Positions 1 to 64,000 of a DNA stretch of 64,000 nucleotides are shown in pieces. Where the stretch lies: assembly GCA_030841085.1 (NCBI GenBank), contig JAVEDP010000041.1, positions 186,001-250,000 of the forward strand, written 5' to 3'. This stretch comes from Pyrinomonadaceae bacterium. Its GTDB lineage: Bacteria; Acidobacteriota; Blastocatellia; Pyrinomonadales; Pyrinomonadaceae. The position numbers and the translations under genes were made by a program. Each line of letters opens with the position of its first letter. Position 1 is the first letter of the stretch. The notes beneath the pieces are model-generated. The model ran no database searches and was not told the DNA's origin. It worked only from the letters and a program-made list of their open reading frames with translations.

Positions 1-296
1 GGCACAAATTCGGCCACGTCAATCTCGCGAGAAGGCTTCGGCTCGAGACTCTGCAAATCTTCATCCGTAAGAATGACAAACTTGCCTGGCTCGATCTCGT
101 AACCTTTCTTAACTTCCTGAGTAGTGACTTCATCACCCGAGTCCGGGTTCACCATGTGTTGTTTTACCCGCATCAAGTGCTTGTCATCGAGAAGGTGAAA
201 ACGCACCGTTCGGTCGGCGACTGCGGAATACAACTTTACCGGAACCTTCGTCGAGCCAATCTTCAACTCGCCTTTCCAGATTGCGCGTCCAGCCAT
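1..296 (-). CDS. ku: Ku protein, N-terminal part (cut by window edge)
   Basis: The minus-strand frame starting at the ATG at 296-294 translates to a typical bacterial Ku N-terminus: a beta-barrel start with 'WKGELKIGSTKVPVKLYSA', then 'HLLDDKHLMRVKQHMV' and 'EVKKGYEIEPGKFVILTDED'. About 98 residues are visible; the C-terminal two thirds lie outside the window. Known family role: homodimeric ring that binds DNA double-strand ends and recruits LigD in non-homologous end joining. Its start lies three bases after the stop of the small Cys-rich gene at 300-506, and the GAGG near that gene's end can serve as ribosome site, so the two are probably translated together. Stand-alone LigD domains lie 2-5 kb away, which supports the call. 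Confidence 0.93.
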   Translation of the reverse strand, partial: MAGRAIWKGELKIGSTKVPVKLYSAVADRTVRFHLLDDKHLMRVKQHMVNPDSGDEVTTQEVKKGYEIEPGKFVILTDEDLQSLEPKPSREIDVAEFV

Positions 297-299
297 AAT

Positions 300-506
300 T
301 CAGGCAACCTCGACTTTAGATTCATCACAACAGGTCGGACAAGAAATGTGGACTGCCGTGGTTTCGACTACACACATGGGACAAAGTGGTCCATCACAAT
401 CAAAGCAACGATATTGCGTCTCGTATAAATACAGGTGATTGCATGCCGGACAGACTTCTGTACCGACTTCCAGCCACCAGGGCAGCTCGCGTCGCGATTT
501 TTGCAT
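300..506 (-). CDS. small Cys-rich (zinc-ribbon/RING-like) protein, 68 aa
   Basis: This 68-residue protein has four CxxC knuckles: C19-C22, C34-C37, C42-C45 and C56-C59, plus H53. The spacing could bind two zinc ions in a ribbon or cross-brace fold. I do not recognise a named family. It starts at 506 and ends just before the Ku start, so it looks like the first gene of a two-gene unit with Ku. That context suggests, but does not show, a link to DNA ends or to nucleic-acid binding. A shorter alternative frame over the same DNA (368-565) has no such pattern and was set aside. The order and tight spacing make a real gene more likely than a chance ORF. Confidence 0.6.
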   Translation of the reverse strand: MQKSRRELPWWLEVGTEVCPACNHLYLYETQYRCFDCDGPLCPMCVVETTAVHISCPTCCDESKVEVA

Positions 507-543
507 AATGGAAAAGTTAAAGCAGTTTCAGTTCCACAGGTAA

Positions 544-563
544 GACAGGCATTCCTGCCTGTC
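544..563. repeat. family C palindrome, copy 1
   Basis: Short perfect hairpin GACAGGC-ATTCCT-GCCTGTC. Related copies sit at 5250-5268 and between the two tRNA genes at 20122-20186. The next bases (about 577-597) resemble the left edge of family A repeats (GAGTGACATCGAC), so this gap looks like decayed repeat DNA. Confidence 0.6.
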
Positions 564-619
564 ATTCTCTTGAGCAGGGTCGAGTGACATCGACAATTGA
601 ACTGCTTCGGAACGTAGGA

Positions 620-1222
620 CTAATTCGTTGAGGAGTCAGGCCAAAGACGTCCGAGCAGCAAACCGAGAAGCCAGAGACATGCCGCGACGGCCGCACTCAA
701 AACCAACCAGAATTTCCAGTAACTGCTGAAGGTTGTTTCCCAACCGTCCTGGACCCGTTGCGAGAGATTTACGTTCAGTGCCACCGGCGTTAGCAGGCGT
801 GAGACGCCCTGGACAAAGAGGTACCAAACAAAAGCAAAAGCCCAAGCACTGGCATTCATTCTTACTTTCCTGAGCACCACAATGCTTATCGACAATCCGC
901 CAACATGCGCCAGAGTTGAGGAAACGACCCCATAAAATTCCGAGAGGCTCATTTTTCCGGTCAGCAACAATCCCCACGTTGGCACCACGTAAAGAGCCCA
1001 AACGACCAGGCCCGGCATGCTCCAAATTACTGCCACCCGGATTAGAAGCGCTTGCTCGAAAAAAATCCCTAGCGCTAATAACAAATTTCCGATGTTACAC
1101 ATCCAGAGCATGTGACCGACTTGGTTGATCTGCCAGTAATGGATGGCTTGCGCCAGGAAAAACAGCAGCGGAAGAAATCCAAGCAGGCGGAACTGTTTTC
1201 GCGAAAAGTTGTACGTGCGCAA
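620..1222 (-). CDS. integral membrane protein, 200 aa, unknown function
   Basis: The 200-residue product is dominated by hydrophobic stretches: about residues 12-30, 40-60, 66-90, 100-116, 126-142 and 168-192, which suggests five to six membrane helices and only short loops. No motif that I can assign to an enzyme or transporter family is visible. It is transcribed towards the Ku unit but separated from it by about 110 bases of hairpin-rich DNA. Its upstream side faces rnhB divergently. Codon use looks like that of its neighbours, so I treat it as native. Function is left open. Confidence 0.65.
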
Positions 1223-1357
1223 GGTGTTACTAATGTGTTTACTCGGGCCGATTTGTTTTTTATATCCGGGAACACTCGCCGCGGCGCGACTTTCGTTTTA
1301 GAATACCACTTCCGTTTACGCCGGCAGCAGCGCCGAAGACTTTTACCCACGCAAAAA

Positions 1358-2227
1358 ATGCCGTCACTCGAAGACTTACTTCATAAATCTATTCCGGAAT
1401 TGCGGGAGACTTTTCTCGACCGGCAGCGCCGCGTGCCTAAAGGTTTACTTGAGGCGCTGGAAAGCGACAATCGCAACGGCGCGCATCAACTTGCAAAGCA
1501 AATTCGTAAACGCTATCGCAGCAATCGTTCCGAAGGACAAAGGCTGCACACGCTGTTGCGCTTTGAAATTGAGTTGTGGGCGCAGGGTTATTCGTTGGTG
1601 GCCGGAGTCGACGAAGCAGGAATGGCGCCGTTGGCCGGGCCGGTCGTGGCCGGCGCAGTAATTCTGCCGCAGAATTACAAACTGCGCGGCCTGAACGATT
1701 CCAAAAAGATTCTCGATCACGAAAGACGTGAAGAACTCGCGCTTCAAATTAAGCAGGATGCGGTGTGCTGGGCCGTCGGCTTTGCCGAAGTCGAGGAAAT
1801 CGATCGCATCAACATCTACCACGCCGGCTTATTGGCAATGCAGCGCGCGCTTCTCGGATTGAGCTGCCTGCCAAACTTCGTCCTCGTCGACGCGCGAAGG
1901 ATTCCGCAATGCCCCGTACCCCAACGCGGCATTATCCGTGGCGACGCTCTTTCCGCTACGATTGCGGCCGCCTCGATAATTGCAAAGACCACACGCGACG
2001 CTCACATGTTGGAGTTGGACGCGCTTTATGCCGGATATGGTTTTGCCTCGCATAAGGGTTATCCAACGCCGGAACACTGTCGCACGCTGAAAGAGCTCGG
2101 GGCGCTGCCCATCCACCGTCGCAGCTTTGGGCGCGTTCGCGAAGTGCTTGGTTTGGATCCGATCCAAAACGAACTCTTCGAAGAGCAGCCGCGCGAGACC
2201 GAGGCCGTTTCTGTCGCATCGGCTTAG
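1358..2227 (+). CDS. rnhB: ribonuclease HII with N-terminal extension and altered GRG motif
   Basis: RNase HII cuts the RNA strand of RNA/DNA hybrids and starts removal of single ribonucleotides from DNA. The catalytic core begins near residue 78 with '[20 protein letters not shown]', followed by 'LNDSKKI', the 'VLVDA' acid, '[20 protein letters not shown]' and the C-terminal 'HRRSF'. About 75 residues precede it, comparable to the extension of Bacillus-type RnhB. I chose the ATG at 1358 because the open frame upstream (to 1112) reads through the divergent promoter region and lacks family similarity. Odd: the Gly-Arg-Gly that normally reads the 2'-OH at the RNA-DNA junction is Gly-Met-Ala here. 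Neighbouring LigD domains make a role in ribonucleotide clean-up at repaired breaks plausible. Confidence 0.93.
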
Positions 2228-2282
2228 AAAACTTTCACGGTTCCGCAACACTTAAAGCAACGCTTTAGGTTAGCTTTCTCCA

Positions 2283-2951
2283 ATGGCATCCTTAACCGAA
2301 TACAAGAAAAAACGAAAGTTTAATAAGACGCCGGAGCCCGGGCCGGAGAAGAAGCGCACCAAGAGCGGCCGCCTGTTCGTGGTCCAGAAACATCGCGCCA
2401 CACAGCTTCATTATGATTTCCGGCTGGAGGCTGACGGCGTTCTTAAGTCATGGGCGGTGCCCAAAGGACCATCGTTGGATCCGACTGTTAAGCGCCTCGC
2501 GATGCAAGTAGAGGATCATCCGGTCGACTACGCGGACTTTGAAGGAGTGATACCGGAGGGTGAGTACGGCGGCGGCACGGTCATGGTTTGGGACATCGGT
2601 ACTTACGAACCGGAGAACACCGACGACGTTAGCGCCGCGTTGCGCAAAGGGGAGTTAAAGTTTTCCCTGAACGGAGAGAAACTGAAAGGCTCCTGGGTGC
2701 TGGTGAAGACGCGCGACCGGCAATGGCTGTTGCTCAAGCATCGTGATTACTACACCACCGAAGAAGAAGTAACTGAGATTGCGCCTGCTTCGATTCTCAC
2801 GCGACGCACGTTGGCCGAGATAGCCGAAGACGAAGGCGGCGATGTGAAGAAGGCGGCCACGGGTGATCCGAAAAAGGTGCCTCGCCGCACTGGGGTGAAA
2901 CGACGAAAGAAGGGCGGCAAGAAAAAGGTCTGGCACAGCAAGGGAAGCTGA
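2283..2951 (+). CDS. ligD-PE: stand-alone LigD 3'-phosphoesterase domain protein
   Basis: The 222-residue protein is the PE domain of DNA ligase D as a separate gene: 'FVVQKHRATQLHYDFRLE' (metal-binding His and Asp near residues 35-50), 'SWAVPKGPS', 'QVEDHPVDYADFEGVIPEGE' and 'YGGGTVMVWD', then a basic tail rich in Lys and Arg. Known role: manganese-dependent removal of 3'-phosphate and of 3'-terminal ribonucleotides so that ends can be ligated. It lies 55 bases after rnhB on the same strand, so the two may be co-transcribed. The polymerase part of LigD is at 3808-4818 on the other strand; no ligase domain is in the window. Confidence 0.92.
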   Translation: MASLTEYKKKRKFNKTPEPGPEKKRTKSGRLFVVQKHRATQLHYDFRLEADGVLKSWAVPKGPSLDPTVKRLAMQVEDHPVDYADFEGVIPEGEYGGGTVMVWDIGTYEPENTDDVSAALRKGELKFSLNGEKLKGSWVLVKTRDRQWLLLKHRDYYTTEEEVTEIAPASILTRRTLAEIAEDEGGDVKKAATGDPKKVPRRTGVKRRKKGGKKKVWHSKGS

Positions 2952-2966
2952 GGTTTTGGTTTAACT

Positions 2967-3104
2967 ATGGACTGCGGCGGCTTGACGCCGCTTCCAGTTA
3001 CGACTGTGATCTCGTTTATGAAAGCGCTCGATGCCAGTAAAGCCTCTAAGCGGCGTCAAGCCGCCGCGCTGCAAAGCGGTGTCAATCCACCGCAGTCCAA
3101 ACTA
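2967..3104. repeat. family D palindrome (GCGGCGTC), copy 1
   Basis: Nested inverted repeats: ACTGCGGCGGCTTGACGCCG at the left, AAGCGGCGTCAAGCCGCCGC in the middle and a degenerate ACCGCAGTCCAAACTA at the right. The whole segment can fold back on itself. Related copies lie at 13965-14122 and 62773-62950. It fills the gap between the convergent ligD-PE and DUF488 genes, where it could act as a two-way terminator. Confidence 0.85.
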
Positions 3105-3120
3105 TGCGAAGCTTCCGCGT

Positions 3121-3699
3121 TCAGCCGGCGAACAAGCCTGCGTACGTAAGTTCGCCATCAACAATTCGCGCGGCGCTCGTATAGGGATGGAGCTGGTCAT
3201 GGGTCGCATCGAGAATGTGAGTCACTTCCACGCCGCGCGCTTTGAGATAGTCTGAAATCAAACTGCGATGGCAGCGCCACCATAATGCCTCGGCGCACAT
3301 GATCGCGGCATTGCTCTCGCCGGCAATCTCCAACAAATGTTCAATGCCCTGCTGAAACTGCTCGCTTTCCATGTGGTCGGCATAGCCCCGGAACGATGAG
3401 TTTCTCCAGGCGGTATTCGTTGAGTCCTTCCGCGCTGGCCGGCGGCCGCCGAGTTCGGGCAAGTGAAAGTAGGCGATGTTGTTTGCCGGCAACGAGGCCG
3501 CGAGTTGTTGTTTATTAAATTGCGGGTAACGGCGCGAGCCGGGAAAACTTCTCACGTCTAACAACGCTTCGATGTAATGGGCGGCGAGAATCTCGTTGAA
3601 CTCTTCAGCGGAGCGAGTTGAGTGACCGACGGTCCAAATGCGAAGCGCTTCTTTCGATCCCACGCTGCCAAGCTTCTTTTTCATCGCCACGCTTCCCAC
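3121..3699 (-). CDS. DUF488 family protein
   Basis: The 192-residue protein carries the features of DUF488: 'IWTVGHSTRSAEEF' near residue 22, 'LLDVRSFPGSRRYPQFNK' near residue 47, and 'IMCAEALWWRCHRSLISDYL' near residue 134, where the Cys and the WRCHR segment are the family hallmark. The biochemical role of the family is not settled. A later ATG five codons in (MKKKLG) is an equally good start. It is downstream of LigD-Pol on the same strand with a 108-base gap, so it could belong to that unit. DUF488 genes are often found near stress and repair genes, but this is context only. Confidence 0.87.
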   Translation of the reverse strand: MGSVAMKKKLGSVGSKEALRIWTVGHSTRSAEEFNEILAAHYIEALLDVRSFPGSRRYPQFNKQQLAASLPANNIAYFHLPELGGRRPARKDSTNTAWRNSSFRGYADHMESEQFQQGIEHLLEIAGESNAAIMCAEALWWRCHRSLISDYLKARGVEVTHILDATHDQLHPYTSAARIVDGELTYAGLFAG

Positions 3700-3807
3700 G
3701 CCTGCCCGCAGTTTTCAGCTAATGTTTTCTCTCAACTGTGTGCTTGCCGACCCTTGAAGAACTACCTCAATCTCGCGTGCAGCGAACAGAACAGTTCAAG
3801 TCGCGAC

Positions 3808-4818
3808 TTAAAGGTAAGGTTCAAGTTTGAAGCGACCGCGTTTCGCCAGCAGTGGCTCCCACAAATCTCCAAGCCGCCGCACTCGCGCCGGCACGTTGTC
3901 GATGCGAAAGTCTTCAAGGCTCACGCCGCGCTCCAACTCTTTCCACGTCACCGGTGTCGACACTGTCGCCTTGGGCCGCGGGCGGATGGAGTAAATCGAT
4001 GCCAACGTTCGCCCCCACGCGTTTTGGTTGTAGTCCACCAGTACCCTGCCCTTTGGCCGCTTGGCAACGATGTAAACTGCCGTTATCAACTTCGGCGCCT
4101 GGGCCGCGATCGCGTGCGAGAATTCCTTGGCGAACTTCCACACCTGCTTCTGCGTCGGCCCACGCTGGATGGGAATGTAAATATGAATTCCCTTTGAACC
4201 CGTCGTCTTTGCGTAACAGGGCATCTTCAAAGACTCGAGCCCTTCGCCCAACAACAAGGCTGTCTCGATCACTTTCCCAAAGTTCGCGCCGGGCACCGGG
4301 TCGAGATCAAAATGCAAATAATCAGGCCTATCAACATCGTCGCAGCGCGCATACCATTGATTAAGATCAATGCATCCGAGGTTGATTAACCACATGAGTG
4401 AAGCCAGATCCTGAATCATCGGGAAGTCAATTACGTTCCCCGAAGAATGCTCGATGTGACAAATCTCGAGCCAATCGGGATGCGGTTTTGGAGTACGTTT
4501 CATGAAGAAGAATTCGCCCGCCGCTCCGTTCGGATAGCGTTTCATTACCATCGCGCGATCCACAATGTGCGGCAGCAGTACTTCAGATACGTCGGCGTAA
4601 TACTGCAACAAGTCGCGTTTCGTTAATCCCAACTCCGGCCAGAACAGCTTGCCCAAGTTCGTAAGCTTGACCACCCGGCCATTGATTTCCAGATCCAGAT
4701 TCGTCTGGTTGCGCGGCAGCACGAGGCGCGTGGCAGGCGCGTTGGTGCGTTTTGCCTTAGTCGCCGCGCGCTCGATGCGGGCAGGATGATGATCTCTGGT
4801 TGCAGGTTTCACCGGCAT
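3808..4818 (-). CDS. ligD-Pol: stand-alone LigD polymerase (primase-type) domain protein
   Basis: This is the archaeo-eukaryotic-primase-like polymerase domain of LigD as a 336-residue protein. Visible are 'LTNLGKLFWPELGLTKRDL', the metal-binding 'HFDLDP' near residue 170, 'TGSKGIHIYIP' near residue 207 and the third acidic site 'VDYNQN' near residue 262. Known role: fills gaps and adds nucleotides at broken ends during NHEJ, preferring ribonucleotides. I chose the ATG at 4818; an upstream start at 4887 would translate a family A intergenic repeat (giving 'HRLKSMSLE'). Ku, the phosphoesterase domain and RNase HII lie within 5 kb, so the LigD activities are split into separate genes here rather than fused. 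Confidence 0.92.
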   Translation of the reverse strand: MPVKPATRDHHPARIERAATKAKRTNAPATRLVLPRNQTNLDLEINGRVVKLTNLGKLFWPELGLTKRDLLQYYADVSEVLLPHIVDRAMVMKRYPNGAAGEFFFMKRTPKPHPDWLEICHIEHSSGNVIDFPMIQDLASLMWLINLGCIDLNQWYARCDDVDRPDYLHFDLDPVPGANFGKVIETALLLGEGLESLKMPCYAKTTGSKGIHIYIPIQRGPTQKQVWKFAKEFSHAIAAQAPKLITAVYIVAKRPKGRVLVDYNQNAWGRTLASIYSIRPRPKATVSTPVTWKELERGVSLEDFRIDNVPARVRRLGDLWEPLLAKRGRFKLEPYL

Positions 4819-4830
4819 AATTCTAGTCTC

Positions 4831-4908
4831 GAGTGACATAGACTTTAGTCTGTGTCTGCGACGATGGCATGTCTGCGACGGTGACACAGACTAAAGTCTC
4901 TGCCACTT
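4831..4908. repeat. family A palindrome (AAAGTCTATGCCACT), copy 1
   Basis: Left arm GAGTGACATAGACTTTAGTC pairs with right arm CACAGACTAAAGTCTCTGCC. The arms flank a short GACG-rich loop. The same unit occurs at 5315-5415, 36288-36348, 45849-45960 and 60859-60973. Read through, it encodes 'HRLKSM', which explains that peptide in several chance ORFs. Confidence 0.88.
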
Positions 4909-4971
4909 ATCAGATGAACGCGGAAGTTTTGGTTAAGGTTTTACTTTAAGAGTAAACCGGCAGGGGGAACA

Positions 4972-5238
4972 TTATTTCCTATCTCGCTGCGCTTCCAGAG
5001 TCAGTTGCTCTGTTTCTTTCTCAATCGCCTGCAGTGCCTTCATCAACATGTCGCGATGCGCGGTGTGTACCGCTCGCCCCAGTTGCGCTTCAATTCTCAC
5101 TCGCGAAAGTCGCAGCGACTCGAGCCGCAGGTCCTGTGCGTTGGAGTGATCCGACGCCTGTTTGCGCCCCGCTTCATACGCGCGGTCTTCTTCCTCGATT
5201 TGTGCTTCTACCGATTTGCTTTCCCAGCCTCGCGCCAT
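4972..5238 (-). CDS. small charged alpha-helical protein, 88 aa, unknown
   Basis: The 88-residue product is almost wholly helical and highly charged, with heptad-like spacing of Leu and Ile from about residue 35 to 82, so a coiled coil is likely. There is no signal peptide or cysteine. I do not recognise the family. It has its own ATG and is framed by two repeat clusters (families A and C) in an otherwise gene-poor gap of 600 bases between LigD-Pol and glgC. Length, start and codon use are compatible with a conserved small gene; the evidence is mostly the open frame itself. Confidence 0.5.
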   Translation of the reverse strand: MARGWESKSVEAQIEEEDRAYEAGRKQASDHSNAQDLRLESLRLSRVRIEAQLGRAVHTAHRDMLMKALQAIEKETEQLTLEAQRDRK

Positions 5239-5249
5239 AAGTTTTTTTT

Positions 5250-5268
5250 AGGACAGCATTCCTGTCCT
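5250..5268. repeat. family C palindrome, copy 2
   Basis: AGGACAG-CATTC-CTGTCCT hairpin preceded by seven T residues. Shorter relative of 544-563 and 20122-20186. Confidence 0.55.
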
Positions 5269-5314
5269 CTTCCCTTCTCGCTTGTTATTTCAAACCGCGT
5301 TCGCTTGCTAGTCT

Positions 5315-5415
5315 GGAGTGACATCGACTTTTACTCTGTGCCTGCGACGGTGCACAGACTAAAGTCTATGCCACTTCACTAAAGTCTATGCCACTTAATA
5401 AAGTCTTTTCCACTT
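5315..5415. repeat. family A palindrome, copy 2 with extra right arms
   Basis: The left arm (GAGTGACATCGACTTTTACT) is followed by three consecutive right arms: CTAAAGTCTATGCCACTT twice and a diverged TAAAGTCTTTTCCACTT. The tandem right arms show that half-units can be duplicated or acquired separately. It lies downstream of glgC. Confidence 0.82.
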
Positions 5416-5429
5416 GAGCGCTTGGTGCT

Positions 5430-6725
5430 TCATACGACCGTGCCGTCACTTATAACCGCGTTCTTGGGAACGATGATGATGCCATCCCGAATGAAATAAG
5501 CACCGTCCGGGCCATCTGCCTCGAGCGCTCTTGCGTCATTCACTAATTTTACGCCGCTGCCGATGCGCGCGTTCTTGTCGATGATTGCGCGACTAATAAT
5601 TGTATTGGCGCCAATGCCAATGCGTGGGTAATCGTTGGTAAGGTCCGTGCTCATTTCTTCCAGCGTTTGGTAGTAGTCGGCTCCCATCATGTAGGCGCTG
5701 TCGAGTTTTACTCCCTCGGCGATGCGACTGCGCAAGCCAATCACTGAACGATTAATTTTTGCGCCGTTGATAATGCAGCCGTCGCTGAAAATAGAATCGC
5801 TGATTTCGCAGTTATCGAATTTCGACGGCGGCAAATAGCGCGCGCGTGAAAGCAATGGCGCCTCAGCGTCGAAGAGATTGAACGGCGGAATGGCTGCGGT
5901 CATATCGAGATTTGCTTTGTAGAACGCCGCGATCGTTCCGATGTCCTCCCAATAACCATCGAATAAAAAGCCCTGCACGTTGTAGCGTCCGATCGCGCCA
6001 GGAATTATCTCGCGGCCAAAGTCGACATGATCCGCACCCTCGGCCAACAGTTTTTCGAGCGTGTCGTATTTAAAAACATAGATACCCATCGACGCGAGAT
6101 AAGGTCGCGCCATTGCATCTTCCGCGCTCAAGCCCAGGGCTGTCGTATCGACGCGCATGGCTTCCAGCGCTTCGCCCTTTGGCTTTTCACTAAACTCGAC
6201 AATACGACCGGTGCTGTCGGTCTTGAGTAATCCAAATTCGCTTGCCGACGCTGCCGGGACCGGAATCACAGAAATAGTGATGTCGGCATTTGTTTCATAG
6301 TGACGCTTCAGAAAGTCGCGATAGTCCATGCGATAAAGATGATCGCCGGACAGAATCAAGAGGGTGTCAATGCGCCAATCGCCAATGTGCGGCAATACCT
6401 GACGAACAGCATCTGCGGTTCCCTGAAACCATTGCCCGCTTTCCGGGGTTTGTTCCGCCGCCAAAATTTCTACAAAAGCATCAGCAAAAGTCGAAAAGCG
6501 ATAGGTCTGCGCGATGTGCCGGTTCAAGGACGCCGAGTTGTATTGCGTCAGCACAAAGATGCGAATGACATCCGAGTTGATGCAGTTTGAGATCGGCACA
6601 TCGACCAGCCGATACTTGCCGCCCAGCGGCACGGCGGGTTTCGAACGTTGCTGAGTCAGCGGAAACAGACGAGTTCCGGCGCCTCCGCCAAGAATTACTG
6701 CAAGTAATTTGCGCTTCTCGGGCAT
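5430..6725 (-). CDS. glgC: glucose-1-phosphate adenylyltransferase (ADP-glucose pyrophosphorylase)
   Basis: GlgC makes ADP-glucose from ATP and glucose-1-phosphate, the committed step of glycogen synthesis. The 431-residue protein shows the nucleotide-binding '[20 protein letters not shown]', '[15 protein letters not shown]', 'QGTADAVRQ', '[11 protein letters not shown]', 'FSEKPKG' near residue 193 and a C-terminal left-handed beta-helix. The '[11 protein letters not shown]' and 'NSASLNRH' segments are closest to the cyanobacterial/plant type. It is transcribed after deoC with a 122-base gap, so it may share that transcript or have its own promoter. No other glycogen gene is in the window. 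Confidence 0.95.
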
Positions 6726-6847
6726 TGGTTAAGCTGCAATATGGAAATGTTAGAACTGAGAGCGAGCATAGACGCAAAGTACGTTCACTTTCAAGCCTAC
6801 ACTTGAGCTATTAAGAAATTGGGGACGAGATTGGAAAGTAAATCCGT

Positions 6848-7753
6848 TTAGTATTGAAGAGCAGCACTGCCATTGGACTTTATGCCGGCCGCTTCCTGCG
6901 CAATCTTTACGCCGACGCTGGCGCCGATGCGCGTGGCGCCCGCCTCAACCAACTTGCGAGCATCGTCAAGACCTTTAACACCGCCGGAAGCTTTAACGCC
7001 AAGGTCCGCGCCGACCGTGCGGCGCATCAAGGCGATGTCGGCCACCGTAGCGCCGCCTTTGGAAAAACCAGTGGAAGTCTTTACGAAATCCGCGCCGGCG
7101 TTTTTCGCTGCAAGACAAGCCCGCACCTTCTCATCATCCGTCAGCAAGGCAGTTTCAATAATCACCTTGCAGGTGACGTTGTATTCATGGGCCACTTCAA
7201 CTACGGAATGAATATCGTGTTCAACGAGACAATCGTCGCCACTCTTTAACGCGCCCACGTTGATAACCATGTCAACTTCACGCGCACCGTCAAAGATCGC
7301 GCGTCGCGCTTCGTATGCTTTGACATCTGGGAGCGTAGCGCCCAGCGGAAAACCAATCACGGTGCAAACCGGCACGCCACTTCCCTGCAAGTTGCACGTG
7401 GCGGCGCGCACCCAGGTTGGATTCACGCAAACAGATGCGAAGCGATAACGGGCGGCTTCTTCACAAAGCACGCGAATGTCGTCATCGGTTGCTTCCGGCT
7501 TGAGTAAGGTGTGGTCTATCAAGCTTGCCCAGTCGCGTGCGGAGGATGTCTGACCAAGTACCAACCCAATGCGTGCGGCACCGGCATCGACGATGCGGTG
7601 CATGCGCTCGGGGCAACGGTTAAAACATTCCGAGGTGCAGCCACACATCTTCTCCTGGTCAGCACCGTCGCCATTTAGGCGCGCGACGATAGCGTCAGTA
7701 ATCTGCTCGATTAGGAGTTGAAGGTCGCCGTTTTGTGGGCTGTTGGTTTGCAT
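6848..7753 (-). CDS. deoC: deoxyribose-phosphate aldolase with microcompartment-type N-terminal extension
   Basis: DeoC cleaves 2-deoxyribose-5-phosphate to acetaldehyde and glyceraldehyde-3-phosphate. The aldolase core starts near residue 78 ('[15 protein letters not shown]') and holds '[10 protein letters not shown]', the Schiff-base Lys in '[12 protein letters not shown]' and 'GVKASGGVK'. At 301 residues it is about 75 longer than common DeoC. The extra N-terminus has a short amphipathic helix ('[16 protein letters not shown]'), a linker, then a Cys-rich '[13 protein letters not shown]'. Such helices direct enzymes into bacterial microcompartments, and DeoC is a core enzyme of sugar-phosphate-utilising (SPU) compartments. 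The RpiB-like protein at 10374 has a similar extension. No shell gene is in the window. The stop of the gene at 7775 lies 21 bases upstream. Confidence 0.93.
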
Positions 7754-7774
7754 CGTCTTAAAGCAAGGACGCGA

Positions 7775-8356
7775 TTAACGAGCATCGTCGCTCAACCTGA
7801 ATGAATCAAAAAATTTCGTGGCCGCTTCCTGACGAAGTCTTTTTATTTCGGGAGAGTCGTCTGATTTAGGCGCTATGACGAAAATAGCTTGCAAAAGTCT
7901 ACGCTTGACCCAGTAAGCGCGAGCGGTTGCGGAAAAGCCGCTCGGAAAGTCCATCAGCCATTCTCTTCCGAAGTAATCGTTTAACTTAATTTCCTTTTCG
8001 CTTTTTAAGGTGGCTCCGCTCGAACTGAGCGCGCCTTCGCGACCTCGGTCGAGTAGGACTTTGATATCAGCGGGATCGGTTACAACCTCAGGAAACACAA
8101 CGTAAGAAACCACGAAACCTGCTAGTTTTGTTTCAACCATTAACAGATGGTGTTCTACGCCCGGGCGGCCTTCCATCGGCTGCGTCTGTTCGGAGGGCTT
8201 GCCCGGCATTAGTACCGTGAATCCCGCATTGGCAGGCGCGCCGTTGGTCCAGGCTGGTTCGGCTTGAACCGCAAGCCGAGCAGGCGGCGGTTGCTGGGCC
8301 GTGACGCCCGCAACGCTAAGCGCGAGGAATATCGAGATGAAGATTGTTCTTAACAC
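7775..8356 (-). CDS. secreted protein, 193 aa, PsbP/DUF1795-like fold possible
   Basis: A clear Sec signal peptide occupies residues 1-20 (hydrophobic 'IFISIFLALSVAGVTA' followed by Q), so the protein is exported. The mature part has the layout 'GFTVLMPGKPSEQ' then 'GREWLMDFPSGFSATARAYW' and a C-terminal 'FFDSFRL', which resembles many small exported proteins with a PsbP/Mog1-like sandwich. That resemblance is from pattern only. The gene is 21 bases before deoC on the same strand, so they are probably co-transcribed, but an exported protein is not an obvious partner for a cytoplasmic aldolase. Function unknown. Confidence 0.75.
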   Translation of the reverse strand: MLRTIFISIFLALSVAGVTAQQPPPARLAVQAEPAWTNGAPANAGFTVLMPGKPSEQTQPMEGRPGVEHHLLMVETKLAGFVVSYVVFPEVVTDPADIKVLLDRGREGALSSSGATLKSEKEIKLNDYFGREWLMDFPSGFSATARAYWVKRRLLQAIFVIAPKSDDSPEIKRLRQEAATKFFDSFRLSDDAR

Positions 8357-8391
8357 GGAAATTATTCTAACACGTGCGCTGGCGCTTGTTG

Positions 8392-8549
8392 ATTACTGGG
8401 ACCACGGGCGGGCGGGGTTCCCAACCGATGTGTTTTATCGGTTGGAGTGCTCGACCCGCCCGCAATGAGCGCGCAGCGGGAACGACTCGATCACTCAACC
8501 GTGCCTGGCTAGCGCAGCGAATGCGGGCGAGACGCCACGGTCCCAGTGA
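8392..8549. repeat. family I long imperfect palindrome
   Basis: Outer arms ATTACTGGGACCACGG and CCACGGTCCCAGTGAT pair with each other; GCGGGCGAGACG-type segments continue the stem, and CAACCGATG-TGTTTTAT-CGGTTG forms an inner hairpin. The right arm touches the stop codon of the WD40 gene. Only one copy is in the window. Confidence 0.75.
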
Positions 8550-9929
8550 TTAAACCTTTGCTTCAACTCGCCAGAGCAGCGCGGTGTCATTGCGCCCGCC
8601 AGTTACGAGCGTGCGACCGTCGCGGCTGAATGCTACCGGATAGCGCGCTGCGTCCAGGCGCGCGAGCAGCGTGCCGGTTTGCGCGTCCCAAAGCATGACG
8701 CCCTGGTCGTTGCTCGTCGCCAGAATGGTGCCGTCCGCATTAAAGACCACGGATGAAGTCTTGTAGCCAATGGGCGGCAGTGCCAGTTTCAGCTCACCGG
8801 TTTCCACGTTCCACAGCTTCCCTGCTGTCTGCTTGTCGTTTGATGCGGTCGCCAGCCAATGTCCGTCAGGGCTAAAACTCGCGTCGGTGCCTTCGCTCTT
8901 CGGAAGTTTGAAAAGAAGTTCTGCTGTTTCTACATTCCATAAACGAGTGTCGCCGGCAGTGAAAGTTGCAATCGTGCGACCGGCGGGAGAAAACTCAAAA
9001 CCCTTGATGTAGCCTTCGAGAAGTCCTTTCGGCGCAACCTGACCCAGCCGCATCCCTGTTTCAACTTCCCAGAGTTTCATCCCGCCCTCTTGTTCAATGG
9101 TTAACAAGGCACTGCTGTCAGGAGTAAAACTCGCGCGATAGATTCGCTCGTTGTTTGTGATGTTCGTTTTTAGTCGCCCATCTGTGGCGTCCCAAATCTT
9201 GGCCGACTTGTCGCCGTTGATAGTAAAGATCCATTTGCCATCTGCACTGTATCCGGTTTGCAGGGCAAGAAAATGTCGCGAGCCGCCGAGCAACACGGCC
9301 TTAGCAGTTTCTTTGGCGCCGCTGTCGCGCGTCTCGTGCTTGAGCGTCATTCGCTCTTGCCCGGAGGGAACATCCGCAACCGTCACAACATCATCTTCGC
9401 GTTCGACAAGTACCGAGCCGCCGTCCGGACTAAAAGGAACTGGTCCAAACTCTTCTTCAAAACTGAAGCCTGACTTTATCCTGGTTTCGAGATTTCGCTT
9501 ACGCCCGGGGATGGTCGCTTTCAATTGCCAGGTTCCCACATCCCACAAGCGCACGCTCTTGTCGAGATAATCGCGGGTAGCGGCCAGGCGTCCGTCGGGA
9601 CTAAACGAGAAGCCACTAACTTCATCCTTGCCGTTTTTCAAAGTCGCCTTCAGCTGTCCGGTTTCTGTATCCCAGATGGTGATGGTCCCGCCTTTGCCGC
9701 TCATCGCCGCCAATGTTCCGTCCGGACTGAAAGTTATCAAAGCTTTGCGACCAACAAACCGCGATGGTCCTCTGTAATCCGGCAACTTTGCTTTCAGCGT
9801 GACGGTCAGCTTGTCTGACGACTGAATAGAATTAACTGCAGTTTGGTCCTGAGCGAAAACCACATTTGCGATCATCGTCGCGGCCAGCACTGCGGCAAAC
9901 ACGGGCCGGTAAACAAGACTATTTCTCAT
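8550..9929 (-). CDS. exported WD40-repeat protein
   Basis: The 459-residue protein starts with a signal peptide ('PVFAAVLAATMIANVVFAQ'), then carries about nine WD40-type blades. Recurrent units are 'FSPDGTLAAMSGKGGTITIW', 'FSPDGRLAATRDYLDKSVRL' and 'FSPDGHWLATASN', spaced about 40 residues apart, which predicts a beta-propeller that holds protein partners or has a scaffold role outside the cytoplasm. I chose the ATG at 9929; the open frame upstream begins with TTG at 9965 and would precede the signal peptide. It is separated from the next gene (7775-8356) by a long palindrome. Such propellers are common in this phylum and the exact partner is unknown. Confidence 0.88.
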   Translation of the reverse strand: MRNSLVYRPVFAAVLAATMIANVVFAQDQTAVNSIQSSDKLTVTLKAKLPDYRGPSRFVGRKALITFSPDGTLAAMSGKGGTITIWDTETGQLKATLKNGKDEVSGFSFSPDGRLAATRDYLDKSVRLWDVGTWQLKATIPGRKRNLETRIKSGFSFEEEFGPVPFSPDGGSVLVEREDDVVTVADVPSGQERMTLKHETRDSGAKETAKAVLLGGSRHFLALQTGYSADGKWIFTINGDKSAKIWDATDGRLKTNITNNERIYRASFTPDSSALLTIEQEGGMKLWEVETGMRLGQVAPKGLLEGYIKGFEFSPAGRTIATFTAGDTRLWNVETAELLFKLPKSEGTDASFSPDGHWLATASNDKQTAGKLWNVETGELKLALPPIGYKTSSVVFNADGTILATSNDQGVMLWDAQTGTLLARLDAARYPVAFSRDGRTLVTGGRNDTALLWRVEAKV

Positions 9930-9990
9930 CTTCGAATCATCATCCTCTTGTAGGTTGGAAATCAAAAGTGGCGTGGGCTTCGTTCAAGAA

Positions 9991-10061
9991 GTTTAGAATA
10001 CAACCTTCAGGTTGCGGCCGCGTGGAGTTCGGTCACGCAGTTTAGAGTACAACCGGCGTTG
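9991..10061. repeat. family J short repeats (TTTAGAGTACAACCTTCAGG), two copies
   Basis: GTTTAGAATACAACCTTCAG at 9991 and TTTAGAGTACAACCGGCGTT at 10040. The core CAACCTTCAGGTTG is a hairpin. Further copies lie at 10318-10331 and 20341-20364, next to family F or tRNA DNA. Confidence 0.7.
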
Positions 10062-10309
10062 TCCGAAAAGTAAGTTATCAGTCCGCAAAGGGGACGAATG
10101 ATAATAGCCCAGCAGTTTACTGTTGGGGAAAAGAGCTCAAGAATGTTTAGTCCGTGCAGCGGACGGCTGAACGATACCGGCCAAATGCTCAGTCTTTTTC
10201 AGCCGCTTCACGGACTTCGCCTCGGACTCGGGCCACTCCCAGCGATGAATCGCTGGGCTATTTTCAATCGTCCGCTAAACGCGGACTCAGAGACGCGACT
10301 TTTCGGGCA
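10059..10309. repeat. family F multi-stem element, copy 1 (about 250 bp)
   Basis: This element matches 22172-22400 in layout: an outer stem (TTGTCCGAAAAGT with ACTTTTCGGGCAA), AGTCCGC/GCGGACT arms, a CCCAGCAG-TTTA-CTGTTGGG hairpin, a TAGTCCGTG/CACGGACT stem, and a CCCAGCGATGAATCGCTGGG hairpin near the right end. The 400-base gap between the WD40 and rpiB genes holds this element and family J repeats and no ORF that I believe. Confidence 0.82.
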
Positions 10310-10373
10310 AACCCGTACAACCTTCAGGTTGCGGCTGCGACTGCAACAAGCGAAGCTTGAACTCTGAACTGCA

Positions 10374-11159
10374 TTAGTGCAGGTATTGCCGTTCGATGGC
10401 CTCAATTTTTGCGACGCGCTTGCGATGTCTGTCTTCAGTCATTTCAGTGGCGAGCCACGCCCGCACGATGTCGCGCATCTGCGCACTGTTGATTGTCTTG
10501 CTGCCCAGCGTCAAAACGTTGGCGCCGTTATGCTCGCGCGAGTTGCGTGCAACTTCGACTGAGTAACAGGCGGCGGCGCGCACGCCGGGAACTTTGTTCG
10601 CGGTCATCGCGCTGCCCACACCGGCGCCGTCGATGACGATGCCGACATCAGCCGTGCCTTCTGCAACACTCTTCGCAACTGCATAAGCAAAGTCAGGATA
10701 GTCAACCGCGTCTTCCGAGTTAGTGCCAAAGTCATGGACCTGATGGCCCAACGAAGTAAGAAAAGCTTTCAACTCTTCTTTCATCTTGAAACCGCCATGA
10801 TCGGCGCCGACTGCAATCAGCTTGGACGCGTCGGAACCACTGCGCGGCACGCGACGCACAATTTGTATCTGCTTTTCGCTTACGATGTCGGCTGCGAGCG
10901 GCGTCAGATGCGCGCCTTCGGCTATTCGCAGAACAGACCCGACGGCAAGATCGCGCACATCGTCTTCGGTAATTACTGTCTTTGAAGACTCGTCGGCCGT
11001 GACGGTAGTTGGCGATGAAGCAGTCGGAGCGGTATCAATAAAGCGGCTGGAAGGGGTTGACGAAGCGTGCGAAGCGGACGGCCCTTCTTCAGGAAGGGCC
11101 TTGTCGAGCACATCGCGAACCAGGGCCCGGATGCGATCGCGTGATGTGGTGTCGTCCAT
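10374..11159 (-). CDS. rpiB: RpiB-like sugar-phosphate isomerase with microcompartment-type N-terminus
   Basis: The C-terminal 150 residues are a RpiB/LacA-fold isomerase ('AVGADHGGFKMKEELKAFLT', 'VDYPDFAYAVAKSV', 'ANKVPGVRAAACYS', 'NSREHNGANVLTLG'). RpiB normally interconverts ribose- and ribulose-5-phosphate. About 110 extra residues precede it: an amphipathic helix ('RDRIRALVRDVLDKAL'), a Ser/Thr/Pro linker and a module 'ITEDDVRDLAVGSVLRIAEG' plus 'HLTPLA' that resembles the N-terminus of EutT. Both suggest microcompartment targeting, as in SPU loci. Odd: the catalytic Cys of the usual 'CGTGIG' loop is Asp ('IDGAGVG'), so activity may differ. Start at 11159 is chosen because upstream codons translate a heptamer repeat array. 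Confidence 0.87.
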   Translation of the reverse strand: MDDTTSRDRIRALVRDVLDKALPEEGPSASHASSTPSSRFIDTAPTASSPTTVTADESSKTVITEDDVRDLAVGSVLRIAEGAHLTPLAADIVSEKQIQIVRRVPRSGSDASKLIAVGADHGGFKMKEELKAFLTSLGHQVHDFGTNSEDAVDYPDFAYAVAKSVAEGTADVGIVIDGAGVGSAMTANKVPGVRAAACYSVEVARNSREHNGANVLTLGSKTINSAQMRDIVRAWLATEMTEDRHRKRVAKIEAIERQYLH

Positions 11160-11169
11160 AACGTATAGA

Positions 11170-11355
11170 AGTAAACAGCAACCAGCGAGTTTCAGTAAAC
11201 AGCAAACAGTTAACAGCAAACAGCCGGAAAAAGCATCTCTTGTTTATGATTGCTGATTCTCATCTCCGCGCGAGCACACAGATTCATAATTCTTGCTGTT
11301 CACGGTTCACTGTTTGCTGTTCGCTGTTTACTGTTTGCTGTTTACTGTTTACTTT
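11170..11355. repeat. inverted heptamer element Hp1
   Basis: Two facing arrays of 7-bp repeats around a spacer of about 65 bases. Left array (about 11170-11227) reads CAGTAAA CAGCAAA; right array (11293-11355) reads TTACTGT TTGCTGT in nine units, the reverse complement of the left type. The right array ends at the stop codon of the phosphoesterase gene and the left array reaches within about ten bases of the rpiB start, so the whole gap between the genes is the element. Confidence 0.85.
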
Positions 11356-12332
11356 TACGCCAGCGATTCATCCCGCAGATCAAGCAGCCGTCCGGCAGAT
11401 GCCACAACTTTTCCGGCCTGCAATTTGAAATCGACGCGGCCGACATAGATACCGCTTCTGCCCACCTGAAAGATGATGGTGTCGTTACCCGATGGTTGTT
11501 TAGTCAGCACCGGTTTTTGCATGAACGTATGCGTATGTCCGCTGGCAATGAAATCGATGCCATCAACCTGCGACGCCACTTGCGTATCGCCAATCTCGCC
11601 GCCCGTAGCATTCGGGTAATAGCCGAGGTGCGACATCCCGATGACGAGCTTGCAACGCTCGCGCTGTCGCAGAGTTTCAACCACGTCCCGAGCTGATTTA
11701 ACCGGATCCATATACTTCACGCCTTTGAAATTTTCCGGCGTGATTAAATTGTCTGGACTGATTCCCATGCCAAACAAACCCACGCGCACGCCGCCCAGGG
11801 TTCGTACGACGTATCGTTTGACCCGCGTCTCGAGCGGCGTGCCGCGCAGGTCATAGTTACTGGAAACAAAATCGAAGTTGGCAAACTTCATGGCTGCCAC
11901 CAAAGCGTCAACGCCATTATCGAAATCGTGATTGCCCAATGTGCCAACGTCATAGCCAATCAGAGACATCGATTTGTATTCGACTTCGCCTTTGTAAAAG
12001 TTGAAATACGGCGTGCCTTGAAACACGTCGCCGGCATCAATCATCAGCGTGTTCGGATTTTCCTTGCGCACGCGTTTGACGAGAGTGGCGCGGCGGGCGA
12101 CTCCGCCTTTTCCGCCATACTGCTTGTCATTGTCCGGCAAGGGATCGATTTGGGAGTGCGTGTCGTTAGTGTGCAGGATCGTGATTAAGGTTTCGCCGGC
12201 CACCGCCTCCAGCAGCGGCGCCGAGATAGCAGACCATGGGGAACTTGAAAACAATTGCGCCCGCGACTGCGGCAGGGCAAGCGCGGCTCCGCCGACGATT
12301 GAGCTTCTTAAAAAGTTGCGCCTGGTAATCAT
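11355..12332 (-). CDS. 5'-nucleotidase-type metallophosphoesterase, Tat-exported catalytic half
   Basis: The 325-residue protein is the N-terminal, catalytic half of the UshA/5'-nucleotidase family. It has a twin-arginine signal ('ITRRNFLRSS' and a hydrophobic stretch), then the dimetal motifs 'ILHTNDTHSQ', 'GDVFQGTPYF', 'GNHDFDNG', 'MSHLGY' and 'SGHTHTF'. Members hydrolyse nucleotides or UDP-sugars outside the cytoplasm. The usual C-terminal substrate-binding half is a separate gene immediately upstream (12329-13204), overlapping by ATGA, so the two are translationally coupled. Each has its own export signal, so this is a split enzyme and not a frameshifted one. The stop codon abuts a heptamer repeat array. 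Confidence 0.9.
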   Translation of the reverse strand: MITRRNFLRSSIVGGAALALPQSRAQLFSSSPWSAISAPLLEAVAGETLITILHTNDTHSQIDPLPDNDKQYGGKGGVARRATLVKRVRKENPNTLMIDAGDVFQGTPYFNFYKGEVEYKSMSLIGYDVGTLGNHDFDNGVDALVAAMKFANFDFVSSNYDLRGTPLETRVKRYVVRTLGGVRVGLFGMGISPDNLITPENFKGVKYMDPVKSARDVVETLRQRERCKLVIGMSHLGYYPNATGGEIGDTQVASQVDGIDFIASGHTHTFMQKPVLTKQPSGNDTIIFQVGRSGIYVGRVDFKLQAGKVVASAGRLLDLRDESLA

Positions 12333-13204
12333 TGCGGTTGCTCCGGTGTACCCGTACTTGATTTATCAAAAACGAAGCGGCCATCCAGGTTGGGACGGAT
12401 TTCGCGACCCGCGGCAGTTTCCGATTTCACGTAATTAATCATTGCATCGCGAATCGTCAGTCCAATCGGATTAATATTTTTTCCCGCGCGCAAAATCGAA
12501 TAGTCACCTTCAGTGGCCGAAGGTTTTGACGAACGACGATTCATCAGGTAGTCAATGCTCACGACTGTATAAATCTTCGCGGGAACGATTTCCTTTTCCT
12601 GACCGTTGACCAGCAAGCGAACTGTTACCAATTCCGGTTGCTTGTCCGCGCCAGTTTTATATTTTATACGCGCGCCCGCCTGCGCATCGCGGTGTGAAAC
12701 AACCACTCGCAACAAATCCAAAACCTGCGCGCCGGTTAAATCGACTGCGACTAAGGCATTTTCAAACGGCAAGAGTTCAAAAATGTCTCGCTCGCGCAAC
12801 TCGCCTTCAGCTATGACACTCTTGCGCAAACCGCCGCCGTTCGTTACCGCGAGGTCTACGGGCTTGCCCAGTTTTTTACTCGCCTGCTGCCGGATGCCGT
12901 TGGTTACAAAGTTTCCCAACGAACCTGAGCCGATGCCGCCCTTGCGCAGTTCGCCTTTGAGTTTGCCGATGACTACGTCCAGCGCTCGCACTTTTGGCGC
13001 ATAGACTTGCAGCATCTTGTCGACAGCCGGGTCGTCGGGAATGGTACCGTCGATGACCGTTTCATCGACACGCGCGTGGGCGTCGGGCGGCGTAGGCGCG
13101 GTCGGCGGGCGGGCGGCCACCTGGGCACTCACCGATTGTCCGCTCAGCGCCAATGACAATAGCAGGAGCGCGCCGGTAATCGAGAGCGTTTTGACTCGGA
13201 TCAC
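12329..13204 (-). CDS. 5'-nucleotidase C-terminal (substrate-binding) domain, exported separately
   Basis: The protein is the C-terminal 5'-nucleotidase domain alone: 'LGNFVTNGIRQQASKKLG', 'AVTNGGGLRKSVIAEGEL', 'RDIFELLPFENALVAVDLTG' and 'VVSIDYLMN'. A Sec-type signal peptide occupies residues 1-28. I chose the GTG at 13204 because AAAGGAAG lies seven bases upstream; the longer frame from 13246 would begin without a ribosome site and weaken the signal peptide. In bifunctional nucleotidases this domain binds the substrate base and stacks it with two aromatic residues. Here its gene precedes the catalytic gene, the reverse of the domain order in the fused enzyme. The two products presumably pair outside the cytoplasm. 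Confidence 0.85.
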   Translation of the reverse strand: MIRVKTLSITGALLLLSLALSGQSVSAQVAARPPTAPTPPDAHARVDETVIDGTIPDDPAVDKMLQVYAPKVRALDVVIGKLKGELRKGGIGSGSLGNFVTNGIRQQASKKLGKPVDLAVTNGGGLRKSVIAEGELRERDIFELLPFENALVAVDLTGAQVLDLLRVVVSHRDAQAGARIKYKTGADKQPELVTVRLLVNGQEKEIVPAKIYTVVSIDYLMNRRSSKPSATEGDYSILRAGKNINPIGLTIRDAMINYVKSETAAGREIRPNLDGRFVFDKSSTGTPEQPQ

Positions 13205-13257
13205 GTCGATACTTCCTTTTCGAATTAAAAAATAACAGTCGAACATTCTGGACTTGA

Positions 13258-13286
13258 TTGACCTGTGCGGAGAGCTTCAATAGTAT
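13258..13286 (+). promoter_or_regulatory. promoter for hpt
   Basis: TTGACC (13258-13263), 17-base spacer, TAGTAT (13281-13286). Sigma-70-like; about 70 bases upstream of hpt. Also lies in the divergent gap to the nucleotidase genes. Confidence 0.5.
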
Positions 13287-13358
13287 GTCGCACCATCAGC
13301 CCGATAGGCAAACGAGATTTCTTCCGGCACGTTTCGATCATGAATCTTATTTCAGGAG

Positions 13359-13940
13359 ATGACTGACTTGGCTACACCTTCCGCACACATGACTTCAGAA
13401 TTTTCCAATCCGAATCTCGACGTTCTGTTTTCGCAGGAAACGATTGCGGCGCGCATTAAGGAGCTGGGCGCCGAAATCACACGCGATTACGCCGGACGCA
13501 ATCCGCTGCTTATTGGCGTGCTGAAAGGCGCCTGTTTTTTTCTGAGCGATCTGCTGCGCAGCATCGACACGCGTTTGAGTATTGAGTTCATGGCGATATC
13601 GAGTTATGGCTCATCGACTCGAACTTCCGGCGAAGTGCGCATCATGAAGGATCTGGACGTGCCGATCGAGGGGCGCCACATTCTAGTGGTGGAAGACATC
13701 GTCGACACGGGATTAACTCTTAGCTATTTGATGGCCAACCTCGAGTCGCGCGGCGCGGCGAGCGTAAAACTCGCAGCTCTGCTTGATAAGGCTGAACGGC
13801 GCGAAAGGCCGGTACAGATCGATTATCTCGGGTTTCAGATTCCGGACCATTTCGTTGTCGGTTATGGATTGGATTTCGCTGAGCGCTATCGCAACCTGCC
13901 ATTCATCGCCGTACTGAAGAACCCGGAACTAACATCGTAA
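13359..13940 (+). CDS. hpt: hypoxanthine phosphoribosyltransferase
   Basis: HPRT salvages hypoxanthine and guanine to IMP and GMP with PRPP. The 193-residue protein shows 'LLIGVLKGACFFLSDLLRS' near residue 50, the flexible-loop 'SSYGSSTRTSGEV', the PRPP-binding 'ILVVEDIVDTGLTLSYL' near residue 110 and 'DHFVVGYGLDFAERYRNLPF' near the end. AGGAG lies directly against the ATG at 13359; it is better placed (nine bases) for an in-frame TTG at 13368, and an ATG at 13389 is also possible, so the first few residues are uncertain. The TAA stop lies on the edge of a family E repeat. A sigma-70-like promoter is upstream. The split nucleotidase operon is divergent, a plausible purine-salvage pairing. Confidence 0.95.
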   Translation: MTDLATPSAHMTSEFSNPNLDVLFSQETIAARIKELGAEITRDYAGRNPLLIGVLKGACFFLSDLLRSIDTRLSIEFMAISSYGSSTRTSGEVRIMKDLDVPIEGRHILVVEDIVDTGLTLSYLMANLESRGAASVKLAALLDKAERRERPVQIDYLGFQIPDHFVVGYGLDFAERYRNLPFIAVLKNPELTS

Positions 13941-13958
13941 AGCAAACTGTTAGTTTGC
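13937..13958. repeat. family E palindrome (GTAAAGCAAACTGTTAGTTT), single unit
   Basis: One 22-base unit whose TAA is the stop codon of hpt. Full copies with paired units are at 35641-35810 and 50196-50320. The unit itself is a hairpin (GCAAACT-GTT-AGTTTGC). Confidence 0.8.
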
Positions 13959-13964
13959 GGCTTT

Positions 13965-14122
13965 GGAGTGCGGCGGCTCGACGCCGCTTTGCAGCGCGGC
14001 GGCTTGATGCCGCTTTTAGTTAGCGCTGCGATCTCGCGCAAGAAAACAATCGACGCCTTACCAGCGTTTAAGCGGCGTCAAGCCGCCGCGCCCCAAAGCG
14101 GCGTCGAGCCGCCGCAGTCCAC
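13965..14122. repeat. family D palindrome, copy 2
   Basis: Outer GTGCGGCGGCTCGACGCCGC pairs with GCGGCGTCGAGCCGCCGCAG; an inner pair of the GCGGCGGCTTGATGCCGC type is nested inside. Two nested left arms and two right arms, as in the copy at 62773. Confidence 0.87.
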
Positions 14123-14140
14123 ATTTACCGGAGTCCCTTA

Positions 14141-15043
14141 ATGAGAACCAGATTCTTAGTCCTGATGGCAGTCTTCGTTTGTTTGTATGCCGCACCCCGC
14201 TTCGCGCAGGACTTTTCCAAAATTGAAATCAAAACGATCAAGGTGGCCGGCAACATCTACATGCTGCAAGGCGCTGGCGGGAACATCGGTGTCTCAGTTG
14301 GACCGGACGGAATCTTGATTGTTGACGATCAATACGCGCCGCTGGCGGACAGAATTAAGGCCGCACTGAAAAAGCTTGGCGATGGCAAACTGAAATTTAT
14401 TCTCAACACTCACTACCACGGCGATCACACCGGCGGTAATCCAATCTTTGGACCCGAAGCTCCAATCATCTCGCAAACAAATGCTCGCAAGCGATTAACC
14501 ACGGAGCAGCAGTCGAAATTCTTTGGCTTTAAATTTCCGCCAATGGCGAAAGAAGGGTTGCCGGTAATCACCTTCGATCAATCCGTGTCCATCTATTTCA
14601 ACGGCGAAGAGATCAAGGTGATCCATTTTCCGCACGGTCATACGGACGGCGACAGCGTTGTCTTCTTTACTGGCGCCAATGTGGTCCACATGGGCGACGA
14701 CTTTTTCCAGGGCCGCTTTCCAGTCGTCGATTTGGAAAACGGCGGCGACGTCGAAGGCATGACAAAGAATGTTGGCGAGATCATCAACAAGCTTCCCGCG
14801 GACGTAAAAATCATTCCCGGTCACGGCGCCCTTTCAGATCTCGATGGACTGAAACTTTTTCACCGCATGCTGGTGGAAACTACAGCGATTGTGCGGAAGA
14901 AAATGAAGGCGCACAAAACGCTGGCGCAGATAAAGGCCGAGGGACTGCCTGATGAATGGAAAACGTGGGGCGCGGGTTATATCAAAACGGACATGTGGCT
15001 TGCACTTGTTTACACCAGCCTGTCGGAACACCAGAAGCACTAA
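14141..15043 (+). CDS. exported MBL-fold metallohydrolase
   Basis: A signal peptide ('FLVLMAVFVCLYAAPRFAQ') precedes a 280-residue metallo-beta-lactamase fold. The zinc ligands are visible in 'NTHYHGDHTGGNP' near residue 88, 'HFPHGHTDGDSVVFF' near residue 166, 'VHMGDDFFQGRFP' and 'IIPGHGALS' near residue 228. The layout fits the class B3-like or quinoprotein-relay group of the superfamily; the substrate cannot be read from the sequence and beta-lactam hydrolysis should not be assumed. It stands alone on the plus strand and is followed convergently by the beta-barrel gene at 15072. Confidence 0.9.
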   Translation: MRTRFLVLMAVFVCLYAAPRFAQDFSKIEIKTIKVAGNIYMLQGAGGNIGVSVGPDGILIVDDQYAPLADRIKAALKKLGDGKLKFILNTHYHGDHTGGNPIFGPEAPIISQTNARKRLTTEQQSKFFGFKFPPMAKEGLPVITFDQSVSIYFNGEEIKVIHFPHGHTDGDSVVFFTGANVVHMGDDFFQGRFPVVDLENGGDVEGMTKNVGEIINKLPADVKIIPGHGALSDLDGLKLFHRMLVETTAIVRKKMKAHKTLAQIKAEGLPDEWKTWGAGYIKTDMWLALVYTSLSEHQKH

Positions 15044-15071
15044 GAGTCATACATTGCCAATTTTCGGCAAT

Positions 15072-15785
15072 TTAGAACGTCATTCCGTAATAAGCGAACA
15101 GCGCATTTTTGCCGCGGCCGTGGTTGGCGATTGTGTAGCCCAGAGACAGAGAACCATCGTGCGGTGTCGTGAACGACAGCGCTGGAGAAACATAACCAAA
15201 CCGATTGTTGCCGCTGAACCAATCTACAATGAACTCAACGTTCTCAACTAGCGGCTGTTCGTAAGCGGCGATCGCGCCTGTCTTTGTCTTTTCCGAATCG
15301 TGCGCGTTCAGCAACGTATAAGCTCCGCCGGTGAATCGTGGACCATGGTCCCCTTTCAATTGTTTGCTTGCGACTCCGTAGCATTGCGCAATCGTGCGTG
15401 TGCCGGTGCGGTGCGTGATCGGAATATAACCAATACAACCGAGCGCCGCTGCAATCCCGTTCTGCTCGTTGTTGTAAAACTGCCACTTCGCGTTGGGCTG
15501 CAATTCCATGGGCTGGCCACCGCCACGAACATGGGTGTACGAAACGTTGGCGCCCACTTCAATGTTTTTTCCGACACCAACAACCGCGCGCGGGATGTAA
15601 TTTTCAAAGTGGTCGTTTCGCTCCCAGGCATAGTTGGTAATGAAGTCCATTTCCAGATAGACCTTCCTCGGCGAGACAACGTCAGTTGAGGGCACGTTCA
15701 TGAGCGTTGATTGGGCAGTAGCGTCGATCGTCAGTGCAAACAAGAAAAGCACGGCCAGCAGCAGCGTTGATTTTTGCAGGTTCAT
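15072..15785 (-). CDS. outer-membrane beta-barrel-like exported protein, 237 aa
   Basis: The product begins with a signal peptide ('STLLLAVLFLFALTIDATAQ') and continues with alternating hydrophobic and polar residues in short strands ('VYLEMDFITNYAW', 'IEVGANVSYTHVRGG', 'GSLSLGYTIANHG'), ending in '...FAYYGMTF' with a terminal Phe. A C-terminal aromatic residue and strand pattern fit an outer-membrane barrel or MetA-pathway-type transport protein of unknown substrate. I do not recognise a named family. It is convergent to the MBL gene with 28 bases between the stops. Confidence 0.7.
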   Translation of the reverse strand: MNLQKSTLLLAVLFLFALTIDATAQSTLMNVPSTDVVSPRKVYLEMDFITNYAWERNDHFENYIPRAVVGVGKNIEVGANVSYTHVRGGGQPMELQPNAKWQFYNNEQNGIAAALGCIGYIPITHRTGTRTIAQCYGVASKQLKGDHGPRFTGGAYTLLNAHDSEKTKTGAIAAYEQPLVENVEFIVDWFSGNNRFGYVSPALSFTTPHDGSLSLGYTIANHGRGKNALFAYYGMTF

Positions 15786-15879
15786 GGCAACCTCAACTTC
15801 GGTCTTAGAGTGAATAACGGGATTGGCGGTAGATAATGCAGAAAATGTCGCAGCTACTCAAGCCAAGTGGCTAAGTTTG

Positions 15880-15937
15880 ATGTCCGATAAGCTTTAGGCT
15901 TGTCGAACGCCGCGACAAACTAAAGTTCATCGGACAT
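15880..15937. repeat. family K hairpin
   Basis: TGTCCGATAAGCTTTAGGCT pairs with AACTAAAGTTCATCGGACA around GTCGAACGCCGCGAC. It resembles family A in layout (ACTTTAG/CTAAAGT) but has different flanks. The rest of the 355-base gap (15786-16141) shows only a TATACT near 16032 and a GGAGGAG ribosome site before the gene at 16142. Confidence 0.65.
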
Positions 15938-16141
15938 TTCTCACGGGGGCCCAGGCCACGCCAGATTTCTTGAGTTAAGCTCATGGCTTTTCTATTGCTT
16001 TTTTCGAAAACCCACCCGTTTGGGAGACAAGTATACTGTTCAGGTCTAGACTGTGCGCGCACCGATTGAGTTGGCCCACAGACAGGCATAAGGCCTCGGG
16101 CGGTTTGAATTTTCATTGTATTCGGCAGGAGGAGAAGAATC

Positions 16142-16513
16142 ATGGCAGGCTTTATCGATCGCAATCAGTGGGCAACTTTCTTAGACGATTTCAGCAAGCG
16201 AAACCAAATGCGTCCAACTCGTCTTGAGATCGTCGGCGACGTCGGCGCCCAGGAGCAGGAAGCGTTCCTTCCTTTTGTCGGGGTAACGCTCGACACTAAA
16301 GACAGCGCCGGAAGCATTGACATCGCTCTCGGTGGTGAAACCGCGGCAGATGACAGACAGTTGACCCATCACATCAGCAATGTCGAGCGAATCGCGCCAA
16401 TAATCGGTATCACCGGCGTTGAAGATGGATTAGGAATTGAAAGCCGTGACGGTGTGAAAACATTACTCTCGTTTGAAGCGCTACGCGAGATCGAAGCCCA
16501 CGCGGCGGGATAG
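16142..16513 (+). CDS. DUF5335-like small protein, 123 aa
   Basis: The 123-residue soluble protein opens with 'DRNQWATFLDDFSKRNQ' and ends in a small alpha/beta unit with 'ISNVERIAPIIGITGVEDGL'. The opening pattern (W..FLD.FS..N) matches what I know of DUF5335 proteins, which have no established role. The ribosome site GGAGGAG lies seven bases before the ATG, which fixes the start. It is convergent to deoB with 27 bases between the stops. No enzyme motif is evident. Confidence 0.7.
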   Translation: MAGFIDRNQWATFLDDFSKRNQMRPTRLEIVGDVGAQEQEAFLPFVGVTLDTKDSAGSIDIALGGETAADDRQLTHHISNVERIAPIIGITGVEDGLGIESRDGVKTLLSFEALREIEAHAAG

Positions 16514-16540
16514 GGAATACCGACGCCCAACAGTTTTCCG

Positions 16541-17746
16541 TTAGGCCGGGTTTTTTGCCTGCGCTGAACTCTTACGCGAGATTTCTGCCAGGAAGCTTTG
16601 GCCCGCGGTCAGCGTCACTCCAAAGTTGTCTGCAATTGTTTGTCCAATGTCAGCCAGCGAGTCACGCGTTCCGAGATCGACACTGGGCGTCGCGCTCTTG
16701 CCATAGACCAACAGCGGTGCGTACTCGCGCGTGTGGTCCGAGCCGGGAAACGTTGGATCGTTGCCGTGGTCCGCGGTGATGATCATCAGGTCGTCGTCGC
16801 GCATCGCGGCCTCGATTGCTGGCAACGCCGAATCAAAGTGCTCTAAAGCGCGCGCATAACCTTCCGTGTCGCGCCGATGGCCGTAGAGCATGTCGAAATC
16901 CACCAGGTTGGAAAAGATCAAGCCGCGCGTTTTCTGGTTCAACGCATAAATAGTTTGGTCAATCGACTGCTGGTTGTTTTTTGCCGTCAGATCTTCCGTC
17001 ACGCCCATTGAATCGTAGATCGAAGCAATCTTTCCTATGCACACCACGTCGAGGTCTTCGTCCTTCAGCGCCGGCAAAAGATTTTGCCGCGGCGGCGGGA
17101 CTGCATAGTCGTGGCGATTTTCCGTGCGATAGAAAGAACCCGTCTGGCCGAGGAAAGGCCGCGCAATGACTCGACCCACCTTGTGTTCGCCGTCAAGCAG
17201 GCGCCGCGCAATCTCGCAAATCTCATAAAGACGATCGAGCGCAATTACTTCTTCATGCGCTGCTATCTGGAAAACCGAATCGGCGGAAGTGTAAACAATC
17301 GGTTTGCCTGTTTTGACGTGTTCGTCGCCGAGCTGCTTGATGATTTCCGTGCCCGAAGCAGGAATGTTTCCGAGAATGCCCGGAACGCCAGTGTCAGTTA
17401 TGAAACGATCGAGAATCGATTGCGGGAAGCCATTAGGATAAGTCGGAAAAGCTTCCTTTAAAATGATTCCTGCCATTTCCCAATGACCAGTCGTCGTGTC
17501 TTTCCCATTTGAACGGAGCGCGCACTTACCGAACGAACCGTCCGGATGGTCCAGCGGCGGAACGTTAGCGAGACGGCGAACATTGCCCAGGCCGTAGCGC
17601 CGCAAGTTAGGTAAACGAACCTCGCGCGATTCCAAAATGTGGCCGAAAGTATCCGAACCAGCGTCGCCCCACTCTGGTGCGTCGGGCATTGCGCCGATGC
17701 CGGCGCCGTCGAGGACGATTAACGTTATTCTATTGAAATCATTCAT
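16541..17746 (-). CDS. deoB: phosphopentomutase
   Basis: DeoB converts (deoxy)ribose-1-phosphate to the 5-phosphate, feeding DeoC and RpiB. The 401-residue protein has the alkaline-phosphatase-superfamily metal sites: 'VLDGAGIGAMPDAPEWGDAG' at the N-terminus, 'DTTTGHWEMAG' with the phospho-acceptor Thr near residue 85, 'DFDMLYGHRRD' near residue 286, 'IITADHGNDPTFPGSDHTRE' near residue 325. Length is normal. The other steps of deoxynucleoside breakdown in the window are deoC (6848) and the RpiB-like gene (10374), 6-10 kb away and not in the same operon. Confidence 0.96.
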   Translation of the reverse strand: MNDFNRITLIVLDGAGIGAMPDAPEWGDAGSDTFGHILESREVRLPNLRRYGLGNVRRLANVPPLDHPDGSFGKCALRSNGKDTTTGHWEMAGIILKEAFPTYPNGFPQSILDRFITDTGVPGILGNIPASGTEIIKQLGDEHVKTGKPIVYTSADSVFQIAAHEEVIALDRLYEICEIARRLLDGEHKVGRVIARPFLGQTGSFYRTENRHDYAVPPPRQNLLPALKDEDLDVVCIGKIASIYDSMGVTEDLTAKNNQQSIDQTIYALNQKTRGLIFSNLVDFDMLYGHRRDTEGYARALEHFDSALPAIEAAMRDDDLMIITADHGNDPTFPGSDHTREYAPLLVYGKSATPSVDLGTRDSLADIGQTIADNFGVTLTAGQSFLAEISRKSSAQAKNPA

Positions 17747-17780
17747 AGTTTTTCCATGGTTTTTATCTAATAAGATTGGT

Positions 17781-18323
17781 CATTCATCATTTGACAGTTC
17801 TCATTTATTATTTGTTCTGCGTCGAGCGGTGGCAAGAGTGCTTGCAAAAATTCTACACAATTCTTTGTTCTCACCGATAATGTCGATAATCAGACTCTTT
17901 CGAAGCATATTGCTGCGATCGATAATGCGCAACCATATGGAGGTTTCATTTAGTTCTTTCAGTACGATTCTAACCTTGTGAACAAAATCCGCATGGCTTT
18001 CCGCGCCTCTCGCCTCGCCATAGTTAGGAGCAGGCGACGTCCCAGAACGCATTATTTGTCCTGCAACGTGCTTTCCAGCAGGACTCTTCGGCAAGCTTGC
18101 GGCGAGTTTGATAATACGAACGGCAAAATCAACCAGTCGCTCCTCAAGATCGTCCGCAAGTGATTGAACATTCTTTGGAACTTTGCGATCCACGCGATCC
18201 TCCTTCTAGCCTTAAGGGTGATCGAGTAGGCCATGAGCGCCAGCACGGGCTTGGCATTTAGAGCTTTATCGTTAGCGGCGTGTGGAAAAGAAATAATAAA
18301 TGAGAACTGTCAAATGAGAAATG
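17781..18323. mobile_element. inverted-repeat element Hp2 carrying a four-helix-bundle gene
   Basis: A 33-base terminal repeat at 17781-17813 recurs inverted at 18291-18323 with 31 of 33 positions equal. Its units are 7 bp long (CATTCAT CATTTGA CAGTTCT CATTTAT). Everything between is one gene plus its leader. The stop codon TGA of the gene lies in the left repeat. The same terminal repeat (CATTCATCATTTGAC) bounds the non-coding elements at 19648-19952 and 46988-47213. This looks like a small mobile element with autonomous and non-autonomous forms, though no transposase is present and movement is inferred. Confidence 0.7.
17801..18193 (-). CDS. four-helix-bundle protein (23S-IVS / S23, TIGR02436 type)
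   Basis: The 130-residue protein has the family layout: 'LEERLVDFAVRIIKLAASLP' in helix 1, 'KHVAGQIMRSGTSPAPNYGE' leading into helix 2, 'FVHKVRIVLKELNETSIWLR' in helix 3 and a last helix before a basic tail. Relatives are encoded in intervening sequences of 23S rRNA genes and include the Avd protein of diversity-generating retroelements, which binds nucleic acid. Start is GTG at 18193 with AAGGAGG six bases upstream. The last residues 'TNNK' and the stop are encoded by the inverted repeat that bounds the gene. It lies in the gap between deoB and the VWA gene, as expected of inserted DNA. Confidence 0.88.
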   Translation of the reverse strand: MDRKVPKNVQSLADDLEERLVDFAVRIIKLAASLPKSPAGKHVAGQIMRSGTSPAPNYGEARGAESHADFVHKVRIVLKELNETSIWLRIIDRSNMLRKSLIIDIIGENKELCRIFASTLATARRRTNNK

Positions 18324-18352
18324 ATAAATATTCTCTTCTGCCTGTTTAGAAT

Positions 18353-19567
18353 TCAACTCTTCGGAGCAAAGTACCCTTCGCGCGCGCGCACCTGCGCTTT
18401 GTCATTCAGACCACGCAGCTCAACTCGAATCGCGCGAAACTTTCCATCACGGTTCTTATTCGTCGGATAGTAACCCAAACTGTATTGCGTTCCGATTTCC
18501 GTGGCGACGCGGGCAAAGGCAGCGCGCGCGTCCTGAAGACTGTTGGCAATAAAGTTTCTGCCGCCGCTGTCCTTTGCAAGATCGTTCATCTCCTGCCGGG
18601 CCATGTTGTAAAGGTCGCGGCTGATCGTCATTCGTTCAAACGGTCCCATCGCGCAAAAGTCCGCGTAGTCTTCCGCGTTTGCGCGCGGGTAGAAAATCCG
18701 CTGGTAGCGCTGCAGTTGCTTGGCTGAAAGCGACAGACGGCCGTCGTCCGCGCAGTCTTTAAGCAAACGATCCTCGACAAAGTCTTCGGTGTTCACCTGG
18801 ATGAAGTACGAAGCGACCGTTGCTCGCAACAGGGTCGAGCGCACGGATGCGAAATCAGTATCGCTGGTCGAATCAACGCCGTCGGTCAACGCGACAACCG
18901 CACGGCGGCCACGCATTTCTTCAGTTGGCTTGTCGCGAAAGACGTCTGTCACAATTTTTCCTAACGCATCGTAAAACGGGGTGCCGTTGCTCGTTCCCAA
19001 ATTCTCAATCGCCTGGCCCAGTTTCTTGCGGTCGTCGGTGAGCGTGGTGAGCACGTCAACTTTCGCGGCCAGCGACTGCCCGCGTCGCGCGGTGTTAAAG
19101 GCGACGATAGCCACGCGGTCGCCGGGACGCAACGCCGCGACGAAAGCGTTTGCGGCCTGGCGAATCAGCGCCACATCAGAACGTGTTGAACCGGAAGTGT
19201 CGAGCAGCAAGGCAATTTCAAAAGGCACTTCGGTGGTGGCAAACGTCGCGATCTTCTGTGGCTGGCCGTTTTCGTAAACGAGGAAATTCCCTTCGTGCAA
19301 ACCTGCGAGCGGGCGGCCGCCGCTATTTCTTACGACCGCCGGAACGGACACCAGTTGCGTCTCGACGCGCACGACGTCGCCTTCGTCAACTTCCTCGGTT
19401 TGTGATTTCTCGATGGCTTTCGAGGGCCCTGATTCCTCGGCGCCGACGCGTCGGGGTCGTTGTTGTTTCGCCCCGTCCTGCGCATGAGTCGATAAGCCAA
19501 CGTTGGCAATAAGCAAAAAGCCAACGAAGATCAAAGACAGCGCCGCGAATCTCAGGAGTGATCGCAT
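18353..19567 (-). CDS. exported VWFA-related Acidobacterial domain protein
   Basis: A signal peptide ('FAALSLIFVGFLLIANVGLS') precedes a 380-residue protein with a von Willebrand A domain: MIDAS 'LLLDTSGSTRSDV' near residue 143 and 'VVALTDGVDSTSDTDF' near residue 230. The segment before it, 'VVRNSGGRPLAGLHEGNFLV' and 'PQKIATF', and the end 'YSLGYYPTNKNRDGKFRAIR' with 'VRAREGYFAP' are typical of the phylum-specific family TIGR03436. A second member is at 55037. Such proteins are exported and probably bind partners through the metal site; no enzymatic role is known. The gene ends 29 bases from the Hp2 inverted repeat. Confidence 0.92.
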   Translation of the reverse strand: MRSLLRFAALSLIFVGFLLIANVGLSTHAQDGAKQQRPRRVGAEESGPSKAIEKSQTEEVDEGDVVRVETQLVSVPAVVRNSGGRPLAGLHEGNFLVYENGQPQKIATFATTEVPFEIALLLDTSGSTRSDVALIRQAANAFVAALRPGDRVAIVAFNTARRGQSLAAKVDVLTTLTDDRKKLGQAIENLGTSNGTPFYDALGKIVTDVFRDKPTEEMRGRRAVVALTDGVDSTSDTDFASVRSTLLRATVASYFIQVNTEDFVEDRLLKDCADDGRLSLSAKQLQRYQRIFYPRANAEDYADFCAMGPFERMTISRDLYNMARQEMNDLAKDSGGRNFIANSLQDARAAFARVATEIGTQYSLGYYPTNKNRDGKFRAIRVELRGLNDKAQVRAREGYFAPKS

Positions 19568-19647
19568 TGGAGTTTCGTCAGGATTGTCCGGGGAGTTAGG
19601 ACGAACTTTGCGAGAAACTATAACCCAAAACGCGAGGCAGGAAAACC

Positions 19648-19952
19648 CAGAGGTCAGAGGGCAGAGGTCAGAAGTCAGAGGTCGGAGGTCAGAGATTTAC
19701 CATTCATCATTTGACATTTCTCATTTGTCATTGCGGAGGAAGTGTTTGTCTTCAAATGACAGGACTCAAGCCATAAATGACCGGACTCAAGCTATGCGGG
19801 TGCTGATTCAACACCGGAGAAGTCTCGAGAGGACAAGAAAGGCCTTCTCCGAAAATGAGAAATGTCAAATGATGAATGGTAAATCTCCGACCTCCGACCT
19901 CCGACCTCTGACTTCCGATCTCCGACCTCTGACCTCTCATCTCCGACCTCTG
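19648..19952. repeat. inverted heptamer element Hp3 (non-coding)
   Basis: Left flank: seven 7-mers of the CAGAGGT type (19648-19696), then the core. A perfect 35-base inverted pair lies at 19692-19726 and 19853-19887 and contains CATTCATCATTTGAC, shared with Hp2. Right flank: ten 7-mers of the CTCCGAC/CTCTGAC type (19885-19954), the reverse complement of the left type. The 126-base interior has a direct repeat of 21 bases (AAATGACAGGACTCAAGC) and no gene. It fills most of the 480-base gap before the tRNA genes. Confidence 0.85.
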
Positions 19953-19964
19953 TTCATGCTCACC

Positions 19965-19994
19965 TTGACAGTGTCGCAGCGCTTCTCTTAGCAT
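19965..19994 (+). promoter_or_regulatory. promoter for the tRNA pair
   Basis: TTGACA at 19965-19970, 18-base spacer, TAGCAT at 19989-19994. It lies about 50 bases before tRNA-Val and just right of element Hp3. Confidence 0.5.
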
Positions 19995-20044
19995 GACGGC
20001 TCATCGTATTGCAGTAAACGATGACAAGATCTTTGGAAACTCGC

Positions 20045-20119
20045 GGGCACGTATGTCAATGGTAGACGGCTTCCCTTACAAGGAAGAGGTTGGGGGTTCG
20101 AGTCCCTCCGCGCCCACCA
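20045..20119 (+). tRNA. tRNA-Val (anticodon TAC)
   Basis: Cloverleaf by eye: acceptor GGGCACG with CGCGCCC (one A-C mismatch at pair 5), short D arm with GG, anticodon stem CTTCC/GGAAG with loop CTTACAA giving anticodon TAC, T arm GGGGG-TTCGAGT-CCCTC, and an encoded CCA at 20117-20119. The D stem is weak (TGTC/GACG). Confidence 0.9.
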
Positions 20120-20121
20120 AA

Positions 20122-20186
20122 GTAGGACAGGCATTCCTGCCTGTCCGCGTTTAATAAGACTGGACAGACAAGAAAGTCTGTCCTAC
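20122..20186. repeat. family C palindrome, copy 3, between tRNA genes
   Basis: GTAGGACAGGCATTCCTGCC and GGACAGACAAGAAAGTCTGT form an outer stem (GTAGGACAG with CTGTCCTAC) and two inner hairpins (GGACAGGC-ATTCCT-GCCTGTCC and GGACAGAC-AAGAAA-GTCTGTCC). It sits in the spacer of a tRNA pair that is probably one transcript, so it may be transcribed and affect processing. Confidence 0.8.
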
Positions 20187-20201
20187 TTGGTTTCTGTTCT
20201 C

Positions 20202-20280
<79 letters not shown>

Positions 20281-20285
20281 CTTCA

Positions 20286-20331
20286 AAGCGGTTGCTCTTC
20301 AGTAAATGAAGCGCAACCGCTTTTGCTTTTT
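20286..20331 (+). terminator. rho-independent terminator after tRNA-Asp
   Basis: AAGCGGTTGC and GCGCAACCGCTT form a stem around a 15-base loop, followed by TTTTGCTTTTT. Confidence 0.8.
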
Positions 20332-20340
20332 GGTTTCAAA

Positions 20341-20364
20341 GTTTAGAGTACAACGTTCAGGTTG
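20341..20364. repeat. family J repeat, fourth copy
   Basis: GTTTAGAGTACAACGTTCAG followed by GTTGC, a near copy of 9991-10015. It lies between the tRNA terminator and moeA and would be translated only if moeA began at an upstream TTG. Confidence 0.65.
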
Positions 20365-20400
20365 CTGTCCTCGGAAGGATGCAAGCTCAAACCCGCAATC

Positions 20401-21612
20401 ATGATTCCCGTCGCCGACGCCATTCAAATCGTTAAGAACCAAACTCGCGGGTTGGAGTCCGAACGAGTTGCGCTGTCGCAGGCGCTCGGTCGTTATCTTG
20501 CCGAAGACATAATTGCGGACACAGATCTGCCGCCATTCGATCGCTCGCAAATGGATGGCTACGCCGTGCGCGCCGCGGACATCGTAAACGTTCCCACAAA
20601 ACTGAAAATCGTCGGTGAGTCAGCGGCAGGACGCGGCTGGCACAATGAAATGAAGACTGATGAAGCCGTGCGCATCATGACCGGCGCACCGGTTCCAATT
20701 GGAGCGGACAGCGTCCAGCAGGTTGAACTCACGCGCGAACTTGATGGCGGTGAAGCAGTTGAAATCCTCGAACCGGTAACACTCGGTCGATCAATCGTCA
20801 AGCGAGGGGCTGAAATTAAGACGGGAGAAACTGTGTTGCGTGCCGGCGAAAGAATTAATGCCGGCGCGGTCGCGGTACTGGCTTCCTTTGGTTATGCTCA
20901 AGTCAATGTTGGCAGGCGTCCGCGCGTCGCTATCCTCGCAACCGGGACCGAGCTGGTTGCGGTGGACCAGAAACCAGGACAGGACCAGATTCGCGACTCA
21001 AATAATTTTTCTATTGCGGCGTATGCCTTGTTGGGCGGGGCGACGATACAACGAATGCCACTCGCGGGCGATGACATAGCTCAACTCAAGCAACAGATTG
21101 CGGGCGCGGCCGAGCGCGCCGACATCATCATCACTTCCGGCGGCGTTTCGGTTGGACGTTATGACTTCACCAAAACGGTTTTGAAAGAATTGGGAGCGGA
21201 GATATTCTTCGAGCGTGTTGCCTTGCGGCCCGGCAAGCCGGCAGTGTTTGCGCGCCTGCGAAACGGCGCATTGGTTTTTGGATTGCCCGGCAATCCGGTC
21301 TCAGTATCGGTGACGTTCAATCTGTTCGCGCGCGCGGCTATACTTGCAATGCAAGGCGCCGCGGAAACGGAACTGGAAGCAGGAACGGCTCTGCTCAGTC
21401 ATAGCATCAAACCGTCAAAGGATCGCGAGAGTTACCTGCCGGCGCGACTTTCAATCAGCGAACAGGCGCAATTGCTGGTTGAACCTTTGAAGTGGGGTGG
21501 CTCGTCGGATTTCATTGGGTTTGTAAGAGCGACAGCGCTGATAATTGTTCCTTCAGGAACGCATAAGATCGATGCTGGAACACTCGTGAAAATTGTTTAT
21601 CTGCCACAATGA
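20401..21612 (+). CDS. moeA: molybdopterin molybdenumtransferase
   Basis: MoeA inserts molybdenum into adenylylated molybdopterin. The 403-residue protein shows 'DRSQMDGYAVRA' near residue 45, 'IMTGAPVPIGADSVQQVE' near residue 96, 'TSGGVSVGRYDFTKTVLKEL' near residue 245 and 'VFGLPGNPVSVSVTF' near residue 297, in the order expected for domains I to IV. I chose ATG at 20401; the open frame from 20362 starts in a family J repeat. moaC follows 64 bases later on the same strand, so they probably form a molybdenum-cofactor operon. Other cofactor genes are not in the window. Confidence 0.95.
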   Translation: MIPVADAIQIVKNQTRGLESERVALSQALGRYLAEDIIADTDLPPFDRSQMDGYAVRAADIVNVPTKLKIVGESAAGRGWHNEMKTDEAVRIMTGAPVPIGADSVQQVELTRELDGGEAVEILEPVTLGRSIVKRGAEIKTGETVLRAGERINAGAVAVLASFGYAQVNVGRRPRVAILATGTELVAVDQKPGQDQIRDSNNFSIAAYALLGGATIQRMPLAGDDIAQLKQQIAGAAERADIIITSGGVSVGRYDFTKTVLKELGAEIFFERVALRPGKPAVFARLRNGALVFGLPGNPVSVSVTFNLFARAAILAMQGAAETELEAGTALLSHSIKPSKDRESYLPARLSISEQAQLLVEPLKWGGSSDFIGFVRATALIIVPSGTHKIDAGTLVKIVYLPQ

Positions 21613-21676
21613 CAACTCCTTAGTTATTCGACAGGCAGGATTGTAGAAAGAATGCAATCCCCCAATCAACAGAGAT

Positions 21677-22150
21677 ATGAATCAACTTTCGCACATCGAT
21701 AACGAAGGTCGCATCAAGATGGTCGACACCAGTGATAAGGCGACGACGACGCGACATGCAGTGGCCTCGGCGCGCGTGCTGATGTCTCCGGAAACGATGG
21801 CAGCCGTCAAAGAACACCGCACGCCAAAAGGCGACCCATTGGAAGCAGCGCGGCTGGCGGGAATCATGGCCGCGAAGCGAACTGCCGAACTGATCCCGCT
21901 CTGTCACCCCCTGCCGCTAACGCACGTTGATGTGCAGGCGCGCGTCGAAGACTCTGGCGTTTATCTGGAATCTCGAGTTTCGACAAATGCGCAGACCGGC
22001 GTTGAGATGGAAGCGCTGACAGCAGTCTCAATCGCCGCGTTGACGATTTATGACATGTGCAAAGCGCTGGACAAATCGATCACGATTTCCGAGGTGCGTT
22101 TGGAATCGAAAAGCGGCGGCAAGTCAGGCGATTACCGGCGACAAAGCTAG
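21677..22150 (+). CDS. moaC: cyclic pyranopterin monophosphate synthase
   Basis: MoaC catalyses the second half of the conversion of GTP to cyclic pyranopterin monophosphate, the first precursor of molybdenum cofactor. The 157-residue protein has '[18 protein letters not shown]' near residue 15, '[16 protein letters not shown]' near residue 73 and '[20 protein letters not shown]' near residue 110 with the catalytic Lys-Asp region 'MCKALDK'. Length and motif order are normal. It follows moeA in the same direction. The 327-base gap downstream (22151-22477) holds a family F repeat element and no gene. Confidence 0.96.
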
Positions 22151-22171
22151 GCATTCCAGCTTGCACAAAAA

Positions 22172-22400
22172 GTAGTTTACCAGTCCGCATAGCGGACGAA
22201 TGATAGTAGCCCAGCAGTTTACTGCTGGGATAAAGAGCTGAAGGATTTGTAGTCCGTGAAGCAGACGGTTGCGCGATAGGGCCAGATCCCTACTTTTTTC
22301 AGCCGTCCGTTTCACGGACTTTGTCTCGCGCTCTGCTAATCCCAGCGATGAATCGCTGGGCTATTTTCAATCGTCCGCTAACGCGGACTGGGAACACTAC
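22172..22400. repeat. family F multi-stem element, copy 2 (about 230 bp)
   Basis: Outer stem GTAGTTTACCAGTCCGC with GCGGACTGGGAACACTAC, then CCCAGCAGTTTACTGCTGGG, then TAGTCCGTGAAGC with GTTTCACGGACTT, then CCCAGCGATGAATCGCTGGG followed by GCTATTTTCAATCGTCCGCT. The right 60 bases are nearly the same as in the copy at 10059. The ordered set of stems looks like a structured RNA or a composite of several REP units. Confidence 0.83.
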
Positions 22401-22477
22401 TTTTTGGGCGCAACACCATTCCTAGCTGCAGCTTTCAGAAATCGGGAACCTCGTCTTTCGCAGCATCGTTTACAATC

Positions 22478-23332
22478 GTGCCCACGGAATTTGAGGACAC
22501 GATAAGAAACTTCAAACTCGGCATTCATCGAGACGCGCGACCCCAGGCCACATTTCTGCTGACCGCCGCGGCACTTTCAATTCTGCTTTGGTTCATTCCC
22601 TTCGCCGAAGTTATTACTTATCCATTTCGTCTTTTTGTCACCTTCATCCATGAAGGTGGGCATGCTCTCGCCGCCCTGGTGACCGGAAACGCGGTCGAAA
22701 GTTTGAGCATCGCGACAAATGCGAGCGGCGAAACCTACACCACGCAAGGCGGCTTGTTTTCGCAGATGCTGGTGTCGAGCGCGGGTTACATCGGTTCAAT
22801 GATTTACGGCGTGGCGCTCCTGATAACGATACGAAAAGCGATCGCCGCGCGCGCAGTGCTGATCGCTTCCGCCGCGTTTGTTTTTCTACTGACGATTGTC
22901 TATGGCGTATACAAGCCTGTGGTTTCCGGCGCGGCGATGTCGGCCATTCCTTTTACGTTCCTCGCCGGCACCTTGCTGACGCTTGGCCTGGTGGCTATTG
23001 CAAAATTTGCCAACTCGCGCATCGCTACTTTCTTTCTGAGTTTCCTGGCGGTGCAGTGTGTGCTCAACGCCTTGTTTGATCTGAAAACGGTGTTCTTTCT
23101 TTCAACGCCCTTCGCGCCAAGCGTGCCGAGCGACGCGGTCAACATGGCAAACGCGACCGGCATACCGGCTTTAGTGTGGGCCAGCGTTTGGATCGCAGTG
23201 TCGGTTGGTATCCTCTTGCTGACAATGAGGCTTTATGTGAGTGGTAGAAAGAAGCAGCTGAGCCTGGACCAGGCCTTCGAACCCGTACCTCTATTTCCAG
23301 CGACCGTCGGCGAGACACATAACCTGCGTTAA
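22478..23332 (+). CDS. M50-like integral membrane metallopeptidase candidate
   Basis: The 284-residue protein has about seven membrane stretches. The first soluble-facing loop holds 'FIHEGGHALAALVTGNAV' near residue 61, an HExxH zinc motif followed by helix, as in M50 site-2 proteases and their M50B-like relatives. A second motif of M50 (an Asp in 'NxxPxxxxDG') is not evident; 'NALFDLKTVF' could carry it. I call it an M50-like membrane peptidase of unknown substrate. The start is a GTG at 22478 with no clear ribosome site. It is alone on the plus strand and downstream lie families G and H repeats. Confidence 0.72.
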   Translation: MPTEFEDTIRNFKLGIHRDARPQATFLLTAAALSILLWFIPFAEVITYPFRLFVTFIHEGGHALAALVTGNAVESLSIATNASGETYTTQGGLFSQMLVSSAGYIGSMIYGVALLITIRKAIAARAVLIASAAFVFLLTIVYGVYKPVVSGAAMSAIPFTFLAGTLLTLGLVAIAKFANSRIATFFLSFLAVQCVLNALFDLKTVFFLSTPFAPSVPSDAVNMANATGIPALVWASVWIAVSVGILLLTMRLYVSGRKKQLSLDQAFEPVPLFPATVGETHNLR

Positions 23333-23338
23333 GACGAT

Positions 23339-23461
23339 GCGGAACCGCGAGCGGTAGAGACCGGATGCTAAGCACAACGTTGACGAAGAACGCTTTGAAG
23401 AAAATATTATCCGGTTACTAGGTGAGTGCTGACATCCGGTCGCTACCGCTCGCGGTTCCGC
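23339..23461. repeat. family G palindrome, copy 1
   Basis: GCGGAACCGCGAGCGGTAGA and TCGCTACCGCTCGCGGTTCC pair as outer arms around an inner CCGGATG/CATCCGG. Copy 2 at 60126-60271 has the same layout with different bases (GAACCGGAAGCGGTAGCGAC). Confidence 0.85.
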
Positions 23462-23478
23462 AATAACGCCTCCGACGC

Positions 23479-23643
23479 GCGGCTCTGCCGCCTTCCGTGC
23501 GGAAAGGCTATGCCTTTCCGGCCCTGCTGATTAATTATTTTGCGAGGCTACGCCTCGCAAAATCAGTTGAGAGGCATAGCCTCGGGAAAAAAAGGATCGG
23601 CCGGAAAGGCAGAGCCTTTCCGCACGGAAGGCGGCAGAGCCGC
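23479..23643. repeat. family H composite palindrome
   Basis: Outer arms GCGGCTCTGCCGCCTTCCGT and GGAAGGCGGCAGAGCCGC, inner GGAAAGGCTATGCCTTTCC and GGAAAGGCAGAGCCTTTCC hairpins, central TTTTGCGAGGCTACGCCTCG hairpin. About 165 bases fold as a branched stem. One copy in the window. Confidence 0.8.
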
Positions 23644-23692
23644 TGCGTTTTGCTTTCGCCTTTTTTTCAACCGGTAGTTCGGTTGAGCACTC

Positions 23693-23727
23693 TCAAAAAA
23701 AGAGCGCTGGTCCATTCAGCGCTCTTC
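23693..23727 (-). terminator. rho-independent terminator of the TonB-dependent receptor gene
   Basis: On the minus strand the stem AGAGCGCTG/CAGCGCTCT around AATGGAC is followed by a run of seven T. It ends about 30 bases after the receptor stop codon. Confidence 0.85.
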
Positions 23728-23754
23728 TTTCGTTTGAAACTCCGCCGCTTTAGC

Positions 23755-26700
23755 TTAAAAAATAAATCGTGCTTGCAACTGGAACATTCGCGGCGGGTCG
23801 ACGTTGGCGAATGCGGGAAGCGCGACCGTGCCCGTTGGAACGGTAACCAGTTGACCGAACGTGTCCAACGGTGTGGCGCCGTTGCCGTAGGCGGTGACGC
23901 CGCGGCCGAGGTAATTCCCATGATTGAAGAGATTGAATCCCTCCAACCGCAGTAGAAGAGTCGTGCGTTCCGAAGTCTTAATCCGACCTTCAATGAAGGC
24001 TGAGACATCGGACGTTGGCGTGCCGCGAAACGCCGACTTCGGAATCACAACTCCGTTAACGACCGGCCGATCGTTCAAAATTCCATCGCCATTATTATCA
24101 ACGTTGGTCGTGCCGTTGAAGGGACGCGCCGACGCGAGCTGAGTCAGTGTGCCGGCGGTGATATTGAACGGGAACCGGTAGGTAAAGGTGAGGACCGCGC
24201 GATGCCGCTGATCGACCACACTCGGTCCGCGTTCTTCTTCGCCGAGACGCAGGATGCTGCTCTGGTTAGGCCCGATGCCATTGCCGTCAGGTTCGCTGGT
24301 GTTAGTCGCCTTAGACAACGTGTAACCCACGGAAGCATATGCACGCCGGTGCCCGCGGTAGCTGACGAGTGTCTGCAGGCCATCATAATCAGCGACGCCC
24401 AGATTCATGATCACGTTCACCTGGCGGACGCCGCCATTCGCCGGAAGAATTGGACGAGTGCCGTTTGCAACGGCCACCGTCTGCGTCTGGCCAACAACCG
24501 TGCGATCGAAAGGCGCCGGTGCGTTTAGATCGACAGTGCGGTCCATGCCGCTCAAGTGTTGATGAACATAATCGCCGCCGACAAACAATCCTTTTACTAC
24601 CTCGCGCTCGGCGCCGATCGATATCACCTGGCTGCGAGGATTCGCCAACTTATCGGGGTAGTTCGGCAGCCGATCAAAGTTGAGGCCGTACCTCGCAAAC
24701 TGAGCTTGATAGAACGAGCGCAAGCCGGCCCTGATCGTGATGTCGCGGGCCGGTAACTGAATAGCGGGAATAGTCCGCGGATCGACATTCACCGGGGTGC
24801 ATGTCAGGCAGGTGGGGAATCCCGTAGTCCCCGGAGTCGCGGTGTAAGTCGTCAATCCATCGAGCCCGTTCACGAGGTAGCCGGCAACAGCATTTGATCG
24901 AATCTGCGTGTAGTACATGCCGTAGCCGCCGCGGACCGAGGTGCGTGAATCGCCGCCGGGATGCCAGCCAAAACCGAGACGCGGTTCAAAGTTACCGTTC
25001 GCATCAGTCAAAGTTTGTCGATCATAGCGAAGGCCGACGTCGACAGTCAGATCGTTGCGCACGTGGATGCTGTCCTGCACGAACCCCGTAAGCAGCCACT
25101 GTGACAAATCATAACGATCGATCCCAAAGTTGATCGGCTGCTGATAGTTCAGAACATCAGCGAGTGTCAACTGATTAAACGGTAACGTCCGCGACGCGCC
25201 CGCAGTCACGAAAGTAAACGTGCCGAGGATCGCTGTACCGGGCTCGCTGCCCGTGCCGCCTGAACGGTGATGGATCGCGCTTCCGCCGAAGCGGAGGTTG
25301 TGTTTGCCACGCGACCACGAGAGCGTGTCAGTAAACTGAAACTGATGACTCCAGATGTCGGAAGCGCGCGACTGCCCGATGGTGAAAGGGACAGAGCCTC
25401 CAGCGTTGCCGCGCGTGTAAGTTGTAGACAGCGTCTGGGCCTCCCAGAACGTAACCGGATCGCCATGCAGATAGGAAAAGCGCGCTTCGTTGAGAAGACT
25501 TGGGCTGAGCACCCAGGTGTGATTGACCTGGGCGGTCCATGACCGTCTCGAATACTTGCGCGCGACGCTGGGCGCGTTGGTGCCGCCGACAGCGTCCTGG
25601 GGATTGTCGTCGTAGAACCGATCGACATTCATTCGAAACATCAAATTCTGATCCGGGGTTAGCTTGTGGTCCACCCTTCCATCAAATAGGAACTGGCGAT
25701 AATGGCCCGTGTAATCGAGATGGCCATCCGCCGGCAACAAAAAGGCAGGCAGCGATGTCGAGAGGAACGTCGTTCGATTCTGCCGCGTGTAGTCGGCGGT
25801 AGCGAAGAAGAAGGTCTTGTCTTTTACGATTGGCCCGCCGATGGAACCCGAAACCTGCGATAGCGCATCAGGAATATCGACCGGGCTGATAGCGGTTAGC
25901 GTGCTCGGCGTGACGCAACTCTGAACCGACGATGGACAAAAGCCTTTAGTTGAAAACGCCTTCGCCTGCCAGCCGCCCGGGCGATTCAGAAATAGTCCCT
26001 CGCCATGAAACTCATTCGTGCCGGACTTGGTGACGATGTTCAAAGCTGGGCCAGAGGTCCAGCCGAACTCGGACGAAAACGCGTTCGTGAGCACGGCCAT
26101 TTCCTGAATCGCGCCCATTGGCACCGTGGCGATCGAGGTCTGGCGGCCCCACCCTTCGTCGTTGCTCGCGCCGTCAAGCAGAAACGTAGTCGCACGACGC
26201 GAACCGACGCCGGTGATGAAGTACGTCGCGTTGACGAAAAGATCGCCCGTGCCCTTGCCCTGTCGGAACGCTGAGTTGAGAAGCGGCAGCGTCGTCGCTT
26301 TACGGCCGAGGATCGGCGTTTCGTCGATCGTTGGGCTATCAAGCCGAATGCCTATCTGCGCGTCGGCGCGCACGCCTTCAGTAGTGCCAAAGACGGTGAC
26401 CTCGATCTTCTCACCACCGACGACAAGCATCACCTTCAAGGTCGCGGTTTCACCGGAGCGCAACGTTATGTCCTTACGCTCTTCAATGCCAAATCCTTCC
26501 CGGGAAACGGTGACCGTGTACGTTCCCGTAAGCGAGAGCGCGCTAAAAGTGGCGCTGCCGTCGCTTCCGGAAACCGCCTCGCGCGCCGCGCCAGTCGCGT
26601 TGTTCACCACCGAAACTTTGGCTCCGGGCACGGCCGCGCCGTTCTGATCGGTTACGACAACGATCATCGATGCCGTGTTGGGAGACTGCGCAGCGGCCAC

Positions 26701-26775
26701 GATCATCGTCGCCGCGATGAAGGCAAACGCCGCAGTCAAAAACAGCAGCAAGCGGAATGAATTCCTGTTCGTCAC
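23755..26775 (-). CDS. TonB-dependent receptor with carboxypeptidase-regulatory-like N-terminal domain
   Basis: About 1,006 residues if the GTG at 26775 (with GAGG seven bases before) is the start; upstream codons to 26913 are less likely to be translated. A signal peptide ('LLLFLTAAFAFIAATMIVAA') is followed by a CarboxypepD_reg-like beta-sandwich near residues 40-120 ('VVVTDQNGAAVPGAKVSVVN'), a plug region, and a long beta-barrel that ends in 'FQLQARFIF' with a C-terminal Phe. It probably imports a large substrate across the outer membrane by TonB energy; the ligand is not visible. This architecture is abundant in Acidobacteriota. No TonB or transporter gene is next to it. Confidence 0.92.
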   Translation of the reverse strand: MTNRNSFRLLLFLTAAFAFIAATMIVAAAQSPNTASMIVVVTDQNGAAVPGAKVSVVNNATGAAREAVSGSDGSATFSALSLTGTYTVTVSREGFGIEERKDITLRSGETATLKVMLVVGGEKIEVTVFGTTEGVRADAQIGIRLDSPTIDETPILGRKATTLPLLNSAFRQGKGTGDLFVNATYFITGVGSRRATTFLLDGASNDEGWGRQTSIATVPMGAIQEMAVLTNAFSSEFGWTSGPALNIVTKSGTNEFHGEGLFLNRPGGWQAKAFSTKGFCPSSVQSCVTPSTLTAISPVDIPDALSQVSGSIGGPIVKDKTFFFATADYTRQNRTTFLSTSLPAFLLPADGHLDYTGHYRQFLFDGRVDHKLTPDQNLMFRMNVDRFYDDNPQDAVGGTNAPSVARKYSRRSWTAQVNHTWVLSPSLLNEARFSYLHGDPVTFWEAQTLSTTYTRGNAGGSVPFTIGQSRASDIWSHQFQFTDTLSWSRGKHNLRFGGSAIHHRSGGTGSEPGTAILGTFTFVTAGASRTLPFNQLTLADVLNYQQPINFGIDRYDLSQWLLTGFVQDSIHVRNDLTVDVGLRYDRQTLTDANGNFEPRLGFGWHPGGDSRTSVRGGYGMYYTQIRSNAVAGYLVNGLDGLTTYTATPGTTGFPTCLTCTPVNVDPRTIPAIQLPARDITIRAGLRSFYQAQFARYGLNFDRLPNYPDKLANPRSQVISIGAEREVVKGLFVGGDYVHQHLSGMDRTVDLNAPAPFDRTVVGQTQTVAVANGTRPILPANGGVRQVNVIMNLGVADYDGLQTLVSYRGHRRAYASVGYTLSKATNTSEPDGNGIGPNQSSILRLGEEERGPSVVDQRHRAVLTFTYRFPFNITAGTLTQLASARPFNGTTNVDNNGDGILNDRPVVNGVVIPKSAFRGTPTSDVSAFIEGRIKTSERTTLLLRLEGFNLFNHGNYLGRGVTAYGNGATPLDTFGQLVTVPTGTVALPAFANVDPPRMFQLQARFIF

Positions 26776-26985
26776 CTCGATAACCTCGTCGTTTTGAAGA
26801 GCTCGTACGATCGGTTTCAGGCCGAGTCCGATCAGTCGCGGCAATTGGTGCGATGATAATCGCTCAAGCTTCTGAAACGACGGATTGTACGAGCGCGGGA
26901 GAATTACTACCAAAGCTCGTATACAAACCCGCTGCGCTCCACGGTTCTGATGATTTTCGGCGCTCCGACGGGGTACAATTCAGTG

Positions 26986-27633
26986 ATGAGACCAATAATC
27001 TTTCTTTTGATTCTGTCGACGATTCTGCTGGCGGCTGACGACCAACGAAAGCCCGACGACTGTTCCTGGGAAAACAAGAGCAAGGCCCGGAAGTCAGTCA
27101 AAACCCGCAGCGCGGAAGTTGGCAAGAGCTACGTTAACTACAACGACGGCAAACCCATCACGATCGCGGAGTGGTACAAACTAACCTGCTCGCTCGATGC
27201 GAAAGTTCCCGATCCGATTCCCGCCGATGCGCCGATCGAAGGGGCGGAGACAGTGCGAGTTACCCTGCGCGGTTATCTGCTTGGAGCTCACTTTGAAAGA
27301 GACGGCGACCACGACATGCAAGCGGAGATCGCCGCTGGTCCGGAATGGAATTCAGATCACGTCCTGCTGGAGCTTGCTCCCGGCGCGGAATTCTGTAACG
27401 CGCGCCACGGTCTTTGGCAACTCGTCAGAAAAGATGGTTGCAAGACTGACCAGTGCATTATGCGAAAGCCTGTCGAAGTTTTAGTTACCGGATATCTACT
27501 GGTCGGCGGTGCACAGGGAACAAAGAATTACTGCCAGGCGCCAAGCACGCGCGGCATGCACAAGGGCGCTGCAGGCAGCATGATCCGTGGTAGCTGGCGG
27601 CTGCAGCCGGTGTTTGCTGTTAAGAGAGTTTGA
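26986..27633 (+). CDS. exported protein, 215 aa, unknown
   Basis: The ATG at 26986 begins a signal peptide ('MRPIIFLLILSTILLAADD'). The mature part of about 195 residues has paired cysteines (in 'KLTCSLD', 'AEFCNARHG', 'KDGCKTDQCIM', 'NYCQAP'), which suggests disulfides outside the cytoplasm, and 'GTKNYCQAPSTRGMHKGAAG' near the end. I do not recognise a family. It is divergent from the receptor gene and convergent to the BlaR1-like gene at 27650. The start upstream at 26950 lacks a signal-peptide-like leader. Confidence 0.72.
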   Translation: MRPIIFLLILSTILLAADDQRKPDDCSWENKSKARKSVKTRSAEVGKSYVNYNDGKPITIAEWYKLTCSLDAKVPDPIPADAPIEGAETVRVTLRGYLLGAHFERDGDHDMQAEIAAGPEWNSDHVLLELAPGAEFCNARHGLWQLVRKDGCKTDQCIMRKPVEVLVTGYLLVGGAQGTKNYCQAPSTRGMHKGAAGSMIRGSWRLQPVFAVKRV

Positions 27634-27649
27634 AGAGAAAACGCGCGGA

Positions 27650-28654
27650 TCAGCGCAGCGCGGAAACAACCTGCTCCAGCAGAAGATGAACTCTTGAGAG
27701 CAGGACGGGACTGGTGGCTGAAATAGCGAGGCTAGCCAACAACATAATCGGCGGAGTCCAAACCAAAAACTTCTTGATGACTTCATTGCGCGAGCGCGTT
27801 CGATAGTCAGTTGCCGAAAGCGCAATCAGACGGCGCACTCGCGACTTCACACCGTTCGTCTCCTCATCTCCCAGCAGGAAAACTCCCGCCGGCATCGTTG
27901 GTCGCACGCCCGGGGGAATCTTTTTGGCAATCTTCACCAGCGCCGAAGCAAGGTCCAGCGCCGCACCATTCCCCTGCCGCGCCGCATTCTCATCCGCAGC
28001 CTCTTCCGATGCTTCTGACCACGCTCGATCAAGCGAGCGGCCGCTGGGAATGATCAGCAAAACATCGCGACAAGCCTGCAACAAGCCACGCTTCAAATTG
28101 TCGCGGGCGATCAGGTGTCCCTTTTCATGGGCCAATGCGGCTGCGATTTCTTCCGGGGCAAGCAACTCAAGAACCTGACGGGCAATAAACAGTTTGGGAC
28201 GCATGAAGCCGACGATCGCAATCAGCGGAAAGGTGTGTTCGATCTGATAAGCCTTGATTGCAATGCCTGTGATTTCGATTGGCTTTCCTTGTCGCAACCA
28301 GTTGGCAGTAAGTTTTGCCGTGGCACGGTGAGCGGCAATGCCTCGATAGATTGAGACTGCAATTCCCGTTGCTGAGAAAAACGCCAACAATGCGAGTTTG
28401 AAACTAACGCTTTCCGATGTATGCCGCGGCTCATACGCCAGATAAGACGGGACCAGCAACAGCGAGACTGACAAAAAAGCCAACAGGGCCGGCAGGGTTC
28501 GTAAAGAGAAAAGCAAACGAGCGCGCGTGGCTGCCGTCCAACCAATCGTCAGCTTACCGGCAACGCGCCAGACCCCGGCGATGGCCGACGACGCCAAACT
28601 ATTAAAGGTCAGCAACGCAGCCAGCAGCAATGAGAGTCCCAGAAGTTCGAACAT
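27650..28654 (-). CDS. M56 family (BlaR1/MecR1-like) membrane metallopeptidase
   Basis: The 334-residue protein has four N-terminal membrane helices and a zinc-protease motif 'ALAHEKGHLIARDNLKRGLL' near residue 190, as in the cytoplasmic protease domain of BlaR1/MecR1. The large extracellular penicillin-binding sensor is absent; the protein ends after one more helix. Known relatives sense an external signal and cleave their partner repressor. The partner here is the BlaI-type gene 40 bases upstream on the same strand. The real ligand is unknown and no beta-lactamase gene is nearby. Confidence 0.87.
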   Translation of the reverse strand: MFELLGLSLLLAALLTFNSLASSAIAGVWRVAGKLTIGWTAATRARLLFSLRTLPALLAFLSVSLLLVPSYLAYEPRHTSESVSFKLALLAFFSATGIAVSIYRGIAAHRATAKLTANWLRQGKPIEITGIAIKAYQIEHTFPLIAIVGFMRPKLFIARQVLELLAPEEIAAALAHEKGHLIARDNLKRGLLQACRDVLLIIPSGRSLDRAWSEASEEAADENAARQGNGAALDLASALVKIAKKIPPGVRPTMPAGVFLLGDEETNGVKSRVRRLIALSATDYRTRSRNEVIKKFLVWTPPIMLLASLAISATSPVLLSRVHLLLEQVVSALR

Positions 28655-28693
28655 CTTTCAGCTTTCAGTTAACTTTCGAGAATTAAGTTTTCG

Positions 28694-29131
28694 CTATTGC
28701 TTCAGCTCTTTACGCTTCTCTTTTATCAGGCGGTCGAGCTCGTCGAGCAACTCGCGATCTCTTTCACTAACGGCGTCGACGATACACGCAAGCACAGGCT
28801 GGACGGATTCAGTGCCGTGGCCCAGCAGTCCTTCAATCAAGTCTTCGGTGATTCCCTGTTCAAACTGCGCCGGAGAAACCGCAGGCAGATAAACAAAGGC
28901 GCGCCCGTCTTTACGTCGCGTCAGCAGCCGTTTCTTGAAGAGGCGGTCCAACGTGGTCATCAGTGTGGTGTAGGCAACGCTTTCTCCAAATGCCAGGTAG
29001 ACATCGCGCACACTAACTTCATCCCGGCGCCAGATCTCGTTTAAGACCTCGCGCTCCAGTTTGCCTAGTGCCTGGGCCGCGACTTCACGCGGCCTTCTGA
29101 ATCCGCGGAGCGTAAATTTTGGAATTGGCAT
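28694..29131 (-). CDS. blaI: BlaI/MecI family transcriptional repressor
   Basis: The 145-residue protein has the winged-helix N-terminus 'LGKLEREVLNEIWRRDEVSV' and 'YTTLMTTLDRLFKKRLLTRR' near residues 20-70, followed by 'LPAVSPAQFEQG' and a dimerisation helix region. These repressors bind operator palindromes and are removed by their M56 partner, encoded 40 bases downstream. I chose the ATG at 29131; the longer frame runs back into the divergent gene. A promoter-like TTGACA-N17-TATATT ends seven bases before the ATG, so the transcript is probably leaderless. The divergent fatty-acid/sterol hydroxylase gene is a likely target. Confidence 0.88.
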   Translation of the reverse strand: MPIPKFTLRGFRRPREVAAQALGKLEREVLNEIWRRDEVSVRDVYLAFGESVAYTTLMTTLDRLFKKRLLTRRKDGRAFVYLPAVSPAQFEQGITEDLIEGLLGHGTESVQPVLACIVDAVSERDRELLDELDRLIKEKRKELKQ

Positions 29132-29138
29132 AGCGGAA

Positions 29139-29167
29139 AATATAGAAGCGGGTTTTGGCGCTGTCAA
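29139..29167 (-). promoter_or_regulatory. promoter of blaI (minus strand)
   Basis: On the minus strand TTGACA (29167-29162), exactly 17 bases, TATATT (29144-29139). Transcription would begin at about the ATG of blaI (29131), giving a leaderless message. Confidence 0.72.
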
Positions 29168-29169
29168 TG

Positions 29170-29197
29170 TTGCAACGCCTTCCGGGTATGGTAAAAT
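29170..29197 (+). promoter_or_regulatory. divergent promoter of the hydroxylase-SDR operon
   Basis: TTGCAA (29170-29175), 16-base spacer, TAAAAT (29192-29197). Its -35 overlaps the palindrome GTTGCAAC (29169-29176) and is two bases away from the -35 of blaI, so one bound repressor could block both. Confidence 0.6.
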
Positions 29198-29258
29198 CCC
29201 GGGCACTCTCCAGGGAGCAGCGAAAGACAACTTAGGCAAACTTCTCATCGAGGGACTC

Positions 29259-29981
29259 ATGCATTCCTCCGGTCGCCAAGGCATCCTTCCAGTCAGCGCT
29301 TACAAACGTGAGCAGGCGGGCATTTCTCGACGCAAGCTTTATCCCGTTACGGCCTTCTACACTGCGTTCGCCGTGATCATGCTGGTGTTGGGATTACGCA
29401 CCGGTCACCCCTATAAAGCGATTGTTTTCTTTCTGCTCGGCATCCCGCTGTGGACGTTTACGGAATACACTTCGCATCGCTGGGTATTTCATCGCCACTG
29501 GCCCATGTCCACCCGGAAGTACAAAAAATATTTCACTTATCTGTCCTACAAATATCTTGATCCGACCCATTTTGGACACCATGAACGTCCATTCGACGGC
29601 GAACACATCAACGGACACTTAAGAGATTTGCTTCCCGTTTTCGCGGTCACGCTGCCGTTGAGTCTGCTCTTCCCGATCTATACAGTGCCGATGTTGCTGG
29701 CCGGAGTTGTGCAGTGCTACGTGCTCGAAGAATGGATTCATCACTGCGAGCACTACTACTATTTTCAAAACTCATATTTCCTGCACATCAAAAAATCTCA
29801 TCTCTATCACCACAGCTCTCGCGGTATCGATCGCGGCTATGGAATCACCAATGCCTTTTGGGACGTTGTATTTCGAACTCGTTACCCGCCAGAAATTCGC
29901 CAGCGACTCTTCGGCCCGTCGCGGCTCTCGCGATTGCCAGAACCACCAGCATACAACGTGGATAGCCGGGAATTGCAGTGA
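29259..29981 (+). CDS. sterol desaturase / fatty acid hydroxylase family protein
   Basis: The 241-residue membrane protein has the four His clusters of the diiron hydroxylase superfamily: 'HRWVFHRHW' near residue 81, 'HFGHHERPF', 'HHCEHYYYF' near residue 163 and 'SHLYHHSS' near residue 183, with membrane helices near 32-65 and 126-155. Such enzymes hydroxylate or desaturate fatty acids, sterols or carotenoids at the membrane. The ATG at 29259 fits the leader after the promoter at 29170; the open frame to 29061 crosses into blaI. The SDR gene overlaps its stop by four bases, so they form an operon. The divergent BlaI-type repressor probably controls it. Confidence 0.88.
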   Translation: MHSSGRQGILPVSAYKREQAGISRRKLYPVTAFYTAFAVIMLVLGLRTGHPYKAIVFFLLGIPLWTFTEYTSHRWVFHRHWPMSTRKYKKYFTYLSYKYLDPTHFGHHERPFDGEHINGHLRDLLPVFAVTLPLSLLFPIYTVPMLLAGVVQCYVLEEWIHHCEHYYYFQNSYFLHIKKSHLYHHSSRGIDRGYGITNAFWDVVFRTRYPPEIRQRLFGPSRLSRLPEPPAYNVDSRELQ

Positions 29982-30760
29982 CGAGCGGCTCGACGTTTGC
30001 CCTCATCACCGGAGCTTCCAAAGGTCTTGGGAAATATTTTGCCCGGGCGCTCGCGGCGCGGAAGCAGAACCTGATCCTGGTAGCCCGGTCGAAAGATAAG
30101 CTTGACGCGTTGGCGAGTGAGCTGCGGCATTCGCACGGAATTCAGGCCGAGCCGCTGGAATTCGATCTCGCTGCGGCTGGTGCCGGCCTGCAACTTGCCC
30201 AACAACTTCGCGAACATAATTTCCAAACTGAATTGCTGGTGAACAACGCAGGCTTTGGTGAGCGCGGAAAGTTTTTGGATCTATCGCTTGAGCGGCAAAT
30301 GCAGATGATCCATTTGCAGGACACGGCGGTAGTTGAACTGACTTATCAACTGTTGCCGGCAATGATCGACGCGGGCCGCGGTGGCATCATCAACGTATCT
30401 TCGCTGGCCGGCTTTCAGCCTGTTCCTTACGCGGCAATCTATTCCGCCACCAAGTCATTTCTCACCACGTTCTCTATGGCGCTGCGCGAAGAACTGCGGT
30501 TAACCGGTGTGAAGGTGGTTACCGTTTGTCCGGGGCGGCTGCGCGCGGATCCGGAAGATGCGGAAGCTCAAGAGAAAAGACAGAAAGTCCCGGGACGTGA
30601 GCAACGCCACGAAGATGTAGTCAATGAAACTCTGAAGAAGCTCGACAGCGGTGGTGGTCTGGTCATTCCCGGTCGTCTGAATCGATTGACCGTCCGCGGC
30701 CAGCGCCTCATGTCGCTGAATGCCGTCCCTAAGATCGTCGCCCGTCTATCCAAATCGTGA
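29978..30760 (+). CDS. short-chain dehydrogenase/reductase
   Basis: The 260-residue SDR has the NAD(P)-binding 'ALITGASKGLGKYFARAL' at the N-terminus, 'LVNNAGFGERGKF' near residue 86, the catalytic 'INVSSLAGFQPVPYAAIYSA' with Ser and Tyr followed by Lys ('YSATKS') near residue 155. The C-terminal part after 'VCPGRLRADPED' is slightly unlike common enzymes in its charge. The GTG at 29978 overlaps the TGA of the hydroxylase gene, so the two are translationally coupled and probably act on one lipid substrate, which cannot be named from sequence. Confidence 0.92.
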   Translation: MTSGSTFALITGASKGLGKYFARALAARKQNLILVARSKDKLDALASELRHSHGIQAEPLEFDLAAAGAGLQLAQQLREHNFQTELLVNNAGFGERGKFLDLSLERQMQMIHLQDTAVVELTYQLLPAMIDAGRGGIINVSSLAGFQPVPYAAIYSATKSFLTTFSMALREELRLTGVKVVTVCPGRLRADPEDAEAQEKRQKVPGREQRHEDVVNETLKKLDSGGGLVIPGRLNRLTVRGQRLMSLNAVPKIVARLSKS

Positions 30761-30881
30761 GCTGCGCCGACCCACCATCCTCTACCTAAGCGCATTTCCC
30801 GTCCGTTAAGTTTCAAGGTATCATTTGAGGTTTTCACGTTGCCGATATTCCCTACCGTAGGGTTGCGGCCGGTTTTGAATT

Positions 30882-33815
30882 ATGTCGGAACAAGCCATCA
30901 CAGTTCGCGGCGCTCGCGTCAACAATCTCAAGAACATCTCGTTTTCTATTCCTATTAACGAGTTGACCGTAGTCACGGGCGTCAGCGGTTCGGGTAAATC
31001 GTCACTCGCGTTCGACACGATTTACGCCGAAGGCCAACGCCGCTACGTCGAATCTTTATCGGCCTACGCACGCCAGTTTCTCGAGCGCATGGACAAGCCT
31101 GACGTTGACGAAGTGCGCGGCATCGCTCCTGCCATCGCTATTCGTCAAAAGAATTCCACGCGCAATCCGCGTTCAACGGTTGGCACGCAGACGGAGGTGT
31201 TGGACTACCTGCGCCTGCTGTATGCGCGCATCGGTATCACCTACTGCCGTATGTGCGGCCGCGAGGTTTATAAGGATTCGCCTGAGTCAGTGGCTGACGA
31301 AATCCTGGCGACGTTGCCGGAAGGCACGCGCTTCTATGTTTTGTTTCCGGCGCAAGCGGGAATTGCCGAGACGCAAGCTAACGGCGAAGCCGAGAAGCGG
31401 AGAAACGGAGACGGGCAGAAGCGGCGAAAGAAATCGCCCACTCACCCTGTCTCCCCTTCACCCCGCTCCGCGGTGACGCCACGTCAGGTAATCACGGCTC
31501 ACGTTATGAGTCTTATGCAGCGCGGTTTCACGCGGCTGTTTCACAACGGCGAAACGATCGAGTTGCAATCGCCGGACGACTACCTGCTCGATAGTTTCGA
31601 AAATGTTTTTGTGATGGTCGACCGGTTGGTTGCGCGGCCGGAAATTCGACAGCGGCTGGTTGATTCGCTGGAAATTTGTTTTCAGGAAGGCCACGGCACG
31701 GCAAACATCGAAACAATGGAAGCCGAGCCAAACCGCCTGAAGTTTTCTGACCGGTTTGAATGCAAGTATGACGGCACAGTCTACGCCGAACCCGAGCCGC
31801 GACTTTTCAGTTTCAATAATCCGTACGGCGCCTGTCCCACCTGCCAGGGGTTTGGCAACACGATCGGACTCGATCTCGATCTGGTAATTCCCAATCCGGC
31901 ACTGAGTTTGAAGGAAGGGGCGATCGAACCCTGGACCAAGCCGCAGCATGAATGGGCGTTGGACGAGCTGAAGCAATTTTGCAAGTCGGAAAAGATTTCA
32001 ATGACTGTTCCCTTCGCGCAACTTTCGCGCGCGGAACAGCGCGCGATTATTGAAGGCAAGCGCGACTGGGGCGGCGTGCGCGGCTTTTATGATTGGTTGG
32101 AAACCAAGAAATACAAGCTGCACGTGCGCGTCTTTCTTTCTAAATACCGCGGCTACACGTTGTGTCCCGACTGCGCCGGCGGGCGTTTGCGCCAGGAAGC
32201 GCGCGATGTAAAGGTCGGCGGCTCTACCTTGCCGGAAGTTTGTTCGCTGGCCATTAAAGACGCCGCGGTTTTCTTTGATGCGTTAGTGCTCTCGACCGAA
32301 CAATCTGCGATCGCGGACCGAATTCTGTTTGAAGTTCGACGTCGCCTGCGTTTCATGGTTGAGGTCGGCCTCGACTATCTGACGCTCGATCGTCTCGCTT
32401 CAACCTTGTCGGGCGGCGAAGCGCAGCGCATTCAACTGGCCACGAACCTGGGCTCTTCGTTAGTTGGCGCGCTGTACGTTCTCGACGAACCCTCGATTGG
32501 TTTACATCCCCGCGACAACGATCGGCTAATAAAATTGCTCCACAATCTGCGCGACATCGGCAATACAGTTCTCGTGGTCGAACATGACGAAGACATGATG
32601 CGGGCCGCCGATCATATTTTGGATATTGGTCCGTCGGCAGGTGAACTGGGCGGACGCGTTATATACGAAGGCGACTTTGCCGGACTGTTGACCGATCAAA
32701 GTTCACTGACGGCGCGTTATCTCCGCGGTGAAGCGGAAATCAAAGAACCCAAGCAACGACGAGTTCTTCAGAAGCGGCGTTTGAATCTGCACGGCGCTTC
32801 GGAACACAACCTGAAGAATATCGACGTTGAGTTCCCGCTCGACATGCTGGTCTGCGTTACCGGAGTCAGCGGCTCGGGCAAGTCAACCCTTATTCACAAT
32901 TGCATCTACGCCGGCTTGAAAAAGCAACGTGGCGACTGGCAAGGACATGTCGGCGCGTTTGCGAAGCTGGAAGGCGGCCAGTTTGTCGATGACGTAATAC
33001 TGGTGGACCAGTCGCCGATTGGACGCACGCCGCGCTCGAATCCAGTGACGTACATAAAAGTTTATGACGGCATTCGCGAAGTGTTTGCCTCAACGCGTGA
33101 AGCGCAGGCGCGCGGTTTCGATCCTTCGCACTTCTCGTTCAACCTGCCGGGTGGGCGCTGCGACGTTTGCCAGGGCGACGGCACAGTGACCGTCGAGATG
33201 CAATTCCTCGCCGACGTTGAGTTGGTCTGTGAAGAATGCAAAGGCACACGCTTCAAGCAACAAATTCTGGACGTGCGCTATCGCGGCAAGAATGTGCACG
33301 AAGTTTTGAACATGACGGTGCGCGAGGCTATCGGTTTCTTTCGCGAAGTCGCAAAGATTACGAACAAGTTGAAAGTGCTGGACGAGGTAGGGCTGGGTTA
33401 TTTGCGGCTGGGCCAATCGGCGACCACGCTGTCGGGTGGTGAAGCGCAGCGGATCAAACTGGCAGCGCAACTCTCAAAACGAACTGGGGCAAAGACGCTT
33501 TACATTTTTGACGAGCCGACCACTGGCTTGCACTTTGACGACATCAACAAACTGCTCGCTGCGTTTCGTGCATTGATCGACGCCGGCGGCTCGTTGTTGG
33601 TGATCGAACATAACCTCGACGTGATCAAGACTGCAGACCACATCATCGACCTGGGACCGGAAGGCGGCGATGCGGGCGGACACGTCGTCGTCACCGGCAC
33701 ACCGGAAAAGATTATGGCCACGCGTGCTTCACACACGGGGAAATATCTGCGTCAGCATCTCGCGAAGACGAACGGACACGCCGGAACTAATGGAAACCTA
33801 GCCGGTCAAAAATAA
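30882..33815 (+). CDS. uvrA: UvrA, excinuclease ABC subunit A, with in-frame heptamer-element insertion
   Basis: UvrA finds bulky DNA damage and loads UvrB. The 977-residue protein has two ABC cassettes: Walker A '[15 protein letters not shown]' near residue 32 and '[15 protein letters not shown]' near residue 660, signatures '[12 protein letters not shown]' and '[12 protein letters not shown]', and zinc sites 'CPTCQGFGN', 'CDVCQGDG' and 'CEECKGTRF'. Residues about 169-198 are an extra low-complexity stretch rich in Arg, Lys, Ser and Pro that corresponds to a heptamer element (31389-31477) in frame; the protein resumes at '[18 protein letters not shown]'. The last ten bases overlap the convergent DUF5615 gene. 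Confidence 0.96.
31389..31477. repeat. inverted heptamer element Hp4 inside uvrA
   Basis: A G/A-rich left half (AGCGGAGAAACGGAGACGGG) faces a C/T-rich right half (CACCCTGTCTCCCCTTCACC); the reverse complement of the right half (GGGGTGAAGGGGAGACAGGG) aligns to the left in near 7-base steps. The arms are imperfect. It has a length compatible with the reading frame and adds about 30 residues. Confidence 0.65.
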
Positions 33816-34153
33816 AGAATCTGATTTTCCATTTCATCAGCCGTCACTTTATTTAAAACTACAAAGAGTCGCTTTGCGATTTCCGCCGCGGACCGGCGAA
33901 CTGCGATAATCAGACCAAAATGCTTCTTACCGGATGAAAAGAACTCGTTTGCGAGTACCTCAAAATCTACGCGATTATGAGTTAGCAACGTGCGCCGGTG
34001 TTTCACGGCATAGCCAAGTTGGGCAACATCACTTTGTCCGATTTGCTTCGCGTCTTGAGTGGTGGTTACTGTGAAGCCGCGCGCTCGAACCATGTCCGCC
34101 ACAAGAGCGCTGACGTCCTCATCTAGGTAGAGTTCGATGAAGAGGCGGTTCAT
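33806..34153 (-). CDS. DUF5615 PIN-like toxin candidate
   Basis: The 115-residue protein opens with 'IELYLDEDVSALVADMVRAR' and contains 'LLTHNRVDFEVLANEFF' and 'HFGLIIA', the layout of DUF5615/Mut7-C-like PIN domains with the acidic residues D-x-D near residue 11 and an Asp in the middle. Relatives act as RNA-cleaving toxins in pairs with DUF433 proteins. The DUF433 gene lies seven bases upstream on the same strand. Its 3' end overlaps the stop of uvrA by ten bases on the other strand. Start at 34153 follows the seven-base gap. Confidence 0.85.
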   Translation of the reverse strand: MNRLFIELYLDEDVSALVADMVRARGFTVTTTQDAKQIGQSDVAQLGYAVKHRRTLLTHNRVDFEVLANEFFSSGKKHFGLIIAVRRSAAEIAKRLFVVLNKVTADEMENQILYF

Positions 34154-34160
34154 TTGTTCG

Positions 34161-34430
34161 TCAACTATCGTTGATCAGGTCATCGGCCACGCGATTGGCT
34201 TGGATAAACGCATTGATTTCTGGCGTATGGTCGCTGTAAAAACTGAGAGCATCAAACACCTGAGCTAAGGTAAGATGAGGCAAATGACTCTCGATCTCTT
34301 CGGCGTTAATTCCCTGTCGCCACAGTTCCACGATTGCCCGAACAGGAGTTCGAGTCCCGCGGATTATGGGCTCACCGCCCAGAATCTGATCATCCGTAAT
34401 TACATAACGATGTTCGGTTGCTGTAGTCAT
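34161..34430 (-). CDS. DUF433 antitoxin candidate
   Basis: The 89-residue protein matches DUF433: 'YVITDDQILGGEPIIRGTRT' near residue 8, 'VRAIVELWRQGINAEEIE' and 'LPHLTLAQVFDALSFY', a small helix-turn-helix-like fold. It is the first gene of a two-gene unit with DUF5615. In such pairs it is thought to neutralise the PIN-like toxin and bind the shared promoter. The gene is divergent from the SGNH hydrolase with a 75-base gap. Confidence 0.87.
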   Translation of the reverse strand: MTTATEHRYVITDDQILGGEPIIRGTRTPVRAIVELWRQGINAEEIESHLPHLTLAQVFDALSFYSDHTPEINAFIQANRVADDLINDS

Positions 34431-34505
34431 TCTGCTCCCTTAAGTTGATGCGATGTTACCGGATTTTGGCGTCGCTGACCACAACTGAAACATCATGATT
34501 AGCCA

Positions 34506-35633
34506 ATGACAACTGCCCCTCCGCCTCCTCGGGTTCCCATCAAGCGCCGCTTGATTTATGCCTTAATTGTTTACCTCTCGTTCCTTCTGATTCTAGCCGG
34601 TATCGAGATTGGAATAAGGCTGACGATGCCTCATGTTTCGAGTCTCGATCTCTTTGTAGTCACCCCGCAGCAAAAAGCACAGGTCGCCGACAGCACACAC
34701 TCGACAATCTTCGAAGGCGATCCTTTGCTGCTCTGGCGGCTGAAGCCCAACCTCGATCACGTCGTCTGGGATTTCACGGTGCTGTCGACGAACGCGCAGC
34801 ACCTTCGTTCCGATCGTCCATTACAAAAGAAGCAAGCGGGCGCCATACGCATTCTTTGTCTTGGCGATTCCGTCACGTTTGGCTATCGCGTGCCGACTGT
34901 TTGGCCCGACAAGCCGAATGACTACGACCGTCAGGCACTGCCATACCCGATGTTGCTGGAAAAAGAATTGCGCGCGGCGAATCCGAACAAAGAGATTGAA
35001 GTGGTAACGATGGCAGTCCCGGGTTATACCAGTCACCAAGGTCTCGCCTGGCTGCGGCGCGATATCGATTCGCTTCAGCCCGACCTACTTATTATTAGTT
35101 TTGGCTGGAACGATGCGAGCCTTAGTGACGTCTCGGACAGTGAAGCTATCAAGACGAATTGGCGCGCCGTCACGGTGCGTTGGTTGGTCGACCACAGTCA
35201 GGCCTTTGCTCATGCAACCCACTGGCTGCGCGCAAGACAAGTACCCAGCACAGGTGTTGTACGCCAGGCGCCACGCGTTTCAGAACAGGATTATCTGAAC
35301 AACATGATGGCCATGGCCCAACTCGGCAAGCAAAAACAGGCGGCAGTGATTATCCTGGCGGCGCCTTATCGGGATAAGGTGACGAATGCGCCAGAGGCCG
35401 CTTTGATGCAGCGTTATCGTGCGGGCCTGCGTTCAATTAGCAGCCAAAATGGACTGCCTTTTCTCGAGTTACCCGAATTGACCGAAGCCGGCTACCCCTT
35501 AAACAAAGGTTGGTTTGGCGAGTTGATACATCCTAACGACATGGGCCACAAGTTAATAACTCTGGAGTTGCTCAAGCTGTTGGCGCAAACCCACGCGCTC
35601 GCCGATTTGAAAATACCGTCGCTGACGTCTTAG
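34506..35633 (+). CDS. SGNH/GDSL hydrolase with N-terminal membrane anchor
   Basis: The 375-residue protein has one membrane helix near residues 15-35 and then a SGNH fold: block I 'ILCLGDSVTFGYRVP' near residue 116, block III 'ISFGWNDASLS' near residue 197 and block V 'ELIHPNDMGHKL' near residue 345, giving the Ser, Gly, Asn and His. Such enzymes deacylate cell-surface polysaccharides or lipids; the substrate is unknown. The stop is followed by family E repeats within seven bases. Confidence 0.88.
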   Translation: MTTAPPPPRVPIKRRLIYALIVYLSFLLILAGIEIGIRLTMPHVSSLDLFVVTPQQKAQVADSTHSTIFEGDPLLLWRLKPNLDHVVWDFTVLSTNAQHLRSDRPLQKKQAGAIRILCLGDSVTFGYRVPTVWPDKPNDYDRQALPYPMLLEKELRAANPNKEIEVVTMAVPGYTSHQGLAWLRRDIDSLQPDLLIISFGWNDASLSDVSDSEAIKTNWRAVTVRWLVDHSQAFAHATHWLRARQVPSTGVVRQAPRVSEQDYLNNMMAMAQLGKQKQAAVIILAAPYRDKVTNAPEAALMQRYRAGLRSISSQNGLPFLELPELTEAGYPLNKGWFGELIHPNDMGHKLITLELLKLLAQTHALADLKIPSLTS

Positions 35634-35640
35634 CCGGCGC

Positions 35641-35810
35641 GTAAAGCAAACTGTTAGTTTGCGGTGGTGCGCTGCCATTAACTATATGTGTGAAACGAGC
35701 TGACGCCAGAAAGGCGTATGCCAAGCGTAAAGCAAACTGTTAGTTTGCTATGGTGCCTGCCATTCAGGTTTTATGCTGGCGTACGACCGCAAACTAACAG
35801 TTTGCTTTAC
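35641..35810. repeat. family E palindrome, three units
   Basis: GTAAAGCAAACTGTTAGTTT at 35641 and 35727 (direct) and the reverse complement GCAAACTAACAGTTTGCTTT at 35789. The outer unit pairs with the last. The 204-base gap before yqeY holds little else. Confidence 0.9.
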
Positions 35811-35837
35811 GGCTTTATATTGAGAGCGGAGGAAGCA

Positions 35838-36287
35838 ATGACTTTAACAGAACAAATTATTTCCGACATGACGGCGTCGATGAAAGCACAGGACGCGCCG
35901 CGGACTTCAACACTGCGAATGGTAAAAGCCGCAATGATGAACCGGCAGATCGAAAAAGGCGGCGAGCTGGACGACGAAGAGATGGGCAAACTGCTGCGCT
36001 CGCTGGTTAAGCAACGACGCGATTCAGTTGAGCAGTATGAAAAGGGCGGCCGCCAGGATCTTGCGGATAAGGAAAAGGCTGAGATTCAAGTAATCGAAGC
36101 GTATCTGCCGCAAGCTGCCTCGCCCGAAGAGATTGAAGCAGCAGTGGCGGCTGCGATCGCTGAAAGCGGCGCCAGCTCAATGAAAGATATGGGCAAGGTG
36201 ATGAAGTCTGTGCAGGTGGCGCTCGCCGGTAAGAACGCCGACGGTCGAACAGTAAGTGAGATCGTCAAGTCGAAACTCGCTGGTTAA
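35838..36287 (+). CDS. yqeY: GatB/YqeY domain protein
   Basis: The 149-residue protein is helical and matches the YqeY family: 'STLRMVKAAMMNRQIEKGG' near residue 25, 'YEKGGRQDLADKEKAEIQVI' near residue 68, 'EAYLPQAASPEEIEA' and 'DMGKVMKSVQVALAGKNADG' near residue 120. The domain is shared with the tRNA-binding tail of GatB, but the free-standing protein has no fixed function. I chose ATG at 35838 because GGAGG lies eight bases upstream; the longer frame translates a family E repeat. A family A palindrome follows one base after the stop. Confidence 0.92.
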   Translation: MTLTEQIISDMTASMKAQDAPRTSTLRMVKAAMMNRQIEKGGELDDEEMGKLLRSLVKQRRDSVEQYEKGGRQDLADKEKAEIQVIEAYLPQAASPEEIEAAVAAAIAESGASSMKDMGKVMKSVQVALAGKNADGRTVSEIVKSKLAG

Positions 36288-36348
36288 GAGTGGCATAGAC
36301 TTAAGTCTGTGTTTGGTACGGAGCCACAGACTAAAGTCTATGCCACTT
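36288..36348. repeat. family A palindrome, copy 3
   Basis: GAGTGGCATAGACTTAAGTC pairs with GACTAAAGTCTATGCCACTT around GTTTGGTACGGAGCC. It begins directly after the yqeY stop codon. Confidence 0.9.
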
Positions 36349-36373
36349 TGAGGACTAAAGAACAACCAAAGTA

Positions 36374-36697
36374 CTACTTGTAGGTGATGTCAATTTCCGG
36401 CTTGGTGCCAAACGTCGGCAACACGGAACTATCAAACACCTTAACGCCACTAGAGTCTTTCACGACGACCTTGGTGATGTGTTTGCCGGACTGCTTGTGT
36501 CTATATTTCCCAACGTTGTCATTTGTACCCAGGCAGTCCGCACCCTGGTTGGCGCCGCATTGAATTTCCAGCGATCCGCCCTTAATGATGATGTCGTCAC
36601 CGGGAGTCATCCCCATTTGATTAACCAGCGCTGATACACCAAGGGCCAACACACAAATTGTAGCGATGGCGATTACTAGTAAACGTAGTTGACGCAT
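36374..36697 (-). CDS. exported protein, 107 aa, unknown
   Basis: The signal peptide covers about residues 1-24 ('LLVIAIATICVLALGVSAL'). The 80-residue mature part is hydrophilic with two cysteines ('EIQCGANQGADCLGTNDN') and strand-like C-terminal 'KVVVKDSSGVKVFDSS', compatible with a small beta protein outside the cytoplasm. I do not recognise a family. AGGAGAG lies upstream of the ATG, so the start is well supported. It follows the kinase gene on the same strand after 119 bases. Confidence 0.72.
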   Translation of the reverse strand: MRQLRLLVIAIATICVLALGVSALVNQMGMTPGDDIIIKGGSLEIQCGANQGADCLGTNDNVGKYRHKQSGKHITKVVVKDSSGVKVFDSSVLPTFGTKPEIDITYK

Positions 36698-36816
36698 AAT
36701 TCTCTCCTTTGTTAGATGGAAGACGTTGCGTGTCGGGGCAACCCGCGCACGTAGAACTTTTCAAAAGCAACTATCAACAGAACCCGCAAAATCTCTGCCT
36801 GTTTGTTTTTGCGAAC

Positions 36817-39800
36817 CTAGGCAGCACTCGGAAGTTGATCTAGTTGTTTTCTGAGGCGCTGAATGTCTGGGCGACTGAGATAGCTCTTGTAGCTTTCGGC
36901 GTTCCAGCGCTGTTCAAGTTTGGAAAGCGAATCTCTTGCCTTGAGAGCATACTCGCGCGCCTTCGTTTTGTCACCGAGGTTTTGCGAGGCTTGCGCCGCG
37001 AGGGTCAGCGCCCGCCACGCCGATTCTTCCTGGCCCAACTGAATAAATGTGTCCGCAGCTTGTTCCGCGTTGCTCCCGGCGGCCTGCAAATCGCCGGAAA
37101 TCAGTAGCGTTTCCGCAAATATTAACTGCGCCTGCGCCAGCGTGGCGGGGTCGGCCGACTGCCTGGCCTTGTCGAACGCCTGGGCAGCGAGCGCCTTGCC
37201 CGCCGCGGCAGCGCCGCCGTAGCTTTGCGCCAAGCCCATCAACAGTTGTGCATTCGTGGCCGCGTTGGGGAACTCCTTTGCCGCTTTTTCCAACGTTCTC
37301 GCCGCGGCTTCTTTAGCTTCAGGAAAATGGTTTTGGCTCAACGCGATTTCCGCTTTAAGAAGATCGACCTCAACGGACAGCCGCTTCAGTTCGCCACCGG
37401 GCTTGTTGGCAATTGCTTCGGCCTGAGCGAGAAGAGTTTGCGCCTCATCGTAACGACCCAACCGCCACAACACGTCGCTGCGATTTGCCAGGTTGTTGCA
37501 CAAGCTGCGCTGCGGTCCCTCTGCGCTGTAAATAACGCCAGCCTGTTCCAGGTGACCGAGCGCTTCAGTAAATTTCTGTTCTTCGACAAGTCCCGAACCA
37601 CGCTCGGCGTGCGCCAACGCCAGCAGCGATTGATCGTTGGCGGCCTGCGCCAGTTGCAGCAATTGCTCGTGACCCTTTTGCGCCGCCGGATAATCCCCCT
37701 TTTGCAGCTTGGCTCGCGCCAGCAGAACGAGGCAGTAAAATGTTTCCGATCGATAGCCACCTTGTTGATAGAAAGTGAGCGCCGGCTCGATAAACTGGAT
37801 TACTTCATCCGGCTTATTTTGTTGCTGACGCAAGTTGGCTAACGAGACTCGCGCGCGTGCTTCGGTGCGGCGCGCCTTTGCTCGTTGCGCCGACTCAAGC
37901 GCTTGCGACAAGTACTTTTCCGCTTCCGCGGGCTGGCCTCTTACCAGAAATGAATTTCCCAGATCGACCAATGCTTGCGCGCTCAGATTCTCCATGCCGT
38001 TCCTCTGGGCCAGGTCGACGGCGTCACGCGCGTAAGCCGTGGCCCGTTCCGTTTCGCCGGCGTCAAACGAAACGCTCGACAGCTGCAGCAGCGTCTTTAT
38101 GATCTGCGATTTGTTGTCATTCGCTTTCGCCAGCGCCAGCGCTTGTTCCAACTGCGCCTTTGCATCGGCGAGTTTGTTACGTTTGTTGAATAACGCGCCG
38201 CGTTGGAAAACAACTTCTGTTCGGCCCTCGATGTTGCCCAGTGCCTGGTAGATCGATTCGGCAGTTTCAAATGAAGATAAAGCCTTGGCAAGATCGCCTT
38301 GTTGTCCAAACACAATGCCTAAACGCAGGTACGCGGTTGCATACTGCGGATTGCGCGTGCTGGCGTCGGTATAGCTTTGAATGGCGCCGTTGACGTCATT
38401 GTTGTTTTCATAAGCGCGGCCCAAATCGACAAGTACAAACGGCTTTTCGTTGTCGCCAGTCTGCTTTGCGATGCGGCTGTATGAATCGATCGACTTGGTA
38501 AAATCGTGTCGGGCGGTGGCTGTTATGGCGTCGAGATAAAGTGAATCAATCCTAGACAGCCGAGCGCGATCGGCACTACTAACTCGCAACAGCTCGTCCT
38601 TGGCGCGGTCGACGTAATCCAGTTCGACCAGCGCTTCGGCCAGGCGCGCATGGGCCAACATATATTCGTCGTCGGCCGCGATGGCCCGCTCCAGCGCGTG
38701 CGTCGCCTGGTAATAGGCGCCGTCGCGCAACGCGTTTGTGCCGATGTCGTACCAGCGTTGCGCCTCAGCCGGCGGCAGGTGCGGCGCCGGACGAAGAAAA
38801 CGAAATCCGACTACTGCGGCAATAAGCAGAACAACGGAACCAACCAGAATGTACGAGATCGGGATGCGCGGCCGTTGCAGGATTTGGGACAAATTGCTCA
38901 GCGTCCGGCTGTGCGCGCTGGTCAAAGATGACGGGCTGCGTTTGATGAGTGTCTGGCCCGAGTCCTCCTCCAACTGTTCTTTGACCGCATTCAGATCGGC
39001 AATAAATTCCCTGGCTGATTGGTAACGCTTGTTCGGTTTCTTGGCCAGCGCCTTCATGGCAATGAAGTCGAGCTCTTTGGGCACATGCGAGTTGACCTTC
39101 GAAGGCTCGGCCGGTTGAACGTGCAGCACGTTTGCCGCGATCTCGATAAAACTATTTCCGGCGAACGGCGTACGGCCGGTGATTGCTTCGTACAGCAGGG
39201 TGCCAAGCGCAAAGAGGTCGCTGCGGCCATCAATCGCCCCGCCGATTGCCTGTTCGGGCGACAGATAAGCAGGCGTTCCCAGTACCACGCCGCTGCGCGT
39301 TTCCGTGGACAGTAACGTTTGAGCTTCCGGCTCCGAACTGAGCACCGAATCTTTATTGAGCTGTTTCGCCAGCCCGAAATCCAACACCTTAACGCGGCCG
39401 CTGTCGTCAATCATTATGTTTGACGGTTTGATATCGCGATGAACCACTCCGCGCGCGTGCGCTTCAACCAGCGCCAGCGCAATGTCCCTCACAATCTCAA
39501 CTGCGCGCGGCAGGTTAAGTTCGCCCTTCTGCATTACCTCGCTCAACGACCGTCCGCGCGCGAGTTCCATCACCAGGAACGGCCGGCCTTCAGTCGTTTC
39601 GCCGTAATCAAAAAGTGTGGCAATGCCCGGATGACTCAATTCCGAAACAGCGCGAGCTTCGCGCAGAAACCGCGCGCGATAGTCGTGTGAATCCGAGTTG
39701 ACAGAAGGAAACTTGATGGCAACGCGACGGCCCAGATGCGTGTCTTCGGCCAGGTAGACAGTCCCCATACCACCCTCACCGAGGGGTTCAAGAATGCGGT

Positions 39801-39825
39801 AGTGTGAAACTGTTTGCCCGATCAT
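36817..39825 (-). CDS. membrane Ser/Thr protein kinase with TPR sensor/scaffold region
   Basis: The 1,002-residue protein begins with a Hanks-type kinase: glycine loop 'LEPLGEGGMGTVYLAED' near residue 14, 'VAIKF' Lys, catalytic loop 'VVHRDIKPSNIMID' near residue 128 and 'VLDFGLAKQ' near residue 150. One membrane helix ('ISYILVGSVVLLIAAVVGFR') follows near residue 320. The last 650 residues are about a dozen TPR-like repeats. The kinase thus faces the cytoplasm and the repeats lie outside or across the membrane. This layout is common in Acidobacteriota and Planctomycetes. The target is unknown. Confidence 0.94.
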   Translation of the reverse strand: MIGQTVSHYRILEPLGEGGMGTVYLAEDTHLGRRVAIKFPSVNSDSHDYRARFLREARAVSELSHPGIATLFDYGETTEGRPFLVMELARGRSLSEVMQKGELNLPRAVEIVRDIALALVEAHARGVVHRDIKPSNIMIDDSGRVKVLDFGLAKQLNKDSVLSSEPEAQTLLSTETRSGVVLGTPAYLSPEQAIGGAIDGRSDLFALGTLLYEAITGRTPFAGNSFIEIAANVLHVQPAEPSKVNSHVPKELDFIAMKALAKKPNKRYQSAREFIADLNAVKEQLEEDSGQTLIKRSPSSLTSAHSRTLSNLSQILQRPRIPISYILVGSVVLLIAAVVGFRFLRPAPHLPPAEAQRWYDIGTNALRDGAYYQATHALERAIAADDEYMLAHARLAEALVELDYVDRAKDELLRVSSADRARLSRIDSLYLDAITATARHDFTKSIDSYSRIAKQTGDNEKPFVLVDLGRAYENNNDVNGAIQSYTDASTRNPQYATAYLRLGIVFGQQGDLAKALSSFETAESIYQALGNIEGRTEVVFQRGALFNKRNKLADAKAQLEQALALAKANDNKSQIIKTLLQLSSVSFDAGETERATAYARDAVDLAQRNGMENLSAQALVDLGNSFLVRGQPAEAEKYLSQALESAQRAKARRTEARARVSLANLRQQQNKPDEVIQFIEPALTFYQQGGYRSETFYCLVLLARAKLQKGDYPAAQKGHEQLLQLAQAANDQSLLALAHAERGSGLVEEQKFTEALGHLEQAGVIYSAEGPQRSLCNNLANRSDVLWRLGRYDEAQTLLAQAEAIANKPGGELKRLSVEVDLLKAEIALSQNHFPEAKEAAARTLEKAAKEFPNAATNAQLLMGLAQSYGGAAAAGKALAAQAFDKARQSADPATLAQAQLIFAETLLISGDLQAAGSNAEQAADTFIQLGQEESAWRALTLAAQASQNLGDKTKAREYALKARDSLSKLEQRWNAESYKSYLSRPDIQRLRKQLDQLPSAA

Positions 39826-40026
39826 TGGTGTGTTTAGCGCACAACCAACACTTGCTGTGTCGCCTTTGTATCGACGGCGGGATTGACCACCAGGAAGCCC
39901 AAACGAAGAATCAATTGCAGTACGCGCGCATACTACGACAGTGCAAGAACCTTTTCAATGGTGTAGCTGGTAGAAAGTTACTCGTTTTCCGAAGGTTTTG
40001 ACGGCAACCCCGCGAAAATCGTCAAC

Positions 40027-40055
40027 TTGCTTCCCCACCTACCTTTCCGTATAAT
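40027..40055 (+). promoter_or_regulatory. promoter of the rimP-nusA-infB operon
   Basis: TTGCTT (40027-40032), 17-base spacer, TATAAT (40050-40055), a near-consensus sigma-70 site. The 270 bases upstream to the kinase start (39826-40026) show no gene and no repeat. Confidence 0.8.
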
Positions 40056-40089
40056 TCACGGCTTGCTCGGAGCGCGGCGGTTTCGTCCG

Positions 40090-40110
40090 GTGGGTTCGCG
40101 CCCACTTTTT
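40090..40110 (+). promoter_or_regulatory. attenuator-like hairpin in the rimP leader
   Basis: GTGGG-TTCGCG-CCCAC followed by TTTTT lies about 30 bases after the predicted transcription start and 33 bases before the rimP ATG. It has the form of an intrinsic terminator in a leader, as known for other rimP/nusA operons. Confidence 0.65.
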
Positions 40111-40143
40111 ATTTTGGGCGACAGGTTTTTTTGGAGGTTGACA

Positions 40144-40638
40144 ATGGGAGCAAGTTCGGTTGAAGAGCGCGTTCGGGCAGTCACCGAGCAAGTGGCAATC
40201 GATCATGGAGTCGAGCTGGTGCACGTCGAAGTGGCCGGGCCCGACAACAAACCCATTGTGCGCATTTTTATTGACAAGCCAAACGGTGTAACTCACCAGG
40301 ATTGTTCGGAGGTCAGTTTCCACGTTGGCACCGTCCTCGATGTCGAAGATTTCATTCATGCTTCCTATACGCTGGAGGTTTCTTCGCCGGGTTTGGAGCG
40401 AGGCCTTTACAAGCGCAACGATTACGAACGCTTTGGGGGCAACCTCGTCAAGATTAAAACGCGCAGTCCTATTAGCGGGCAAAGAAATTTTCGCGGCAAG
40501 CTTATAGGTATCTCCGGCGACACGGTGGCAGTCGAGGATCGCACCAGCGGTCGCGTGTTAATTCCTTTCGATTCAATTTCCAAAGCCAATCTGGAAATGG
40601 ACTTTGAACAGGAGCTTCGCCGCGCTAAGGCGAACTGA
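40144..40638 (+). CDS. rimP: ribosome maturation factor RimP
   Basis: RimP assists assembly of the 30S subunit. The 164-residue protein has 'VEVAGPDNKPIVRIFIDKPN' near residue 31, 'LDVEDFIHASYTLEVSSPGL' near residue 74, 'ERGLYKRNDYERFGG' and the C-terminal Sm-like barrel with 'IPFDSISKANLEMDF'. I chose ATG at 40144 (GGAGG eight bases upstream); the frame from 40027 would start at the -35 site. It is the first gene of the conserved rimP-nusA-infB-rbfA unit and has a promoter and attenuator-like leader. Confidence 0.95.
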   Translation: MGASSVEERVRAVTEQVAIDHGVELVHVEVAGPDNKPIVRIFIDKPNGVTHQDCSEVSFHVGTVLDVEDFIHASYTLEVSSPGLERGLYKRNDYERFGGNLVKIKTRSPISGQRNFRGKLIGISGDTVAVEDRTSGRVLIPFDSISKANLEMDFEQELRRAKAN

Positions 40639-40760
40639 CGCAGGAATAATGACTGCACACGTTTTTGGAGACGCGTGCAACTTACAACTGAATAACAATT
40701 GAATAGGCTCAAACGACGCAAAGACTTTGGCGTCCGAGCCAGCGGAGACAGTACAGCTCA

Positions 40761-42533
40761 ATGAGTTCATCCATCGCACAAAACATCGAGGCGCTTTGCC
40801 AGGAACAGGGCATCGAACGCGACCTCGTCATAGACGCAATGAAGGAAGCTGTGCGCGCGGCAGCAAAGAAACAGTTTCGCTCGGGCGAAGATATCCAGGT
40901 TGATTGGAACCCGGAAACCGGCATCGAGCTTTCAGCCTCGAAGGTGGTTGTTGACGAGGTAGCGAACGGCGCCACTGAGCTTTCGATCGCAGAAGCGCGC
41001 GAGTTGGCAGGCGACGAAGTGGAACTGGGCGACGCGCTGCTTTTGCCGTTGCCGATGGAAGAACTGGGACGTATTGCCGCCCAGACGGCCAAACAAATTC
41101 TGTTTCAAAAAGTCAGAGACGCGGTCCGCAGCAATGTTTATGAGCAGTATGTCGACAAGATCGGCGACCTCGTAAATGGTTACGTCAAGCGCTTCGAGCG
41201 CGGCAACATCATCGTCGACCTCGGCAACCTCGAAGCCATCCTGCCCCGTTCCCAACAATCGCGCGGCGAACAATGGAATCAAGGCGAGCGCATCCGCGTA
41301 GTTATCAATAACGTCTCGAAAGAATCAAAAGGACCGCAGGTAGAAGTTTCGCGCACCTCGCCGGAACTCCTGTTGCGATTGTTTGAGATGGAAGTGCCGG
41401 AAATTTACGATGGCACGGTCGTTATCAAATCCGCCGTTCGTGAGCCCGGCGAGCGCGCCAAGATTGCGGTTACTTCAAACGAGCGCGACGTCGATCCAGT
41501 CGGCGCCTGCGTTGGCATGAAGGGTTCGCGCGTGCAGGCAATCATTCGCGAATTGCGCGGCGAGAAAATTGACATCATCGAATGGTCCGACGAGCCTTCG
41601 GTGTTCGCCGCAAACGCTTTGTCGCCTGCCAAAGTCAATCAGGTGCGCATTACCGATATTGAACAACGGCAAATGGAAGTGATCGTCAACGAAGATCAGC
41701 TGTCACTTGCGATTGGCAAGCGCGGCCAGAATGTTCGGCTGGCCACCAAGCTGGTCGGCTGGAACATCGACATTCGCAGTGAAGAAGAGATCAAACGCGA
41801 AGTCACCGAAGCGATGGGCGCGCTGATCGCTTCCGGCGAATCGGTTCCGCTTTCGGTCATCGAGGGCGTTACTGTCCAGCAAACCGATGCCCTCGCTGAA
41901 CACGGCATCAACGACATCGACGCGCTGGCCCAGACTTCTGTTGATGATCTGGTCGAGTTTCTTGATGTGAGTTTGGATGAAGCTGAAAATATTCTCAGCG
42001 CCGCCCAGGCCGTAGTTGCGATGCGCGACAAAACTCTGCAAGAGGGCGAAGCGCAAGCCGGCGGCGAAGAAGTCGAAGCTGTCGAACAACATGCGGCGTC
42101 CGCTGAATTCGACGAAAACATCGAAGCCGGGGACGTCGAGCCATCTCGAGAGATGACCGCTGCTGGTTACGACGAGGCAGTGGAAAACGGAATTCCCTTC
42201 GGCGCTGAGCCGGACATTCTGGCGCAGGAATCGGCCGATCCCGTCGCCTTGACTGAAGCCGAAGCAGTTTCGGAAGACGAACTCGTGTTGCAGGAAGCCG
42301 GCCGCGATTTGCGTCCCGACACGATAACGCCGTCGCCGGATGTTACCTCGAGCGGCGCGGCCGCATTGGAAAGTGTTAGCGAATTTATGAGCGAAGAGCT
42401 TATTGATGAGCAGCTCGCTTCGGAATTAAACGCTGACGAAACTGAAAACTCAGCTCACGCTGTTTCAAAAGACGCCGCCAGCGAGAGCACTAACGAAGAG
42501 AAGCAGGATGCTTCCTCAGATGCGGCAAATTAG
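40761..42533 (+). CDS. nusA: transcription termination/antitermination protein NusA
   Basis: NusA binds RNA polymerase and controls pausing, termination and antitermination. The 590-residue protein has the N-terminal domain, S1 ('VNGYVKRFERGNIIVDLGNL' near residue 137), KH1/KH2 ('VGACVGMKGSRVQAIIREL' near residue 249 and 'LSLAIGKRGQNVRLATKLVG' near residue 317), a helix-hairpin-helix-like segment ('VEFLDVSLDEAENILSAAQA') and a 150-residue acidic tail rich in Glu, Ala and Asp. The tail is longer than in most bacteria. The gene follows rimP after 122 bases; ylxR and ylxQ, usually next, are absent. Confidence 0.96.
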   Translation: MSSSIAQNIEALCQEQGIERDLVIDAMKEAVRAAAKKQFRSGEDIQVDWNPETGIELSASKVVVDEVANGATELSIAEARELAGDEVELGDALLLPLPMEELGRIAAQTAKQILFQKVRDAVRSNVYEQYVDKIGDLVNGYVKRFERGNIIVDLGNLEAILPRSQQSRGEQWNQGERIRVVINNVSKESKGPQVEVSRTSPELLLRLFEMEVPEIYDGTVVIKSAVREPGERAKIAVTSNERDVDPVGACVGMKGSRVQAIIRELRGEKIDIIEWSDEPSVFAANALSPAKVNQVRITDIEQRQMEVIVNEDQLSLAIGKRGQNVRLATKLVGWNIDIRSEEEIKREVTEAMGALIASGESVPLSVIEGVTVQQTDALAEHGINDIDALAQTSVDDLVEFLDVSLDEAENILSAAQAVVAMRDKTLQEGEAQAGGEEVEAVEQHAASAEFDENIEAGDVEPSREMTAAGYDEAVENGIPFGAEPDILAQESADPVALTEAEAVSEDELVLQEAGRDLRPDTITPSPDVTSSGAAALESVSEFMSEELIDEQLASELNADETENSAHAVSKDAASESTNEEKQDASSDAAN

Positions 42534-42699
42534 TAACGGCACAAGCGCTGGTTTTCCCAGCGTGTTGCCTTGTTCGCTTCCCCGCCACCATTGCGCAGTG
42601 CACTAACACTGCTTCAACAGGTGGTCTGAGAGCGAGAGTTCTTTAATCACTTGTCCGAAGCCAGGCGCCAAAGAATTAGCGGCGTTTGAAAAGGAGTGC

Positions 42700-45414
42700 A
42701 TGAGCGTTACCTCTAAGATTCGTATTTACGATCTCGCCAAAGAGTTAAAGCTGGATACTAAGCGCCTCATCGAAGAGGTTCGGCGCGAAGGTGTGGACGT
42801 CAGCGTTCCCTCCAACTCTGTTTCGAAAGAGTTGGCGGAGAAAATCCGCAACAAATATTTCCCCAAAAAGGAAGCTGTCGTTAAGCGCGGCGTTCGCGTC
42901 GTAAAGAAAGCTGAGCGCGCGGTTGAGGAATTGCCGGCGGCTGAGGTTTCGGAAGAACCGCTTGCAGCGGAAACCGAAACTGTCATCGCCAGTCCTGAAC
43001 CGGAAGCCGAGCCGGTTACAACCACCCCGCCTGAGGTCAAGCCCGCCACACCCGCGAGACTCGTAAAAAAACTGACACCCGCCGCGCGTGCGCCGCTGCC
43101 TGCGGAAGCCGAGCCAACTCATGTACCTGAAACCGAAACGGGCGTCGAAATGCCCGGTGCAAATGGCACGTCAGTTGAAGCGACAGCCCCGGAAGTCGTA
43201 ACGGCCGGACCCGCTGCCACAATCCCGCCGCCTGCTCATCAAGTACGAGTCCTGCGACCCACCGTCGCCGCGTTGAACGCCGGCATTCGTCCGGGCGAGC
43301 GCGCCCCCACACCGGTGGTGCCGCCTGTCACGCCGCGCGAGCGAGTCGAGCGTGGCGGTACGCGCGTCAGAGAACGCACGCCGCTGTCGCGAACCGAACG
43401 CATGGGCACGCCCGGAGAAACAGCAACCCCGCAAACCACTTATATTCCACCGCCCGATGCCGGGCGCCGTCGCTCGCGCCGCGCGCCGACGCGTGGCGGC
43501 CGCAAAGGCGAAGGCAAAGGCGGACGATTCGATAAAGGCGACTTTATTCCGCCGCCGAAAGCGCTGTCGCTTGAAGATCGCATTGCCGGCCGGCTTGAGG
43601 ACGCGATTCCCGGCGATATCAAACCGGTGCGTTTGGTCGAGGGAACTACCGTGAAAGAGTTTGCGGAGAAACTCGGAATCAAGCCAAAAGATGTAGTGTC
43701 GTTGCTGCTACAACGCGGCGTCTTTGCGACTATCAACCAACCGCTCAACGACGACGTTGCCGTCGATCTCGGCAAACGCTTTGGTTACGATGTTACCTTT
43801 GTGCCGTTTGAAGAAATGGTAGCGGAAGAAGAATTTGAAGAACTGATCGCCACGGACGCAGACGATGTCGAGCTGCCGCGCGCGCCGGTCGTCACCGTGA
43901 TGGGCCACGTGGACCATGGCAAGACCTCGCTGCTCGATGCCATTCGCGCTACTGAAGTTGCAGCGGGCGAAGCGGGCGGTATCACGCAACACATCGGCGC
44001 TTATAGCGTGCAGGTTCCCAGCCCCGACAACCCGGGCGAGTTTCGTCGCGTGGTATTTCTCGACACCCCCGGTCACGAAGCCTTTACGCTAATGCGCGCG
44101 CGCGGCGCTAAAGCAACCGACGTGGTCGTACTGGTCGTTGCTGCCGACGACGGTGTTATGCCGCAAACGATCGAAGCCATTGAACACTCGCGCGCCGCAG
44201 GCGTCCCGATCGTGGTTGCAATTAATAAGATGGATAAGCCTGATGCGAATGCCGATCGCGTGCGACAGGAATTGGCCCAGCACGGCTTGTCGCCGGCAGA
44301 ATGGGGCGGCGAAACAGAAATAGTCCAGGTCTCAGCGAAGAAACGCGAGAACCTCGACACGCTGCTGGAAACGATTCTGTTGACTGCAGACATTCTCAAC
44401 CTGCGCGCCAGTCCGACGCGTCTCGCTTCCGGAGTCGTGTTGGAAGCGAAATTGGATCGCGGCCGTGGCGCGGTCGCAACGGTTTTGGTGCAACAAGGCA
44501 CGTTGCATGTTCACGAACCGTTTATCGTCGGCCAGATTTTTGGGCGCGTGCGCGCAATGTTCAACGACAAGGGCGAAGCGATTACTGAAGCGGCGCCGGC
44601 CACACCAGTTGAAGTGCTCGGATTACAGGGCGTGCCGCAAGCGGGTGAAAGTTTTCAGGTTGTTGCCGACATCGCTCGCGCCCAACAAATATCGGGCCAT
44701 CGGCAGATGATGAACCGTCAGGCGACGCTGATGCAGTCAACCAAACGCGGTATCGAAGCGCTGGGCGAAACTGAAGTCAAGGAGCTTTTGGTTGTCATCA
44801 AAGCGGACGTGCAAGGTTCGGTCGAAGTTCTTAAGTCCACGTTGCAAAAACTTTCTACGGATCGCGTTAAGGTGAAAGTCATTCGTTCCGGCGTCGGCGC
44901 GATTACTGAGTCTGATGTGCTGCTCGCTTCGGCCACCCAGGCCGGCTCGGCTGTTTCGGCGGTCGTGGTGATCGGTTTCAACGTGCGGCCGGGATCGCGC
45001 GCTTCGGATCTGGCCAAGCAAGAGAGTGTGGACATTCGGCTGCATTCCATCATTTACAAAGTCGAAGAAGAGATTCGCGCGGCTATGATCGGCATGCTCG
45101 AAGCCATTGAAAAAGAGCGCATCATCGGCAAGGCGGACGTGCGCGAAATTTTCCGCGTTCCGAAAGCAGGCGTGGTTGCCGGCTCGATGGTTATCGACGG
45201 CAACATTCGCCGCAACGCCCGCGCGCGCTTGATTCGCGATGGCGTGGTCAGTTGGGAAGGCAACATCGATTCGCTGCGTCGTTTTAAAGACGACGTTTCG
45301 GAAGTGCGTGAAGGATTCGAATGCGGTATCGGATTGGAAAACTTTAACGACGTCAAGGTCGGCGATCAGATCGAGGCGTACATCGTCGAGAAGGTTGCCG
45401 CGACAGAACTTTAG
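42700..45414 (+). CDS. infB: translation initiation factor IF-2
   Basis: IF-2 is the GTPase that brings initiator tRNA to the ribosome. The 904-residue protein starts with an IF2N helix ('[20 protein letters not shown]'), then about 200 residues of Pro/Glu/Thr-rich and Arg-rich linker, a second IF2N ('[20 protein letters not shown]' near residue 316), and the GTPase with '[20 protein letters not shown]' near residue 403, '[15 protein letters not shown]' and 'NKMDKPDA'. The C-terminal domains are complete. The 166-base gap from nusA contains a hairpin (CGCTGG-TTTTC-CCAGCG) and no ORF for YlxR or YlxQ. Confidence 0.97.
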
Positions 45415-45428
45415 GAGGCAGGAGCACT

Positions 45429-45485
45429 CGGCAGTCAGCAGGTTTAAAGTCTTTCCTGCCGCCTGCGCCTGCCGTCTGCTGCTGG
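45429..45485. repeat. inverted heptamer element Hp6
   Basis: GGCAGTCAGCAGG at the left faces CCTGCCGCCTGCGCCTGCCG at the right; the right side shows CTGCCGC CTGCGCC TGCCGTC units of seven. It lies between infB and rbfA in what is otherwise a tight operon. Confidence 0.65.
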
Positions 45486-45492
45486 TTGTGAG

Positions 45493-45852
45493 ATGCGTCG
45501 CCCGGAAAGAGTTGCAGACATCCTTCGTGAGGAGATTTCGCAGATCGTAGGTTTCGAACTCGAAGACCCTCGGCTCACGATGGTGAGCGTAACGGACGTT
45601 AAAATTTCCGATAATCTGAGAGACGCGCGCGTTTACGTTACGGTTGCGGGAGATGAAAAGGAACACCAGGCCGCGCTTAGCGCTCTCCAACACGCCGCGC
45701 CTTACGTCCGCAAACAACTTGGCCTTTCCCTCAACCTGCCACGCACTCCGGAAATTCATTTTGTGAGGGACCGCATCGAGGAACAGGGCGAACGTGTGGA
45801 CCATTTGTTGGTTCAAATTGAAAAAGAGTCTACGAGGAAGGATGAACAGTAG
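45493..45852 (+). CDS. rbfA: ribosome-binding factor A
   Basis: RbfA is a KH-fold factor for late maturation of the 30S subunit. The 119-residue protein has 'RPERVADILREEISQIVGF' at the N-terminus, 'LTMVSVTDVKISDNLRDARV' near residue 30, and 'APYVRKQLGLSLNLPRTPEI' with 'FVRDRIEEQGERVDHLL' near the end. The stop codon TAG overlaps the first base pairs of a family A palindrome (45849-45960). The ATG lies seven bases after element Hp6, so the ribosome site is probably GTTGTGAG or none. Confidence 0.94.
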   Translation: MRRPERVADILREEISQIVGFELEDPRLTMVSVTDVKISDNLRDARVYVTVAGDEKEHQAALSALQHAAPYVRKQLGLSLNLPRTPEIHFVRDRIEEQGERVDHLLVQIEKESTRKDEQ

Positions 45853-45960
45853 CATAGACTTTAGTCTGTGAAAGTGGCATAGATTTTTAGTCTGTGTCAC
45901 CCACGTCAAGCACAGACTAAAGTCTATGCCACTCGAGCACAGACTAAAGTCTGTGCCACT
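45849..45960. repeat. family A palindrome, copy 4, doubled
   Basis: Two left arms (AGTAGCATAGACTTTAGTCT and AGTGGCATAGATTTTTAGTC) face two right arms (CACAGACTAAAGTCTATGCC and CACAGACTAAAGTCTGTGCC). The first left arm supplies the stop codon TAG of rbfA, by changing the usual GTGG to GTAG. Confidence 0.9.
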
Positions 45961-45968
45961 GCTTACAA

Positions 45969-46967
45969 ATGCTTAGTCAAGTTGTCGAACTGATAGAAGC
46001 GAAGGGGAAATTCGCGATTACGTCTCACCGCCGTCCCGATGGCGATAGTCTGGGATCGTCGCTGGGTCTTTACTGGTTACTGCGCGCCCTCGATAAAGAT
46101 GTGGAAGTAATCATGCGCGATCCCGTACCGCACGCGTATCAGCAGTTGCCGGGCGCCGCAAATGTTCGCGTAACGCCCGCAGTCGATGATTCCTATCATG
46201 CCGTTTTCGTAATTGAGTGTTCCGATGTCACGCGCCCGGGACTAGACGATCTGGAAAAGCAATTCGTCGTCAATATCGATCACCACGCGACCACGGCCCT
46301 GTTCGGCAAGATCAACTGGCTCGATTCCACCGCGTCCGCAGTTGGCGAAATGATCTACAACCTCTGCAAAGCGACCGGCGTGCGCGTGACTAAAGAAATC
46401 GCCGAGTGCGTCTACACCGCGCTTATCACCGACACCGGCTCATTCCATTTTTCAAACACAACCGAACGAACTTTCAAAGTTGCTTCCGAACTGCTGCGTA
46501 CCGGCGTCAAACCTGCCAAGGCCGCCGAAGCGGTTTTTGCCAGTTATCCCTGGAGCCGCATTCAACTGATGGGCGCCGTGCTTTCGACAGCCCGGCGTGA
46601 TTCCACCGGTCGCGTCGCCTTGCTGCGACACAGCCTGGAGATGCAACACACCGCGCACTCGTCCGACGAAGACGCGGACGGATTTGTTAATTATCCGTTG
46701 ACGGTCGGTGAAGTCGAAGCGGTCGCGATGCTCCGCGAATCAGAACCGGGCGTTTACCGCGCCAGTCTGCGTTCAAAGGGCGAAGTTAATGTGGCCAAAG
46801 TGGCTGAGAAGTTTGGCGGCGGCGGTCATCGCAACGCTGCCGGCTGCACTCTGCGCGGCACCTGGGAAGAAGCGGAAGAAAGAATCATTGCGCTGCTGCA
46901 GGATGCGGTCGAACGAGCGAATGGCCTGGCTGACATCACCGAAGATGCGCTGGTTAGTAGTGACTAG
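45969..46967 (+). CDS. nrnA: DHH family phosphoesterase, NrnA-like
   Basis: The 332-residue protein matches NrnA-type DHH/DHHA1 enzymes, which degrade short oligoribonucleotides and dephosphorylate pAp. Motifs are 'ITSHRRPDGDSLGSSLGLYW' near residue 17, 'IECSDVTRPG' near residue 85, 'VNIDHHATTALFGKINW' near residue 96, 'ALITDTGSFHFSN' near residue 155 and the DHHA1 'KFGGGGHRNAAGC' near residue 284. It is a usual partner after rbfA. The next expected gene of the operon (truB) is not here; a heptamer element follows instead. Confidence 0.94.
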   Translation: MLSQVVELIEAKGKFAITSHRRPDGDSLGSSLGLYWLLRALDKDVEVIMRDPVPHAYQQLPGAANVRVTPAVDDSYHAVFVIECSDVTRPGLDDLEKQFVVNIDHHATTALFGKINWLDSTASAVGEMIYNLCKATGVRVTKEIAECVYTALITDTGSFHFSNTTERTFKVASELLRTGVKPAKAAEAVFASYPWSRIQLMGAVLSTARRDSTGRVALLRHSLEMQHTAHSSDEDADGFVNYPLTVGEVEAVAMLRESEPGVYRASLRSKGEVNVAKVAEKFGGGGHRNAAGCTLRGTWEEAEERIIALLQDAVERANGLADITEDALVSSD

Positions 46968-46987
46968 CGGTGCCCATGGAAGGTTAC

Positions 46988-47213
46988 ATTTTTCATTCAT
47001 CATTTGACATCTCTCATTTGTTATTTGATCTGAGCGAGACGAGTTGCTACAAACCACCTGGAGTTCGATCCGAGTTGTTCAATAGGTTGCTGATCAGGTT
47101 GAATATGGCGCGACCGCTCCTGCAAATGACAAATGAGAGATGTCAAACGATGAATGATAAATCGGGCACTTCTTCTGATCTCTGACCTCTGACCTCTGAT
47201 CTCTGACCTCTGC
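46988..47213. repeat. inverted heptamer element Hp5 (non-coding)
   Basis: Inverted pair 46989-47027 and 47123-47161, 36 of 39 positions equal, containing CATTCATCATTTGAC shared with Hp2 and Hp3. Right of it six 7-mers of CTCTGAC/CTCTGAT (about 47172-47213). The interior of about 95 bases has no gene. The element reaches within seven bases of the cobO ATG. Confidence 0.85.
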
Positions 47214-47219
47214 AGCAAA

Positions 47220-47798
47220 ATGTCTTCCAAAGAAAAAAAATACAAGTGGCGCCGCGAAGACTATCAAGAGCAGACGCGCGGACTGCTAATGGTCCATACC
47301 GGCAACGGCAAGGGTAAGACAACTTGCGCGCTGGGTTTGATGATGCGCGCCGCCGGTCGCGGTCTGAACTGCTGCATGATTCAGTTTATGAAATCGCGCA
47401 ACGATCGCTACGGTGAACACGAGTCTGCAGCCAAGCTGGGCATCGAAGTGCATACCATGGGCGACGGCTTTACCTGGGACACAAAAAATCCGGAGCAGGA
47501 TCGCGCCACGTCGCGCAAAACCTGGGAGCTGTGCGTTGAGAAATTGCGTAGCGGCGATTATGACCTGCTCGTCTTCGACGAACTGGTTTACGTTCTGAGT
47601 TACGACATGCTGCCGCTCGCAGAGGTGTTGGCGGAGCTTCAGAGCATTCGCACCTCGCAGCCGGCTCTGCACATCGTCGTGACCGGACGCGACGCCCCGG
47701 CCGAGCTCATCGCCGCCGCCGATCTCGTGACCGAGATGAAAGATATCAAGCATCCTTTCAACGCCGGCATCCGCGCTCAGCAGGGCATCGAATTCTGA
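47220..47798 (+). CDS. cobO: cob(I)alamin adenosyltransferase (CobO/CobA/BtuR type)
   Basis: CobO adds the adenosyl group to cobalt(I) corrinoids to make adenosylcobalamin or its precursors. The 192-residue protein has P-loop 'VHTGNGKGKTTCALGLMMRA' near residue 25, 'MIQFMKSRNDRYGEH' near residue 58, 'LLVFDELVYVLSYDM' near residue 118 and 'VVTGRDAPAELIAAADLVTE' near residue 159. The ATG directly follows heptamer element Hp5 and has no visible ribosome site (CTCTGCAGCAAAATG). No cobalamin riboswitch is seen upstream. It is the only corrinoid gene in the window. Confidence 0.95.
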   Translation: MSSKEKKYKWRREDYQEQTRGLLMVHTGNGKGKTTCALGLMMRAAGRGLNCCMIQFMKSRNDRYGEHESAAKLGIEVHTMGDGFTWDTKNPEQDRATSRKTWELCVEKLRSGDYDLLVFDELVYVLSYDMLPLAEVLAELQSIRTSQPALHIVVTGRDAPAELIAAADLVTEMKDIKHPFNAGIRAQQGIEF

Positions 47799-47936
47799 CA
47801 AATCGCCAGTGAAAAGAGGTTTAGGCCCAAAAGAGTCAGACTTTTTTTGGCCGCATCCTTCAAGCGCAATCTCTTATGTGCTAGGCTCTCTCCATACCAA
47901 CAAATCGCGAAGGCTTTTTCCTGAACTGACGCTGCC

Positions 47937-48845
47937 ATGCCCTGGTTTAGTAAAAAAAGTAAACAGATCGAAGCGGTGCCTCCCGAGGAGCGCGTCGTTA
48001 AGACGGAAAACGTGTTCGTCAAATGCGACGAGTGCGAGGCGCATCTTTACAAGCGCGACCTTGACGAGTCGTTACAGGTCTGTCCAAAGTGCGGCCATCA
48101 CTTTCGCATCGGCGCGCGCGAACGTTTGAGCATGTTGTTCGATGGCGGAGTTTATGAAGAATTGGACGCTGAAGTTATTTCCATCGATCCACTCGAGTTT
48201 GTTGACACCAAGCCCTACAAGCAACGGCTGAAACAAGCCATAAAAAGTTCGGGCGTTCCGGAAGCCATCGTGAGCGGGCGCGGTAAAGTTGCCGACCACC
48301 CGGTCTTCGCCGGGGCGATGGACATGTCGTTCATCGGCGGCTCGATGGGTTCGGCCGTAGGCGAAAAGGTCACGCGCTTGATTGAACGCGCCTTGAAAGA
48401 ACATGCGGCGCTGGTCCTGTTCTCGGCTTCAGGCGGAGCGCGCATGCAGGAAGGCGCGCTGTCGCTGATGCAGATGGCGAAAATTGCAGCGGCGCTGGCC
48501 GCCCTGGACGAAGCGCAATTGCCTTTCATTTCTGTCTTGACTGATCCCACCACGGGCGGCGTCACGGCAAGCTTTGCAATGTTGGGAGACATCGTCATCG
48601 CCGAGCCCAAGGCGCTGATAGGATTTGCCGGGCCGCGCGTTATCGAACAAACAATTCGGCAAAAACTGCCGAAAGACTTTCAACGATCCGAGTTCCTGTT
48701 GGACCACGGCATGGTTGACGCTATCGTGGACCGCCGAGAGCAGCGCGACTATCTGGGCAAGCTGTTGAATTTCATGTTGAATCCGGAAATCACCGGCGCT
48801 TCCGAAATGGATCGGCTGCGCTCGCGAGCGATTTCGGGAGACTAA
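47937..48845 (+). CDS. accD: acetyl-CoA carboxylase carboxyltransferase subunit beta
   Basis: AccD forms the carboxyltransferase with AccA and transfers carboxyl from biotin to acetyl-CoA for fatty-acid synthesis. The 302-residue protein starts with 'MPWFSKKSKQIEAVPPEE', has a four-Cys zinc ribbon ('KCDECEAHLYK' and 'CPKCGHHF') near residues 30-52 and the crotonase-fold motifs 'VLFSASGGARMQEGALSLMQ' near residue 161, 'TDPTTGGVTASFAMLGDIVI' near residue 201 and 'GFAGPRVIEQTI'. folC follows 48 bases later, the usual accD-folC pair. The upstream gap of 138 bases has no repeat. Confidence 0.96.
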   Translation: MPWFSKKSKQIEAVPPEERVVKTENVFVKCDECEAHLYKRDLDESLQVCPKCGHHFRIGARERLSMLFDGGVYEELDAEVISIDPLEFVDTKPYKQRLKQAIKSSGVPEAIVSGRGKVADHPVFAGAMDMSFIGGSMGSAVGEKVTRLIERALKEHAALVLFSASGGARMQEGALSLMQMAKIAAALAALDEAQLPFISVLTDPTTGGVTASFAMLGDIVIAEPKALIGFAGPRVIEQTIRQKLPKDFQRSEFLLDHGMVDAIVDRREQRDYLGKLLNFMLNPEITGASEMDRLRSRAISGD

Positions 48846-48892
48846 CTAATTTCGCCGCCAACCTCACAATTCTAAAAGGCAACGCTTGATTC

Positions 48893-50191
48893 ATGGAGTT
48901 CAGCGAAACTCTTTCCTATCTCTTAAGCCTGGGCCATGAAACGCTGGCCATGAAACTCGGATTGAAAAACACCGAGTTGCTGCTTGAGGCCCTCGGCAAT
49001 CCTCATCATTCATTTCCGTCAGTACAGATCGCCGGCACGAACGGCAAAGGCTCGACAGCGGCGATGCTCGATTCAATTTGTCGCCAAGCCGGCGTGCGCG
49101 CTGGACTTTTTACTTCTCCACATCTGATCTCCATCACCGAGAGGATCAAGATTGCGGGTGTCGATATTTCCGCGCCTACATTTGCAAAACTTGCAACCCA
49201 GGTGAAGGCCGCATCCGAAAGTCTGGTGGTTCAAGGAAAGCTGCAAACGCTACCAACTTTTTTTGAGCACGTGACTGCGATTGCCTTGCTGGCTTTCAAA
49301 GAGGCAGGCGTAGACCTCGCGATTCTCGAGACTGGTTTGGGCGGGCGCCTTGATTCGACGACGGTCGCCGGTGCGCGCGTCGTGGCAATCACGCCTATCG
49401 CCCTGGACCACCAGGACTATCTCGGCGCGACGCTGGCGGAAATCGCCGCCGAGAAGGCCGCGATTATTCGGCCCGGCACTACAGCGATAATTGCGGCGCA
49501 GAACGAAGAGGTGAGCGAAGTGATCCGGCGGCGCGCAGGTGAATGCAAAGTCGACCCGTCGATTGCTGATTACCGGGCATCGATTGACGCGGTAACTGCC
49601 GACGGGCGTTTTACGGTTACGTTTCAAACAAAACGCAACCGTTACGAATCAGTGAGACTTGGATTGCTCGGCCGACATCAAATCGAGAATGCTGCCACTG
49701 CCATACGTCTTGCCGAAGCCATAAATCTACAGGGTTGGAAAATCCCGCAGACAGCGATAGTCGATGGCCTGGCAACAGCGCAGCATGGGGGAAGGTTGGA
49801 ACTGATCGACGGATATTTGTTAGACGGCGCGCACAATCCTTCCGCAGCCCAATCGCTTCTCTCATACCTCAACGAGTTTGTGGACGTTCCGGTGACGCTT
49901 GTGTTCGGCGCGATGCGCGATAAAAACCTGGTGGAGATGGCCGCAATTCTTTTCCCGGCTGCTGCTCGCGTTGTTTTAACGCAAGCGAATAATCCGAGAA
50001 GCGCCAGCGCCGAGGAACTCGAGGAAATAGCGCGAGCTATGGGTGTCCCTAACTTTTTTGTCACGCACTCAATAAGCGAAGCACTAACGAGAGCGAATGA
50101 AGTAACATCGCTGCCTGGTCTCGTCTGCATCACTGGTTCGCTATACCTGTTGGGCGAGGCAAAGGCATTAATTAACGCGCGTCAGCCTTAA
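48893..50191 (+). CDS. folC: folylpolyglutamate synthase / dihydrofolate synthase
   Basis: FolC adds glutamate to dihydropteroate and folates. The 432-residue protein shows the Mur-ligase-type P-loop 'QIAGTNGKGSTAAMLDSI' near residue 45, 'GLFTSPHLISITERIKI' near residue 66, 'LDHQDYLGATLAEIAAEKAA' near residue 170, 'YLLDGAHNPSAAQSLLSYLN' near residue 308 and 'VTGSLYLLGEA'-type C-terminus ('CITGSLYLLGEAKALI'). It forms a unit with accD. A family E palindrome starts four bases after the stop. Confidence 0.95.
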   Translation: MEFSETLSYLLSLGHETLAMKLGLKNTELLLEALGNPHHSFPSVQIAGTNGKGSTAAMLDSICRQAGVRAGLFTSPHLISITERIKIAGVDISAPTFAKLATQVKAASESLVVQGKLQTLPTFFEHVTAIALLAFKEAGVDLAILETGLGGRLDSTTVAGARVVAITPIALDHQDYLGATLAEIAAEKAAIIRPGTTAIIAAQNEEVSEVIRRRAGECKVDPSIADYRASIDAVTADGRFTVTFQTKRNRYESVRLGLLGRHQIENAATAIRLAEAINLQGWKIPQTAIVDGLATAQHGGRLELIDGYLLDGAHNPSAAQSLLSYLNEFVDVPVTLVFGAMRDKNLVEMAAILFPAAARVVLTQANNPRSASAEELEEIARAMGVPNFFVTHSISEALTRANEVTSLPGLVCITGSLYLLGEAKALINARQP

Positions 50192-50195
50192 CGAT

Positions 50196-50320
50196 GTAAA
50201 GCAAACTGTTAGTTTGCGTTGGTTGGTTAGCGACACCTGACCAAGAAACTGTTTATGAGAGGCCGCAACATATTGTCCGGTTCGGGATACCTACCGCCGC
50301 AAACTAACAGTTTGCTTTAC
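50196..50320. repeat. family E palindrome, paired
   Basis: GTAAAGCAAACTGTTAGTTT at 50196 and GCAAACTAACAGTTTGCTTT to 50320 are exact reverse complements of one another around 82 bases. It begins four bases after the folC stop. Confidence 0.92.
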
Positions 50321-50367
50321 AGACTGAACAACGCGTGGCGCCAATTCGACCGCTAAAGGAAGAGCCA

Positions 50368-50934
50368 ATGTCCACACACTGTCCGCAGATTCTGGATAGC
50401 AAAAAGATTTTTCATGGCCGGGTTTTTGACGTGACCGTGGACACGATTCGCGAAGGTGACAAGACGTACCAGCGTGAAACGGTCCATCATCCCGGCAGCG
50501 CCGTGATTGTTCCAGTGTTTGCCGATGGCACGTTGGCCCTCGTACGCCAGTATCGGCATCCGGCAGTTCGTTACCTGCTGGAAGTCCCGGCGGGCACGTT
50601 GAAGCGCGGTGAAGATCCTGAAGAAGGCGCGGCTCGGGAGCTGCAGGAAGAACTCGGCTGCACTGCCGGGAGTCTGGAGAAGCTTTCTGAATTCTTTGTG
50701 ACGCCGGGCTTTTGTGAAGAGAAGATGTGGGTGTATCTAGCAACCGAGCTGACTGAAACTGAGCAGCAACTCGACGAGGACGAGATTATCGAGGTTGTTC
50801 GCATTCCTTTTTCTCAAGCGTTGAGCATGATCACTACCGGCGAAATCGAGGATGCGAAGACGATTATCGGCATCATGCTGGCGGCGCCGCGGGTTGGGCC
50901 ACCAATGTTTGAAACCGGATATCCCGCCGTCTGA
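50368..50934 (+). CDS. Nudix hydrolase, ADP-ribose pyrophosphatase type
   Basis: The 188-residue protein has a complete Nudix box 'GTLKRGEDPEEGAARELQEE' followed by LG near residue 83 and upstream 'LVRQYRHPAVRYLLEVPAG', which fits the ADP-sugar pyrophosphatase group (NudF-like). The family cleaves ADP-ribose to AMP and ribose-5-phosphate. ATG at 50368 has GGAAG six bases before it, so I prefer it to 50335. It is 177 bases after folC, with a family E palindrome between, and 41 bases before the CPBP gene. Confidence 0.93.
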   Translation: MSTHCPQILDSKKIFHGRVFDVTVDTIREGDKTYQRETVHHPGSAVIVPVFADGTLALVRQYRHPAVRYLLEVPAGTLKRGEDPEEGAARELQEELGCTAGSLEKLSEFFVTPGFCEEKMWVYLATELTETEQQLDEDEIIEVVRIPFSQALSMITTGEIEDAKTIIGIMLAAPRVGPPMFETGYPAV

Positions 50935-50974
50935 GTTCGTTTTATGGTTACTTGAACCTCTCTGAGCTTCGAGT

Positions 50975-51928
50975 TTGACCGCAGCAAGACAACCTCATAA
51001 ACTGAACCTCATCGTGCTTAACTCCGACGAAGCGACGGCAATTCATCTTGCCGGCGATCCAAACTCATATGTGACGCCGCACGCTGACGGTCCGCAGCCA
51101 CCGATCGCAAATGCAGACGATCCAGGCTGGGGCATCGGTTCAGCGATCTTCGTTTGGATTGCCAGCCTCGTCCTGATGATAATCATACCGCTGTTGTTGT
51201 TGCTGCCTTATGCCGCAAGCAAAGGTCTGCAGCTCAGCGATCCAAATTACGTGAAGGCCCTGGCGGAACTGGCACTCGGCGATAAAACCGCGGTGCTACT
51301 TCAGGTCATCGCCATCTTGCCCAGCCATTTGCTCACCTTCGTTCTAATCTGGGCGGTGGTTACGCGATTCGGCAAACGACCGTTTTGGCAGGGAATTGGC
51401 TGGGATCGGCCGGTTGTTACGGATTGGTGGTGGATCGGGATCGGCGTTGTCTTATTTGGTTTAGGAATTCTTCTGGCGGGGTTGTTTGGTTCACCAAAGC
51501 CAACGCAACTCGAACTGATCATCAACAGTTCGTTAGCGGCACGCTACACCATTTCAATCCTGGCCGTTGGTACTGCGCCTTTTGTCGAGGAGTTTATGTA
51601 TCGCGGAGTGCTTTACGCGCCGTTGCAGAAACTAGCCGGGGCGCCGGTCGCTGTCTTTTTCGTGCTAATCCTTTTTACAATTATTCACGTTCCGCAGTAT
51701 TGGCCCAACGCCGGGGTGATCGCGGCGGTTGCGCTGTTGAGTATCGTGCTGACAGTCGTTCGCGCTTATACGCACCGCTTACTTCCCTGCATCATCATTC
51801 ATCTTGTCTTCAACGGCATTCAGGCTGTGCTGCTGATTGCCCAACCTTACGCGCAAAAGATTCTTCCCGGAAGTGAGCCGGTAAACCCGACGTTCATATT
51901 GCTGCCGTTGCTTCACTATTTTCGCTGA
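50975..51928 (+). CDS. CPBP family intramembrane glutamic endopeptidase
   Basis: The 317-residue protein has seven or eight membrane helices and the CPBP (Rce1-like) motifs 'VEEFMYRGVLYAP' near residue 205, 'FTIIHVPQYWP' near residue 236 and 'CIIIHLVFNGIQ' near residue 272, which supply the catalytic Glu and His residues. Relatives cleave prenylated or other membrane substrates; the target is unknown. The start is not secure: 50975 is TTG without a ribosome site, and a GTG at 51014 is also possible. The stop is four bases before the CrtI-like gene, so they share a transcript. Confidence 0.88.
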   Translation: MTAARQPHKLNLIVLNSDEATAIHLAGDPNSYVTPHADGPQPPIANADDPGWGIGSAIFVWIASLVLMIIIPLLLLLPYAASKGLQLSDPNYVKALAELALGDKTAVLLQVIAILPSHLLTFVLIWAVVTRFGKRPFWQGIGWDRPVVTDWWWIGIGVVLFGLGILLAGLFGSPKPTQLELIINSSLAARYTISILAVGTAPFVEEFMYRGVLYAPLQKLAGAPVAVFFVLILFTIIHVPQYWPNAGVIAAVALLSIVLTVVRAYTHRLLPCIIIHLVFNGIQAVLLIAQPYAQKILPGSEPVNPTFILLPLLHYFR

Positions 51929-51931
51929 CAC

Positions 51932-53425
51932 ATGGACTGTGAAGTTGTTGTTGTGGGCGGTGGCATTGGCGGTCTGACCGTGGCTGCCTTGCTGGCGCAA
52001 CGAGGAGTAAATGTTTGTCTATTTGAGCGCCAGGCAGAGGTTGGCGGGTGTGCAGCGAACTTCGAAAAGTTTGGTTACTCGTTTGAGCAGAGTTACGGAC
52101 TGTATTCTTCATGGGAACCTGACGAAATTCACCGCCGCATTTTCGCCGAGTTACCGGTTGAGCCTCCCGAGATCCACGCCCTTGATCCGTCGTACGTCGT
52201 CAGACTTCCCGACCAATGCCAGGTTGCGGTAGGAAAGAGTGCCGAGCAATTTGAGCAGAGCCTGCGCGAAGTCTTTCCTGAGTGCGCCGCTCAGGCTATT
52301 GAGTTTTATCGAGAACTGGATCTCGCCGGTACAACCCTCCGGCAATTACTGCAACAAAATCCCGAACTGCTTTCGTCGTCAAAAACCAACCGCACCTACC
52401 GACTCCTCGGCAAGGGCAAGGCCGGTGTGAAGATACTTGCGGCAGGAAGCGACACAGTCGCCGCCCACCTCAACGGGCTCTCGTTCCGCTTTCGCCGGTT
52501 CGTGGATGCACAATTGCAAATCCTGGCCCAGGGGAATAGCACCCAGGTTCTCTATCTGCAGGCAGCGATCGCGCTCAGCGAAGCACACCGAGGAATGTTC
52601 TCGATCCGCGGCGGGAGCGCCGCGCTGGCAGCACGGCTGGCGGATTCCACACGAACGAGCGGCGGCTCGGTTAGGCTGAACGCGCCAGTACTGCGGCTCG
52701 CGTACAACTCGGCAGGTAACGCGGTGGGCGTGGATATGTTGAGCGGCGAGCGGGTCACCGCATCCCGCGCGATCGTCAGCAACTTAACGCTGTGGGATAC
52801 ATATGGAAAGCTGGTCGGGCTCAATCGCACACCGACCGATATAAGAAAGGCATTGCAAACGCTACGCGGCTGGGGCGCGTACCTCATGTTTCTTTCGCTT
52901 GAAGATGAGGCGGCGGATGCCTTGGCCGGCGAGCGATTTCTAGCGCTGACTGATTGGCAGGCGGATCGGGAATACGACCCGCAGGGCCAGCAATTGTTTT
53001 TCAACGCCGCTCCCGGTTGGGACAAGAGAGCGCCTGCAGGTAAAAGAGCTGTAACCGTTCATGCTTTCACTGAGGCCGACGCGTGGTTCACATTTCATTC
53101 CAACGAAGAAGAGTTAGAGGCACGTGACCAGCAAATGTTAGAAGCGTGCTGGCAGCGCCTGCATAAGATGATGCCGGAACTCGGCGCCAGCGTTGAAGTC
53201 ATCGATAGCTTCAACCCACGTGGCTACTACGAATCTACGCGGCGCAAGCTGGGAATGGTTGGCGGTTTGGTGCCTACCCGCACTCAATTCTGGCCAGGCC
53301 AAGCTGCGTACCTGACCTCATTGCCCAACCTCTTCAATGTCAGCGACACCACTTCTGCCGGCGGGTTGGAGGCAGTTAGCCGTGCGGCGCTTGTCTTGGC
53401 GGACAAATTGGCGCCGTGCCTTTGA
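51932..53425 (+). CDS. CrtI/CrtISO-like FAD-dependent oxidoreductase
   Basis: The 497-residue flavoprotein starts with a dinucleotide-binding fold 'VVVVGGGIGGLTVAALLAQR' and 'LFERQAEVGGCAANFEKFGY', typical of the phytoene desaturase / carotenoid isomerase / retinol saturase superfamily, and ends with 'NVSDTTSAGGLEAVSRAALV'. It could act on carotenoids or other polyenes. The start lies four bases after the CPBP gene stop. No other carotenoid gene is in the window, so the substrate is open. Confidence 0.85.
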   Translation: MDCEVVVVGGGIGGLTVAALLAQRGVNVCLFERQAEVGGCAANFEKFGYSFEQSYGLYSSWEPDEIHRRIFAELPVEPPEIHALDPSYVVRLPDQCQVAVGKSAEQFEQSLREVFPECAAQAIEFYRELDLAGTTLRQLLQQNPELLSSSKTNRTYRLLGKGKAGVKILAAGSDTVAAHLNGLSFRFRRFVDAQLQILAQGNSTQVLYLQAAIALSEAHRGMFSIRGGSAALAARLADSTRTSGGSVRLNAPVLRLAYNSAGNAVGVDMLSGERVTASRAIVSNLTLWDTYGKLVGLNRTPTDIRKALQTLRGWGAYLMFLSLEDEAADALAGERFLALTDWQADREYDPQGQQLFFNAAPGWDKRAPAGKRAVTVHAFTEADAWFTFHSNEEELEARDQQMLEACWQRLHKMMPELGASVEVIDSFNPRGYYESTRRKLGMVGGLVPTRTQFWPGQAAYLTSLPNLFNVSDTTSAGGLEAVSRAALVLADKLAPCL

Positions 53426-53433
53426 ATTAAGGC

Positions 53434-53463
53434 TTGCAAAAACCATATTGTATGGTGTATAGG
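53434..53463 (+). promoter_or_regulatory. promoter of the GntR-family gene
   Basis: TTGCAA (53434-53439), 18-base spacer, TATAGG (53458-53463). The predicted transcription start is about seven bases before the ATG at 53477, so there is no room for a ribosome site. Confidence 0.55.
53442..53456. promoter_or_regulatory. operator-like palindrome between -35 and -10
   Basis: ACCATA-TTG-TATGGT, a perfect 6-base inverted repeat with a 3-base centre. A repressor bound here would cover the promoter, so autoregulation by the GntR protein just downstream is the simplest reading. Confidence 0.6.
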
Positions 53464-53476
53464 GTCAGTTAACATT

Positions 53477-53857
53477 ATGTATATTACCGTTGACGAAAAG
53501 GACCGAAGACCGATCTACCAACAGATTGTTGACGAGATCAAAGGCCTGATCGCTACGGGCGAGCTACCTCAGGGAACCTTCCTGCCACCGGTCCGGCAAG
53601 TCGCAGCCGACCTGGGCGTCAACCTCAATACGGTCGCCTTCGCGTACCGACAGCTTCAGCAGGACGGCTTGGTCAAGGTGCGGCATGGTGCAGGCGCACT
53701 CGTCATCTCTCGCATACTCACCCAGCCAATCGGAGAACATTCGCGCAGTCAATTGACCGCGGCGTTAACTCATTTGGTTTTGTCTGGCTTAAAGCCCAGC
53801 GAAGTGAGGAATCTGGTCGATGAAGAGTTGCGGCGACTCTACGCTGACGGAAGCTAG
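53477..53857 (+). CDS. GntR family transcriptional regulator, YtrA-like
   Basis: The 126-residue protein has a GntR winged helix: 'RPIYQQIVDEIKGLIATGEL' near residue 12, 'VRQVAADLGVNLNTVAFAYR' near residue 43, 'GLVKVRHGAGALV' near residue 66, followed by only about 45 residues ('LTAALTHLVLSGLKPSEVRN'), which is the short effector arm of the YtrA subgroup. These usually precede ABC transporter genes, but the next gene is a convergent FecR protein. A palindromic operator lies in its own promoter. The start is fixed by the first ATG after a very short leader. Confidence 0.9.
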   Translation: MYITVDEKDRRPIYQQIVDEIKGLIATGELPQGTFLPPVRQVAADLGVNLNTVAFAYRQLQQDGLVKVRHGAGALVISRILTQPIGEHSRSQLTAALTHLVLSGLKPSEVRNLVDEELRRLYADGS

Positions 53858-53876
53858 GTTCAATCTGCCGTCGCTA

Positions 53877-54932
53877 TTAGGGCATATCGGGTCGGTGCAA
53901 TGTCCCTGGCGACAGCGATCTCGACGGCGCTTCAGACGTGGGATTTATTGCCGAGCGAGGGGCATTGTTGGAGACTCCCGCGCCGGCGCCATTGCCCGCG
54001 CCATTCCCTGCACTACTGCCCGCCCCTCCGGAACCTGTCGCAGGCGGCCAACCGTACGAAGATCCCGACGTTCCGTAAATTGTTCCGTAGAGTGAGCTGC
54101 CGTAAGACGTGCCATAGGGAGATCCCCACCCATACGCGAAGGGGAAAAACGTATAGCAGCTTCCGCCCGAGTCATACAGCCAAAAGCCGTTTCGACCGCC
54201 GAAATTCGATGTCCAAAAACTGCTTCGATAAGACGCCATCAGGGTGAGGACGTCCCGACCGGAAAGCCTGCTGTTTACTCGCGCCAATGTTTCCGCACGG
54301 TTTTTGCTCCAAGCCTCAAGGTCGTCACGTTTCTTATCACTCTTTTTTAGCTTTGCGACTGAGAATGAGGTATCGCTGAAAACTACCTTGTCGCCACCTT
54401 TAATTTTAGTGTGACTGCGCTCGAGCATCACTCTTCCCTTTCGGACAATTAATTCCGTTGCGTCGCCCGGCACTACGTTTACGCGGTAGAGTCCGCGGCG
54501 CACGATGGACATGCGCGTGTGGGGTGTCGTGATGTTGATAAGCAGTTCAGCGTCGTCGGCGCCGGTGACCTCAACAATAGCCGTGCCGCGGACCAAACGG
54601 ATATCCAGGTTTTCAAGAGAATTATCAGTCAACTCGATTTCGGAGTTCTCGCCGATCCGCAAATAGGAGCCGGGGTTAAGTAACATCTCAACGCGCCCAT
54701 CCAATCCAGTGCTGACGACATCGCCAGTTTCCAAATCTTCCTTGCTCGTGAGTTGTTGCCAGTCGCTACTACCGTGGGCGCGCAAAGTTGCACGCCCGGT
54801 CACGGCATTAATACCGCCGGCATGTGCCGAAATAACAAACTTTTCCCGATTTTGCGCCGCGGCCGAGAAAGGCAACGCGACGATAAAGGAAGAAACCAGC
54901 AAGGTAATCAATGAAATGAGAGCTTTTTTCAT
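53877..54932 (-). CDS. exported FecR-domain protein with Gly/Ser-rich C-terminus
   Basis: A signal peptide ('ALISLITLLVSSFIVALPFS') precedes a FecR-like domain near residues 60-190 ('WQQLTSKEDLETGDVVSTGL', 'LLNPGSYLRIGENSEIEL', 'GLYRVNVVPGDATELIVRKG'). The last 100 residues are low complexity: Tyr/Gly/Ser repeats, then Gly-Ala-Asn repeats near 300-320. In this phylum FecR proteins of this type are usually exported structural or surface proteins, not sigma-factor regulators. No sigma factor gene is next to it. The VWA gene at 55037 lies upstream on the same strand after 105 bases. Confidence 0.87.
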   Translation of the reverse strand: MKKALISLITLLVSSFIVALPFSAAAQNREKFVISAHAGGINAVTGRATLRAHGSSDWQQLTSKEDLETGDVVSTGLDGRVEMLLNPGSYLRIGENSEIELTDNSLENLDIRLVRGTAIVEVTGADDAELLINITTPHTRMSIVRRGLYRVNVVPGDATELIVRKGRVMLERSHTKIKGGDKVVFSDTSFSVAKLKKSDKKRDDLEAWSKNRAETLARVNSRLSGRDVLTLMASYRSSFWTSNFGGRNGFWLYDSGGSCYTFFPFAYGWGSPYGTSYGSSLYGTIYGTSGSSYGWPPATGSGGAGSSAGNGAGNGAGAGVSNNAPRSAINPTSEAPSRSLSPGTLHRPDMP

Positions 54933-55036
54933 GACGAATTCCTTTGGTTAGGCCGGCGATCAAATGGATCCTTTGGGGAATTCATTATAGTCCTCCCCCA
55001 ATCTTTTACAAGGATTTGCGAGTTTGTCGGGTGAAC

Positions 55037-56659
55037 TTAATTTGCGTAATAGCCATGTTTGCCGCGCGCAACGGCGTTGGGCCGATTGACGGTGACGCGG
55101 ATCGCGCGCCACTTACCGTCCCGGGTTTTATCGGACGGGCGGTAGGCCAGACTATAAACAGTCCCTAAATCGGCAACTACGCGTTCATACGCTCCGGCCA
55201 AATCCTCCAGGCGTTCAACTTCATAGAACGCGCCGCCGCCGGTGTCCGCGATTTCTTTCATCCGATCGTGACCCGCGTCAAAGGCTTCGGGCTGCGTATC
55301 CAGCGGACTCAACGCTTCATATTCTGTGTTTAGCCACAAGGTATAGATCACACCATCGAACTCGCGGACTCGATTGACAAGATCGCTATAGGCCAGCCTC
55401 GACCCATCGCCCTGCACGCCTTCAATGTTTCCATCCAGGCCGTCGCTCATCAGCACAACCGCCGTCCGGCGCTTGTTCTTCGTGTCCTGCAAAAGTTGGG
55501 TCAGGGCAAAGTCGGTGGCGTCATAGAGCTTTGTATCGCCCGCTTCGGTGCCGATGGCATTTATGCGTTCGCGCAGCGACTGGCGGTCGAGTGTCAAGGG
55601 AGAGACTAAGGTGGGCCGGCCGGCAAACGTGATTACGCCTATGCGATCGAACGGTCGCGCGGCATTGACGAAGCGCAAGGCAGCGGCACGAATCAAATTA
55701 ACGACGTCGCGTGTCGAGCCGGACAGATCAATCAAAAGCATCAGGTCAAACGGCGCTGAGGATGATGCAAACTGGAGGATCTGTTGCTCACCACCGTTTT
55801 CAAAAAGGCGAAAATCCGATTGCCGCAATCCGACTACTCCCCGGCTGGTGTTTCTATCGACAACGCTCATATTCAGCGTTACCAGTTGCGAATCGACGCG
55901 AATGACATCGCCTTCCCCTATCTCCTGAGTGTCCGAAACAGGCGCTGGTATGCCAGCCGGTGTCCTCGGTGTTTGCGAGTCAGCCTGCTCATCGTTGCGC
56001 ACGCCGTTCAGCCGCGCATCAGGCTCATCAATGAGAGCCAACGAAATAGCGCCGCTCTGCGAGTTAACGCGTAACGTTTGCGCGCCTGCTCCCAGACGCG
56101 CCTGCAACACATGACCATTGCTGGTGCGAAAGTCCGGCAGCGTTGAGGCAACTAATCCGGTAATCGACCGAGCAAGAATGTCGGCATTGGGCGCTTTGCT
56201 AAAGCCGACGGTAACGTCACCGCCAATCGACCTCAGCGATGCTGACGAGGGTGTACCGCGTAACGAGATCGAATGTTTGCCGGTAATAATCTCGGCGTGT
56301 GCGCTCTCCGGAATTTTGACGGTCAGCTTGATAGCAAGCGAGGGGTCAGTGGGCCGGCGTACGATGCTGATTAACAACAGTTGTTTTCGGTTTTCTATTA
56401 CGACTGGCGAGCGCGCAAGTGATTTGCTTCCTTCGACCGTCGCCGAAACCGTGACGTAGTTTTCGTTCCATACTTCCGCGTCCACATCGCCAAACTGGTT
56501 TTCAATACGCAGATGGCTGCCGCTAACGAACTCAATACGAATACCTTGTGGTGTTTCACTTTGCGCGGCCGTTTCACTTTGCGCGGCCGAGAGAGACAAC
56601 GGTACCAAGGCAAAACACAAGACTAGCGCGAAGACACGTTTCGATGGCAGTGAGAACAT
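55037..56659 (-). CDS. exported VWFA-related Acidobacterial protein with N-terminal beta region
   Basis: The 540-residue protein has a signal peptide ('ALVLCFALVPLSLSAAQSE'), a repetitive beta-rich region near residues 40-200 ('IRIEFVSGSHLRIENQFGDV', like an adhesin or DUF4097 helix), then a VWA domain with 'LLIDLSGSTRDVV' near residue 306 and 'VVLMSDGLDGNIEG' near residue 398, and the terminal 'YSLAYRPSDKTRDGKWRAIR' and 'RGKHGYYAN' typical of TIGR03436. It repeats the fold of the protein at 18353 but with an extra domain. No direct partner can be named. Confidence 0.9.
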   Translation of the reverse strand: MFSLPSKRVFALVLCFALVPLSLSAAQSETAAQSETPQGIRIEFVSGSHLRIENQFGDVDAEVWNENYVTVSATVEGSKSLARSPVVIENRKQLLLISIVRRPTDPSLAIKLTVKIPESAHAEIITGKHSISLRGTPSSASLRSIGGDVTVGFSKAPNADILARSITGLVASTLPDFRTSNGHVLQARLGAGAQTLRVNSQSGAISLALIDEPDARLNGVRNDEQADSQTPRTPAGIPAPVSDTQEIGEGDVIRVDSQLVTLNMSVVDRNTSRGVVGLRQSDFRLFENGGEQQILQFASSSAPFDLMLLIDLSGSTRDVVNLIRAAALRFVNAARPFDRIGVITFAGRPTLVSPLTLDRQSLRERINAIGTEAGDTKLYDATDFALTQLLQDTKNKRRTAVVLMSDGLDGNIEGVQGDGSRLAYSDLVNRVREFDGVIYTLWLNTEYEALSPLDTQPEAFDAGHDRMKEIADTGGGAFYEVERLEDLAGAYERVVADLGTVYSLAYRPSDKTRDGKWRAIRVTVNRPNAVARGKHGYYAN

Positions 56660-56732
56660 AACGAATTTCAGTAAGCTATTTCGAAATCAAGGGGAGAGAA
56701 AGCAGTTTCGGAAGGATTATAGACTCTTATGG

Positions 56733-57932
56733 CTATCTTTCAATCATATCAAGCATAGAATTCTCGTCCTTAGCCGGCAGCGTTGCCGCAGGCGCAGGTG
56801 TCTCGGTCAGGTCCGTCAACCGGAGCAGCAGATTATTCGCGTTGGTCGCATAGGGCATCGCACCTTCTTTTGAGAGCACGCCCTTGCGTACCATCTGCTC
56901 AATAACGCCGTCGAAGGTTTGCATTCCCTCCTGATCGCCTTGTTCCATCGCATCGACGAGTGACTTTCCTTCTGACTCCCCCTTCTCGATATACTCCCGG
57001 GTTCGCATCGTGGATTTTAAAATTTCGATCGCCGCAACGCGCCCTTTGCCATCGCCGCGAGGAATCAGCCGCTGTGAAACAATGTAACGAAACGACTGTG
57101 CAATGCGCGTGCGAATTACACGCTCTTCATTTTTGGGAAAAACACCGATGATTCGATCGATCGTCTTGGACGCGTCGATGGTGTGTAGCGTCGATAGCAC
57201 GAGATGGCCCGTCTCTGCCGCTTCCAGCGCCACCTCAATCGTTTCCCGGTCGCGCATCTCGCCTACCAGGATTACCTTTGGCGCCTGGCGCAATGCGGCC
57301 CGTAGCGCGATCGAAAAACTAGGCGTGTCCGAATGTAGTTCGCGTTGATGAATGGTCGAGTTCTTATGCGTATGCAAAAACTCGATCGGATCTTCAATGG
57401 TCACGATGTGGTAGTACTGCGTGTCGTTAATCAGATCGATGATCGCCGCTAAGGTCGAACTTTTCCCGCTGCCGGTCGGTCCTGTGACCAACACGATGCC
57501 GTTCTTGATGTCGACGATTTCTTTTAGCTGCGGAGGTAAATCAAAGTCGTCAAAGGTAGGCGGTTTCGTCGGGATTACCCGCATGACGATGGCGTAAGTA
57601 CCGCGCTGCTTAAAGATATTTACGCGGAATCGGGCTTCACCCGGCGCGCTGAATGAAAGATCCGCAGAACCTGACTTCTCCAAACTTTCAGCGGCGTTTT
57701 CGTGGTTGCCGATAATTATTTTTGCCATCCCGGCGGTGTGCGCGGGCGTGAGTTTTTCCAACCCCGGAACGTGAACCGGCTGCAGTTTTCCTGACAACTC
57801 AATTTGCGGCGGCCGGCCCGGGGAAAAAATTAGATCGCTTACTTTATCCGACGTTTTCAGCATTTGCCGAAGCACGGCGATGAAGTTGAGCGGTGAGGCG
57901 GCGCCGCCCTGGCTGGGATTTGGATCACTCAT
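56733..57932 (-). CDS. pilT: type IV pilus retraction-type ATPase PilT
   Basis: PilT is the hexameric ATPase that retracts type IV pili. The 399-residue protein (ATG at 57932) has Walker A 'VLVTGPTGSGKSSTLAAIID', the Asp box 'IEDPIEFLH', Walker B 'VILVGEMRDRETIEVALEAA' and the His box 'GHLVLSTLHTIDASKTIDRI' in the usual order. A GTG at 57989 that overlaps the stop of the upstream phosphatase gene (ATGA-type overlap, GTGA) would add 19 residues; I think the ATG is more likely from family N-termini, but coupling is plausible. No other pilus gene is in the window. Confidence 0.92.
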   Translation of the reverse strand: MSDPNPSQGGAASPLNFIAVLRQMLKTSDKVSDLIFSPGRPPQIELSGKLQPVHVPGLEKLTPAHTAGMAKIIIGNHENAAESLEKSGSADLSFSAPGEARFRVNIFKQRGTYAIVMRVIPTKPPTFDDFDLPPQLKEIVDIKNGIVLVTGPTGSGKSSTLAAIIDLINDTQYYHIVTIEDPIEFLHTHKNSTIHQRELHSDTPSFSIALRAALRQAPKVILVGEMRDRETIEVALEAAETGHLVLSTLHTIDASKTIDRIIGVFPKNEERVIRTRIAQSFRYIVSQRLIPRGDGKGRVAAIEILKSTMRTREYIEKGESEGKSLVDAMEQGDQEGMQTFDGVIEQMVRKGVLSKEGAMPYATNANNLLLRLTDLTETPAPAATLPAKDENSMLDMIER

Positions 57933-57985
57933 TTTTATTTCGAACTTTTCTCCTGTGACTGGTGTCAACAGCGCACTAATCAGGC

Positions 57986-59287
57986 TCACTCTTCTTCAAG
58001 TGCCTTAATTACGAAAAAGGTCACGTCGTCCGTTGCGCCTTTTCCATCTGTCCAGTCAATGACTTCCTTGTGTAAGGCCGCGATCAACTCGCGCGCATTC
58101 AGGTTGCGATTTGTCTTTACCGCGCGCGCCAGGCGGTCGCGTCCGTACTCTTCGCCTTTCGCATTCTGCGCTTCTGTCACGCCGTCAGTATAAAGCACAA
58201 GCATCTCGCCGGGCTCAATAGTTTGATAATACTCGTGATAGCGCGTGTCTTTAAACATTCCCAGCGGCAGACTGCCGCGCTCGATAAACTGATACTTGCC
58301 GTCAGTCGTAAACAGCAGCGGCGGATTGTGGCCGGCGTTCGTATAAGAAAGAGTCCGGTTCGTAACGTCGAGAATTCCATAGAACGCCGTCACGAACTGG
58401 TTCCGTTCAATTGATTCCCAAAGCAAGTAATTCACCTTCGCCATCGAGACATGCGGCGAATAACCGATGTGCGTCGCGGCGCGCAGGCTGGCGCGCAGGA
58501 ATGCCATCAGCAGTGCCGCCGGCACGCCTTTTCCTGACACATCGGCGATCACCAATCCGATCTGGTCGTCGAAAATTTTCACCCAATCATAGTAATCGCC
58601 GGAGACTTCTTCAGTGGGAAAGTTATAAGCGCTGATGTCGTATCCAGCCAATTGCGGATCTTTCGCCGGCAGCAATTCCAACTGCACCTGACGCGCAACT
58701 TCAAGCTGGCCTTCGAGACGCTTCTTTTCGATCAACTGTTCGTGCAGCATGACCTTCTCGATGATGATGGCCACCTGAGAAGCCAGCAAGACCAGCACCT
58801 CGAGATCATCTTCGGAATAAGCATTGAGCTCGTCACTCTCGAGATCAAAAACGCCGATGACTTCGGTGTTGGAAATAATTGGCGCCAACATTTCTGATCG
58901 AGTCTGGCCGCGAGCATTGATGTAGAGCGGCTCATGGCGCACGTCGGGAGAATTCACGGGCTGGGCCGTCCGCGCTACCTGGCCCAACAATCCCTCGCCG
59001 ATTTTCAAATGCAGGTGCGTCAACTCGTCGATGTCGTAACCACGCACCGCCTCGGCCTGGAAAACGCAAGGCTCTTCACCTTCTTCGACTTTTGCTTCGT
59101 CACATTTGACGACGAAAATGCCGGCCGCATCGTAAGGGATCAGCGAATCGAGCGTATCCATCACCAGGTTCAAGACTTCCTGAAGATCGAGCGACTGGCT
59201 GATTTTTCTGGTTATGTCGAGCAGCATCCGCAGCTTGTCGGTCGTAGTCAGACCGGGCTTTGGCAGCTCTTTGATTTGTTCGGACAT
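57986..59287 (-). CDS. GAF-SpoIIE (RsbU-type) protein phosphatase
   Basis: The protein (433 residues from ATG at 59287) has a GAF domain near residues 20-175 ('ILDITRKISQSL' style start, 'FDLESDELNAYSEDDLEVLV'), a coiled linker ('LEGQLEVARQVQLELLPAKD' near 193) and a PP2C/SpoIIE phosphatase with 'SGDYYDWVKIFD' near residue 224, 'IADVSGKGVPAALLMAFLRA' and 'VLYTDGVTEAQN'. Such enzymes dephosphorylate anti-anti-sigma or other partner proteins in response to a ligand of the GAF domain. It is directly upstream of pilT with overlapping ends. A GTG at 59335 is an alternative start. Confidence 0.9.
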   Translation of the reverse strand: MSEQIKELPKPGLTTTDKLRMLLDITRKISQSLDLQEVLNLVMDTLDSLIPYDAAGIFVVKCDEAKVEEGEEPCVFQAEAVRGYDIDELTHLHLKIGEGLLGQVARTAQPVNSPDVRHEPLYINARGQTRSEMLAPIISNTEVIGVFDLESDELNAYSEDDLEVLVLLASQVAIIIEKVMLHEQLIEKKRLEGQLEVARQVQLELLPAKDPQLAGYDISAYNFPTEEVSGDYYDWVKIFDDQIGLVIADVSGKGVPAALLMAFLRASLRAATHIGYSPHVSMAKVNYLLWESIERNQFVTAFYGILDVTNRTLSYTNAGHNPPLLFTTDGKYQFIERGSLPLGMFKDTRYHEYYQTIEPGEMLVLYTDGVTEAQNAKGEEYGRDRLARAVKTNRNLNARELIAALHKEVIDWTDGKGATDDVTFFVIKALEEE

Positions 59288-59401
59288 AGGTTCGATCGCC
59301 GGGTCAGGCAGAGACGCGGAACAGGACGATGACACGATTATAAGGGTTCAAGGCGAAAGCAGGAAACTCTGTTTGAATTGGACAGTTGAGGAACTGCACG
59401 G

Positions 59402-60016
59402 TCAGGCCGTTTCAACGGAAAGACCTGTTTGGTAGAGCCGCCACAGACGAGTGACTTTCAAACGGTATTCAACCAGCTCGCGACTAACGTGAAAGTGCCT
59501 GGCAATCTCCGCGGAACGCCGGCCTTCGAGCACGAATTTGCGCAGCGCTGAGTATGGAACCAACGTGGCGGCACCCGTCGCGTAAGCGGCCTCCTCATCG
59601 GCATGGCGGTAGTCCCGCGCGACTGTGCGGCCACTTTTGTTAATGGCGAGCACCTTGAGACGACTGGGCTGATGACCAAGGAAGACATGCGAGACTTCCT
59701 CCATCAAGGTGGCGTTTGTCCTCGCTGGTCCATGGTTCGGATTGAGTATCACGATTCGCCGGCCATCAGGCAACGCATGAGAACAAGCGCCGCCCGACCA
59801 CTCTTCTGAGGCAGCGCCGAGCAAACGTTCGCGCGTAGTGTCACTCAGATTCTTAATTTGGTCGAAGTCTACAACCAATAGGTTTGCGAATTTTGCGAGT
59901 CGAAAAGGATCGAGCGCGGCGTCAGAGCGCACGCCGGCAAAATCACGAAAGCCTGACGCTTGCAGTTCGAATCGTCGCCACTTCTCGCCCGGCGGCAACT
60001 TCAGGGTAGTACTCAT
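59402..60016 (-). CDS. ImmA/IrrE-like metallopeptidase domain protein with altered HExxH
   Basis: The protein of 204 residues (ATG at 60016) resembles the ImmA/IrrE (DUF955) family: 'LLVVDFDQIKNLSDTTRERL' near residue 45, 'VILNPNHGPARTNATLMEEV' with the zinc site near residue 108, 'DEEAAYATGAATLVPYSALR' and a C-terminal helix-turn-helix-like segment 'RSAEIARHFHVSRELVEYRL'. The usual HExxH is EEVSH, so the first His is Glu; zinc binding or activity may be lost or changed. It is downstream of the XRE gene at 60351, the typical partner, with a family G palindrome between them. Confidence 0.8.
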   Translation of the reverse strand: MSTTLKLPPGEKWRRFELQASGFRDFAGVRSDAALDPFRLAKFANLLVVDFDQIKNLSDTTRERLLGAASEEWSGGACSHALPDGRRIVILNPNHGPARTNATLMEEVSHVFLGHQPSRLKVLAINKSGRTVARDYRHADEEAAYATGAATLVPYSALRKFVLEGRRSAEIARHFHVSRELVEYRLKVTRLWRLYQTGLSVETA

Positions 60017-60125
60017 GAAACCAATTATAGCGGATGGGCCTTGAACAAGAAGTAACAGGGTAGCGAAATTGAACCCTCGATAGATTATGAACTTGCCAAG
60101 TGAGTTTATTGCGCTGTGGGCCGAC

Positions 60126-60271
60126 GAATACAGAACCGGAAGCGGTAGCGACCGGGTCTGACCTGCGATAAACAACTCCTCCATTTCGGGGATTGCTCAG
60201 ACGCCAGCTTACAGTAACGGTAAACTCAACACCGCGCAGACCCGGTCGATACCGCTTCCGGTTCTGTATTC
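60126..60271. repeat. family G palindrome, copy 2
   Basis: GAATACAGAACCGGAAGCGG and TACCGCTTCCGGTTCTGTAT pair around GACCGGGTCTG and CAGACCCGGTC. It fills most of the 335-base gap between the XRE and IrrE-like genes; if the two are one unit, the transcript runs through it. Confidence 0.85.
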
Positions 60272-60350
60272 ATCAACCCACGACAAGCTAGGCTTCGAGG
60301 GAATAGTTTTTGTTCAGGCTTAGCGGATGGGCGAACGAATGTGGGTCGAC

Positions 60351-60773
60351 TTAGCGTCGTTTGCGTGGCGATTTCGGCGTGTCTTTGCGGCTGAATTGAG
60401 AATAGGCCACGCGAAATAATTCCGAGAGCGCATCCGCAGTTTCTGCGGTCAGGTTGCGGTCGGCGCGCAGGTGGGCCTCGACGATTTCGGGGGTTGATTC
60501 ATGCGGGTAGTAAACGATGGCCTTGGTTTCCTCGCGGCCTTCGCGCGTGCCCTTCAGAATTCTTTCCAGCGGAACATCGAGCCAGGAAGTAAGGCGCGCG
60601 ATGTTGTCGGCATCAGGTTTTCCCGTGCCGTTTTCAATCCGGGACAAGGTCGACGCGGACACATTGGTCTCGTCCGCGACGTCGCGGAGACTTAGTTCCA
60701 ACTCTTCGCGTCGGCGCCGGATTGCGCGGCCAAGCTCAGCAGTATTGATCAGAGATTTTGTACTTCGTGCCAT
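60351..60773 (-). CDS. XRE family helix-turn-helix regulator
   Basis: The 140-residue protein has a Cro/CI-type helix-turn-helix: 'LGRAIRRRREELELSLRDVA' near residue 14, 'VSASTLSRIENGTGKPDAD' near residue 38 and 'IARLTSWLDVPLERIL' near residue 58, then a 65-residue C-terminal part with 'EIVEAHLRADRNLTAETADA'. The ATG at 60773 has AGGTAGG six bases upstream, which I prefer to the ATG at 60791. It probably regulates itself and the IrrE-like gene downstream. A family A palindrome lies behind the divergent neighbour side. Confidence 0.87.
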   Translation of the reverse strand: MARSTKSLINTAELGRAIRRRREELELSLRDVADETNVSASTLSRIENGTGKPDADNIARLTSWLDVPLERILKGTREGREETKAIVYYPHESTPEIVEAHLRADRNLTAETADALSELFRVAYSQFSRKDTPKSPRKRR

Positions 60774-60858
60774 TGCGTACCTACCTGACATTGGAACATA
60801 TCACAATGTGGTTTTAGAGGCAAGACTAAGTTTTACGCATGCAACACGGTGGCACAAG

Positions 60859-60973
60859 GTAGCACGGACTTTAGTCGGTGTTGTCCAGGCAACAAAGAAG
60901 CTGAGGAGCAGTGCACGGCGGGGAGTTCAGTTTGTGCTGTCCAACGCAGCACAGACTGAAGTCTATGCCACTA
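60859..60973. repeat. family A palindrome, copy 5
   Basis: GTAGCACGGACTTTAGTCGG pairs with CAGACTGAAGTCTATGCCAC around about 70 bases. Its right edge overlaps the stop codon of the S41 peptidase gene (TAG of the repeat start TAGTGGCATAGAC on the minus strand). Confidence 0.85.
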
Positions 60974-62635
60974 GGGTTGAGTGGAGTGCTTCGCGGTCAT
61001 TGCCAGGTCGCGCGCGCGTGGCAAAACATCAACCGCGCGTGCGAGTTGCTTATCATCGGTGGCGAGAAACACTCGCTCGGCCATCACGCGGCCATAGGCA
61101 GCCTGCGCCAGATTGAATCGCAACTGCAGTTCAAGGAAGGCGCGATTACGATCCATCAGCGCAACTGAGTTTTTGAAATTCGGATCAGCGGCCACAAAGT
61201 CTCTAAAAGCGCGCACGATTGAATCCGTAACCACAAAGTCGGTGGGCTTAAGTTCGTGTTCAAAGTTAATGGCGCCACGTACGCGATAGGTTGCCGGAGC
61301 CGGAATGCGTCCATTTACCAACTCGCGTGCAAAAGCAAAGATCGGGCCCAACAGCCGCCGTTGCGCGACGGTAACTGTTCTGGGGCCGACTGCTTCATCG
61401 GGAGCAATTCCGCCGCCGCCGTAAACTGGCCGGCCGCTGTCCGTTTTCTTTTCCGGTCCAATAATTTTTGCTGTCGCACTGTCGCTGCGTTTCGAACCGC
61501 CATGAGTGTAGTAGTCATACAAACCGCTGTCGGCGTAGTCGCGCTGAATCAAACGTCCCGACGGCGTGTAGTACTTCGCCGAAGTTAAGGTCAAGCCGGC
61601 ACCGCCATCCAGTGGGATAATGCTTTGCACCAGGCCTTTCCCAAAACTGGTTTCGCCGACTATCAACGCGCGATCGTGATCCTGCATTGCGCCCGCGACA
61701 ATCTCAGAAGCCGACGCCGTAAACTGGTTAATCAAGATGACGAGTGGAACTGAATCCGCCGCATTGTTTCCCGATAGGTAGGTATTGTCGCGCAGTCCGT
61801 TGCGCCCCTTCTGCGTGAGAATCAGTTGGCCGTTAGGCAAAAACACCTCGGCGACGTGAATGGCCTGATCCAGAAAACCGCCGGGATTATTTCTTAAGTC
61901 AAGAACCAGGGAGGTCATGCCGCGCGCATGAAGTTGGTCCAACGCATCCTGAAGTTCCTCAGTTGTCGTATAGTTAAACCCGCGCGTCATATCTATATAG
62001 CCAACCCCGGGCTTAATCATGTAAGCATCCGGAATGGACGGCTGCGGTACTACATCGCGAGTAATGTCGACCGTTTGCAACCGATTGTCAGCCGCGCGTT
62101 CAATCGTGACCTTTACCACTGACCCGCGTGGTCCACGAATCTTGTCGCGAACCTCGAGCGAAGGCTTGCCAGTCATCTTGATGCCGTCAACCGCGACGAT
62201 CCTGTCGCCAAAACGGAGGCCGGCGCGCGCCGCCGGCGAATTTTGAAACGTAGCCGTGACGAAAGTGTCGCCATCATCGCCGAAAAAATAACTCTGGATC
62301 GAGGCGCCAATGCCAAAGTATTCAGAACGCTGATCGGTTTTCAGTTCTTCATACTCGTCGCGGTCGTAGTAGTTCGAATGCGGATCGAGCGAGCGCAGCA
62401 TGCCCAGGATCGACGACTTGTAAGCAGAGTTGTAATCCAGCTTTGAGCCATCCACGTAATTGCGTTCGATAACTCGCAGCGCCTCGGAAAAATCTTTCTC
62501 AACTGCCTGCGTTTCGTCTGTGGCGGCGCGCGCCGGGCGGCGCGAGGGCCGGGGCTTTTGTTGCCCAAAACTAGTGGTGCTCAAGCTGACTGTGACCAGG
62601 ATGGTCATCAGCAGGATTGCGAGTTTCTTGTTCAC
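60971..62635 (-). CDS. ctpA: C-terminal processing peptidase, S41 family (CtpA-like)
   Basis: The 554-residue exported protein has a signal peptide ('LAILLMTILVTVSLSTTSFG'), an N-terminal helical region, a PDZ domain near residues 95-180 ('FGIGASIQSYFFGDDG', 'GLRFGDRIVAVDGIKMTGKP') and the S41 protease with 'LVLDLRNNPGGFLDQAIHVA' near residue 240, the catalytic Ser in 'FTASASEIVAGAMQDHDRAL' near residue 300 and Lys in 'VGETSFGKGLVQS'. A C-terminal extension of about 130 residues follows 'GGGIAPDEAV'. It cleaves exported or membrane proteins near their C-termini. The start is GTG with GAGG upstream. Confidence 0.93.
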   Translation of the reverse strand: MNKKLAILLMTILVTVSLSTTSFGQQKPRPSRRPARAATDETQAVEKDFSEALRVIERNYVDGSKLDYNSAYKSSILGMLRSLDPHSNYYDRDEYEELKTDQRSEYFGIGASIQSYFFGDDGDTFVTATFQNSPAARAGLRFGDRIVAVDGIKMTGKPSLEVRDKIRGPRGSVVKVTIERAADNRLQTVDITRDVVPQPSIPDAYMIKPGVGYIDMTRGFNYTTTEELQDALDQLHARGMTSLVLDLRNNPGGFLDQAIHVAEVFLPNGQLILTQKGRNGLRDNTYLSGNNAADSVPLVILINQFTASASEIVAGAMQDHDRALIVGETSFGKGLVQSIIPLDGGAGLTLTSAKYYTPSGRLIQRDYADSGLYDYYTHGGSKRSDSATAKIIGPEKKTDSGRPVYGGGGIAPDEAVGPRTVTVAQRRLLGPIFAFARELVNGRIPAPATYRVRGAINFEHELKPTDFVVTDSIVRAFRDFVAADPNFKNSVALMDRNRAFLELQLRFNLAQAAYGRVMAERVFLATDDKQLARAVDVLPRARDLAMTAKHSTQP

Positions 62636-62772
62636 TGGTGAAAAACCTCGAGATTGACTGGATTGAAGTGCCGGGACGGCAACGCGTAAAGTCGATCGTT
62701 ATCCACGGCTTGCGTGCGCAAATACTAGCGAATGGTAACCTGCCCGGCAAGCGCCGGTATCAAGATGAACAC

Positions 62773-62950
62773 TTTGGACTGCGGCGGTTTGACGCCGCTT
62801 TGGTTTCCGGCGGCTTGACGCCGCTTTTGATCAAACCCAACGATCTTCATTTCCTGTTACCGAGTCTGCAGCGTAACTTTTAAAGCGGCGTCGAGCCGCC
62901 GCAGTCCAAATTAAAAACAACCAAACCGGCGTCGGGCCGCCGCAGTCCAA
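62773..62950. repeat. family D palindrome, copy 3
   Basis: Two left arms (ACTGCGGCGGTTTGACGCCG and CCGGCGGCTTGACGCCGCTT) and two right arms (AAGCGGCGTCGAGCCGCCGC and CCGGCGTCGGGCCGCCGCAG). It occupies the gap before the promoter at 62986. Confidence 0.9.
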
Positions 62951-62985
62951 ATAAACTACTATCGCTGTTCGTTTTGTCCGCTTGC

Positions 62986-63015
62986 TTGACGGTTGTTTGA
63001 GTGCATCCTTAGAAT
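62986..63015 (+). promoter_or_regulatory. promoter upstream of 63091
   Basis: TTGACG (62986-62991), 18-base spacer, TAGAAT (63010-63015). About 70 bases before the ATG at 63091. Confidence 0.6.
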
Positions 63016-63090
63016 GAACTTAGCCCGAGCGATAAACGTAATATCAAGCGAAGTTTTAATCCCTTGCGGTCGAAGGAGTTTTCTCAGATT

Positions 63091-63537
63091 ATGAGCAATC
63101 CTTATCAAAGCCCCCCTTATCAAAAAGAAGAACAGAAACCGGCGGAGACTGTCGACGACTTAATGTTAAGAGATGACGAAACGGAAAGCGATTCCGAAGA
63201 TAGATCCCGCGCTGCCTCCTCGGTCCGCGATATTGCATCGCGCATTCCGGAATCATTGAGCGCCATCGGGCGTGATATCAGCCGCACCATAGAACGCGCG
63301 ATTTCTGCGAAAGATGATTACGTCGTGGCAGTAAAAATCACTCCCGCCGCGCAGGAAAAGGTCGAGCAACTGGTCCAGGCGGGAATCTTTCGCAACCGTG
63401 CGGAAGCCGCTGGTTTTCTGGTTGAAGAAGGAATCAAAACGCAGTCTGCGCTATTCGAGCGAGTGCAACAGAAACTTGCTGAGATAGAGCGGCTGCGCGC
63501 CGAATTGCGAGGCATGGTTAACGAAAAACCATCCTGA
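63091..63537 (+). CDS. hypothetical protein, 148 aa, ribbon-helix-helix-like C-terminal half
   Basis: The protein begins 'MSNPYQSPPYQKEEQKPAET' with a charged, probably disordered region to about residue 60. The second half is helical: 'DDYVVAVKITPAAQEKVEQL' near residue 78, 'GIFRNRAEAAGFLVEEGIKT' near residue 102 and a coiled-coil-like end 'LFERVQQKLAEIERLRAELR'. The middle has the look of a ribbon-helix-helix or a DUF with 'R.EAA..L' and could bind DNA or a partner; I do not recognise it firmly. I chose ATG at 63091 over 63064. It precedes the M16 peptidase gene by 91 bases. Confidence 0.75.
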   Translation: MSNPYQSPPYQKEEQKPAETVDDLMLRDDETESDSEDRSRAASSVRDIASRIPESLSAIGRDISRTIERAISAKDDYVVAVKITPAAQEKVEQLVQAGIFRNRAEAAGFLVEEGIKTQSALFERVQQKLAEIERLRAELRGMVNEKPS

Positions 63538-63628
63538 GCAAATTAGTCTCCCCACGCCCCACAAAGTACAATGGCTGCTTTCATCAGGGCCGTCGCGCGC
63601 AAACAACACCGGACGAAACGAGATCATA

Positions 63629-64000
63629 GTGGCCGACAGATTCGAGCTTTCACCGACACCGATCAAACAATTCACTCTTCAGAATGGCCTGCGCGTCGTC
63701 TTGTCTCCGGACAGCGCGGTTCCGGTTGTCTCCGTCGCGCTTTATTACGACGTTGGTTCGCGCAACGAGAAGACAGGACGCACGGGCTTTGCGCATCTTT
63801 TCGAGCACATGATGTTTCAGGGCTCGGAAAACGTGCCTAAGGCGGCGCACTTCCAATACATCTTCAACGCCGGCGGCACAATGAACGGCACCACCTCAAC
63901 CGAACGAACAAATTACTTTGAAACACTGCCCGCCAGTCACCTACCGCTGGCATTGTGGCTTGAAAGCGATCGCATGCGTTCGCTCAAGGTGACTCAGGAA
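63629..64000 (+). CDS. M16 family zinc peptidase, N-terminal part (cut by window edge)
   Basis: The frame from the GTG at 63629 gives 124 residues in the window: 'FELSPTPIKQFTLQNGLRVV', 'VPVVSVALYYDVGSRNEKTG', the inverted zinc motif HxxEH in 'GFAHLFEHMMFQGSENVPKA' near residue 52, then 'AGGTMNGTTSTERTNYFETL'. This is the N-terminal active domain of insulinase/processing-peptidase family proteins, which cleave peptides in a closed chamber. There is no signal peptide visible, so it is cytoplasmic or exported by another route if the true start is elsewhere. The C-terminal part is beyond the window. Confidence 0.93.
   Translation, partial: MADRFELSPTPIKQFTLQNGLRVVLSPDSAVPVVSVALYYDVGSRNEKTGRTGFAHLFEHMMFQGSENVPKAAHFQYIFNAGGTMNGTTSTERTNYFETLPASHLPLALWLESDRMRSLKVTQE

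Follow-up and report, generated by a model that had tools for sequence, protein, structure and literature searches.

A small gene framed by inverted heptamer arrays in a Pyrinomonadaceae genome, a likely copy of a selfish mobile element coding an S23-type protein

A stretch of 64,000 nucleotides from the genome of a Pyrinomonadaceae bacterium, hereafter the window, carries between deoB and a VWA-domain gene a short gene coding a four-helix-bundle protein and bracketed by inverted arrays of 7-nt units. This locus is one case of a general architecture in which genes of the S23/23S-IVP family lie between heptamer arrays. Arms and gene together are likely a copy of a small, selfish mobile element; its movement is inferred by comparison, no transposition having been observed.

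The element between deoB and the VWA gene

The two inverted arms (positions 17772-17816 and 18288-18332) are 45 nt long and complementary at 39 of 45 positions. Their best 33-nt core (17781-17813 and 18291-18323) has 31 of 33 positions equal, to be compared with a mean of 17.2 (sd 1.2) and a maximum of 22 for the best 33-nt inverted match in about 1,500 pairs of 100-nt stretches taken 480 nt apart from the same window. Both arms have a period of 7 nt. The gene they frame (17801-18193, reverse strand) has a GTG start and codes a protein of 130 amino acids. The left arm, a heptamer array of the CATTTGT family found downstream of the gene, includes the stop codon (17801-17803); the right arm, also a heptamer array, is upstream. 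A preliminary description of the window, made without database searches, had reported inverted 33-base repeats with 31/33 identity, units of 7 bp and a stop codon in the left repeat, all of which held with exact coordinates. The flanking genes deoB (16541-17746) and the VWA-domain gene (18353-19567), both on the reverse strand, were named from their translations.

The leader of the gene (18196-18223, reverse strand) features a match to an ATCACCC motif and a GGAGG ribosome-binding site. The two might pair with each other, a possibility that rests on the sequence alone. ATCACCC precedes 9 of the 17 copies of the gene in this genome; its role as a family-wide 5' leader signal was considered and dropped, the motif having been found in this genome only.

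The window has further heptamer arrays that are not associated with a gene. A gene-less element of the same repeat family (19693-19886, with arms 19693-19735 and 19853-19886) is nested in the loop of a second heptamer hairpin (19642-19952), a gene-less element with GTCAGAG-type arms. The outer element is common to the relative G011, from which the inner one is missing. The terminal repeat had been said to occur twice elsewhere without the gene; this held only in part, the two occurrences being the arms of the single element 19693-19886. A gene-less inverted pair of AACAGCA type is found at 11192-11360 and a solo array of CTCTGAC type at 47169-47216. Separately, an inverted repeat GTAGGACAG...CTGTCCTAC lies at about 20118-20191 between two tRNA genes, where G011 has a heptamer hairpin.

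The four-helix-bundle protein

The protein matches the family profiles TIGR02436 (75.9 bits against a cut-off of 24, E = 2.6e-21) and PF05635 (52.5 bits against a cut-off of 33.8). Its predicted structure is a helical bundle (pLDDT 91) that meets the four-helix-bundle fold of the solved family members. The best fold matches are 2RLD, an S23 family protein from Bacteroides (TM 0.75-0.78, E = 1e-6), and 2GSC (XCC0516), each with five chains in the crystal, followed by Avd (4DWL) and a DGR ribonucleoprotein (8UB7). The model thus predicts a protein folded like S23/IVP proteins and Avd, and the assignment to the S23/TIGR02436 family with kinship to Avd, proposed earlier, held on profile scores and predicted fold. 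Neither profile nor fold matches revealed a recognisable catalytic domain.

The gene is under purifying selection, with dN/dS ratios of 0.095 between orthologous copies of locus L008, 0.055 between L006 and L010, and 0.043 between L110 and L112, a range of 0.04-0.10.

The same architecture in other genomes

The genome of the window (G000, 4.69 Mb) has 17 genes of this family, 15 of which sit between inverted heptamer arrays. The elements are about 460-600 nt long. Their repeat unit differs among nearly all copies (AAACTGT, AGTGGGC, AAACAGC, AAGTTCC, ACAGAAT, AAGTTTC, GAGTTTC and, in two copies, GAGTACT, among others), and the two ends of one copy have a common unit. Heptamer arrays likewise frame the gene in relatives of this bacterium.

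Eighty named loci were analysed from about 20 phyla, including Bacteroidota, Acidobacteriota, Pseudomonadota, Planctomycetota, Chloroflexota and Fibrobacterota, together with Clostridia, Elusimicrobia, candidate phyla, the archaeal Methanophagales and others. An inverted match with a score of at least 30 between upstream and downstream flanks was found at 52 of them (65%), against 1% when flanks of different loci were paired, with median scores of 34.5 and 18, respectively; the other 28 loci were below the threshold. In a pooled set of 132 loci, 98 passed the threshold and their period was 7 in 87 cases, 8 in six and 9 in four. The median length of matched arms is 4.6 heptamers. The architecture was also met by 36 of 44 loci from viral contigs and by most of the plasmid copies read, which are mainly cyanobacterial, with some copies in cas operons and others between nrdB and nrdA. 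The absence of the repeats at other such genes would have refuted the preliminary description; they are present at most of those in this genome, in its relatives and across phyla. Most of these loci lack the exact 33-base sequence; what they have in common is a 7-base architecture with a copy-specific unit.

Linkage between heptamer units and protein

Between different genomes, similarity of the units correlates with similarity of the proteins (Mantel r 0.117, with none of 500 permutations as high). The correlation is seen on the gene-oriented strand and lost for the reverse complement. Set in a common register, the units display a weak motif [G/T][T/C]NAG[T]N (log-likelihood 204, against at most 178 in shuffled controls); AG is present in 82% of the 5' arm units and CT in 16%. 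The unit GACAGAT of Coxiella agrees with the AG core of this motif.

At the deoB-VWA site, arms within one genome are more alike than arms of different genomes (p 0.01 in seven genomes, with arm limits set by eye). Because arms of the same genome match best there, the two arms of a copy seem to change in concert. The covariation leads us to infer that the protein recognises its own heptamers; linked inheritance without binding might also explain the covariation. The earlier proposal that the protein acts on the repeat DNA or RNA is therefore not proven, covariation being its only support.

Gene-less derivatives and abundance of arrays

In 1.6 Mb of G000 there are 271 arrays of period 7, whereas any other period between 4 and 13 gives 0-26 (period 14 was set aside as a harmonic of 7). 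They include 88 inverted pairs, 73 of which have an interior shorter than 150 nt, and gene-less pairs far outnumber those that bear the gene. Many short gene-less pairs have a unit identical to that of a gene-bearing copy in the same genome, while other short-pair units (AATCGTA, GTCAGTT) frame the gene in other genomes. The existence of non-autonomous, gene-less copies, as the preliminary description expected, thus held, and such copies are common in this genome. Ten of the 11 pairs with an interior of 350-600 nt contain the four-helix-bundle gene. The eleventh (G000:C2:76772-77400), whose arms belong to the family of the window element, encloses an ORF of 155 amino acids that starts like a secreted protein and might be cargo.

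Abundance of arrays follows presence of the gene, in comparisons limited to few genomes: six genomes of the class that lack the gene had no period-7 arrays in the 365 kb read, against 4-16 per 100 kb in five genomes with several gene copies. Over 59 genomes the number of genes and the number of GTCAGTN arrays are correlated (Spearman 0.55), and genomes with at least two gene copies differ in these arrays from those with at most one (Fisher p 1.6e-4). These statistics count a single array family in genomes that are not phylogenetically independent. G007 and G016, both 88% complete, are exceptions in having arrays yet no gene detected by either family model; in the opposite exceptions, G027 and G041, the gene is present and the GTCAGTN family absent.

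These data bear on a first rival explanation, according to which the elements owe their movement to an unrelated enzyme, such as a reverse transcriptase or a Y1 transposase of IS200/REP type, with the four-helix-bundle gene as cargo or as a gene that benefits the host. In its favour are the lack of a catalytic domain in the protein, the large excess of gene-less pairs, the pair enclosing another ORF and the persistence of arrays in G007 and G016. Against it, the gene is the near-exclusive long interior, it is tied to heptamer ends across phyla and the units covary with the protein. The only reverse transcriptase found in G000 is one weak RVT_1 match on a contig other than that of the window; Y1 transposases were outside the search. 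We consider this explanation unlikely.

Movement: duplicated copies, occupied and empty sites

L006 and L010, two copies on different contigs of G000, are 84% identical over 534 bp. Their homology is bounded by the arrays, except at the right end, where about 11 bp correspond to the starts of unrelated neighbour genes. Limits at the arrays identify the arms together with the gene as what moves. Both copies stop just short of ATGCAAAA(A/G)CT, at the starts of the unrelated downstream genes, which might be due to chance or to a target preference near start codons.

Occupation of the deoB-VWA site varies among relatives. G005 has gene and arms; in five genomes (G011, G012, G001, G006 and G002) the site is taken by a hairpin without the gene, from the family of the window element, and in G010 by a hairpin of another family. 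In G003, G004 and G024 merely 30-65 bp separate the two genes. The locus is therefore not fixed; equal occupation in all relatives would have counted against mobility. Three further copies of G000 are polymorphic at orthologous sites among 13 relatives; at the L006 site some relatives carry terminator-like hairpins instead.

The gene-bearing element L115 of G045 lies inside a coding gene that is uninterrupted in G049 and G053. About 35 bp of target were replaced at the junction, without duplication. Arms are missing from the empty site and hence arrived together with the gene. The element (G045:C2, about 1427-1888) is in-frame in its host gene, whose reading frame remains open throughout (about 150 codons) and overlaps the four-helix-bundle gene in another frame. 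That repeats and gene move as a unit, as had been proposed, is thus largely supported, by comparison, through L006/L010, the polymorphic sites and L115.

Target duplications, whose search had been advised, were not found at paired elements: none of 54 has flanking direct repeats with a score of at least 10, very short duplications not being excluded. At the loci of G000 itself they are unreadable, identity to its closest relative, G011, being only about 86%. A solo CTCGCCA array (L330, G053:C2:238494) is flanked by a 32-bp direct duplication of a sequence that is single-copy in G049 (L333, C2:394188). From this one pair we infer that some arrays arrive with a long target duplication. Only two clean empty sites were found, unlike each other, with about 35 bp replaced at L115 and 32 bp duplicated at the solo array. 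The duplication at L330 prompted consideration of telomerase-like or target-primed heptamer addition as a general mechanism, which was not adopted because paired elements lack duplications and the genome has one weak reverse transcriptase domain.

Some loci inform on other repeats. No empty site was found in a near-identical Dolichospermum plasmid (98.8%), which has a different repeat element at that spot: its cas6-cas4 gap (L302) holds another inverted-repeat element (GTAGGTTGGGTT...) where Anabaena sp. 90 has the heptamer element. This gap might be an insertion hot spot. Three hairpins of G049 (L321, L322 and L323) had the look of recent jumps (C2:558818, C2:353656 and C1:1667456) and were rejected; each is carried by a larger repeat, 1 kb or more in length, whose three copies are 93-96% identical and which is probably an insertion sequence. 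A repeat of another family, about 250 bp long and unrelated to the heptamer elements, lies at about 359-607 of L008; G011 has more than 12 copies of it.

Two further rivals are confronted with these sites. In the first the gene is an immobile resident of the host flanked by bidirectional terminator-like hairpins. Many hairpins are indeed intergenic, terminator-like hairpins occupy the L006 site in some relatives and the gene is under purifying selection. This reading is contradicted by dispersed duplicates with breakpoints at the arrays (L006/L010), by presence and absence at orthologous sites, by the L115 insertion in a coding gene and by plasmid copies inside cas and nrd operons; it is all but excluded.

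The second holds that heptamer hairpins are older and independent, as slippage repeats or terminators, and that the gene homes into their loops, the arms belonging to the target. It is favoured by the gene-less hairpins at the deoB-VWA site in five relatives, by the heptamer element sitting in the loop of another and by the rRNA hairpins that rRNA intervening sequences occupy (PMC4990558). Four observations oppose it: the empty site of L115 is without arms, L006 and L010 have both arms in common and differ outside them, the unit covaries with the protein, and stretches read from genomes without the gene have no arrays. We regard it as very unlikely.

Proposed mechanism

In the preferred reading, that of a mobile element made of arms and gene, the layout is an array of about four to five 7-nt units, a leader, the S23/IVP gene and the same array inverted, and the whole would be copied and inserted as one package. 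The protein probably forms a pentameric ring, like 2RLD and 2GSC, and would recognise its own heptamers through their AG core. The count of five, for heptamers as for ring subunits, suggests that each subunit takes one heptamer, and the protein may draw the two ends together; both points are inferences. RNA folding predicts that the arms form a long terminal stem in five copies of G000. By analogy with the Coxiella 23S rRNA intervening sequence, this stem could be cut out of the transcript by RNase III, so that insertions in operons, coding genes and rRNA would be tolerated. As the gene has no recognised catalytic domain, strand transfer would probably be carried out by host or trans-acting enzymes. 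Neither the lack of long duplications nor the loss of target sequence at L115 points to a common transposase.

Relation to known systems

The protein of the element has the predicted fold of Avd (4DWL, 8UB7), also a small basic four-helix bundle; the element differs from diversity systems of the Avd/DGR type in that no reverse transcriptase or template/variable repeats lie beside its gene. The single phage match adjoining a reverse transcriptase, L301 of phage Bise, is without heptamer arms. No paper on Avd pentamers was found in the open-access literature searched. Like MITEs and insertion sequences, the elements have terminal inverted repeats, are dispersed and include short gene-less copies that outnumber the gene-bearing ones. 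In contrast to them, their ends are mostly copy-specific heptamers rather than one conserved end, and paired elements have no target duplication of 10 bp or more. Gene-bearing copies contain no transposase, the four-helix-bundle gene being the sole gene inside them (a trans-acting transposase was outside the search).

Heptanucleotide repeats have been described in Xanthomonas (GGGAATC, with 70-75 inverted pairs) and Nostoc (GGGGA(C/T)T), where they were reported as unassociated with mobile elements (PMC4692102), and in Beggiatoaceae (TAACTGA; PMC4679880). They resemble the arrays studied here in being 7-nt tandem repeats, mostly intergenic and, in Xanthomonas, present as many inverted pairs. 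Their units are close to those found at S23 genes, as GGGATTC at L189 of Rhodanobacter. A link of heptamers to S23 genes is not made in the main text of either paper. Nor did the open-access literature searched yield a paper linking S23 genes, heptamer arrays and mobility; subscription papers were not covered, and this is no proof that the link is unpublished.

The intervening sequence in the 23S rRNA of Coxiella burnetii has a 28-bp terminal stem and GACAGAT heptamers ahead of an S23p ORF within 428-444 nt; it is excised by RNase III and was termed selfish (PMC4990558). The window element shares with it an S23 ORF within terminal inverted repeats forming a stem, the heptamers and a similar size, but lies outside rRNA, between deoB and the VWA gene. 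A conserved 23S motif was found in none of the 343 loci examined, which include no 23S-embedded copy; these loci are instead intergenic, in operons, in a coding gene or on plasmids. The elements also differ by their many copies per genome, copy-specific units and many gene-less derivatives.

If correct, the proposal could explain the function of S23/IVP proteins, long annotated as ribosomal or unknown, the origin of rRNA intervening sequences and the richness of bacteria in 7-base repeats. It suggests a widespread and overlooked kind of mobile DNA in about 20 phyla, and leaves the puzzle of ends that differ in nearly every copy yet agree with each other and with the protein. A bolder reading, taken as a whole, is one to which the balance of evidence tips only slightly: the elements would form an as yet unnamed class, spread through bacteria and also archaea, of mobile elements that lack a transposase, in which a pentameric S23-type protein recognises its own AG-core tandem heptamers, and 23S rRNA intervening sequences and many unexplained heptanucleotide repeats would be its insertions and gene-less derivatives.

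Follow-up and report, generated by a model that had tools for sequence, protein, structure and literature searches.

Facing heptamer hairpins at a tRNA-Val promoter belong to a class of mostly intercistronic elements associated with PF05635 (IVP/S23) genes

The hairpin Hp3, located in a window of 64,000 nucleotides from the genome of a Pyrinomonadaceae bacterium, is a nest of two gene-less hairpins with facing heptamer arms, an older one built of CAGAGGT units and a younger one of the ATTTACC type that sits in its loop. Facing heptamer arms are associated with genes of the family PF05635 (23S rRNA IVP, S23), which code for a four-helix bundle. The reading that best accommodates the data, and that we consider probable, is that these are mobile elements of an IVS-like kind that sit between cistrons and have arms read by pentamers of IVP. 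The class is widespread and apparently unnamed in the literature searched, in which IVSs with an S23p ORF are already known.

The anatomy of Hp3 was explored using TRF and a repeat search of the window. TRF placed 6.7 copies of CAGAGGT at 19648-19694 and 9.4 to 9.7 copies of CTCCGAC at 19885-19952, and the repeat search paired 19648-19726 with 19853-19931 (79 nt, 90% complementary), including a perfect inverted core of 35 nt in which 19692-19726 is the complement of 19853-19887 (100%). The two methods agree with the sequence-only reading, which had described a palindrome with facing 7-mers and a perfect 35-base core upstream of a tRNA promoter. The promoter, that of tRNA-Val, lies directly downstream of Hp3. 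As a single strand Hp3 folds with −160 kcal/mol (z −11.8). At equal threshold the real window holds four 7-periodic arrays versus none in any of ten shuffles of the complete window by a first-order Markov model. The Rfam search returned only two tRNAs and one chance-level match, the latter at Hp3. The neighbours, a minus-strand VWA gene and the plus-strand tRNA-Val, are divergent, which led to the rejection of a terminator reading for Hp3 itself, a verdict that does not extend to tandem copies.

Comparison with G011, the closest relative in the set (same genus, 81% identity over a neighbouring coding region of 1.25 kb), resolved Hp3 into two parts. The flanks of the site are conserved in G011, which holds there only the CAGAGGT facing arms with a short, different loop; the inner ATTTACC-type hairpin is missing. 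A copy of the inner element, with approximately 74% identity over arms and loop, is found at the start of the G011 contig C236. The absence of the inner part from the site and its presence elsewhere indicate a younger ATTT-type hairpin inside an older CAGAGGT hairpin. The array facts of the sequence-only reading thus stand, while its single palindrome of about 300 bases is corrected to two nested hairpins, as against one palindrome with a heptamer gradient. The features of Hp3 and of the related elements in the window are as follows.

19648..19694, plus strand: outer left arm of Hp3, CAGAGGT x6.7 (TRF), with an orthologous arm in G011
19692..19732, plus strand: inner left arm of Hp3, ATTTACC/ATTTGAC-type, 7-periodic, with no counterpart at the G011 site
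19733..19852, unstranded: inner loop of Hp3, gene-less, with a 21-nt direct repeat (19754-19774 / 19775-19795); homologous loop at G011:C236
19853..19887, minus strand: inner right arm of Hp3, its core pairing with 19692-19726
19885..19952, minus strand: outer right arm of Hp3, CTCCGAC x9.7, with a 51-nt CTCTGAC array as its G011 counterpart
20045..20119, plus strand: tRNA-Val gene, the downstream context of Hp3
17772..18332, minus strand: Hp2, ATTT-dialect element with a gene, arms at 17772-17816 and 18288-18332 (inverted-repeat search)
17801..18193, minus strand: IVP/S23 four-helix-bundle gene of Hp2 (PF05635, TIGR02436)
46985..47212, unstranded: Hp5, ATTT-type hairpin without a gene, then a CTCTGAC array at 47174-47212 (repeat searches)
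11193..11358, unstranded: Hp1, CAGTAAA/CAGCAAA facing hairpin (TRF, G011 comparison)

The core of Hp3 had been said to be shared with Hp2 and Hp5; it was found at both (17773-17816 / 18288-18332 and about 46988-47029 / 47120-47162, respectively) and recurs in the source genome as dozens of other arms. Both dialects of Hp3 occur around PF05635 genes, CAGAGGT at locus L011 and ATTT at Hp2. The other elements of the window also differ from their G011 counterparts: that of Hp2 is a short gene-less hairpin, likewise of the ATTT dialect, the slot of Hp1 is occupied by a hairpin of the GTCAGTT dialect, and the gap between tRNA-Val and tRNA-Asp holds a CAGAGGT hairpin in G011 and a different hairpin in the window. 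In Hp5, as in Hp3, the ATTT-type hairpin adjoins a CTCTGAC-type array, here on one side only, an arrangement suggestive of a target preference of ATTT elements for CAGAGGT arrays. Hairpins of other families (GTAGGACAGGCATTCCTGCCTGTCC, GTAAAGCAAACTGTTAGTTTGC and TGGGACCGCGGGCG) occur at 20120-20188 of the window and at C15:17672-17750 and C15:194376-194550 of the source genome. These three loci are intergenic and differ from G011, with a near-clean empty site at C15:17672; given the 15 Y1_Tnp genes in the genome, the families may be REP-like.

Hp3 is one member of an abundant class. In 1.2 Mb of the source genome, 127 arrays scoring at least 14 have period 7, and each of the periods 4-6, 8-13 and 15 contributed 0 to 8 (period 14 is a harmonic). 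Facing pairs, defined as arrays at most 1.2 kb apart with reverse-complementary units (one mismatch allowed), number 51 in the same 1.2 Mb, which bears out the expectation of further copies in the genome. Neighbouring arrays of equal unit that lie at most 130 nt apart are inverted in 38 cases versus direct in 2. The dialects include AGTGCTG, GTCCAAA, ATTGCCG, AGTTTCR, CAGAGGT, ATTTCGG and CAGTAAA. Most gene-less copies have loops unrelated to those of the others, for which reason a MITE with a conserved interior was rejected for most of them; the inner Hp3 element, with its similar loop elsewhere in G011, is the exception. No target-site duplication was recognised among the elements, and no transposition intermediate was found. 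The genome also contains very long single 7-nt arrays of up to 237 nt (G000:C31:189505-189741 and G000:C15:285328-285461); the scan found no facing partner for these, and they may be products of slippage.

The tie to four-helix-bundle genes, proposed from the sequence alone, is strongly supported. The source genome has 17 PF05635 loci, Hp2 included, and after reorienting, matching facing arms are present at about 12 of them, each with its own heptamer. Across 124 PF05635 loci, drawn from the source phylum together with named species spread over many phyla (Acidobacteria, Planctomycetes, Bacteroidetes, Firmicutes, Spirochaetes, Proteobacteria, Verrucomicrobia and others), facing period-7 arms flank 73; at the same loci other periods gave 0 to 3 facing pairs, and none were seen at a distance of 1 kb. 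Among plasmid IVP genes that were fetched, ten cyanobacterial and two others, 10/12 have facing arrays, which supports the link to STRR-type repeats of cyanobacteria that had been raised. At the level of genomes, 20 with IVP genes yielded 37 arrays in 392 kb (12/20 positive), versus two homopolymer runs, both in one genome, in 342 kb from 20 genomes without them; Fisher's test on the raw counts, uncorrected for phylogeny and genome size, gives p 5e-5.

The association extends to the sequences themselves. Proteins that are more alike have heptamers that are more alike (Mantel r −0.36, p 0.001), a correlation owed in part to the shared descent of entire elements, and 42% of gene-less dialects fall within one mismatch of a gene-linked dialect of the same genome, versus 14% for random sets. 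IVP proteins have no recognised catalytic domain, and two that were tried in PADLOC gave no match. On cyanobacterial plasmids, CRISPR-cas operons (cas6-cas4, cas10-cmr3) hold IVP genes with facing heptamers, at L338 1146-1977, L339 1378-1966 and L347 1501-1857, the heptamers of the last being partial. PMC10910872 likewise lists a “23S rRNA IVP” in a figure of CRISPR adaptation modules, where it could be an intercistronic passenger.

The arms follow a common set of rules. Among 178 gene-flanking arms, 73 measure 30-33 nt, 27 measure 23-29 nt and 7 measure 34-36 nt, and the arms of the source genome have the same mode. An arm of 30-33 nt equals four heptamers plus 2-5 nt, that is, five cores. 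The two PDB structures of the IVP family (2gsc and 2rld) each have five chains, and work cited in PMC4990558 and PMC10053308 describes Xcc0516 as a toroidal homopentamer. The unit consensus of the gene-flanking left arm is A (96%), G (91%), T (61%) and NNNN, with an information content of 4.45 bits, whereas shuffling of the units gives 3.08 (maximum 3.55). The polarity of the left arm is consistent in 81/89 gene-flanking cases and weaker in the gene-less copies of the source genome (27/38).

Whether the two arms co-vary had been posed as a question by the sequence-only reading. They do so in unit sequence, left and right units lying within one mismatch in 67/81 cases versus 6% for swapped partners. 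They do not in repeat number, which shows no correlation between the arms (rho 0.09), nor generally in the order of unit variants, which is mirrored position by position in 4/75 cases at p ≤ 0.05. This indicates that one arm does not usually arise as a copy of the other. G-U-compatible mismatches are also not over-represented in the sense transcript (88 versus 109, and 29 versus 32 in a second count), so that selection for RNA pairing as such shows no sign.

The elements occupy a particular niche. Of 43 gene-less elements classified, 37 lie between tandem, 5 between convergent and 1 between divergent genes, against a background in which 23% of the space is divergent (p 4e-4); since the ORF calls simply took the longest frame, single placements may be wrong. 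The outer edges are typically at most 10 nt from the upstream stop codon and the downstream start codon, and a co-directional gene precedes the IVP gene in 102/112 cases. Hp3 has the two facing 7-periodic arms with matching units that define the class, and it lacks the co-directional flanking genes, unlike the 37/43.

Sites are both conserved and turned over. In the block C15:1-20000, all 6 of the slots filled in the source genome are also filled in G011, and the dialect differs in 4 of the 6. The gap-pgk junction carries an AGTGCTG element with an IVP gene in the source genome and G011 and is empty in two relatives (−4 nt, an overlap, and 9 nt), while other relatives have elements of about ten dialects there. 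The paralogues L006/L010 (83.5%) and L222/L227 (89%) are alike over arms and gene and have unrelated flanks; in these two pairs the copied unit is the arms plus the gene. At the tdh-kbl junction, near-identical genomes (L192, L194, L211) hold IVP elements of the dialects GGGACCT and CTCGAGG in one slot. As a clean exchange of elements (L192/L211) this case is weakened by a difference of about 60 nt at the start of kbl, which homologous allele replacement explains as well.

The mechanism that we propose would proceed as follows. Each element lies between two arms that face each other, typically about 31 nt long and with five A-G-(T) cores spaced by 7 nt, and gene-bearing members enclose one PF05635 gene. 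A homopentameric IVP ring may bind an arm, one heptamer per subunit, and the bound protein would mobilise or maintain elements of its own dialect, whether gene-bearing or gene-less. New copies would enter intercistronic sites, frequently inside an element already there, by a transposition chemistry that, like the pentamer stoichiometry, we infer. In the transcript, the arms would pair into a stem that RNase III could remove, presumably also from mRNA-borne copies, and insertion into rRNA or between cistrons would for this reason do little harm.

Placement between the stop and start codons of tandem genes would equally suit a stationary post-transcriptional regulon, in which a TRAP-like IVP ring on intercistronic mRNA heptamers tunes operons and the arrays are selected and immobile. 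The filling of the same slots in two species and the five cores per arm next to pentameric structures point the same way. We nevertheless regard this as unlikely, given the dialect switches in shared slots and the whole copies at different loci; moreover, one arm would be enough for a site in sense RNA, yet the arms face each other and are reverse-complementary.

Rather less likely still is that Y1 (HUH) transposases move the hairpins, as in REPIN/RAYT systems (PMC3116915), with the IVP gene as a passenger. The anatomy and niche are similar: REPINs are gene-less hairpin doublets between genes, their types tied to a resident repeat-flanked gene. Besides the Y1_Tnp genes of the source genome, such genes are commoner in IVP-bearing genomes (43/58 versus 28/61). 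In contrast with REPIN/RAYT, the resident gene here is a four-helix bundle (PF05635) rather than a Y1 transposase, the arms are tandem heptamers and most loops are unconserved. It is PF05635 that the arrays flank and whose sequence they follow, and 15/58 IVP-bearing genomes, some of them with arrays, have no Y1_Tnp match, including G048 with seven IVP genes and two arrays in 20 kb.

More improbable again is a retroelement in which an Avd-like IVP and a reverse transcriptase acting in trans copy hairpin RNA into intercistronic sites. The fold is related to that of Avd of diversity-generating retroelements (PMC10053308), and IVP proteins give weak matches to the Avd model (E 9e-9 at best); these reach 20-36 bits, below the cut-off of 80. 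The sense orientation behind the upstream gene would agree with such a route, and RVT_1 is commoner in IVP-bearing genomes (29/58 versus 10/61, p 2e-4, with genome size as a confounder). The other half of the IVP-bearing genomes (29/58), however, has no RVT_1 match, including G017 with nine IVP genes and G048 and G094 with seven each. An obligatory reverse transcriptase or Y1 transposase partner is not supported, though both are commoner in IVP-bearing genomes.

Plain replication slippage of simple 7-nt repeats without any protein, which would accord with some very long arrays and with heptamers outnumbering all other long simple repeats in many genomes (as cited in PMC4679880), is scarcely credible and as a sole cause contradicted by the peak at 30-33 nt, the facing orientation, the agreement of units across the loop and the tight tie to one gene family, even if slippage may explain the longest arrays. 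The earlier suggestion of either slippage or a reader of 7-base steps therefore survives in its second half: arm length peaks instead of falling from the shortest detectable value, which favours a protein that takes 7-base steps over slippage alone.

Among the closest known relatives are the 23S rRNA IVSs with an S23p/IVP ORF of Coxiella and Leptospira (PMC4990558), which share the PF05635 family and stem-forming terminal inverted repeats. In the Coxiella IVS, tandem heptamers also adjoin the S23p ORF, on its upstream side, and RNase III excision has been demonstrated by others for rRNA copies only (PMC4990558). A member of this kind is L348 1448-1910, an IVS in the 23S rRNA gene of Azospirillum lipoferum 4B that bears AGAGGAC-type heptamers facing each other and an IVP gene missing from the annotation; ten other IVP loci checked for rRNA had none. 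Unlike the rRNA IVSs, most members described here lie outside rRNA, between cistrons, and many are gene-less; each has its own heptamer dialect, and the source genome holds dozens of facing pairs per Mb. Hp3 has terminal inverted repeats able to form a stem, lies outside any 23S rRNA gene (its neighbours are the VWA gene and tRNA-Val) and contains no S23p/IVP ORF, one being carried by its dialect-mate Hp2.

Heptamer repeats have been described separately as GGGAATC of Xanthomonas and GGGGA(C/T)T of Nostoc (PMC4692102) and as TAACTGA of Beggiatoaceae (PMC4679880); together with STRR these share, in the available descriptions, seven-base tandem units and an intergenic location. According to PMC4692102, the GGGAATC repeats of Xanthomonas occur as convergent pairs, favour four units and sit between aligned ORFs, with a deficit where ORFs diverge. 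Compared by this published description, their rules are the same as those of the arms and placement reported here. The accounts of these heptamers, in the text accessible, treat them as G-quadruplexes or regulator sites, and no link to PF05635 was found in it. No paper linking heptamers with four-helix bundles was found in the literature searched, a scope outside which subscription papers and preprints lie.

Taken further, PF05635 could be the cognate factor of bacteria-wide selfish intercistronic elements that a pentamer reads dialect-specifically in five 7-nt steps; new elements would home into older slots and replace their dialect, and rRNA IVSs, STRRs and the GGGAATC repeats would all be members. 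This wider proposal is quite possible, and we advance it more tentatively than the mobile-element reading itself.

The class would offer one explanation for several separately described 7-base repeats of other bacteria. It would join four puzzles, namely, the 23S rRNA IVSs, the S23/IVP proteins that lack an assigned function, the STRR-type heptamers and the inter-ORF repeats of Xanthomonas, which would become testable as one system with a sharp prediction, that an IVP binds its own five-step arm and not that of another dialect. It would also reveal a source of hairpins inserted in operons, gap-pgk and cas included, and may explain the “association” of PF05635 with unrelated systems such as CRISPR.
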